Source: Candidatus Woykebacteria bacterium RBG_13_40_15 (GTDB lineage Bacteria; Patescibacteriota; Microgenomatia; Woykebacterales; RBG-16-39-9b). From it: a stretch of DNA of 32,058 nt. The translations under genes were made by a program, and so were the position numbers. The notes below the pieces were generated by a model. That model saw nothing but the letters and a program-made list of their open reading frames with translations. It was not told the origin of the DNA and did no database searches. Every line of letters starts with the position of its first letter. Position 1 is the first letter of the stretch. This document shows positions 1 to 32,058 of the stretch, piece after piece. The stretch covers positions 1 through 32,058 of the forward strand of contig MHCP01000019.1 in NCBI GenBank assembly GCA_001816655.1. Direction: 5' to 3'.

Positions 1-1
1 A

Positions 2-1639
2 TTTTGGTCTTCATTAATCACACTTTTTCTGTTTGCGCTTCTATTAGTCTTCCCAAACTTCTTGGGTACTGGAATTCGCTCGCTTTTTCAGATAGGGCTA
101 CTTAGTAATTTCTTTGTTTTGCCCCTATTTTTCTTGTTTTTAGCCTCACTAAACTGGCAAAAACCTTACTTGTCAGCAATCCTTCTTTCTGCTACGGTCT
201 TGACTCATCTAGTCGCTGGGGCAGTTGCTGCGGTTTATCTTATTGTATTTATTGCTACGGATCTATTAATTAAGAAGGGTAAAAATCTATCAGATTATCT
301 AAAAATAATTCTAGTTGCCTTACTGCTCACCTCCTTTTTCTGGATTCCAATGGTATTAAACCTTTCCTACACTTCTGTTTCTCGCCACGTTTCAAGTTAT
401 TTTCTGCCAAATATCGCTATATTTTTAGCCTCTGTTACAGTCTTAATTTTTGCTTTCAAAAAGAAAGAAAGAAATATTTTCGTTCTTGGTAGCCTTGCGT
501 TGATATTTTCCGGCCTAAACAGCGCCGATGCATTTCTTATTGGCAAGTATGAAACAAGTTTTGTCCTTTACCCGCTCCATTTATATCGTTTCCAACCGTT
601 TAGTTATCTATTTTTTGCTGTAGCACTAGCGCTTTTAATTGAAAAATCAAGATTCGGGGTATTGGTCGGAAAAACAAAGCAAATCAAGCTGGCCTTCATT
701 CTGCTTGGGTTTGCGTTCATAGTTGGATACTTAGTTTTTAAAAATCCAGCCGAACTACCACAAGCTTCATTTAAAGTAGGCAGACCGAGTTTTGTTTCGG
801 GTAGATTTCTGGAGACATTTAAAAGAAGCGATATAGATCCTTTTTGGTACGGGCCACAAACTGTGATAGAAGAAAAAAGTGCCTACTCCAACTGGGCTTA
901 TGGTTTATTTACAGATTCATCACTGAATGCTCCTTACATCGAATCGTTAAAGAAAAATATGGCAGAAAAGAAAGAAAAAGAGGAGCTTTTTATTGAGACA
1001 AAGTTGGTTGATAAGCAAAGAATAAACTCACTTCTAAATCTCTTTGGGATTAATTATCTGATTAGATTAGACACTGATCCCCTCTATTCGATAGGGTTCC
1101 TTCAAATAAATGGAAAGACCGAATTTTTGAATGCAGGAAGAGTTTCGGAGAATTCACCGGTTGAGATTATTCGTATTCCACTGCGGGCAGTTACTAAAGA
1201 TTGGAATAGGGAAGTGGAAAAATGGTGGTTAGAGAAAGGCGATGTGAAAGATTTGCCGTATTTTGCTCAAAATAAGAAATTAAACTTACCTTCGGTTGAG
1301 GGTCTAGCAAGCGCATGGATTGTTTCAGAAAATCTAAATAAAGCTAGGACAAAAATCGACCTTCAAATAGACTCAAAAGAAAAAGTACCCGTTTTGATTA
1401 AAAATTCCTATTTTCCTTATTGGAAAGCATATGAAAACGGCTCGCCTCGCGCTGCAGGCGAAGCGGGAAAAGAAATCCCAATTTATCGCGCTGCACCAAA
1501 TCTAATGTTAATTTCCGCAGCCGGAAAAGTTACTCTTGAATATAAGGAACCAGTTTGGACAAAGCTCCTTTATCTTATTTCCGCCATAACATTACTAGCT
1601 ACTATTTTCCTCATTTTCAAGGGTAGGCGATCGTCTTAG
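2..1639 (+). CDS. Large multi-pass membrane protein (YfhO/glycosyltransferase-like membrane protein), 5' end truncated by window
   Basis: Reading frame is open upstream of the listed TTG start at 62 to the window edge; many hydrophobic helices followed by a soluble C-terminal part and a final TM segment. Confidence 0.6.
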   Translation, partial: FWSSLITLFLFALLLVFPNFLGTGIRSLFQIGLLSNFFVLPLFFLFLASLNWQKPYLSAILLSATVLTHLVAGAVAAVYLIVFIATDLLIKKGKNLSDYLKIILVALLLTSFFWIPMVLNLSYTSVSRHVSSYFLPNIAIFLASVTVLIFAFKKKERNIFVLGSLALIFSGLNSADAFLIGKYETSFVLYPLHLYRFQPFSYLFFAVALALLIEKSRFGVLVGKTKQIKLAFILLGFAFIVGYLVFKNPAELPQASFKVGRPSFVSGRFLETFKRSDIDPFWYGPQTVIEEKSAYSNWAYGLFTDSSLNAPYIESLKKNMAEKKEKEELFIETKLVDKQRINSLLNLFGINYLIRLDTDPLYSIGFLQINGKTEFLNAGRVSENSPVEIIRIPLRAVTKDWNREVEKWWLEKGDVKDLPYFAQNKKLNLPSVEGLASAWIVSENLNKARTKIDLQIDSKEKVPVLIKNSYFPYWKAYENGSPRAAGEAGKEIPIYRAAPNLMLISAAGKVTLEYKEPVWTKLLYLISAITLLATIFLIFKGRRSS

Positions 1640-1752
1640 TCGTAATTACGTCAGCACCCCATAGTACTTGACTTTCAGGCCCCATTCTGTTAAACTTTTT
1701 TGAAATAAATGAATAGTCGGCAGAAATCTGCTATTCTTAAGGAGGGATTTTC

Positions 1753-2139
1753 ATGGTGAGCTACGCTAGGAAGACGGTCGAGGAGGAACTGAGGGAGGTC
1801 GTTTCGGGAGAGGAAAGCGACTCCCTAGTTGCCTTCCATGACAGGTTGAGGGCTTTCGCAATGAGGCACAGAACTGTTGCGATAGTCGGCGTCAGGAAAG
1901 GGGTGCGAGTGCAGCTTACCATCTCTAAGGATTCCACAGCCCTGAAGATAGGGAACCGGCTGGATCCCTTGGGTGACGAAGAGCTTAAGCGCTTTCTTGA
2001 CAACCCAGAGCGAGAAAACGTTGTGGAACGACTCGCGCACGATCTACTCGACGACCTATGGAGAATGCTCGCCGGCCAGGAGGTCGACGAACCCATTGTG
2101 GTGACAGTTGGTGTGAGTACACTTAACCTAGGTCGCTAG
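1753..2139 (+). CDS. Hypothetical protein (128 aa), GC-rich codon usage
   Basis: ORF preceded by strong SD (aaggaggg) and TTGACT / TAAACT promoter-like boxes near 1668-1697; composition differs from neighbours. Confidence 0.6.
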   Translation: MVSYARKTVEEELREVVSGEESDSLVAFHDRLRAFAMRHRTVAIVGVRKGVRVQLTISKDSTALKIGNRLDPLGDEELKRFLDNPERENVVERLAHDLLDDLWRMLAGQEVDEPIVVTVGVSTLNLGR

Positions 2140-2155
2140 GTAGAAGGGGGCACAG

Positions 2156-2392
2156 ATGGAGATCGTAACGAAGTTAGTGACCACCGTCGTCTTTGGCGGA
2201 GGATGGCTGCTGCTTCTGCTTGGCTTGGTTGCCATAATACCCATCGCAACTAGCCAACTGAGGACGGTCAGACCAGTAAACCCATTCGTCGATATGTTGG
2301 GTGAGTTTGTCTGTATGATGGCGGCCGTCACACTCATCACAGTCGGTGGCCTCATGGTCCTAGCTTCCACCAGAGCCTTCGGTCTGATGTGA
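2156..2392 (+). CDS. Small hypothetical membrane protein (78 aa)
   Basis: SD-like gaaggggg upstream; two hydrophobic segments; same GC-rich island as the preceding ORF. Confidence 0.5.
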   Translation: MEIVTKLVTTVVFGGGWLLLLLGLVAIIPIATSQLRTVRPVNPFVDMLGEFVCMMAAVTLITVGGLMVLASTRAFGLM

Positions 2393-2508
2393 GGCACAAT
2401 CGGTGCAGAAAGGGCCGTACGCAAGGTTGCTACGGCTCTCCTCTCTTCTTCGACTCCGCTTTAGGACAGGTTTTGACAAAAAACCCTCCGCAGCTTATTA
2501 TTTTTAGG

Positions 2509-3288
2509 ATGTTTAAATCCAAGGGCAAGCTATCCTACCTGATATTAACCCTCATTATCTTGACTAGCTTAATTTTTGTAAAAATTAACGATTTAAGACC
2601 AAAATCCGATGCCAACTCTACTGCTTCTGAATCGAACAGTGTCTTGGGGGAGTCTCTCCAGGAAAAAGTCTCACCAATCTCCATAACCGCAACGATAAGC
2701 GCCCAAAAATGGGTGCCGTCGAATACAATTACTTATAAAGGAGACAATCTATTAGTCTTAATCAATAAAAAAATAGGCTTGCCGCCAAACTACGAACCGT
2801 CTGATTTAGTTTTTGTCGCAGGAACTCTGCGGTTAAGGAAAGGAGCGGCAAACGCCTATTCAAATATGGTTTCTGCCGCTGCAAGAGAGGGTATACCGCT
2901 TGTTATTTCGTCAGCTTATCGTTCGTATACAGATCAGCAAAATACCTTTAACTACTGGGTTTCTAAAAGTGGTTCGCAACAGGCCCAAACTTTTTCTGCC
3001 TTTCCAGGTCATTCCCAGCATCAACTTGGTACAGCAGTAGATTTTACTTTAGCCGGGGGGAGTAGCTTCTTTTCAGAAAGTTTCGGCCAAACAGCTCAAG
3101 GATCTTGGCTCTCAAATAACGCTTCTAGATTTGGTTTTGTTTTGTCGTATCCTAAAGGGAAAGAATCCATAACAGGTTATATCTACGAGCCGTGGCACTA
3201 TCGCTACATTGGAGTCGAAAATGCCAAAAGACTAGCATCTTCCGGGCTTTGCCTTGAGGAATTCTTACAGAGATATGGAGTTTGGTGA
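2509..3288 (+). CDS. D-alanyl-D-alanine carboxypeptidase, M15B / VanY family
   Basis: Motifs SSAYRSYTDQQ, PGHSQHQLGTAVDF and EPWHYRY; N-terminal TM. ATG at 2509 (MFKSKGK) preferred over the listed start at 2389. Confidence 0.85.
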   Translation: MFKSKGKLSYLILTLIILTSLIFVKINDLRPKSDANSTASESNSVLGESLQEKVSPISITATISAQKWVPSNTITYKGDNLLVLINKKIGLPPNYEPSDLVFVAGTLRLRKGAANAYSNMVSAAAREGIPLVISSAYRSYTDQQNTFNYWVSKSGSQQAQTFSAFPGHSQHQLGTAVDFTLAGGSSFFSESFGQTAQGSWLSNNASRFGFVLSYPKGKESITGYIYEPWHYRYIGVENAKRLASSGLCLEEFLQRYGVW

Positions 3289-3293
3289 GTCTT

Positions 3294-4211
3294 ATGAGAG
3301 AAAAGATAGGGCAAAATCTTATAAATATCCTCCTTTTTGCTTACCTTGCCGTGGTTATTATTTTTATGCTAGTTAAAAATATCTCCATTACGCCCGATCG
3401 CCTGTTTATTTTCTTACTATTTGCCGCTGTAATTGTTGGTAGGGGAAAGACCTTTCTGCGGGATTGGCTGCCATTCTTGGCTCTCCTTCTTGGTTATGAG
3501 ATGCTACGGGGACTTGCGGATAATTTCTTCAGCGTTCACACGAGCCTTTTAGTAACCTGGGAAAAACTCCTCTTTTTTGGTCACATACCAACCGAATTTT
3601 TGCAGCATGTATTTTACAAGGCTGGACAGATAGGCTTTATTGACATCTTTGCGACTTTGATGTACTTCGTACATTTCCCACTCCCGTTGGCTATCGCCTT
3701 CTTTCTGTGGCTAAAAAATCGGCGTGAATACTTACTTTTTGTTATTTCGTTTGTAATTCTTTCCTTCGCCGGATTTATAACTTACTTACTTTTCCCGGCC
3801 GCGCCGCCTTGGTATGCTAGCGATCACGGATTAATCCACGTTACTAAAATAACTAACTTAGTGGTGGAGAAACTAGGTTGGAGCTGGAATCTTTCCTTTT
3901 ACTACACCCATTTGAACCCAAACCAAGTTGCCGCTATTCCATCACTTCACGCGGCCTTTCCAACTCTTTCCCTTCTTTCCCTTCGGCATTACTCAAAGAG
4001 ACTTTTTTGGTTTTTCTTAGCGTACCCTCTGTTAGTTTGGTTTTCGATCGTATATTTAGGAGAGCATTATGTTGTGGATATAATCGCTGGGGTTTTATAT
4101 GCAGTAGCTGCTTATTACGTTGTTTATAATTTTGAAGAAATTAAAAAATATTTCAAGGAACTTTCCAAATTGCTAAGAGTTAGACTGGTTTCCTTGACTA
4201 GGCGAGGCTGA
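3294..4211 (+). CDS. PAP2-superfamily membrane phosphatase / inositolphosphotransferase-like protein
   Basis: Multi-TM protein with PSLHAAFP and GEHYVVDIIAG, the PAP2 signature histidines; start likely at MREKIG. Confidence 0.75.
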   Translation: MREKIGQNLINILLFAYLAVVIIFMLVKNISITPDRLFIFLLFAAVIVGRGKTFLRDWLPFLALLLGYEMLRGLADNFFSVHTSLLVTWEKLLFFGHIPTEFLQHVFYKAGQIGFIDIFATLMYFVHFPLPLAIAFFLWLKNRREYLLFVISFVILSFAGFITYLLFPAAPPWYASDHGLIHVTKITNLVVEKLGWSWNLSFYYTHLNPNQVAAIPSLHAAFPTLSLLSLRHYSKRLFWFFLAYPLLVWFSIVYLGEHYVVDIIAGVLYAVAAYYVVYNFEEIKKYFKELSKLLRVRLVSLTRRG

Positions 4212-4231
4212 TGAAATAAACTTACGAAACT

Positions 4232-4972
4232 ATGCTGGAAATCAAAGACGTCCGTGTCTCTTCCGATAGCAAGGAAATAGTTAGAGGAATTAATTTAAAG
4301 ATAAAGCCGGGTGAAATCAACATTTTAATGGGGCCAAATGCTTCTGGCAAATCAACTCTTTCGCTCGCTCTAGCTGGCCACCCTAACTATAAAATCACTT
4401 CAGGCAAAATTATTTTGGATAAAAAAGATATTACGAATCTAAACCCTGATAAAAGAGCAAAGCGGGGTTTGTTTCTGGGTATGCAATATCCTATTTCTGT
4501 CCCCGGTGTCTCGGTAGTTAACTTTCTTCGATCCTCATATCAATCTGTAAAAAACAAAAAGGCTGCGCCAAAAGAATTTATCGGTGTTCTGGACAGAAAA
4601 CTTCAAAGTTTCAAGTTCAACGAGAGCCTTTTGGAAAGAGAGGTAAATGAAGGTTTCAGCGGAGGAGAGAAAAAGAAATTTGAGATATTACAACTTGAAC
4701 TATTAAAACCAAAATACGCAATACTTGACGAACCTGATTCCGGCCTCGACATTGATGCACTGTCGGTTGTTGCCACCAAGATTAAACAGGCTGCAAAGGC
4801 AGGTACCGGAATACTTTTAATTACGCATTATCAGCGGATTCTGAAATATTTACCAATAGACTGCGTTCATGTACTTTTTGATGGAAGATTAATTGAAAGT
4901 GGCGGTCAAAAACTTGCCCAGGAGATTGAAAACAAAGGCTACAAATCGTTGGTAAAACAATATGGCAAATAG
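4232..4972 (+). CDS. sufC: Fe-S cluster assembly ATPase SufC
   Basis: ABC ATPase: Walker A GPNASGKST, signature FSGGEKKK, Walker B YAILDEPDSGLD; next to sufB. Confidence 0.95.
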   Translation: MLEIKDVRVSSDSKEIVRGINLKIKPGEINILMGPNASGKSTLSLALAGHPNYKITSGKIILDKKDITNLNPDKRAKRGLFLGMQYPISVPGVSVVNFLRSSYQSVKNKKAAPKEFIGVLDRKLQSFKFNESLLEREVNEGFSGGEKKKFEILQLELLKPKYAILDEPDSGLDIDALSVVATKIKQAAKAGTGILLITHYQRILKYLPIDCVHVLFDGRLIESGGQKLAQEIENKGYKSLVKQYGK

Positions 4973-5056
4973 GATCCTTTGTAACTAAATGAATTCGTTA
5001 ATCACTCCTTAATTTAGGTACTCTCGGATCCTGCGACCACTAACGTGGACTAAAAT

Positions 5057-6451
5057 ATGAAAAAAATAATTTCAGAAAAGGAATACAAGGAAAAATATGG
5101 CTTTTCTAAGAGAGAAAATTATATATTTAAGAGTAAAAAAGGCTTGGATGAAGGGGTTATCAAGGAGATTTCAGAGCAAAAAAAGGAACCCGCTTGGATG
5201 AGAGATTTTAGGCTAAAATCATTTGAGATCTTTAAATCCAAGAAATACCCTTCCTGGGGTCCCGATTTATCGGAGTTGAATCTTGATGAGATCTATTACT
5301 ACATAAAGCCGACAGAAAATCAGGTTAATAGCTGGCGCGAGTTGCCTAAAGAAATCAGAGAAACGTATGAAAAAATTGGAATTCCCGAAGCTGAAAGAAA
5401 ATACTTAGCTGGTGTGGGCGCTCAATATGAAAGCGAAGTCGTTTACAAATCGCTAAAGAGCGAGTGGGAGAAAAAGGGTGTTATTTTTTCTGATACAGAT
5501 ACAGCGCTGAAGAAGCATCCGGAAATCTTCAAAGAATATTTTGGAAAAGCCGTTCCTGCAGCTGATAACAAATTCGCCGCACTAAACAGCGCTGTTTGGA
5601 GTGGCGGTTCGTTCATTTATGTTCCTAAAGGCATTGAGGTTGCGATTCCTTTGCAGGCGTACTTTCGAATAAACGCTGCCAAAATGGGACAGTTTGAGCG
5701 GACTTTAATAATTATCGATGAAGGTGCAAAAGCTTCTTATATTGAAGGTTGTACTGCACCGATTTATAGTTCTAATTCGCTGCACGCAGCTGTAGTTGAA
5801 ATTTTTGTTAAGAAAGACGCCGCTCTTCGTTATACCACAATCCAAAATTGGTCAAAAAATGTATTTAACTTAGTTACCAAACGCGCCTTTGTTGAAAGTA
5901 AGGGGAGGATGGAATGGATAGATGGCAATCTTGGATCAAAAGTAACAATGAAATATCCAAGTATCTATTTGAAAGGGCAGGGGTCAAGGGGTGAAATTCT
6001 TTCTGTTAGTTTTGCTTCCAGCGGGCAAAATCAGGATGTCGGAGGCAAAATTATTCATTTAGCCCCTCAAACTTCGAGCAGAATTATTTCAAAATCCGTT
6101 TCAAAAGACGGTGGGATCAGTAGTTACAGAGGACTTCTGAAAGTTACAAAGGGGGCTGAGGAATCAATCGGAAACGTTCGTTGCGATGCCCTTATTCTAG
6201 ATACGAAAAGTCGAAGCGACACTTATCCAACTATGCAAGTCAGCGAAAAGGATTGCAAAGCAAGCCATGAAGCAACTATTTCAAAAGTTGATGAGGAACA
6301 GCTGTTTTATTTACAAAGTAGAGGCTTAAGTGAAAATGAAGCTACAAGTATGATTGTTAATGGATTTATCGAGCCAATCGCCAAAGAACTACCCCTCGAA
6401 TACGCTGTTGAACTGAACCGCCTGATTCAACTCGAATTGAAGACAACTTAA
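5057..6451 (+). CDS. sufB: Fe-S cluster assembly scaffold SufB
   Basis: SufB-like sequence: [79 protein letters not shown]. Confidence 0.95.
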
Positions 6452-6500
6452 TGTACTTTTCTTGTAAATAACCCCAAAACTACTGTAGAATAGCTTCATT

Positions 6501-7748
6501 GTGGATATTGATAAGATCAGATCCGATTTTCCAATTTTAAAGAGAGAAATCTACGGGAAACCCTTAATTTATTTGGATAATGCTGCTACCAGCCAGAAAC
6601 CTCGCGCCGTAATTGAGGCAATCAAAGAATATTACGAGCAGCACAACGCAAACACTCATCGAGGTGTACACAAGCTTTCCGAGGAAGCGACCGAACTCTA
6701 TGAAGAGGCACGAAAAAAGATAGCTAGCTTTGTTAACGCAGGGGGCAATAGCCAAATTATCTTCACGAAAAATGCTACTGAAGGTATAAATCTTGTCGCT
6801 TATTCCTGGGGTAGGGCAAATATAAAGGCTGGAGATGAGATATTACTAACTGAGATGGAACACCATTCCAACATTGTCCCGTGGCAGATTTTAGCTAAAG
6901 AAACAGGTGCAAAACTGAAATTTATACCATTAGACGAAAATTCAGAATTAAGAATTCGGAATGGAGAATTAAAAAAACATTTAAGCTCAAAAACGAAAAT
7001 AGTTGCGCTAACGCATGTTTCAAACGTATTGGGAACAATTAACCCTGTAAAAATAATTATCGAGGAAATTCGCAAATTCAATCCAGATATAAAAATATTG
7101 GTTGATGGTGCCCAGGCCGTGCCACATGTACCGGTAAGCATTCAAAATATAGATTCCGACTTTTACGTCTTTACTGGCCACAAAATGCTCGGCCCAACTG
7201 GAGTTGGTGTTTTGTACGCAAAAAAAGAATTGCTGAACGAAATGGAGCCTTTTATTACTGGTGGAAATATGATCCTGGAGGTGAAAAAAGAAGCTTCAAG
7301 TTGGAATTATGTTCCTTGGAAATTTGAAGCTGGGACTCAGAATGTTTCTGGAGCCGTTGGTCTTGCCGCCGCCGCTAGCTATCTGATGAATTTTGGAATG
7401 AAAAACGTTTTAGAACACGAAAGAAATTTAACGTCCTACGCAATCGATAAATTATCAAAGATTAATCATCTAAAAATTTACGGTCCTAACAACCTAGAAA
7501 AGAGAATTGGAGTAATTTCTTTTAACATTACCAATCAAACTGGAAAATTATTGCACCCCCATGATGTAGCTTCGATTTTAGATGGGGAGGGAATTGCGAT
7601 TCGTTCGGGCCATCACTGCGCTCAGCCGCTGATGGAGGTTTTGGGTGTTGAAGGTATCTGTCGGATCTCGTTCAGCGTTTTCAATGACCGCGTGGAAATT
7701 GACAAACTAGTTTTGGCAATTGAAAAAGCCAAGAAAATATTAAGATGA
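6501..7748 (+). CDS. sufS: Cysteine desulfurase SufS
   Basis: IYLDNAATSQKP, FTGHKMLGPTG (PLP lysine), RSGHHCAQPLM; GTG start. Confidence 0.95.
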   Translation: MDIDKIRSDFPILKREIYGKPLIYLDNAATSQKPRAVIEAIKEYYEQHNANTHRGVHKLSEEATELYEEARKKIASFVNAGGNSQIIFTKNATEGINLVAYSWGRANIKAGDEILLTEMEHHSNIVPWQILAKETGAKLKFIPLDENSELRIRNGELKKHLSSKTKIVALTHVSNVLGTINPVKIIIEEIRKFNPDIKILVDGAQAVPHVPVSIQNIDSDFYVFTGHKMLGPTGVGVLYAKKELLNEMEPFITGGNMILEVKKEASSWNYVPWKFEAGTQNVSGAVGLAAAASYLMNFGMKNVLEHERNLTSYAIDKLSKINHLKIYGPNNLEKRIGVISFNITNQTGKLLHPHDVASILDGEGIAIRSGHHCAQPLMEVLGVEGICRISFSVFNDRVEIDKLVLAIEKAKKILR

Positions 7749-8146
7749 AAAACATCATTTACCGAGAAGTAATTTTAGATTTATATCGCAATCCAAAAAA
7801 TAAAGGGGAAATTAAAGACGCCGATTTTGAGGCCAAATCAGCGAACCCTTTATGCGGGGACACGATCAAAATCCAATTAAAAATGAAAAATTCAACCAGC
7901 CTGCCGGCGAGGCAGGAATCAAAAGTTATTGAAAAAGCAGTTTTTTCAGGTAGTGGTTGTGTTATATCACAAGCTAGTGCGTCCCTAATTTGTTCTTACA
8001 TCACAGGGAAAAAACTTTCTGAGATTAAAAAGATAAAATCTGATGATATAATAAAACTAATTGGTGTTCGTCCTAGCCCTTCAAGGCTTGGGTGTGCTAT
8101 TCTTAGTTTAAAAGCGCTGAAGGAGGTTTTAAAAAATGCCGTATAA
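7745..8146 (+). CDS. sufU: SufU / IscU-like Fe-S scaffold or sulfur-transfer protein
   Basis: NPLCGD, SGSGCVISQASAS, RLGCAILSLKAL motifs; overlaps sufS. Confidence 0.9.
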   Translation: MKNIIYREVILDLYRNPKNKGEIKDADFEAKSANPLCGDTIKIQLKMKNSTSLPARQESKVIEKAVFSGSGCVISQASASLICSYITGKKLSEIKKIKSDDIIKLIGVRPSPSRLGCAILSLKALKEVLKNAV

Positions 8147-8351
8147 AATTCAAATTGATCGAACGTTGTGTATGGGCGATGGTATCTGTACAGCCATTGC
8201 CCCAAACACGTTCGAACTTAACAGTGAGGGTAAGTCAACGGTTAAAAATCCAACTGGTGATTCAGATGAAAAAATTCTTGAGGCAGTAAAGGCCTGCCCA
8301 GTAAAAGCCATGTTGCTAAAAGACGAAAACGACAAGCAGGTCTATCCATAG
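8136..8351 (+). CDS. Small single-cluster ferredoxin
   Basis: C-x2-D-x2-C ... CP pattern (CMGDGIC, ACPVKA), 71 aa; SD aaggagg just upstream inside sufU. Confidence 0.85.
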   Translation: MPYKIQIDRTLCMGDGICTAIAPNTFELNSEGKSTVKNPTGDSDEKILEAVKACPVKAMLLKDENDKQVYP

Positions 8352-8366
8352 ATCCAGTTCACTAAA

Positions 8367-9098
8367 ATGCTGTTCAATAACCCTGAAGCTTTAGACAGAA
8401 ATTCACACAAAACTCCCTCAAGCCTTCGTGATATTGTTCTTGGTGGGCAAGATGGAATCGTCAACACACTTGGAGTTTTGTTGGGTATTGCAATTGCCTC
8501 AAATGATCTAAGAATTATCTTTGCTGGAGGATTGGCAGCCGCTTTTGCTGAAAGTGTTTCTATGGCAGCTGTGGCATATACTTCAACTGTTGCCCAGCAC
8601 TCTCTTTATGAAGGGGAGCTTGCTAAAGAGAGAAGACACATAAAAGAGATTCCAGAAAAAGAGAGGGAAGAAATCAGAGAGTTTTTTAGACAAAAGGGTT
8701 TTTCCGGTAACTTGCTTGAGGATGCGGTAAAAACAGTAACTGCTCGAGAAGAAATTTGGCTGAAAGAAATGATGAAATTTGAGTTTGCCTTAGAACCTAT
8801 AGGCAAGAAGAAAGCAGTAATTAGTAGTGCTGTGGTTGGCCTGGCCGCAATTATCGGTTCCCTGCTCCCACTAATCCCATTTTTATTTGTTCCAATATCA
8901 AATATATCAATAATTGTTGCTATTTGGGCATCATTAGTAGTATCTGCCATCGCTTTATTTATAATTGGCGTTTATAAAGCCCAAACTACAATAGGCGATT
9001 GGAAAAAAAGCGGGCTAGAAATGGCTGCGATTGGCACACTTTCTGCATTGGTTGGATTCTTTATTGGTTACTTATTCAAGACTCCGGCGGTTTCTTAA
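8367..9098 (+). CDS. VIT1/CCC1-family (iron/manganese) transporter
   Basis: VLGGQDGIVNTLGVLLGIA and AAAFAESVSMAAVAYTST, followed by C-terminal TMs. Confidence 0.85.
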   Translation: MLFNNPEALDRNSHKTPSSLRDIVLGGQDGIVNTLGVLLGIAIASNDLRIIFAGGLAAAFAESVSMAAVAYTSTVAQHSLYEGELAKERRHIKEIPEKEREEIREFFRQKGFSGNLLEDAVKTVTAREEIWLKEMMKFEFALEPIGKKKAVISSAVVGLAAIIGSLLPLIPFLFVPISNISIIVAIWASLVVSAIALFIIGVYKAQTTIGDWKKSGLEMAAIGTLSALVGFFIGYLFKTPAVS

Positions 9099-9185
9099 TA
9101 TATAAATGTCGAATTATTTAATATCCCCCTTACTTTCAACCCGTTCCTTGACTTTTTTAAGCAGGCTGGTTACGATTAGAAGGTA

Positions 9186-9566
9186 ATGGCAAAAGAACGG
9201 AGGAAAATTCTTGTTGTGGATGATGAAGCGGCCATTCGCGAAATTTATAACAAGGAATTTAGCGAAGCGGGCTTTGATGTAGTGCTTGCTTCAGATGGGG
9301 AAGAGGGTCTGTTGAAAGCCGGGGAGGAGATACCCAGCCTAATCTTACTCGACATTATGCTTCCTAAAATGAGCGGTATTGATGTGCTGAAAGTCCTAAA
9401 GAAAAATTCTCTAACCAAAGATATCCCAGTTCTTCTTCTTACAAATCTTGGCGAAGAAACAATTATTAAAGAAGGGTTTAGCCTCGGGGCCAATGGGTAT
9501 TTGCTCAAAGTTTCTTATACACCAGCCCAAGTAATTGAAGAGTGCCGCAAATTTTTATCAAAATAA
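9186..9566 (+). CDS. Response regulator receiver-domain protein (CheY-like, single domain)
   Basis: ILVVDDEAAIRE, LILLDIMLPKMSG, LLLTN, K near the C-terminus. Confidence 0.9.
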   Translation: MAKERRKILVVDDEAAIREIYNKEFSEAGFDVVLASDGEEGLLKAGEEIPSLILLDIMLPKMSGIDVLKVLKKNSLTKDIPVLLLTNLGEETIIKEGFSLGANGYLLKVSYTPAQVIEECRKFLSK

Positions 9567-9624
9567 GCCTCCTCCAGATTGATAGTTTAAAATCAAACCA
9601 ATTTAGTTATAATGTTAAATATAA

Positions 9625-9930
9625 ATGCTCTCAAAAAACCTAGTTACAAAGAAATTAGGGCAAGTTTTAGATCCGGAGCTTGGTATCAGTATCATAGATC
9701 TTGGTTTGATTTACGATGTGAAAATTAAAAAAAATGATGTGTCTCTTTTAATGACCCTTACATTTCCAGGCTGCCCACTATACACAGCTATCCAAAAAGA
9801 AATTGAAAGTAAACTGAAGGAACTTGATGGGATAGGAAGAATTAATATAAGAATCACGTTTGATCCGCCCTGGGAGCCGTCCAAGATTAGTGAAAAAGCA
9901 AAGGCAAAATTAGGTATAATTAGTTATTAA
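9625..9930 (+). CDS. MIP18/DUF59 family protein (SufT/PaaD-like Fe-S maturation factor)
   Basis: LDPELGISIIDLGLIYDV, TFPGCPL, PPWEPSKIS. Confidence 0.85.
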   Translation: MLSKNLVTKKLGQVLDPELGISIIDLGLIYDVKIKKNDVSLLMTLTFPGCPLYTAIQKEIESKLKELDGIGRINIRITFDPPWEPSKISEKAKAKLGIISY

Positions 9931-9936
9931 AGGCTT

Positions 9937-10917
9937 ATGTCGGTTAACTTTATTGACATTGTTGTTCTTTTTTTCGCACTATATTTTGTCTGGCAGGGTT
10001 ACCACACTGGTTTTATTGGCGGTATTCTGAATATCGTTAGTACAATTGCCTCTTTTACCGCCGCAATCATTTTCTACCCCCCTTTAGCTAGCTTTTTAGG
10101 AAAAACCTTTAACTGGAGCGATAATCTTTCACTGGTCATTTCATTTTTTAGTATCTTAATATTTTTTGAAGTAATTTTAGGTTTTTTGCTCAACCGTCTT
10201 TACGCCTTCGTGGCTCCTGTGTATAAAAAAATCCAAAATTTCATTTTAGCGGATAAAATTTTAGGTGTTTTCCCTTCATTATTGACAGGACTATTTTTAG
10301 TAAGCCTATTTTTATTGCTACCGCTTATTTTGCCTGTTAAAGAGACCGTAAAAGAACCTATATCCAAATCTTGGTGGGGGAAAAATGTCTTAGTGGGGCT
10401 TTTGCAGTACCAACCTCAGATCGAGACTGTTTTAAATAGGCTGCCTTACAAAAATTTAGCCTATCTGATTACACCTCAACCACTTAGCAAAGAATCGATA
10501 AAACTGGATTTTCCTAAAGAAATAAAGCTTACTCCCGATCCCGCCAACGAGAAAGTTATGTTTGATTTGGTAAATAAAGAAAGAGCTAACAGTGGGATAA
10601 AAACCTTAGTTTGGAGTGATGCTTTGATGGATGTAGCAAGAGCCCACTGTTTGGATATGTTTAGCCGGGGGTATTTTTCGCATTACACCCCTGAAGGATT
10701 GTCACCATTTGATCGGATGGATAAAGCCGGCATTACTTATACCGCGGCCGGAGAAAATCTAGCTTATGCCCCAAATGTTGAGATTGCACATCAGGGTCTG
10801 ATGAATTCTCCGGGGCATAAAGCGAATATTTTAAGGGTGGAATTTGGCCATCTTGGCGTTGGAGTAATTGATGGTGGTATAAACGGCAAAATGTTCTGCC
10901 AAGAGTTCACTAATTAA
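9937..10917 (+). CDS. CvpA-like membrane domain fused to a C-terminal CAP/SCP domain
   Basis: N-terminal NFIDIVVLFFALYFVWQGYHTGFIGG (CvpA-like, 4 TM); C-terminal VNKERANSG...HCLDMFSRGYFSHYTPEGLSPFDRM...AGENLAYAP...GLMNSPGHKANIL (CAP). Confidence 0.85.
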   Translation: MSVNFIDIVVLFFALYFVWQGYHTGFIGGILNIVSTIASFTAAIIFYPPLASFLGKTFNWSDNLSLVISFFSILIFFEVILGFLLNRLYAFVAPVYKKIQNFILADKILGVFPSLLTGLFLVSLFLLLPLILPVKETVKEPISKSWWGKNVLVGLLQYQPQIETVLNRLPYKNLAYLITPQPLSKESIKLDFPKEIKLTPDPANEKVMFDLVNKERANSGIKTLVWSDALMDVARAHCLDMFSRGYFSHYTPEGLSPFDRMDKAGITYTAAGENLAYAPNVEIAHQGLMNSPGHKANILRVEFGHLGVGVIDGGINGKMFCQEFTN

Positions 10918-11060
10918 AACACCCCTCAATTTATAAAATTACTGATCCAGCAGTATTACCGGCCCTTGTTTATTGCTATTTCCCCAAAAATATGCCACTG
11001 TGGACTTGAATAGGAGGTTTTATGGAGCGAGCCCCTCCGATATGAGCCTGCAGGAGCAGC

Positions 11061-11092
11061 GCCAAGAGTGATTGTCCTCAATTACTCTTGGC
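11061..11092 (+). ncRNA. Stable 14-bp hairpin in intergenic region, part of a possible small RNA (about 11010-11132)
   Basis: GCCAAGAGTGATTG-TCCT-CAATTACTCTTGGC (one G-U pair), followed by an intrinsic terminator. Confidence 0.45.
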
Positions 11093-11106
11093 TGAAGTTA
11101 TCAACA

Positions 11107-11132
11107 AACCCAAAGCCAACTTTGGGTTTTTT
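11107..11132 (+). terminator. Rho-independent terminator
   Basis: ACCCAAAG-CCAA-CTTTGGGTTTTTT. Confidence 0.85.
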
Positions 11133-11232
11133 ATGTTTAAGTTTTTAACTTGCTTTACTTGTAGAGTCGTCAGTAATCTGCCAGTTAAGGCATCGGTGGC
11201 TACGCCCACCACCCTTCGCACAAGGCTTCGGG

Positions 11233-11458
11233 TGGTGGGCGCGGATGGATTCGAACCATCGACCCCGTCTTTACCCCGATTTGATCGGGGCGCGAACTTT
11301 GCACCAAAGTAATCTAGTCAATAAAGACCCTGGTGGGCACACTTGGATTCGAACCAAGGACCCCCACTTTATAAGAGTGATGCTCTACCGCTGAGCTATG
11401 TGCCCAGCTTTGTCAAAGTTCGCTAAAGAGACGTGCTCTACCACTGAGCTACGCGCCC
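11233..11458 (-). tRNA. Split/intron-bearing tRNA-Lys(UUU): 5' exon 11425-11458, intervening sequence 11274-11424, 3' exon 11233-11273
   Basis: Joined exons give GGGCGCGTAGCTCAGTGGTAGAGCACGTCTCTTT+TAAAGACGGGGTCGATGGTTCGAATCCATCCGCGCCCACCA: complete 75-nt cloverleaf, acceptor 7/7 paired, anticodon loop CTTTTAA. Confidence 0.75.
11331..11405 (-). tRNA. tRNA with UAU anticodon (tRNA-Ile(UAU) by code), nested inside the tRNA-Lys insertion
   Basis: GGGCACATAGCTCAGCGGTAGAGCATCACTCTTATAAAGTGGGGGTCCTTGGTTCGAATCCAAGTGTGCCCACCA; full cloverleaf, CCA encoded. Confidence 0.9.
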
Positions 11459-11598
11459 AATCTAACGATCACATATTCTAGCAAAAAATTAGCTTTTGTT
11501 CAATTTTCTCAGTATTAATTTAAATATACAGTTTTTTGGTATAATCGGAAAGATTACATCTCGCGTTTATTTCTCTAGCGAGATATAATTGGAAAGCG

Positions 11599-12009
11599 AT
11601 GAAACTTCTTTACGCTTTGCTTTGTGACAATGCTTTTTTGTCCATCGATAAGAAAGTAAATATAATTGGGGTTTTTGAAACTATTGGGGCCTCTAAATTT
11701 CCAATAACTCACCCCAAGTTTGTTATCGTGGGTTCAATAGCTCCTGATAAGCGTAAATTCAAGATGAGTTTGAATATTGTCTCCGAAAAAAGCAAGGAAG
11801 CAATATTGGGAAATCTTCAGGAACGTGAGGTAAGCTTGCCCGAAGAAAGTAAAGATCAAAATTTCAATTTTATAATTGAAGTTGTCAACGCAAGCTTCAA
11901 TGAGCCAGGAATCTACAAAGTTGAAATTTCAATTGATGATAAAGTAGTAGGAGAAATACCGTTTAAATTAGTTGAAGGAAGTTTAAGTTCTGTTGGGTCT
12001 CCCTCTTAA
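11599..12009 (+). CDS. Conserved hypothetical protein (DUF6941-like)
   Basis: N-terminus MKLLYALLCDNAFLSIDKKVNIIGVFETI resembles the DUF6941 family. Confidence 0.6.
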   Translation: MKLLYALLCDNAFLSIDKKVNIIGVFETIGASKFPITHPKFVIVGSIAPDKRKFKMSLNIVSEKSKEAILGNLQEREVSLPEESKDQNFNFIIEVVNASFNEPGIYKVEISIDDKVVGEIPFKLVEGSLSSVGSPS

Positions 12010-12878
12010 AGCTCGCCAATCTTTATTGGTTCTTCCATTCTTCCTTGTATTAGATTTAAGTATTTTTCTGTAGTTGCTAGACGTTTGTGGCCGGCAAGTT
12101 TTGATACTAAAACTAAAGATGTTCCGGCCATCAGGTGATGGGCGACAAATGTGTGGCGAAGATCATTTACTTTAGCATTGCGTATTCCAGCCAGTTTAAA
12201 GTAGCGGTCAATTGCAGTTCTAATGTTTCTTACCAGAAGAGGTTTTCCGGTCTTTGTAATGAATAATGTTTCATTTTTACTTTCAGGACGGACATCCAGA
12301 TATTTTTTCAAAGAGGCTTCTGCGGCCTTGTTCAAAGGAACAGTTCTTTCAGGGTAGCTTTCACCAGCTGGGACATGCACTTCCCCTAGCTTGTTACTAG
12401 TACTAAAGTTTATATCCGCTAATTGCAATCGTGCCAGCTCACCAATTCGTATTCCCGTTTGAAGCAATAATTCTATAATTGCACCCATGCGAAAGTCCCC
12501 TCGAGCAGCGTCTCGGAGTGCTCGGTACTCTGTTTTTGATAAAATTCGAGGGGGTTTCATTTCAAACTTGGGGTGTTCAAGTAGAGAAGCGGGGTCGTCA
12601 GTAATGTAATCATTAATTTTCAAAAATCTAAAGAAAGTTTTTGTGGAATTTGTTTTTCTTGAAATACTCTTTGGGGTATAGCCTTCTTTTGAAAGCTTGG
12701 CCATAAAAGCCTGTAAGTCTTTAGTAGAAATGTCTTGAATACTTACCTTGTTCAATTGAGCCAAAAAGTCTCTTAGTTGCTCAATATCCTTACCATACGC
12801 TAAAACAGTCGCACTACTGCGGCCTTGACTTTTCAGGTGATCAATAAATTTTCCGTGGGCTTCATGAATTTTTGACAT
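12006..12878 (-). CDS. Tyrosine recombinase / integrase, XerC/XerD-like
   Basis: SAM-like N-domain; TGIRIGELARL, DLRHTFVAHHL, LAGHKRLATTEKYLNL catalytic motifs. Confidence 0.9.
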   Translation of the reverse strand: MSKIHEAHGKFIDHLKSQGRSSATVLAYGKDIEQLRDFLAQLNKVSIQDISTKDLQAFMAKLSKEGYTPKSISRKTNSTKTFFRFLKINDYITDDPASLLEHPKFEMKPPRILSKTEYRALRDAARGDFRMGAIIELLLQTGIRIGELARLQLADINFSTSNKLGEVHVPAGESYPERTVPLNKAAEASLKKYLDVRPESKNETLFITKTGKPLLVRNIRTAIDRYFKLAGIRNAKVNDLRHTFVAHHLMAGTSLVLVSKLAGHKRLATTEKYLNLIQGRMEEPIKIGEL

Positions 12879-12991
12879 AGTATTATTGAAATTTTAACAC
12901 CAAAAAGGTACTAAGTCAATAGACTATGGGTTAGGTAAATTTTCGGGTCTGTTGGGCAAACTGGCTAGGTTGGGATATAATTAAATAAGTT

Positions 12992-13321
12992 ATGAGATTA
13001 ATAATTCAATTATTAATTATTTTGTTATTAAGTACGGTGACTCTTGCTTTGAGTAAAGATGTTTACACCCAGTTTAAAAAGTTTAGAGAGATTTCAAATA
13101 TTGAGAATAAAGTTCAAAAATCTGCCGAGGAAAATAAAGAGCTGGAAGAAAAATTAGAAGAGTCGAAATCGGAGTTTTCCTTAGAAAAAGAAGCACGAAG
13201 TAAACTGGGCTATCAAAAGAGAGGCGAAGTGCTGTATGTCGTTGATCTTGGAGGAGCAGATAAAGAAACTACTAAGAAAAAAGAGAATTGGCAGAAGTGG
13301 TTAGACCTTTTTCTTCACTGA
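12992..13321 (+). CDS. FtsB/DivIC-like septum formation initiator
   Basis: N-terminal TM, coiled coil, EKEARSKLGYQKRGEVLYVV. Confidence 0.75.
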   Translation: MRLIIQLLIILLLSTVTLALSKDVYTQFKKFREISNIENKVQKSAEENKELEEKLEESKSEFSLEKEARSKLGYQKRGEVLYVVDLGGADKETTKKKENWQKWLDLFLH

Positions 13322-13324
13322 CCG

Positions 13325-13837
13325 CTATTTAAGAAATGCAGTGGAGGAAGTTTCTTTTAAGGTTATTTCAAGACTGTAATTTATTGTCGAGCTACCATTA
13401 TTTCTAATCGATAGTCGATATGTTCCAGTTTTAGCCCTACTTAGTAAAATGGTATTTTCGGAGCTTAGTTTTGTAAAATCAAAAACCTCAACGGTTTTAT
13501 CTGGGTGATAAACCCAAATTGAAATTTTTGATTCCGGTTGCCAACTAGGTTTGATAAATAGATTACTAATACCACCTTTTTGATAATTAAACTCGTAGGC
13601 TTTAGAGAAATTGGGTTTAATTCTTCCAGAGAACTTTATACCTCCTTGATCGAGACTTTCAAAACCTCCAACTAATAACTTAAGAGACACAAGAAGTATG
13701 AGAACCGATGTTACTAAAATTGGAAAAATTATATAAAGATATTGAGAACCTGAGAGTTTACGGGTTTCTTTGTATACACGACTTAAGACACGTCTAATCA
13801 TTAATTTTATCGTAGTATCATTTTGGCTATTAGTCAA
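13325..13837 (-). CDS. Hypothetical protein with N-terminal TM anchor
   Basis: ORF with one TM and an extracellular beta-rich tail. Confidence 0.5.
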   Translation of the reverse strand: MTNSQNDTTIKLMIRRVLSRVYKETRKLSGSQYLYIIFPILVTSVLILLVSLKLLVGGFESLDQGGIKFSGRIKPNFSKAYEFNYQKGGISNLFIKPSWQPESKISIWVYHPDKTVEVFDFTKLSSENTILLSRAKTGTYRLSIRNNGSSTINYSLEITLKETSSTAFLK

Positions 13838-13899
13838 ATAAATCTACTACTCCAGTTGACTATAGTTACAAAGTTTGGTAATATGATTAAGCTAAACGA

Positions 13900-13974
13900 C
13901 GCGGGTGGGGGGTATAGAATCCCGCGAGGCTCATAATCTCGCTTAAGCCGGTGCGAATCCGGCACCCGCAACCA
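13900..13974 (+). tRNA. tRNA-Met(CAU), initiator-like
   Basis: CGCGGGTGG...CGAGG-CTCATAA-TCTCG...GCCGGTGCGAATCCGGC ACCCGCA ACCA; C1-A72 mismatch typical of bacterial initiator tRNA; unusual D-arm. Confidence 0.75.
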
Positions 13975-13975
13975 T

Positions 13976-14014
13976 CACAAACCCTTGCTGTAAAGGCCGG
14001 GGTTTGTGCGTTTT
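13976..14014 (+). terminator. Rho-independent terminator after tRNA-Met
   Basis: CACAAACCC ... GGGTTTGTG then cgTTTT. Confidence 0.7.
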
Positions 14015-14046
14015 AAGGTAAAACCCCTTTGTGTTAAAATCCAAAT

Positions 14047-14460
14047 GTGGAATTTATTGACGTTTCAGCTGCAATTATATTTTCAGGAAATAAAGTTCTA
14101 ATTGCCCAGAGAAATAGGAAAAGTTTTATGGGTGGGAAATGGGAATTTCCCGGAGGTAAGGTCGAAAAAGGCGAGACTGGGGAAGAATGTTTAAAAAGAG
14201 AAATTTTTGAGGAATTCAGGGTCGAAATAAAGGTAGGTAAGCTACTTACTAAAGTGGAATATGAGTATGACGGTGTAATGAATGTAAGATTGAACCCATA
14301 TTTTTGTAAGATAAATAAAGGGACCCTAAAGGTTTTAGAGCATGAAAATGTAGCTTGGGTTTTGCCAAACCAACTTAAGAATTATGATTTGGTACCTGCC
14401 GATAAGGAAATAACTGCGATCCTTCTAAAGACATCGAAGGATTTACAAATTAGCGACTAA
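14047..14460 (+). CDS. NUDIX hydrolase (MutT-like)
   Basis: GGKWEFPGGKVEKGETGEECLKREIFEEF Nudix box; GTG start. Confidence 0.9.
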   Translation: MEFIDVSAAIIFSGNKVLIAQRNRKSFMGGKWEFPGGKVEKGETGEECLKREIFEEFRVEIKVGKLLTKVEYEYDGVMNVRLNPYFCKINKGTLKVLEHENVAWVLPNQLKNYDLVPADKEITAILLKTSKDLQISD

Positions 14461-14554
14461 TTAGTAGAATTGTGCATTGGCTAGGGTAGCTAGAGTGGAA
14501 GACCCGCCTTCAGTAAACTTTCGGCGGGCAGGGCAGCGGGCTACTAGAAATTTT

Positions 14555-14629
14555 GGCTGCGTAGCTCAGTGGTAGAGCAGCGGACTCATAAGCCGTTAGT
14601 CACTGGTTCGAATCCAGTCGCAGCCACCA
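14555..14629 (+). tRNA. tRNA with CAU anticodon (elongator Met, or Ile2 if lysidinylated)
   Basis: GGCTGCGTAGCTCAGTGGTAGAGCAGCGGACTCATAAGCCGTTAGTCACTGGTTCGAATCCAGTCGCAGCCACCA. Confidence 0.9.
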
Positions 14630-14648
14630 TTTATCCCTTTGAAACAAT

Positions 14649-14999
14649 ATGGCATATATTAAAGATAAACCAAAAAAACCGACTTTCTCCCAGAGTGGAT
14701 TAGACGGTTATCAATTCCCATTGGAAAATAAAGAGATCGAGGTCTATTTTGTTGACGTTGCTAAAGGACACGATAACTACATTGTTAGTAAAAAGATTAC
14801 CCACGTTTATTATATTTTTGAAGGAAAGGGTTTCTTTGATATTAACGGCGAAAAATACGACGTCACTCCTGGCGAACTCATAGAGGTTCCGCCAAATGTT
14901 GAATATGCTTATTCTGGATCTATGAAATTATTGCTAATTATGACTCCCTCCTGGTTCGAAGGTAATGAGATGATTACAAAGAGAAACCAAGGTAATTAA
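14649..14999 (+). CDS. Cupin-domain protein
   Basis: ITHVYYIFEGKGFFDINGEKYDVTPGELIEVPPNVEYAY. Confidence 0.75.
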   Translation: MAYIKDKPKKPTFSQSGLDGYQFPLENKEIEVYFVDVAKGHDNYIVSKKITHVYYIFEGKGFFDINGEKYDVTPGELIEVPPNVEYAYSGSMKLLLIMTPSWFEGNEMITKRNQGN

Positions 15000-15350
15000 A
15001 TGAATAGTATTTCTTTCGAAGAATTTAAAAAGCTTGACATCCGAATGGGTAAAGTTCTGTCCTGTGAGAAGGTTGAAGGTTCAGAGAAACTCCTAAAGCT
15101 AGAGGTTGACATTGGAACCGACTCTTCGACAGGTTCAGGATTGGGAAAACGCCAAATCATTGCTGGAATTGCCCAATATTATTCACCTGAAAAATTAATT
15201 GGTAAAAACTTTGTGTTTCTGGCTAATTTAGAGACTAAGAAATTAATGGGTTTGGAATCTCAAGGGATGATTCTTTGTGCTGACCAAGACGGCGAGCCTG
15301 TTTGTTTAACTTCTGTTAAAGAAGTTCCTCCAGGAACAATTGTTCGCTAA
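15000..15350 (+). CDS. tRNA-binding domain protein (MetRS C-terminal/beta-like, EMAP-type)
   Basis: FKKLDIRMGKVLSCEKVEGSEKLLKLEVDIG...RQIIAGIAQYY...LMGLESQGMILCA. Confidence 0.85.
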   Translation: MNSISFEEFKKLDIRMGKVLSCEKVEGSEKLLKLEVDIGTDSSTGSGLGKRQIIAGIAQYYSPEKLIGKNFVFLANLETKKLMGLESQGMILCADQDGEPVCLTSVKEVPPGTIVR

Positions 15351-15370
15351 GGCGATTTTTATCCTTGCTT

Positions 15371-15727
15371 TCAACATCCTCCTGAATCTTTGGAACTTAC
15401 AGAGCCATCGATAAGTATTGATGAAGCAGAACCTGATTTTATGAAAGCTTTGTTGGAGCTGCAAAGCTGATATTCAAAGGCGTTCAAATCCAAACCATAA
15501 GAATCAATGTCGCTTAAAGCAGTTGGGTAGTACCCATTTTCCGCGTAATATATATTTAATTTTGTTGCGAGAGCGGATAAATTTGCAGTACTTTGAACAG
15601 AAGCAGCATTATTTATTGGAGTCTTAACGTTACCGCCATTTTTGCCATAGAGATCAAGCTCCTTTACGACCAAAAAGGCTATTGCTAAAACAGCAATTAA
15701 CAAACCGATTATTCCAAAAACCCTCAT
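15371..15727 (-). CDS. Hypothetical secreted/anchored protein with pilin-like segment
   Basis: N-terminal TM, then NLSALATKLNIYYAENGYYPTALSDI (pseudopilin-like). Confidence 0.5.
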   Translation of the reverse strand: MRVFGIIGLLIAVLAIAFLVVKELDLYGKNGGNVKTPINNAASVQSTANLSALATKLNIYYAENGYYPTALSDIDSYGLDLNAFEYQLCSSNKAFIKSGSASSILIDGSVSSKDSGGC

Positions 15728-15909
15728 AGGTTTATTATAGCATCCTCCGTATGCTCAGAAAGCTTCGCGTTCTTCGCGTACTCTCGGATGCTGCGCTTAA
15801 ACATAGGCTACGCCTATCTGCTTAAGCTAAAAACTAAACTCGTCAAACCGGCGGCTTTTTGTTATACTTTCATCGTCATGTCTCGCTAAAGCGTGACGTA
15901 ATTTAAATT

Positions 15910-16956
15910 ATGAAAAAAAGAATTTTGACGGGCGATCGCCCAACGGGAAAACTACATCTGGGCCACTATGTTGGCTCGCTAAAAAATCGCTTAAGGCTTC
16001 AGGATGAGTATATCCCCCTTCGTCCTTCGGACTCGGCTGATGTATTTCCGCATGAGCGAAAATATGAAATTTATCTTCTCGTGGCCGATTTGCATGCCCT
16101 TACCACGAAGACTGACACATCAAATTTAAAACAAAATATCAAGGATCTGGTTTTAGATCAATTATCAGTTGGAATAGACCCAGCTAAAGTTACTTTTTGT
16201 GTCCAAAGCCAAATTCCTGAAGATCAGGAATTGGCGATAATATTTTCAATGCTCGTTCCAAAACCAAGACTTGAAAGGGTTCCAACCCTTAAAGAAGTTA
16301 TGCGTGATTTAAAGATAGAAACTGCTTCCTTGGGTTTACTTGCCTACCCTGTGCTTCAAGCGGCTGATATTTTAATGGTTCGAGCAAACCTAGTTCCAGT
16401 AGGTAAAGACCAAACTAGCCATGTAGAGCTAACCCGAGAAATTGCTCAGAAATTTAATTCCACCTATGGTAAGGTTTTTCCGTTACCGGAGGCATTAGTC
16501 CCTGAAGAAATTGGTACTCTTCCTGGAATAGACGGGAAGCAGAAGATGAGTAAAAGCTTAGATAATGCAATTTTTCTATCCGATAATGAATCAGCAGTTC
16601 GAGAAAAAGTGATGAAAATGTATACAGATCCTACTCGCATTCATCCAACTGATCCAGGACACGTTGAAGATAACCCAGTCTTCATATATTTAGAAGCTTT
16701 TACCACTTCCAAAGACGAAAAGCAGCTCGCTGAATATAGAGAGAAATATAAAAAAGGGGAAATTGGCGATATAGAGGTAAAGGAGTTCCTCGTTAAAACA
16801 TTAAACGAGTTTCTTTCTCCGATTAGAATTCGTCGGCAGGAATTGGAAAAGCAGTCTGGTTTAGTTGACGAAATACTTGATGAAGGAAATAAAAAGGCTT
16901 CCGCCGAAGCTCAAAATACCCTTAAATTGGCGAAAGAGGCAATGAAGCTCCCTTAG
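15910..16956 (+). CDS. trpS: Tryptophan--tRNA ligase
   Basis: TGDRPTGKLHLGHYVGSLKNR (HIGH-like), KQKMSKSLDNAI (KMSKS). Confidence 0.95.
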   Translation: MKKRILTGDRPTGKLHLGHYVGSLKNRLRLQDEYIPLRPSDSADVFPHERKYEIYLLVADLHALTTKTDTSNLKQNIKDLVLDQLSVGIDPAKVTFCVQSQIPEDQELAIIFSMLVPKPRLERVPTLKEVMRDLKIETASLGLLAYPVLQAADILMVRANLVPVGKDQTSHVELTREIAQKFNSTYGKVFPLPEALVPEEIGTLPGIDGKQKMSKSLDNAIFLSDNESAVREKVMKMYTDPTRIHPTDPGHVEDNPVFIYLEAFTTSKDEKQLAEYREKYKKGEIGDIEVKEFLVKTLNEFLSPIRIRRQELEKQSGLVDEILDEGNKKASAEAQNTLKLAKEAMKLP

Positions 16957-17022
16957 TCTTTCAGCCTCTTGTTGACTTACGATCAAAATGGTACAATCCA
17001 CTTTCTTGGGGAGAATCTAAAA

Positions 17023-18924
17023 ATGGAGACTTTAAAAAAACGCAGTAAGAATTCGAATATTTTGAGAACCGCCGCTCTCTACGTAATACTAGCTTTGATC
17101 GCTACGTTCATATTCTTTACCTTCTTGCAACCTCAAAAGGTCGCAGAACAAAAAGACCTTTCGGAAGTTCTGACGTTGGTAAAAGAGCAAAAGGTTAAAG
17201 ATATAGTAGTCGATGGTAACAATGTAATCGCAACTTTAAAAGACGGCCTCATTATAAAAGCGACTAAAGAGGAGGGAATAAGTTTTTCTGAGATACTCAA
17301 AGATTCTGATATTGGCCCAACAAGCGTTAAATGGGGTGTAAAGAATAACGATATAACAAAAACGATAACTAACTTACTTGTAACATTCTTGCCGGTTCTA
17401 ATAATTGTTGGTTTTTTCCTCTTTTTCCTTCGCCAAGCAAAAATGACAGGGGATAATCTACTCTCGTTCTCGCGCAGCAGAGCTAGGGTTTTTAATAAAG
17501 ATAAGCCGGGGATCAAGTTTACAGAAGTGGCCGGTGTGGAAGAAGCTAAGACAGAACTGCGGGAAGTGGTCGATTTTTTGAAGCATCCAGAAAAATTCAG
17601 AGCTCTTGGTGCGAAAATTCCTAAAGGAGTACTTTTGGTGGGCCCTTCTGGGGTGGGTAAGACCTTGCTGGCTCGCGCAGTAGCTGGAGAAGCAGAGGTG
17701 CCCTTCTTTTCCATCGCTGGTAGCGAATTTATGGAAATGTTAGTTGGGGTTGGAGCTTCCAGAGCGCGAGATCTTTTCGAGAATGCAAAAAAGAATGCAC
17801 CTTCGATTATTTTCATTGATGAGATAGACTCTATTGGTCGTCAACGTGGCTTGGGTATTGGTGGTGGACATGATGAACGTGAGCAGACTTTGAATCAAAT
17901 ACTTACTGAAATGGACGGATTTGAGCAAAACGACAATGTGATAGTTATAGCTGCTACCAACCGACCAGATATGCTGGATCCCGCACTAGTGCGGCCCGGT
18001 AGATTTGACCGACGAGTTTCCTTGGATTTACCTGATATTGAAGGCAGAAAAGCAATTATCAAAATTCACTCTCGTAATAAGCCGTTGTCGGGAGATGTTG
18101 ATGTTGAAAAGCTGGCTAAAAGAACAGTTGGTTTTTCTGGAGCGGATTTGGAAAACATGCTTAACGAAGCGGCCATTATAGCGGCCAGGCGGAATAAAAA
18201 AGAAGTTGACAACAAAGATTTGGAAGAGGCTGCGATAAAAGTTCAACTAGGACCTGAGAAAAAAAGAATAACGAGTGAAGACGAAAAGAAAATCACAGCC
18301 TACCACGAAGCAGGCCATGCGCTTGTCACAAAAATGTTGCCCCACATGGACCCAGTCCACCGTATTTCAATTGTCGCTAGAGGTATGACTGGTGGACACA
18401 CGATTATTCCACCTTCAACTGATCGCTACAATGAAACAAAAACTAGGCTTTTGGAGACAATTACCTCCCTTCTTGGAGGCCGTGCCGCAGAGGAAATTGA
18501 ATTCAATGAATTTACTGTTGGTGCCGCTTCTGATATACAGCAAGCAACAGATATTGCTCGAAGAATGGTTACGGAGTTTGGAATGGGTGCTCTTGGCCCC
18601 CAGGCCACTGGTGTCCGTGGAGAAAACCCCTGGCTTGCGAGGGAACTCGGTGATCCAAAACCTCTTTCTGAAAGCCTTGCGTCTAAAGTTGACGCCGAAG
18701 TTGGTAAAATTATTAACGACTCTTTTACAAAGGCAAAAAAGATTCTGAAAGAAAATAAAGAAAAGCTAGATTTAGTCGCGAATGAGTTGTTACAAAAAGA
18801 AACTCTCGAAGGAGACGAGTTTGAAGAGATTGTTGAGCGAGGCGAAAAACTCCATCAGATGAAGGATCAAATTGGGGAAACAAGTCCAAAAGAAGAGGAA
18901 AAGGTTCCAAAAACCGAAGTCTAA
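17023..18924 (+). CDS. ftsH: ATP-dependent zinc metalloprotease FtsH
   Basis: [61 protein letters not shown] at 17023 with ggggag SD preferred to the upstream start at 16969. Confidence 0.95.
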
Positions 18925-19012
18925 CGGTCACTTACCAGTTTTAACGAAGGAAGGGCAGTCCTAAGGACTACCCTTCTTATCTCTCCGAACTTCACTCCTA
19001 CTATCCCGCTCG

Positions 19013-19903
19013 TTAAGCAGTACGGGCGAATGGGGCGTAAACTCGAGTTGTCGATTGGCAGGCGTGACCCAGGAGTGCCTGAACGTTACGTAACGGAGCT
19101 CCCCCATTCAGCATATGGGTAGCGAAGCTGTGGCGCAAGGTGTGCGGGGTAACCGGCTTAGCGATTGCGGCGGCCTTTGCGTAGCCCTTCAGGATCAGCC
19201 AGAAGCCCTGCCGCGTCAGACGCTCCCCCCGCCGGTTGACGAAGAGGGCCGCTTGGTGCTTGTTACGCACCAGACGCGGCCGGCCGTCGTCCAGGTACTC
19301 CTCCAGCGCCTGGAGCGCGTCCTTGTGGATAGGGATCGTGCGCTCCTTGGACCCCCTTCCCACGCAGCGGATGTGGGGGACGCGCCGGTTCATGTGAAGG
19401 TGGTTCACGTCCAGAGACACCAGCTCGGTAACCCGCAGGCCGGTGGCGTAGAGCAACTCCAGCATCGCCTTGTCCCGTTTCGCCTCCGGTGTGACGAGAC
19501 GAGCCGGCTGCTCCAGGAGCTCGTCCACCTCGCGGATCGACAGCGGTTTGGGAAGGGACTTTGGGACCCGGAACCCTACGTTCTCGGTGGGGTTGTGCCC
19601 TACAATCCCTTCGACCTGATGGAGGAAAGCGAAGAATGCTTTCAGGCTGACTATCTTCCGGGTGACCGTCGCTGCCTTGTAGTGCCGTTCCTGCAACTCC
19701 GAAATATAGCCACGAATCAAAGCTTCGTCGACTTTATTCCAGGGTAGAGAGGTTCCATCAGCGTTGGTGGCAGTCCGAAGATATCCCCAGAGCTGATGAA
19801 GGTCAGCTTTGTAGGCTAGAGCTGTGTTATCAGCGAATAGCATTCTTTCCTGAATGTGCCTAAGAAATGCTGTGACTTCGACGTCCACAACTTGTGCAAT
19901 CAC
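19013..19903 (-). CDS. Tyrosine recombinase XerC/XerD-like, GC-rich
   Basis: ATGLRVTELVSLDV, HTLRHSFATHML, LLGHACQSTTRVY; GTG start with SD gggaggtgagcag. Confidence 0.9.
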   Translation of the reverse strand: MIAQVVDVEVTAFLRHIQERMLFADNTALAYKADLHQLWGYLRTATNADGTSLPWNKVDEALIRGYISELQERHYKAATVTRKIVSLKAFFAFLHQVEGIVGHNPTENVGFRVPKSLPKPLSIREVDELLEQPARLVTPEAKRDKAMLELLYATGLRVTELVSLDVNHLHMNRRVPHIRCVGRGSKERTIPIHKDALQALEEYLDDGRPRLVRNKHQAALFVNRRGERLTRQGFWLILKGYAKAAAIAKPVTPHTLRHSFATHMLNGGAPLRNVQALLGHACQSTTRVYAPFARTA

Positions 19904-20056
19904 CTGCTCACCTCCCAGGAAAATGGAGAATCTAAACTAACGGTTAGGTGTGCGTTTATTCCCTCACTCTCTTCATGCCGAAAATGTACGCTTCTATAAA
20001 GAAAAAGTCAAATTCATTTACAATTAACGTCTTCTTGAGGTAGAATTTGCTTCATA

Positions 20057-22273
20057 ATGAAAAAATTAGTTTTAATTGACGGTCATGCAGTTTTTCACCG
20101 TGCTTACCATGCATTGCCCCCACTAACAACCTCAAAAGGTGAACTAGTAAACGCTGTTTTTGGATTCACTAGTATGTTACTTCGGGCAATTGCAGATATA
20201 AAACCAGACTATATTGCAGTCGCTTTTGATACTTCCGAGCCGACATTTCGCCACCAAGAATACACGGCCTACAAGGCCCAAAGAATTGTAGCTCCCGAAG
20301 AACTACACGAGCAAATGCCGAGAGCAAAAGAAGTTGTAGAGGCTTTAAATATTCCAATTTTTGAACTAGCGGGATACGAAGCTGACGATATTATCGGGAC
20401 TTTGGTAACTCAAAGTGCAAAATTCAACCCGCCTACCGGACGGGTAGGAACTCGAAACGATTTAGAAGTAATTATCGTTACTGGTGATAGGGATACACTT
20501 CAGTTGATTAGACCCGGTGTAAAAGTTTACTCGCCAGGTAAAAGCTTTTCTGATGTGGTTTATTTCGATCAAAAAATAGTAAAAGAAAAGTATGGTTTGG
20601 AACCGGCACAATTGATCGATTTTAAAGCGCTGGCTGGAGACCAAAGCGACAACATCCCAGGGGTTAGAGGGATAGGAGAAGTAACCGCAAAAAAACTTTT
20701 GCAAGGCTTTGAAAGTCTCGAAAATATTTACAAAAATCTTAATAAAATCCCAGAAAAGACCAGAAATTTGTTAGCTAAAGATGCTGAGGTAGCAGCGCTT
20801 TCTAAGAAATTGGCGACAATTGATGTTCAAACTCCGGTTAAATTAGATCTAGCAAAATGCGTCCTGAAAGACTATGACCAAAAGGCAGCGGAAGAGTTGT
20901 TTTTAGAACTTGAGTTTCGAAGTTTGATACCAAAGTTACCTGGGTTTAGCAAAAGTAAAGTTGCCGACAATCCAGCTGGTCAGGGAACCCTATTTGAAAA
21001 ACAAAAGGAAGAGGAAACAGGAAGAAGTGATGATTTGGAAAAAGTCCTGCGGGAAATGGAAAATTATGGTGTTTTAATCGATACTAAGAAACTCTCTAGC
21101 CTCGCAAAAGAAATCGACGGAAAGCTTTCTTCCTTGGAAAAGGAAATTTATAAGCACGTTGGCCACGAATTTAATTTAAATTCGCCAAAACAGCTTTCAA
21201 CCGTTCTATACGACGAATTAAACTTGACACCAGAGCGTTCGACCCGAATAAAGACCCATAAATCCACCGACGAAGCCACACTTTCGACCATGGTTGAGGC
21301 TCACCCGGTCATTGAGCCAATTTTGCAATACCGAGAGCTTTTTAAACTAAAATCCACCTATGTTGACGCGCTGCCAAACCAAATTGGCCAGGATGGCCGT
21401 ATTCACACCCATTACCACACTGATATCACGAGAACCGGCCGACTTTCTTCGAAGGATCCAAATCTACAAAATATACCAGCAAGAAGCGAGCTTGGGGAAA
21501 AGGTTCGTTCGGCTTTCATAGCACCGTCGGGTTGCCTTTTACTTTCCGGCGATTATAACCAGATAGAACTGCGCGTCATGGCACATATTAGTGGTGACGA
21601 AGCTCTAAAAAAGGTATTTGAAGAGGGCCAGGATATTCATACTGAAGCTGCCGAAGCTGTTTTAGGTAAAAAACACGGTGAGGTGACAAAAGAGGATCGT
21701 CGAATCGCAAAAATAGTAAATTTCGGCATAATGTATGGTATTTCTCCCTATGGCCTAGCTACGCAACTAAAAATTGAGCCTGCGGCCGCAAAAGAGATAA
21801 TAGACCGCTATTTTGAGCGTTTTCCAGGCGTCCGAGAGTGGGTAGGGGCGATACTGCGAGAGGCGTACGAAAAAGGCTTTGTAGAGACTTTGGGAGGCTT
21901 CAAGAGGTATGTGCTGGAGCTTCGAAGTAGCAACCAAACGGTACGCAGGCTTGGAGAGCGAGTTGCAGTAAACTCTCCAATCCAAGGCACAGCTGCGGAT
22001 ATTATTAAAAAAGCAATGGTCAATATCAGTAAGCAGTTAGCACCCGCCCGCCAGGCTTCGCCAGGCGAAGTGGGCGGGGAAAGCAGAAAGCAGACAAAGA
22101 TGATTTTGCAGGTGCATGATGAGCTAGTTTTTGAAGTACCGGAAGGTGAATTGAAAGAAGTTACCCCAATTATTAAAGACTGCATGGAAAACTGCTTTCC
22201 TCTCTCTATCCCGCTTGTTGTTGAACTTAAAGTGGGGAAGAATTGGGGAGAGATGAAACCTGTTGAAGTTTAA
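20057..22273 (+). CDS. polA: DNA polymerase I (5'-3' exonuclease + polymerase; no 3'-5' exonuclease domain evident)
   Basis: IDGHAVFHRAYHALP, VTGDRDTLQL; polymerase motifs DYNQIELRVMAHIS, RRIAKIVNFGIMYGIS, LQVHDELVFEVP. Confidence 0.95.
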   Translation: MKKLVLIDGHAVFHRAYHALPPLTTSKGELVNAVFGFTSMLLRAIADIKPDYIAVAFDTSEPTFRHQEYTAYKAQRIVAPEELHEQMPRAKEVVEALNIPIFELAGYEADDIIGTLVTQSAKFNPPTGRVGTRNDLEVIIVTGDRDTLQLIRPGVKVYSPGKSFSDVVYFDQKIVKEKYGLEPAQLIDFKALAGDQSDNIPGVRGIGEVTAKKLLQGFESLENIYKNLNKIPEKTRNLLAKDAEVAALSKKLATIDVQTPVKLDLAKCVLKDYDQKAAEELFLELEFRSLIPKLPGFSKSKVADNPAGQGTLFEKQKEEETGRSDDLEKVLREMENYGVLIDTKKLSSLAKEIDGKLSSLEKEIYKHVGHEFNLNSPKQLSTVLYDELNLTPERSTRIKTHKSTDEATLSTMVEAHPVIEPILQYRELFKLKSTYVDALPNQIGQDGRIHTHYHTDITRTGRLSSKDPNLQNIPARSELGEKVRSAFIAPSGCLLLSGDYNQIELRVMAHISGDEALKKVFEEGQDIHTEAAEAVLGKKHGEVTKEDRRIAKIVNFGIMYGISPYGLATQLKIEPAAAKEIIDRYFERFPGVREWVGAILREAYEKGFVETLGGFKRYVLELRSSNQTVRRLGERVAVNSPIQGTAADIIKKAMVNISKQLAPARQASPGEVGGESRKQTKMILQVHDELVFEVPEGELKEVTPIIKDCMENCFPLSIPLVVELKVGKNWGEMKPVEV

Positions 22274-22426
22274 TATCCGGGGAATAGATTGGACAAAATC
22301 AAAATTGTCCGACTTGTTCCGAGCTTGCCGAAGGGTATTTTAATAGTGAGTATAGTCGAATTATTTATACTGAGTTTTATCGAAGTATTGCAGCCTGATT
22401 GATAAAGCAGTAAAATTTCCCTGCCA

Positions 22427-24064
22427 ATGAGGCTTACTAAATCGTACAAGTTAAAAATCTTACCTACCAATGAGCAGGTTAAGTTCCTTGAAGATTATTT
22501 CTCAAGATTCGCTAAAGCGGTAAACTTCTATATAAGTAAAATTGGCTTGCTTCGAAAAGACTATGAGTGGCTATCTAAGGACAAGCAGAAAAAAGGAAAG
22601 TGTGCGAATTGTGGCCAAAATACCGATCTTAGTCACAAATTCCTGCCTGCTAACTCCTTAGTTTGCCCCCGCTGCTATAATTACGAAGTTGGCGACCTTT
22701 TTATTAGAAAAAAGCTATATGCAACCAGAATAGGCCCAAATAAAAGAAAAAGGGGCAGGTTTGATGTTCGAGATGCAACAAAATTGCCGGGGACGGATTA
22801 CGCCTTAGCCTTCAAGAGAGCAGCCGATACTATCAAGGGACAAAAGAAACAACTGGGAAAAGTCAAAAAGCAGCTAGTTTTTACAGAACGACGCTTAAAT
22901 GAATGGATTGAGGTGCTTGAAAATAAGGAAACCCTACTACAAGATGGCAAAAAAGCCCTAACAAGATTTACACTTCCTAAAAAACCAGGACAGAAAGTAG
23001 AAAGATTTAAGCACATCCTTTATAAAGACAACCCATCCCAAGGAAAAACAGAATCCCAGATCAAAGGAATAATCAAGGCTTTGGATAGGACTGTTCAAAG
23101 GCTTACTAAAAGGTTAAAAACTGCGGACATTAAATTCAATGGGGACATTGTTGATCTTCACTACTCAGCAGTAAAAAACATTATAGAAAAATTCACCGAA
23201 ATAAGCCTTGATTTAAAAAAGCAACAGTTTCCAATTGCAGCAGAAAATGTAGTTTCTAAGAAAAGTAGGGGTTGGATTATTGAAAAGATAAACGAGATGA
23301 AAAAGGGCAAACCCTTATATCCGCTTCTTCTGAAAAAGAAAAACGATTTTTACCTAAGCTACCCAGTCCGATTGGAGCTAGAAGAACCAAAAGAGGAAAA
23401 AGTCACTAAAGCAATGGGGATTGATCGGGGAGTAAATCAAATAGCTGTTACTGCAGTTATTGACAGGCCTACAGATAAACCTCATCATATTGAATTTTAT
23501 TCAGGAAAAGACTTAATAAAAAGCAAATTAAAATACCAGCTAATAAGGAAGAAATTTACTGGAACAAAAAGTGTTAATAAACGCAGGGCAAAATTTGGAG
23601 AAAAGGTAGCAAGGGGATCTATGTATGTTCTCCACGATATTTCAAGGCAGATAGTAAATCAAGCAAAAGAACAAAAACCAATTGTTATTGTTATGGAAGA
23701 TTTAAAAATGATTCAAGGCGAGAAAAGGGTGAAAAAAGGAAGTGCCGTGAGGGAAAGAAAAGTCAATTTTCTTCTCTCCAACTTTAACTATGGCCGATTA
23801 CAAAGTTTAATTAGTTATAAGGCTTTACAAGAGGGAATCCCAATTAGGTTTATAAAACCTGAATATACATCCCAAACCTGTTCAAAATGCAGGGAAATAG
23901 GCAAAAGGACTAAGGGGTTTTTTCAGTGCGTCAATCCAAAATGCAACCATAAAATGAATGCAGATCTCAATGCCGCCATTAATATTGCAAACTCATATTG
24001 TAAGGAAGATTCATTTACAAAAAAGCCAAAAAGTGCTATATTGCAAGCGACGACGAGCTCTTAG
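22427..24064 (+). CDS. Cas12f/Cas14-like (type V-F) RuvC nuclease of the TnpB/Cas12 superfamily
   Basis: RuvC-I MGIDRGVNQIAV, RuvC-II IVIVMEDLKM, zinc ribbon CSKC...CVNPKCNH, RuvC-III NADLNAAINIAN; extra N-terminal CANC...CPRC zinc finger; CRISPR-like repeats and anti-repeat immediately downstream. Confidence 0.8.
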   Translation: MRLTKSYKLKILPTNEQVKFLEDYFSRFAKAVNFYISKIGLLRKDYEWLSKDKQKKGKCANCGQNTDLSHKFLPANSLVCPRCYNYEVGDLFIRKKLYATRIGPNKRKRGRFDVRDATKLPGTDYALAFKRAADTIKGQKKQLGKVKKQLVFTERRLNEWIEVLENKETLLQDGKKALTRFTLPKKPGQKVERFKHILYKDNPSQGKTESQIKGIIKALDRTVQRLTKRLKTADIKFNGDIVDLHYSAVKNIIEKFTEISLDLKKQQFPIAAENVVSKKSRGWIIEKINEMKKGKPLYPLLLKKKNDFYLSYPVRLELEEPKEEKVTKAMGIDRGVNQIAVTAVIDRPTDKPHHIEFYSGKDLIKSKLKYQLIRKKFTGTKSVNKRRAKFGEKVARGSMYVLHDISRQIVNQAKEQKPIVIVMEDLKMIQGEKRVKKGSAVRERKVNFLLSNFNYGRLQSLISYKALQEGIPIRFIKPEYTSQTCSKCREIGKRTKGFFQCVNPKCNHKMNADLNAAINIANSYCKEDSFTKKPKSAILQATTSS

Positions 24065-24257
24065 CTATATGCTTCTAGAGTTTTGAAAGGACTGCGTTGC
24101 ACAGTAGTTAAAGTGGATTCGCTTTAGGTTTCGTCGCCGTTTAAAAGCGATGGGAAAGTTTTAGCCTTTTTAGACTAAACCGGCCTGATCACCACAATTC
24201 TTAGTTCTTCTTGCGGGGGTTTTAATCCGCGAATCTTGACAATCTTTATTCAAAAAG
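24065..24257 (+). ncRNA. Candidate tracrRNA / guide-scaffold RNA of the Cas12f-like locus
   Basis: Hairpin AAAGTG-GATT-CGCTTT at 24110-24125 resembling the Cas14a1 tracr stem; anti-repeat AATTCTTAGTTCTTC (24196-24210) pairs with repeat GAAGAATTAAGGAAT at 14 of 15 positions including G-U. Confidence 0.65.
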
Positions 24258-24366
24258 TAGGTTCGGCTTCTTAAGAAGAATTAAGGAATGCAACTCCTCC
24301 TTTTCTAGTTGTTCCCTTATATTTTTTAAGCAACAGAACCTCCTAGGAAGAATTAAGGAATGCAAC
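24258..24366 (+). CRISPR. Minimal type V-F-like array: repeat 24258-24294, spacer 24295-24329 (35 nt), repeat 24330-24366
   Basis: Shared 20-nt 3' core GAAGAATTAAGGAATGCAAC at 37/35/37 spacing; repeat 2 GCAACAGAACCTCCTAGGAAGAATTAAGGAATGCAAC matches my recollection of the Cas14a1 repeat at 26/37 aligned positions, including the GGAATGCAAC 3' end; repeat 1 is degenerate in its 5' half. Confidence 0.7.
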
Positions 24367-24706
24367 AAGTACTCTAGAAACTGAATAGTAGGTAAGGCCT
24401 AAAAACTTGCAGGCAAATAAGCAAAGTACTAAAATCCTCTTAAAATCGAACAGCTTTATCAGAAGTTGAGAAGAACTTTTTATTTTCTTGACACTCTATC
24501 CCATCAGCCCTAAAAGCCACATTACTCACTCTCAAATTCTTATTTCTGCTTCGCTCAAAGGGTCGTTTTTCTTTTTGGTAAAAATTCTATTTTAAAAGTT
24601 TGATTCTTAAAGATTGAATTTCCCGATAACTATTTCCACTTAATGTTAAAATTGTTTTAGAGATCGACCATCCGTCTGCTCGGATTAGTCATAGGAAGGA
24701 AGGCTG

Positions 24707-25540
24707 ATGAAGAAGAAACACTCGGATCTGCCGATCCAAAAAGTAGTTACGGCTCGAGGGTCGGTGGTTAGCTATATTGAGAAGGGCGAGGGGCCACCCC
24801 TCATCATAGTCCCGGGCCTTTTCCAGAATGTCAATGGGCTGCGACATCTCATCATCGAATTGTCGCAACACTTTCGGGTGATTTGCTTAGCAGTACCAGG
24901 CAGTGAGGGCTCTAGCTTTCTTCCTGCCTACACCAATGAAGCAATTGGAAGATGGGTCGAGGAAGCGCTTGAGTCTTTGGGGGTCCGAAAGGCGTTGTTC
25001 GTCAGCGTATCGCTCGGAGCGATACTAGTTGTGTCGGGTATCGTTGCTTTCAAGCGGGTGAAAGTATTGGGCTATGTAGCACACGAGCCTGTTACCCGGC
25101 TTACCCATACCCGGGTTTGGTGGAGACTGCTTTATCAGACGAACCGACTCCTTTACGAAAGGAGGCTTGGCTTCTTGTCCCTGACGATGATCTGGGTCAT
25201 AAGATTCGTCCTGGCCCACGTTTTTCGCCAGGGCTTCGCTCGAGCGCTTCTGGGAACTCCAGTGCGAGTCTTTCCACCAATGGGAGACGTACTGAGCGAG
25301 CAGCCAACGGATGAGCTGGCAGTAGCGGCCGCCAAAAAAGTCCCAACGCTGGTTGTACTATCAAGTGAAAGAACCAGGGGCCTGATTGAGCAGGAACAAA
25401 TGATGCGGGCAGTTGGACGGATGAGCGTGGTGGGTCTTGAAACTCTCAGCGGGGCTAAACACTTTCTCCGTCGAGAAGACCAGCGGAACTTGGCAAGGCA
25501 TGTTGTCGGGTTTGCTCGGAGGCGCAGGGTTATACTCTGA
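24707..25540 (+). CDS. Alpha/beta hydrolase-fold protein, GC-rich
   Basis: GEGPPLIIVPGLFQNVNGLRHLI, nucleophile-elbow-like FVSVSLGA, catalytic-His-like GAKHFLRRE; SD aggaagg. Confidence 0.7.
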   Translation: MKKKHSDLPIQKVVTARGSVVSYIEKGEGPPLIIVPGLFQNVNGLRHLIIELSQHFRVICLAVPGSEGSSFLPAYTNEAIGRWVEEALESLGVRKALFVSVSLGAILVVSGIVAFKRVKVLGYVAHEPVTRLTHTRVWWRLLYQTNRLLYERRLGFLSLTMIWVIRFVLAHVFRQGFARALLGTPVRVFPPMGDVLSEQPTDELAVAAAKKVPTLVVLSSERTRGLIEQEQMMRAVGRMSVVGLETLSGAKHFLRREDQRNLARHVVGFARRRRVIL

Positions 25541-25557
25541 CGTGAAAATCCGCCTTT

Positions 25558-25605
25558 GTGGCCGTCTCGAACCTTCTAGGTGAGGGACGGCCATCTGGTT
25601 TATCC
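25558..25605 (+). terminator. Hairpin terminator after alpha/beta hydrolase
   Basis: TGGCCGTC ... GACGGCCA 8-bp inverted repeat followed by TCTGGTTT. Confidence 0.55.
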
Positions 25606-25618
25606 TAAAAATTCTAGT

Positions 25619-27775
25619 TCAAATCAGTGAAGCTCTTACAATTAGGCGGGAGTCGAGTTTGCCTACTGGCCAGCAGGTCATTAAAGTAACTACTTCGTTA
25701 TCAGTTGGATCCAGCACACTTACATCTGTTTTCCCCACTACTTTCCGCTCCGTTACGGAATAATTAAATTTCTGACCCTCTTTGACTAAAGTTAACCTGT
25801 CTCCAGGCGACAGATTAGAAATTTTTGAAAACTCATAGGCATAATAAGGAGCTGCTTGCGTACCATCTGTGGAATGGCCAAATATAAAAATATTGCTACC
25901 TTGTCCGGGCAGGGCAGTTCCTTTATAATGCCCAAGCCCAGTTCCGAGCGGAATAGCGTAACCTTCTTTACTAGCCCCATCTACATTTTCAGTGATTGGA
26001 ACTTTTAAGCCCAGCTTCTCAATGTATAAGCCAAATTTTTGGAAATTTTTGTCAATAACAGCTTGGGCTGGTTTAGGCGGACTTTCAGCCGCGGCTGCTT
26101 TTGGGGGACCATGATTAGCAGTGCTATTTATTCCGCCGCTTAATACTAGAGCAAGGGAGGAAAATATAATAATGGTTAAAAATACACGGCCAAGTAAACG
26201 TATATTATGCACCGACTTCTTTGCTGTTAATTTCTTCAAATTTCCGTATTTCCAAAAATTAAATGCAGCTAGACAAGTTAAAAGAATAGTTAGCATAATT
26301 AGGTCACGATTTGTTGATGCCTGATTAGTTCCCCGTACACCAGTTTCCGGCAGGCCCGTCGAGACTCCCATGACAAAAGTTTTGTCGTACGTTTGGGCCG
26401 GAAAACCACCGTCGGTTACTCTGACAGTAAAGGTGTAAGAGGAATTGTGAGTTGGTATCCCATAAATTAAACCAGAAGAAGAAAGAGAGAGCCCTGGTGG
26501 TAGGGAGCCGCTTACCAAACTAAATGTGTAAGGAGATGTGCCGTATGATTCATCAAGACTGACCGAATAACTTCTGCCGATTAAAGCAGCAGGCAAAGTC
26601 TGGTTGTTGGTGATGCTAAGAGTGGGAAGTTCTTCTGATCGCCATATCTGTAAACAACCGACTAGATTCGAATTCGAAAAGCCGGCGTAAATGCGACCTT
26701 TAAAAAAAGTTAGAGCATATAGAGCATAATTATATTGGTCGCCAAATCCATCCTCTCCCATTTGGGTTGCATCTACGCCATCAGTAACCCAAAGACCGGC
26801 ACTACCAGTGGATACCCTTGTTCCAGAGTAGGCCACGCTGTTGACAATTGTCGGTTGGAGAGAAGGCCAAATGTTGGGTAAAGTGTCAAACTCGCCAGTC
26901 AAATTAACTTTTGACCAACTTTCTCCACCGGTGCTATAATAAAGCTCCAAGCCGTCAGTATTGTTTTCGGTCCCAGCGTAAAGAACACCTAAATAAGATA
27001 CAATTACGTACACACCATCGTTGTTAGTATTACCCAAGCCCCCACTACCGACTTGTGTCCAATCCGTGCCATTTGAAGTACGGTAAATTGAAGCGCCATC
27101 CGTGGAGTCCTCCGTACCGGCATAAAGATAATTTCCAAAGGAATATAACGTCATAACCCCCGTATCATTTGCACTTAAATCATCAACTGCAACTTTCTCC
27201 CAGTCGGTACCGTTTTGCGTTCTCCAAATTTGCCCACCAGTTAGTTTTCTAGTGCCAGCATATAAATACCCGTTAAAAATCTCTAAGGCGACAGTTTGGT
27301 AATTATAAAAAACCGGATCAGCTTCAAAACCTGCTCCGACAACGTCGACCCAGGTTTCCCCATCGCTACTTCTTAAAACTTCAGCCGGCTTGGAAATATC
27401 ATCAGAACCAGTAGCGGCATAAAAATAGCCGCCAAACTCTTCCAAATCTAAAACGTAGTGATCATCATTACTGAAAGAAGCTACTTCGCTCCAAGTACCA
27501 GTATCTCCGGTAGAACTTTTATAGATTGAAGCACTACCAGTAGCGGGATTGCCTACACCGGCGTAAAGAGTGTTATTAAAAATTCCAAATCGCAAATGCA
27601 CATCTCTTCCGTTAAGTCCGCTATCGTCTACTACTTTTTCGAAGTTTAAGGAAGGAGGGGAGATAATATAAGCTTTTGTGGGAGAGGGCAAAAACAAAGC
27701 TAATATGCCTATGGGTAAAGCAAAAAAGACGATGAGAAATAATAACTTATTTTCTAGAGCAGCGAATTTTTTCAT
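25619..27775 (-). CDS. Secreted propeller-like + Ig-like repeat protein with internal LPETG sorting signal fused to a C-terminal sortase domain
   Basis: Repeated YAGT...WRTSNGTDWTQVG blocks; LPAALIGRSYSVSLDESYGTSPYTFSLVSGSLPPGLSLSSSGLIYGIPT (putative Ig); LPETG (26339-26353) + TM + KK; sortase IFGHSTDG, TLMTCWP, SRLIVRASL. Confidence 0.85.
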   Translation of the reverse strand: MKKFAALENKLLFLIVFFALPIGILALFLPSPTKAYIISPPSLNFEKVVDDSGLNGRDVHLRFGIFNNTLYAGVGNPATGSASIYKSSTGDTGTWSEVASFSNDDHYVLDLEEFGGYFYAATGSDDISKPAEVLRSSDGETWVDVVGAGFEADPVFYNYQTVALEIFNGYLYAGTRKLTGGQIWRTQNGTDWEKVAVDDLSANDTGVMTLYSFGNYLYAGTEDSTDGASIYRTSNGTDWTQVGSGGLGNTNNDGVYVIVSYLGVLYAGTENNTDGLELYYSTGGESWSKVNLTGEFDTLPNIWPSLQPTIVNSVAYSGTRVSTGSAGLWVTDGVDATQMGEDGFGDQYNYALYALTFFKGRIYAGFSNSNLVGCLQIWRSEELPTLSITNNQTLPAALIGRSYSVSLDESYGTSPYTFSLVSGSLPPGLSLSSSGLIYGIPTHNSSYTFTVRVTDGGFPAQTYDKTFVMGVSTGLPETGVRGTNQASTNRDLIMLTILLTCLAAFNFWKYGNLKKLTAKKSVHNIRLLGRVFLTIIIFSSLALVLSGGINSTANHGPPKAAAAESPPKPAQAVIDKNFQKFGLYIEKLGLKVPITENVDGASKEGYAIPLGTGLGHYKGTALPGQGSNIFIFGHSTDGTQAAPYYAYEFSKISNLSPGDRLTLVKEGQKFNYSVTERKVVGKTDVSVLDPTDNEVVTLMTCWPVGKLDSRLIVRASLI

Positions 27776-27866
27776 CTGGCCCTCAAGAACCTATTCTAAT
27801 TAAACAATATACGTTGTCGTCTGATTTATCAAGGTGATAAAATAGGCTAGCTTACAATAAATATAT

Positions 27867-28718
27867 ATGCCGGAACTTCCAGAAGTTGAGACAATCAAGC
27901 GAGATATTGAAAAAAACCTAATCGGTAAAAAGATACTTGATGTTTGGACGGATTCGCCAAAGCAAGTTCAACCTAACATAGATGGATTTAAAAAAGAGAC
28001 AGTTGGCAAAAAGTTTAAAGATGTAAAAAGAAGAGCTAAGATTCTTATCTTTCACTTGGAAGACGGTACTCCAATTATTGCCCACCTGAAACTAAGCGGA
28101 AGGCTTCTTTATAGGAATCAAACTGATAAAGCCGATGCATTTACGAGAATTATCATCAAACTTGGCGAGGGGAAAGAGATCCGTTTTGCGGACCTACGCC
28201 GCTTTGGTTGGATCCGCCTTTTGAAAGACGATGCTAATTTAAAGGAATTTTTGGATGAATTTGGAATCGAGCCTTTTACCCCTGACTTCACTTTGGAAAA
28301 TTTCAAAAAAATAGTGAGTAGCAAACCGACCAAAATTAAACCTTTGATAATGGACCAAAAGCAAGTTGCTGGGGTAGGCAATATCTACTCTGATGAATCT
28401 TTGTGGTGCGCGAAAATTCATCCGGAGAGGTCGGCGAAAAGTTTAAGCAGCGACGAAATCAAAAAACTTTATGATTGTATTTTAGAGGCCTTGAAACAAG
28501 GTATAGCCGATCGGGGAACTTCTGTTGATCAATATGTCGACTTACAAGGACAAAAAGGGAAACACGAACAAAACTTACAGATTTTTAGGAAAAATGGGCA
28601 GCCCTGCCCGCGTTGCGGTACAATAATCAAGAAAATTCGCGTTGGTGGTCGAGGGACACATCTCTGTCCAAATTGTCAGAAATCACGAGGAGTCCTTGAT
28701 CACAAGTTTACCTTTTGA
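27867..28718 (+). CDS. mutM: Formamidopyrimidine-DNA glycosylase (Fpg/MutM)
   Basis: MPELPEVETI start, VAGVGNIYSDESLW, C-terminal zinc finger CPRC...CPNCQ. Confidence 0.95.
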   Translation: MPELPEVETIKRDIEKNLIGKKILDVWTDSPKQVQPNIDGFKKETVGKKFKDVKRRAKILIFHLEDGTPIIAHLKLSGRLLYRNQTDKADAFTRIIIKLGEGKEIRFADLRRFGWIRLLKDDANLKEFLDEFGIEPFTPDFTLENFKKIVSSKPTKIKPLIMDQKQVAGVGNIYSDESLWCAKIHPERSAKSLSSDEIKKLYDCILEALKQGIADRGTSVDQYVDLQGQKGKHEQNLQIFRKNGQPCPRCGTIIKKIRVGGRGTHLCPNCQKSRGVLDHKFTF

Positions 28719-28801
28719 TATACAAGTTAGTATATGGATACTATAATAGAGACCACTATGAAAATAAGAGTACTTGTTTTTATTCAAAATAGGAATTTCT
28801 C

Positions 28802-30055
28802 ATGAAAATTGGGGTTTTTACCGACACTTATTACCCAGATATTAGTGGGGTTACAGTTTCAATAGAAAACTTTGTTTCCATGTTTCGTAAAAAAGGTAAT
28901 AAAGTCTATATCTTCGCACCCAAAGTTAAAGGTTACAAAGACAAGGATACAGATGTATATAGGGTTACCTCACTAAAACTTATTTCTTCAGAGCCCGAAG
29001 TTAGATTGCCTTTGTTACTCCCTTACAAAACTTTGCAGAAAATGTTTAGTTTGGATCTGGATCTTATTCACGCGCATGGTAATGGACCATTTTCTCTACT
29101 TGGATACCAGATGGCCAGGATAAAAAATATTCCCTATATTTTAACTTTCCATACTATTCACACAAAATACACCCACTATTTTTTCGATGGTAAAATTATC
29201 AGCCCAAAGATGGTTGCGGGGGGACTTCGGGTCTTTGCAAATCTTTGTGACGGAGTGGTAGTCCCATCGGAAAAAATGAAGGAAGAATTAACTAGCTATG
29301 GTTTTAGGGGGCAGGTTAAAGTCATTCCAAGCTTTATCAATCTCAAAAAATTTGAAAGTTTAGAAAAAGGCTATCTGCACAAAAAGCTAAATATACCAGA
29401 AGGCTCCCCAATACTTATTTCAGTTGGCCGTCTCGGTAAAGAAAAAAACTTTAACTTTCTAATCAAAGCGTTTAAAAAAGTAACCAAGATTAATAGTAAT
29501 GCCTATTTAGTAATAGTTGGCCAAGGACCGGAGAAAAATAATTTAAAAAAACTTACTAAAAGTTTGGGTATTGAAAAAAGAGTCCATCTTACTGGTAAGT
29601 TAGCCATAAAAACCATGCCGCTAGCTTACGTTGATGCTGACATCTTTGTCTTTGCTTCGGACACTGAAACCCAAGGGATTTGTGTCCTTGAGGCAGCCGC
29701 TTCTGGGCTGCCACTAGTTGTAGTTGAAGATCCTGCGTTCAAGAATGCGGTTATAGATGGGGTAAATGGTTTTGCTACTCTTTTGGATGAAAAAATTTTT
29801 GCTCAGAAAATAGCTCTTCTTCTTAGAGACATCTCTTTGCGAAACAAACTTGGGGAGAATTCTAAAAAAATCGCCAATGAAAACTTCAAGCCTGAAAAAC
29901 TAGCTTTAGAGATGCTCTCTTTTTACAAAGAAATAATTAAAAAGCATAAAACAAAGAAAAGAATCTTAAGAAGAATTATCAATAAAGCTTCATTTATTAA
30001 CTTCTTAAAGATTGCAGAAAGGGTAAATAAGTTACTGGGATCTACTAGATGGTAA
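28802..30055 (+). CDS. Glycosyltransferase family 4
   Basis: IGVFTDTYYPDISGVTVSIENF, SVGRLGKEKNFNFLIKAF, SDTETQGICVLEAAASGLPLV. Confidence 0.9.
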   Translation: MKIGVFTDTYYPDISGVTVSIENFVSMFRKKGNKVYIFAPKVKGYKDKDTDVYRVTSLKLISSEPEVRLPLLLPYKTLQKMFSLDLDLIHAHGNGPFSLLGYQMARIKNIPYILTFHTIHTKYTHYFFDGKIISPKMVAGGLRVFANLCDGVVVPSEKMKEELTSYGFRGQVKVIPSFINLKKFESLEKGYLHKKLNIPEGSPILISVGRLGKEKNFNFLIKAFKKVTKINSNAYLVIVGQGPEKNNLKKLTKSLGIEKRVHLTGKLAIKTMPLAYVDADIFVFASDTETQGICVLEAAASGLPLVVVEDPAFKNAVIDGVNGFATLLDEKIFAQKIALLLRDISLRNKLGENSKKIANENFKPEKLALEMLSFYKEIIKKHKTKKRILRRIINKASFINFLKIAERVNKLLGSTRW

Positions 30056-30489
30056 AAGTGGCTGTGGATGAAGAACTAAATATGGGAGCAGATCGTCTTT
30101 GGCATCTATTTATTGATATTTCCAATTACCCTAAATATGTTAAATATGTAAGGTCAGTAGAAATATCCGGGGCTCTCTCCGCTGGCAAAGAATGGCATGA
30201 TTTGACCACTATACTATGGATTCCGATGCGCATAAAACACAAAACGATAAGAATGATAAAAAATAAAAGCATTTCCTTTGAGGCACCCCTTCCTTTTGGC
30301 GGAAAAATGCTTCAATCTTTTGATGTTTGTGAAACTGGTATTGGTAGTCGTGTTTGGGGCGAGATACACTTCGATTTAGGGAATCCCATCGCGAATTTAC
30401 TGGTTGGCCCGATTTTAAAAGCAAGACTCAAAGACATGCTCATCTCGACGTTAGAAAAAGTTCGGAAGGAGAAAACAAATGACGGCTGA
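30049..30489 (+). CDS. SRPBCC / START-like domain protein (polyketide cyclase-like)
   Basis: DRLWHLFIDISNYPKYVKYVRSVEI...AGKEWHDLTTI. Confidence 0.65.
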   Translation: MVKVAVDEELNMGADRLWHLFIDISNYPKYVKYVRSVEISGALSAGKEWHDLTTILWIPMRIKHKTIRMIKNKSISFEAPLPFGGKMLQSFDVCETGIGSRVWGEIHFDLGNPIANLLVGPILKARLKDMLISTLEKVRKEKTNDG

Positions 30490-31291
30490 ATTATTGGATG
30501 GTAAAAAAGTTTCAGAGATTATTCTTGAAGGCCTGGCTAAAAAAATTGCCAAAATGCAAAAAAAACCAAACCTAACGGCTATTTTGGTTGGGGAAGATAC
30601 TGCTAGCGAAATTTATGTAGGGCAAAAAGAAAAAGTGGCCAATAAAATCGGTATAAACTTCAATCTAATAAAAAAACCAGGCAACACCTCTCAAATTGAA
30701 CTTGAGACTTTAATCGATAGCTTAAATAAAGACCCAAAGGTGCAAGGAATTATTGTCCAGAAACCCCTCCCAAGCAAGCTTGAATCGGATAAAATTGATC
30801 TTTTAATTGATCCCAAAAAGGATGTTGATGGGCTGAATCCCATTTCAGAATTTACTCCAGCAACGACAAGAGGAATAATAGAGCTTTTAAACTTCTATAA
30901 AATAAAAATTGAAGCTAAAAGAGTAGTTGTAATTGGGATAAGTAAACTCGTTGGGTTGCCTACAGCTCTAGAATTTCTAAATAAAAACGCCACGGTTAGC
31001 ATTTGCCACATAAAGACCCCTAAATTAGTGACTGAAACTAAGCAAGCGGATATTTTAGTAGTAGCAGCGGGACACTCAAATCTAATTTCCGCCAACATGG
31101 TGAAAAAGGGGGCTGTAGTAATTGATGTTGGAATAAATAGGATAGAAAAGAGGGGCAAGATAAAATTAGTTGGTGATGTTGATTTCCAGGCCGTTTCTAA
31201 AATAGCTAGTTTCGTTACCCCAGTCCCTGGAGGTGTTGGGCCAATGACTGTTGCTGGATTAATGCAAAACCTAATTGAAACCACCTCGTAG
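30479..31291 (+). CDS. folD: Bifunctional methylenetetrahydrofolate dehydrogenase/cyclohydrolase
   Basis: VQGIIVQKPLPSKL, DVDGLNP, VVIGISKLVGLPTA, TPVPGGVGPMTVAGLM. Confidence 0.95.
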   Translation: MTAELLDGKKVSEIILEGLAKKIAKMQKKPNLTAILVGEDTASEIYVGQKEKVANKIGINFNLIKKPGNTSQIELETLIDSLNKDPKVQGIIVQKPLPSKLESDKIDLLIDPKKDVDGLNPISEFTPATTRGIIELLNFYKIKIEAKRVVVIGISKLVGLPTALEFLNKNATVSICHIKTPKLVTETKQADILVVAAGHSNLISANMVKKGAVVIDVGINRIEKRGKIKLVGDVDFQAVSKIASFVTPVPGGVGPMTVAGLMQNLIETTS

Positions 31292-31354
31292 TGCTTTTTC
31301 CCAATAGATCAATAAATTAACCGCTTGACTTTTGATATTTACGTAGTTAATAGT

Positions 31355-31683
31355 TAAATTACAGAAAGAAACTTGGGAGATTTCAGACTCCGGAGGGTCC
31401 AAGTCAAGGTGCTACCCCATTGAGCCCCTCTACCGGCGGGGAAGAAGGGCCACCAGTGGTATTTGTACCTGGGAGACGCCAAGTCTTCCCTTGGACCTAG
31501 GAATGGCCTCAGGAGGAGATTTAGGATCCTAGGGAAAAGGGACTCCGACAAACTTCCTGAGGTCGAAAACAACGCGCCGCAAGACGTTAGAGATAGAAGG
31601 TCTGAGAGAGGGGTTGGGAAACTCAGATCTTATGGGAAGAGATTCAGGCCGCCGATAACCCTCTGGTCGGTGGCCTTCCGTTA
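31355..31683 (+). other. GC-rich, apparently non-coding structured island
   Basis: No convincing ORF on either strand; TTGACT box near 31325; inverted repeats GGTCCAAG/CTTGGACC and GGCCGCCGA/TCGGTGGCC near the ends. Confidence 0.4.
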
Positions 31684-31685
31684 GG

Positions 31686-32058
31686 TTAAGGAATTTCAAA
31701 CACAATCCTACTATTTTTGAGTTTTGCGATTACTTTGTCGCCAGCCTTTATTTGCCCCTCAACAATTTGCATTGCCAGCTCGTCTAGAATTTCGCTCCGG
31801 ATAGCTCGTTTTAGAGGGCGGGCACCCCAGACAGGATCAAAACCTTCAGAGGCGATTTTTTCTACAACACCTTTATCGACCTTTAACGTAATTTCCTTTT
31901 CCTTAAATCTCGCGATTACTTTATCCAATTGTAACTGCGTTATTTTAATAATTTCTTCTTTTCCAAGAGGATTAAAAATAACTATTTCATCAACCCTGTT
32001 CAAAAATTCCGGCCTAAAGGATTTTCTTACTAAACTCATCAACTCCTCCCGGTCAATA
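31686..32058 (-). CDS. Clp ATPase (ClpB/ClpC family), C-terminal part, truncated by window
   Basis: FRPEFLNRVDEIVIFNPL, GFDPVWGARPLKRAI. Confidence 0.9.
   Translation of the reverse strand, partial: IDREELMSLVRKSFRPEFLNRVDEIVIFNPLGKEEIIKITQLQLDKVIARFKEKEITLKVDKGVVEKIASEGFDPVWGARPLKRAIRSEILDELAMQIVEGQIKAGDKVIAKLKNSRIVFEIP

What the first reader, a model, noticed from the sequence alone, without database searches (positions are those of the whole stretch)
22427..24366. Compact type V-F-like (Cas12f/Cas14) CRISPR locus with a one-spacer mini-array
A 545-aa nuclease with intact RuvC D/E/D residues, an additional N-terminal zinc finger and a C-terminal zinc ribbon is followed by a structured non-coding region and a repeat-spacer-repeat unit of 37/35/37 nt. 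The second repeat aligns without gaps to the 37-nt Cas14a1 repeat (GTTGCAGAACCCGAATAGACGAATGAAGGAATGCAAC, from memory) at 26/37 positions, with the same GGAATGCAAC end. No cas1, cas2 or tnpA is visible in the window. A sub-550-aa RNA-guided nuclease of a divergent branch would be of mechanistic and tool interest.
Basis: partly seen in the sequence, partly recalled or inferred. Interest (0 to 1): 0.92.

Follow-up and report, generated by a model that had tools for sequence, protein, structure and literature searches.

The report
Orphan Cas12f2 locus, possible natural single-guide
A small, episymbiont-type bacterial genome carries a compact CRISPR DNA-cutting enzyme of a known family (Cas12f2) that has lost its memory-making genes, keeps only one spacer, and whose two guide-RNA parts appear to have been joined into one RNA by a small deletion, as engineers do by hand.

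Summary
The 545-aa ORF (22427-24064) is a full-length relative of Cas12f2/Cas14b (NCBIfam NF049972, E 4e-116, positions 3-519 of 524), with RuvC D333/E424/D513. It is not an IS605 TnpB. A 60%-identical protein in another genome of the same class (L003) sits in a complete cas1-cas2-cas4-cas12f2 locus with a homologous tracrRNA and a six-repeat array of nearly the same repeat, which settles the assignment. In the window the system is an orphan: no cas1 anywhere in a 97.6%-complete genome, and only two repeat copies. One detail was missed. [quoted passage not shown] Compared with L003, 58 nt (leader and the first ~10-12 nt of repeat 1) are missing, so tracrRNA, the 3' 27 nt of the repeat and spacer 1 are contiguous. 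The fused RNA folds into a 15-bp repeat:anti-repeat stem, and the repeat end TGCAAC matches a conserved hairpin loop GTTGCA. This looks like a natural single-guide RNA, similar in layout to engineered Cas12f sgRNAs. Its function is inferred; decay or misassembly is not excluded, and no spacer target was found. A new, rare member of a known kind with an interesting RNA twist.

The parts
22427..24064 (+). cas12f2 effector gene, 545 aa, RuvC D333/E424/D513, N-terminal Cys4 finger (C59, C62, C80, C83) and C-terminal zinc ribbon in the TNB domain (C485, C488, C501, C506)
24050..24264 (+). tracrRNA-encoding region, overlapping the last codons of cas12f2 and ending at AGGTTC; homologous along its length to the tracr region of L003 (RNA ends inferred, not mapped)
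   Evidence: alignments
24091..24108 (+). hairpin ACTGC-GTTGCACA-GTAGT; loop GTTGCA (24096-24101) is the exact complement of the repeat end TGCAAC, resembling the AR:R 1 pairing of Un1Cas12f1; loop identical in L003, stem pairable in L003 through G-U changes
   Evidence: comparison with PMC8053092
24197..24223 (+). anti-repeat ATTCTTAGTTCTTC...GGGGGTTTT, pairs with the repeat (full length with repeat 2; 15 bp with repeat 1 in cis)
   Evidence: duplex energy -33.1 against -19.1 +/- 3.0 kcal/mol in shuffles, 0 of 1000
24265..24267 (+). fusion junction: 3 nt where L003 has 61 nt (rest of leader plus the first ~10-12 nt of the first repeat)
24268..24294 (+). 3' 27 nt of repeat 1, TTCTTAAGAAGAATTAAGGAATGCAAC, joined in cis to the tracrRNA
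24295..24329 (+). spacer 1, 35 nt, no origin found
24330..24366 (+). repeat 2, 37 nt, complete, 31/37 identical to the L003 repeat; probably the leader-distal terminal repeat

Best explanation
This is a stand-alone type V-F2 locus: an intact Cas12f2 nuclease followed by its tracrRNA and a one-spacer CRISPR remnant, in a ~0.98-Mb genome that has no Cas1. It descends from a complete cas1-cas2-cas4-cas12f2-tracr-array locus of the kind still present in the relative L003. [quoted passage not shown] One transcript would then contain scaffold, repeat and spacer 1 in order. Most likely (inferred) it works like an engineered Cas12f single-guide RNA: the anti-repeat at 24197-24212 pairs with the repeat in cis, the hairpin loop GTTGCA pairs with the repeat end TGCAAC, and a Cas12f2 dimer is guided by spacer 1 to cut DNA next to a 5' T-rich PAM. 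The guide cannot be updated, so immunity would be frozen to one target. Shown here: protein family, catalytic residues, tracrRNA homology, the fusion in the assembled sequence, predicted pairing, absence of cas1. Inferred: expression, RNA ends, dimerisation, PAM, cleavage, and any benefit to the host.
For: Family: full-length Cas12f2 profile match, E 4e-116, 389 bits, against 132 bits for TnpB; PADLOC Cas12f/Cas14b E 9e-80 and 1e-73. Sister locus: 60%-identical protein in cas1-cas2-cas4-cas12f2, with five 35-38-nt spacers and six repeats nearly identical to those here. tracrRNA: alignable from 24050 to AGGTTC, then a jump to the middle of repeat 1. Anti-repeat pairing far better than shuffles; unique GTTGCAC in a conserved hairpin loop. 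Orphan state: no Cas1 in the genome with 9 of 14 controls positive; only two repeat copies. Precedent for function of such a layout: Un1Cas12f1 sgRNA uses only 17 nt of repeat (PMC8053092); trimming or removing the outer tracrRNA-crRNA stem keeps or raises activity (PMC8763643). Cas12f2 enzymes cut dsDNA with a T-rich PAM (PMC7229846).
Against: The protein scores below the curated NF049972 cut-off (389 against 450), although the sister in a complete operon does too (361). The fusion is seen in one assembled genome and only one relative was available, so its direction cannot be proved and misassembly cannot be excluded. The whole fused RNA folds only slightly better than shuffles (z -1.6). No spacer target was found, no promoter stands out, and the structure model was too poor to use.
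Confidence: 0.66

Rival explanations
1. A decaying locus: the adaptation genes are gone, the array has collapsed and the deletion at the tracr-repeat boundary is damage without function. The ORF is intact only because the loss is recent.
For: No cas1, two repeat copies only, repeat 2 differs from the L003 repeat at 6 of 37 positions, no spacer target found, and none of the nine other genomes of the order carries a match to the effector.
Against: ORF intact with all catalytic and zinc residues. The tracr hairpin loop, anti-repeat and the 3' 27 nt of the repeat are preserved, and what is missing is mostly the part of the repeat beyond the 17 nt present in the Un1Cas12f1 guide.
Confidence: 0.27
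2. Ordinary dual-guide Cas12f2 in which the tracrRNA acts in trans on a crRNA made from repeat 2 and the sequence after it; the partial repeat 1 is irrelevant.
For: Repeat 2 is complete and pairs over its whole length with the anti-repeat.
Against: No third repeat closes a second spacer; in L003 the last repeat is the degenerate end of the array. Repeat 1 keeps the identical 3' part and adjoins a spacer of normal length.
Confidence: 0.12
3. An autoregulatory or other non-defence guide (as tracr-L for Cas9) in which the fused RNA directs Cas12f2 to its own or another host promoter.
For: A natural single guide of this kind is known for type II-A, where tracr-L represses the cas promoter (PMC11417352). 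Mini-arrays with diverged repeats can be regulatory (own knowledge of the field).
Against: Spacer 1 matches nothing else in the genome at up to 3 mismatches in 21 nt, and has no seed of 6 or more at the start of the 22150-22500 promoter region.
Confidence: 0.05
4. IS200/IS605-type TnpB with its omega RNA, mistaken for Cas12f.
For: Shared RuvC and zinc-ribbon domains; matches the TnpB profile over 162-522 at 132 bits.
Against: Cas12f2 profile scores far higher and over the full length; no tnpA in the window; single copy in the genome; the sister is in a cas1-cas2-cas4 operon with an array.
Confidence: 0.02

Closest known systems
Cas12f2 / Cas14b (type V-F2), e.g. Mi1Cas12f2 (Cas14b4), Mi2Cas12f2, AuCas12f2
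   Same: Full-length profile match, compact size, tri-split RuvC plus TNB domain, tracrRNA between effector gene and array, 37-nt repeat
   Different: Below the curated score cut-off of the Cas12f2 model (as is its sister L003); no adaptation genes; one spacer; tracrRNA fused to the first repeat
L003 (genome G010, same class): complete cas1-cas2-cas4-cas12f2 locus
   Same: 60% identical effector, homologous tracrRNA, same 3' 20 nt of repeat, spacers of 35-38 nt
   Different: Has adaptation genes, six repeats, an intact first repeat and a 61-nt stretch where the window has 3 nt
Un1Cas12f1 (Cas14a1) and its engineered sgRNAs
   Different: Clear sequence similarity only in the C-terminal part; in nature tracrRNA and crRNA are separate; here the joining is in the genome
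TnpB with omega RNA (IS200/IS605)
   Same: RuvC and zinc-ribbon domains; a single continuous guide RNA
   Different: No transposon ends or tnpA; guide comes from a CRISPR spacer next to CRISPR repeats
tracr-L of Streptococcus pyogenes Cas9
   Same: A natural single-guide RNA in a CRISPR locus
   Different: Type II, made by an alternative promoter, targets the cas promoter; the spacer here does not match its own promoter

Membership tests
Cas12f2 (type V-F2) | Full-length match to a Cas12f2 family profile, better than to TnpB | tested here: met
   NF049972 389 bits over 3-519/524; guided_TnpB 132 bits; PADLOC Cas14b E 1e-73
Cas12f2 (type V-F2) | Score above the curated NF049972 cut-off (450 bits) | tested here: not met
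   389 bits. The sister in a complete cas operon also fails (361), so the cut-off appears to exclude this branch; it is a database naming threshold, not a biological feature
Cas12f2 (type V-F2) | RuvC D/E/D catalytic residues and C-terminal zinc ribbon | tested here: met
   D333, E424, D513, C485/C488/C501/C506; TNB domain PF07282 E 2e-20
Cas12f2 (type V-F2) | Associated CRISPR array | tested here: met
   One spacer between a partial and a complete repeat; full array in the sister
Cas12f2 (type V-F2) | tracrRNA with anti-repeat between effector gene and array | tested here: met
   Homologous region in two genomes, pairing beyond shuffles
Cas12f2 (type V-F2) | Adaptation module cas1/cas2/cas4 (present in some loci, not required) | tested here: not met
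   None in the window; no Cas1 in the genome
Cas12f2 (type V-F2) | RNA-guided dsDNA cleavage with a T-rich PAM, acting as a dimer | not testable with these tools
   Needs biochemistry
IS605 TnpB | tnpA partner, transposon ends, several copies | tested here: not met
   Single copy in the genome; no tnpA in the window; flanks are host genes and no transposon signature was seen
Natural single-guide RNA | tracrRNA, repeat and spacer contiguous in one transcript with a stable repeat:anti-repeat stem | tested here: inconclusive
   Contiguity and a 15-bp stem are in the sequence; transcript ends and activity unknown

The most novel reading that the evidence does not exclude
A type V-F effector that uses a genome-encoded single-guide RNA, produced by deletion of the boundary between tracrRNA and first repeat. 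It would be a natural reversion from a dual-guide CRISPR system to a one-RNA, omega-RNA-like state, working without adaptation genes and possibly without repeat processing.
Probability: 0.4. Interest if true: 0.6.

Novelty: new member of a known kind. Interest (0 to 1): 0.42.

Why it matters
If the fused guide is functional, nature has made the construct that engineers build for Cas12f: one RNA with a shortened repeat:anti-repeat stem. That would give a ready sgRNA scaffold for an under-explored subfamily. It would also show that the step from one guide RNA (TnpB) to two (Cas12) can run backwards once adaptation is lost. Even if it is not functional, the window locus and L003 make a useful pair of Cas12f2 loci whose tracrRNA, anti-repeat and repeat can be read by comparison.

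Tried and rejected
TnpB reading: rejected by profiles and the sister operon. Degenerate third repeat after repeat 2: best local score 8, reached by 87% of shuffles. Self-targeting or autoregulation by spacer 1: no match in the genome, no promoter seed. Spacer origin in viruses: three 18-mer hits for spacer 1 and one for the sequence after repeat 2; none extends meaningfully (best is 19 nt) and totals are 23-24 of 35-38; phage BLAST gave only hits with E about 4; all treated as chance. Repeat end in viral contigs: seven single copies, no Cas12f2 in them. More relatives: two genome-contig scans and three viral contigs protein scans found no close relative; about 1200 genomes of the phylum gave only G010. 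The control genomes do not contain the family, so true rarity is not measured exactly. AlphaFold with two sequences: pLDDT 43, discarded. Rfam: only tRNAs. My first estimate of the deletion (~79 nt, notebook) was wrong; the count is 61 nt against 3 nt.

Full report
WHAT IS THERE. The ORF at 22427-24064 encodes 545 aa and is open throughout. Its best family is Cas12f2 (NF049972: E 4e-116, 389 bits, profile positions 3-519 of 524). The general TnpB profile scores 132 bits over residues 162-522. PADLOC puts it with Cas12f/Cas14b. Pfam finds the Cas12f1-like TNB domain. The catalytic residues are D333, E424 and D513, and both zinc sites are intact. The N-terminal Cys4 site corresponds to the zinc finger of REC1 described for Cas12f1 (PMC8053092), so it is not an extra feature. 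The score is below the curated 450-bit cut-off. The relative in L003 also scores below it (361 bits) although it sits in a textbook cas operon, so the cut-off appears simply to leave out this branch.

THE SISTER LOCUS. A scan of 374 genomes of the class found one relative, 60% identical. Its locus (L003) reads cas1 - cas2 - cas4 - cas12f2 - non-coding region - six repeats, with five spacers of 35-38 nt. The repeat, ATTGCAGAACCTCTTAAGAAGAATTAAGGAATGCAAC, matches the window's repeat 2 at 31 of 37 positions, and the last 20 nt are identical. This makes the type V-F2 assignment secure without relying on recalled sequences.

THE tracrRNA. The non-coding region after the gene aligns between the two genomes from 24050 to 24264. 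Its anti-repeat (24197-24223) pairs with the full repeat 2 at -33.1 kcal/mol, against -19.1 +/- 3.0 for shuffles (0 of 1000 as good). A hairpin at 24091-24108 presents the loop GTTGCA, the exact complement of the repeat end TGCAAC. The loop is identical in L003 and the stem stays pairable there. It resembles the AR:R 1 pairing reported for Un1Cas12f1, in which a stem-3 loop pairs with the crRNA repeat (PMC8053092).

THE FUSION. In L003, 61 nt separate the tracrRNA end AGGTTC from CTCTTAAG inside the first repeat; in the window the gap is 3 nt. The missing piece is the leader and the first ~10-12 nt of the first repeat. The joined RNA forms a 15-bp repeat:anti-repeat stem in cis (24198-24212 with 24273-24287) and leads directly into spacer 1. 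In Un1Cas12f1 only 17 nt of repeat are in the guide, and removing the outer tracr:crRNA stem in engineered sgRNAs keeps or raises activity (PMC8763643). The layout is therefore compatible with function, but the overall folding energy is not exceptional (z -1.6), and function was not tested. The deletion is the simpler direction of change because tracrRNA and crRNA are separate in known Cas12f loci, but two loci cannot prove it.

ORPHAN STATE. No cas1, cas2, cas4 or tnpA was found among the window ORFs scanned. There is no Cas1 in the genome, with 9 of 14 control genomes positive. There is one effector copy and two repeat copies. In related genomes polA is followed by a formamidopyrimidine-DNA glycosylase gene and other cargo; in the window the Cas12f2 locus, an alpha/beta hydrolase and a sortase-domain protein lie between polA and that glycosylase. 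The locus therefore sits in a variable segment. None of the nine other genomes of the order has a match to the effector.

SPACER. Spacer 1 has no second match in the genome at up to 3 mismatches over 21 nt, no seed in the gene's own upstream region, and only chance-level matches in viral and phage collections.

MECHANISM. Most likely the nuclease is guided by spacer 1 through the fused RNA, as an sgRNA-programmed Cas12f2 that cuts DNA next to a 5' T-rich PAM. The PAM and cleavage are taken from tested Cas12f2 proteins (PMC7229846), not shown here. The memory cannot be updated. The main rival is a decaying locus.

VERDICT. A real, rare Cas12f2 locus and a new member of a known kind. The possible natural single-guide RNA is the part worth following. 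It rests on one assembled genome.

Noticed in passing
window 19013-19903 (-): Tyrosine recombinase gene (Phage_integrase) in a stretch of 62% GC, against 34-44% in most of the surrounding region (19700-28799, apart from 24600-25999); a second one lies at 12006-12878 (-). Possible recent acquisition of the first.
   Followed up: partly
window 24707-25540 (+): Alpha/beta hydrolase gene next to the array with about 50% GC, higher than its neighbours; no counterpart found next to polA in related genomes.
   Followed up: partly
window 25619-27775 (-): 718-aa protein with a C-terminal sortase domain fused to an N-terminal region with weak resemblance to DUF6242 and a putative Ig domain; an unusual combination.
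   Followed up: no
window 14047-14460 (+): NUDIX protein that matches the PADLOC candidate-defence model PDC-S07 (E 1e-45) between two tRNA-Met genes; probably a housekeeping NUDIX enzyme.
   Followed up: no
L027 226-1059 and 3254-4081: A related genome (G098) carries two formamidopyrimidine-DNA glycosylase genes in the segment after polA; L028 and L030 also show two matches there. The window has one counterpart, at 27867-28718.
   Followed up: no
L003 3444-3524: The stretch between tracrRNA and first repeat in the sister locus contains GAGGTCGG...CCTC and TTGCGTGTTTAAGAGGT, which look like leader or old repeat pieces.
   Followed up: no

What the first reader, a model, noticed from the sequence alone, without database searches (positions are those of the whole stretch)
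24065..24294. Possible natural single-guide: tracr-like scaffold runs directly into a degenerate repeat and then a guide
The region has an AAAGTG-GATT-CGCTTT hairpin, several further short hairpins and an anti-repeat AATTCTTAGTTCTTC (24196-24210) complementary to the repeat core. Next comes AGGTTC (24259-24264), complementary to GAACCT in the 5' half of repeat 2 (24336-24341). The order is antiparallel-consistent with a Cas14a1-type tracr:repeat duplex. Repeat 1 starts inside this region and has lost the canonical 5' half, so tracr, repeat 3' half and the 35-nt guide could be one continuous transcript, an omegaRNA-like arrangement intermediate between TnpB and Cas12f.
Basis: inference. Interest (0 to 1): 0.85.

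Follow-up and report, generated by a model that had tools for sequence, protein, structure and literature searches.

The report
Trimmed Cas12f CRISPR locus, tracrRNA-repeat fusion
This is a small Cas12f (Cas14b-like) CRISPR locus in a reduced bacterial genome in which a deletion has joined the helper-RNA gene directly to the first repeat; that could give a naturally fused guide RNA, but a related bacterium keeps the ordinary layout, so it looks like a worn-down copy of a known system rather than an ancestral intermediate.

Summary
ORF 22427-24064 is a Cas12f2/Cas14b-like nuclease, followed by a tracrRNA and a two-repeat array. The one close homologue found (G019: cas1-cas2-cas4-cas12f2-tracrRNA-array; 60% identical effector) aligns along the whole tracrRNA and through AGGTTC. 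There the window lacks about 58 nt: the leader plus the first 10 nt of repeat 1. So the tracrRNA-repeat fusion is real, but most simply a derived deletion. The "intermediate between TnpB and Cas12f" reading is not supported. The anatomy also needs correcting. The true anti-repeat is 24194-24223 and pairs with nearly the whole of repeat 2. AGGTTC alone is no better than chance (P about 0.25). CGCTTT pairs 20 nt downstream (three compensatory changes), not with the local AAAGTG. A loop GTTGCA complements the repeat's TGCAAC end, as in Un1Cas12f1. A promoter-like site ends 7 nt before the tracrRNA, and no promoter- or terminator-like site lies between it and repeat 1 in either locus, so one transcript is likely. 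The 26 nt kept of repeat 1 include the part used by Un1Cas12f1, so a working fused guide is possible but unproven. The genome has no Cas1.

The parts
22427..24064 (+). cas12f2/cas14b-like effector gene, 545 aa; motifs MGIDRGVNQ (D333), MEDLK (E424), MNADLNAA (D513) and a C4 zinc ribbon
   Evidence: PADLOC Cas12f 267 bits / Cas14b 246.7; NF049972 CRISPR_Cas12f2 388.9 bits, curated cut-off 450; 60% identity to G019; motif positions
24014..24042 (+). promoter-like site TTTACA-N17-TATATT with TG before the second hexamer, just upstream of the tracrRNA
   Evidence: 10 of 12 matches; G019 has TTTACA-N18-TAAATT in the corresponding position. The scan finds no more sites than shuffles, so position and presence in both loci are the support
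24050..24224 (+). tracrRNA scaffold (3' end uncertain; conservation with G019 runs to 24264)
   Evidence: 74% identity to G019 over 24049-24264 against 42% just upstream; 27 tested pairs stand 27/27 in the window and 26/27 in G019 with 6 double changes, against at most 1 in slid controls
24055..24083 (+). stem I
   Evidence: two compensatory changes between window and G019 in the outer helix
24091..24105 (+). stem II; loop GTTGCA (24096-24101) complementary to repeat 3' end TGCAAC, equivalent of stem 3 / AR:R1 in Un1Cas12f1
   Evidence: sequence; one compensatory change; PMC8053092
24119..24150 (+). stem III, TCGCTTT (24119-24125) with AAAGCGA (24144-24150), three compensatory changes
24052..24135 (+). 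pseudoknot 24052-24057 with 24130-24135
   Evidence: 6/6 pairs in both loci, two pairs with a one-sided change
24194..24223 (+). anti-repeat, pairs with nearly the whole repeat
   Evidence: 27/30 pairs with repeat 2, 25/30 with truncated repeat 1, 26/30 in G019; z -5.7, -3.9 and -4.9
24259..24264 (+). AGGTTC, last block homologous to G019 before the deletion junction
   Evidence: 6-nt complement to repeat 2 not significant
24269..24294 (+). repeat 1, truncated: 26 of 36 nt kept
24295..24330 (+). spacer 1 (35-36 nt)
   Evidence: no other copy in the genome or 7 relatives with up to 3 mismatches over 23 nt
24331..24366 (+). repeat 2: complete 3' end, diverged first bases
24367..24412 (+). possible former spacer 2 followed by TTGCAG (24407-24412), which resembles the first 6 nt of a repeat; weak

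Best explanation
A type V-F CRISPR-Cas locus closest to Cas12f2 (Cas14b), reduced to effector, tracrRNA and a two-repeat array. A deletion of about 58 nt (relative to the homologue G019) removed the leader and the first 10 nt of repeat 1. The tracrRNA is probably transcribed from its own promoter at about 24049 and reads straight into repeat 1 and spacer 1. Its anti-repeat folds back on the truncated repeat 1 in cis, and stem II's GUUGCA loop can clasp the repeat's UGCAAC end. The result is a Cas12f guide aimed by spacer 1 at DNA with a T-rich PAM, used either after trimming or as a fused guide. New spacers could probably not be added, because the leader-repeat junction and Cas1 are missing. 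Shown: effector identity, tracrRNA homology and compensatory pairing, anti-repeat complementarity, the junction, canonical repeats in G019, no Cas1. Inferred: deletion as the direction of change, promoter, one transcript, cis use, PAM, continued activity.
For: Effector family. Homologue G019 with cas1, cas2, cas4, the same tracrRNA and a canonical array. End-to-end tracrRNA alignment and the exact junction. Compensatory changes with slid control. Anti-repeat energies against shuffles. Promoter-like sites placed alike in both loci and no terminator-like site before repeat 1. No Cas1 and no other repeat copies in the window's genome. In Un1Cas12f1 only 17 nt of repeat are in the guide and AR:R2 can be removed (PMC8053092, PMC8763643). 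The tracrRNA between nuclease gene and repeats is the known Cas12f2 layout (PMC7229846).
Against: Only one close homologue was found, so the direction of change (deletion in the window) rests on parsimony and on the known Cas12f layout. The effector is below the NCBIfam Cas12f2 cut-off (388.9 against 450). No RNA data. The promoter scan has no power beyond its placement. The metagenome assembly of the junction cannot be checked against reads.
Confidence: 0.78

Rival explanations
1. A true natural single guide: the fused tracrRNA-repeat-spacer is kept by selection and used uncut, fixing Cas12f on one target.
For: Fused junction. Cis anti-repeat/repeat 1 duplex is in the minimum-energy fold and far better than shuffles (z -3.9). 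A single spacer with no Cas1 fits a fixed guide. Lab-fused Cas12f guides work (PMC8763643).
Against: No transcript data. No target found in the genome or its relatives. The same cis pairing is possible in the unfused G019 locus. Repeat 2 pairs with the anti-repeat better than repeat 1 does. No second locus shares the fusion.
Confidence: 0.2
2. A decaying relic: leader, most of the array and the adaptation genes are lost, and the locus no longer defends.
For: Two repeats only, no Cas1, diverged 5' ends in both repeats, leader gone, and no relative of the same family has the gene.
Against: The effector frame is intact with its catalytic motifs. The anti-repeat of the window still pairs 27/30 with repeat 2, and changes against G019 are compensatory.
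Confidence: 0.3
3. An omegaRNA-like evolutionary intermediate between TnpB and Cas12f.
For: Guide RNA lies directly 3' of the nuclease gene in one possible transcript.
Against: Cas12f2 score three times the TnpB score; closest relative has cas1-cas2-cas4 and canonical repeats; spacer is flanked by a second repeat; the tracrRNA seems to have its own promoter.
Confidence: 0.03
4. Assembly artefact at the tracrRNA/repeat 1 junction.
For: Contig of a 36-contig genome of unstated origin, probably metagenome-assembled; repeats nearby.
Against: The junction lies in the leader and inside repeat 1, and the flanking tracrRNA is unique. A repeat collapse would remove whole repeat-spacer units, not 58 nt of leader (inference).
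Confidence: 0.05

Closest known systems
Type V-F2 CRISPR-Cas12f2 (Cas14b; Mi1, Mi2 and Au Cas12f2 of PMC7229846)
   Same: Effector family; tracrRNA between nuclease gene and repeats in the same direction; spacers of about 36 nt
   Different: First repeat truncated and fused to the tracrRNA, no leader, no adaptation genes, one or two guides
Un1Cas12f1 (Cas14a1) guide RNA (PMC8053092)
   Same: A stem whose loop pairs with the repeat-derived part of the crRNA (AR:R1), a tracrRNA anti-repeat that pairs with more of it (AR:R2), repeat ending GGAATGCAAC (Un1 repeat sequence from memory)
   Different: The window's anti-repeat duplex is far longer and contiguous; Un1 single guides are artificial fusions
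S. pyogenes tracr-L (PMC11417352)
   Same: Precedent for a natural single-guide RNA made from a tracrRNA gene
   Different: Cas9, made by an alternative promoter, represses its own cas promoter; here the guide is a spacer and no self-target was found
Type V-K CAST att-site guide with truncated crRNA (PMC11406308)
   Same: A truncated repeat with a dedicated guide
   Different: Cas12k transposition system in which that guide is set apart from the array; in the window no transposon genes were seen and no self-target was found

Membership tests
Type V-F CRISPR-Cas (Cas12f2/Cas14b) | Cas12f-family effector, about 400-700 aa, with RuvC D/E/D and C-terminal zinc ribbon | tested here: met
   the NCBIfam Cas12f2 curated cut-off itself is missed (388.9 against 450), as it is by G019
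Type V-F CRISPR-Cas (Cas12f2/Cas14b) | tracrRNA with anti-repeat next to the array | tested here: met
Type V-F CRISPR-Cas (Cas12f2/Cas14b) | CRISPR array of direct repeats with unique spacers | tested here: met
   Two repeats with one spacer between, minimal; the homologue has six repeats (the last degenerate) and five spacers
Type V-F CRISPR-Cas (Cas12f2/Cas14b) | Cas1/Cas2/Cas4 (present in many loci, not required for the subtype) | tested here: not met
   No Cas1 in G000, present in G019; Cas2 and Cas4 found in G019, not searched genome-wide in G000
Type V-F CRISPR-Cas (Cas12f2/Cas14b) | RNA-guided DNA cleavage with T-rich 5' PAM | not testable with these tools
   needs biochemistry
TnpB/omegaRNA (IS200/IS605) | Guide is flanking DNA beyond the transposon end; no CRISPR repeats | tested here: not met
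   spacer lies between two repeats
TnpB/omegaRNA (IS200/IS605) | Effector scores as TnpB rather than Cas12f | tested here: not met
   131.7 against 388.9 bits
Natural single-guide RNA | tracrRNA, repeat and guide contiguous in sequence and able to pair in cis | tested here: met
Natural single-guide RNA | Transcribed and used as one uncut RNA | not testable with these tools
   needs RNA end mapping

The most novel reading that the evidence does not exclude
A Cas12f locus that became single-guide in nature: after losing leader and Cas1, the tracrRNA fused to one repeat-spacer and now makes one encoded sgRNA with a fixed target.
Probability: 0.18. Interest if true: 0.72.

Novelty: new member of a known kind. 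Interest (0 to 1): 0.42.

Why it matters
If the fused RNA works uncut, nature reached by one deletion the same sgRNA design that engineers made for Cas12f, and the pair of loci (fused in the window, split in G019) would be a ready-made test of how much of the tracrRNA-repeat duplex Cas12f needs. If not, it documents how a type V-F locus loses its leader and adaptation genes in a reduced genome. Either way the compensatory changes give a comparatively supported scaffold for a Cas12f2-type tracrRNA.

Tried and rejected
More homologues were sought: protein and Cas12f2-profile searches of the class (385 genomes), the phylum (389) and relatives (142 and 385; the last returned essentially the class set again); the family and order of G019 (one genome each); genome and viral contig scans; a repeat pattern in viral contigs (47 contigs with a single match each, no array). 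Only G019 is a close relative; weaker hits in G049 and G170 cover only the C-terminal part. Phage and plasmid hits listed are 26-35% identical TnpB-like segments. Rfam gave nothing in the window and one sub-threshold sroH match in G019 outside the tracrRNA. AlphaFold with two sequences gave mean pLDDT 41 and was not used. A spacer target in the genome or seven relatives: none. Two viral 17-19-nt matches to spacer 1 were not taken as a target. A codon-based test of selection failed because synonymous change is saturated (NG86 gave no dS); differences concentrate at third codon positions (0.585 against 0.311 and 0.226). A tree was not built because there is only one close relative.

Full report
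Observation. The region follows a 545-aa ORF (22427-24064) whose best family matches are Cas12f in PADLOC (267 bits; Cas14b 247) and CRISPR_Cas12f2 in NCBIfam (388.9 bits, below the curated 450), against 131.7 bits for the TnpB family. The RuvC motifs (D333, E424, D513) and a C4 zinc ribbon are intact. Downstream lie two repeats, 24269-24294 (truncated) and 24331-24366, with a 35/36-nt spacer between them.

Homologue. One close relative was found, in G019 (same class, 60% protein identity). Its locus is cas1-cas2-cas4-cas12f2 (Pfam), then a tracrRNA and six repeats TTGCAGAACCTCTTAAGAAGAATTAAGGAATGCAAC with spacers of 36-39 nt; the last repeat has lost its TGCAAC end. The window and G019 align from window 24049 to AGGTTC at 24264 (74% identity; 42% just upstream). 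Then the window lacks about 58 nt of G019 sequence, the rest of the leader and the first 10 nt of repeat 1, and rejoins at the 26 nt TCTTAAGAAGAATTAAGGAATGCAAC, identical in both. The simplest reading is a deletion in the window's lineage that fused tracrRNA and repeat 1. This rests on one homologue and on the published Cas12f2 layout, where a putative tracrRNA lies between the nuclease gene and the repeats (PMC7229846).

RNA anatomy. I tested helices by asking whether they stand in both loci. Stem I (24055-24083), stem II (24091-24105), stem III (24119-24125 with 24144-24150) and a pseudoknot (24052-24057 with 24130-24135) give 27 pairs, 27 standing in the window and 26 in G019, with six pairs changed on both sides; sliding the 3' partners by 1 to 3 bases gives at most one such pair and at most 17 standing. 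The loop of stem II, GTTGCA, is complementary to the repeat's terminal TGCAAC, matching the published AR:R1 contact made by the loop of stem 3 in Un1Cas12f1 (PMC8053092). The main anti-repeat, 24194-24223, pairs 27/30 with repeat 2, 25/30 with truncated repeat 1 and, in G019, 26/30 with its repeat. The energies beat all of 500 shuffles in each case. G019's 9-nt AAGAGGTTC at the aligned place is less so (P = 0.007) and might form a leader-repeat hairpin of the kind described for Cas13 arrays (PMC13187072); that is inference.

Transcription. A promoter-like site (TTTACA-17-TATATT) ends 7 nt before 24050, where homology to G019 begins, and G019 has a similar site in the same place. The scan finds no more sites than shuffled DNA does, so the shared position is the only support. 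Neither locus shows a promoter- or terminator-like site between the tracrRNA and repeat 1. A perfect TTGACA lies at 24237-24242, but its best partner hexamer, TAGGTT, matches only 3 of 6 (read by eye). One transcript is therefore likely in both loci, fused or not. The minimum-energy fold of 24050-24314 pairs anti-repeat and repeat 1 in cis, and so does that of G019. So cis pairing is not special to the fusion; the fusion shortens the linker and removes the leader.

Would it work? In Un1Cas12f1 the guide contains only 17 nt of the repeat, removing AR:R2 only moderately lowers cleavage (PMC8053092), and removing the whole complementary region even raised editing (PMC8763643). The window's repeat 1 keeps 26 nt, so the lost 10 nt are probably not needed. 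Transfer from Cas12f1 to Cas12f2 is inference. New spacers can probably not be added at this locus: the leader-repeat junction is gone and the genome (97.6% complete) has no Cas1.

Target. Spacer 1 has no second match in the genome or seven relatives. Its first 19 nt match a microvirus contig with terminal redundancy (L074, Phage_F capsid), inside what reads as the replication-protein gene (read by eye), with a T-rich flank ATTTTA; a second contig matches 17 nt outside its listed ORFs; a reversed-pattern control and spacer 2 gave none. In a collection of that size one 19-nt match is not convincing.

Evolution. The close relative with adaptation genes and canonical repeats, and the Cas12f2 score, make the window a reduced type V-F locus, not a TnpB-Cas12f intermediate. 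The locus is patchy: none of six genomes of the same family has it, and in three of them polA is followed by a second mutM-like gene instead, directly in two and after about 2 kb in G003.

Verdict. A real tracrRNA-repeat fusion in a trimmed Cas12f2-like locus. Use as a natural single guide is possible (about 0.2) and directly testable. The ancestral reading is not supported.

Noticed in passing
24295-24330; L074 positions 31-51 and 4487-4507: The PAM-proximal 19 nt of spacer 1 match a microvirus (ssDNA phage) contig behind a T-rich flank (ATTTTA). Reversed control and spacer 2 gave no match, but one 19-nt match in so large a collection is weak.
   Followed up: partly
22043-22080: GC-rich palindrome (CCCGCCCGCCAGGCTTCGCCAGGCGAAGTGGGCGGGG) lies in frame inside polA; looks like a REP-type element inserted in a coding region.
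   Followed up: no
19013-19903 (-) and 12006-12878 (-): Two tyrosine recombinase (XerC/D-like) genes in one 32-kb window, the first about 2.5 kb upstream of cas12f2 (Pfam on the first; the second by eye).
   Followed up: no
24407-24412 and 24435-24442: TTGCAG and CCTCTTAA, both also found in the repeat, downstream of repeat 2: possible remains of a third repeat; repeat 2 keeps the TGCAAC end that G019's last repeat has lost, so it may not have been the original last repeat.
   Followed up: partly
22273-27775: Between polA and mutM the window carries cas12f2, an alpha/beta hydrolase and a large sortase-like ORF; three relatives have a second mutM-like gene after polA there.
   Followed up: partly
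L006 positions 1979-2060 (- strand): G019 leader contains AAGAGGTTC, a 9-nt complement to GAACCTCTT of its repeats (P = 0.007): possible leader-repeat hairpin in a type V-F array.
   Followed up: partly
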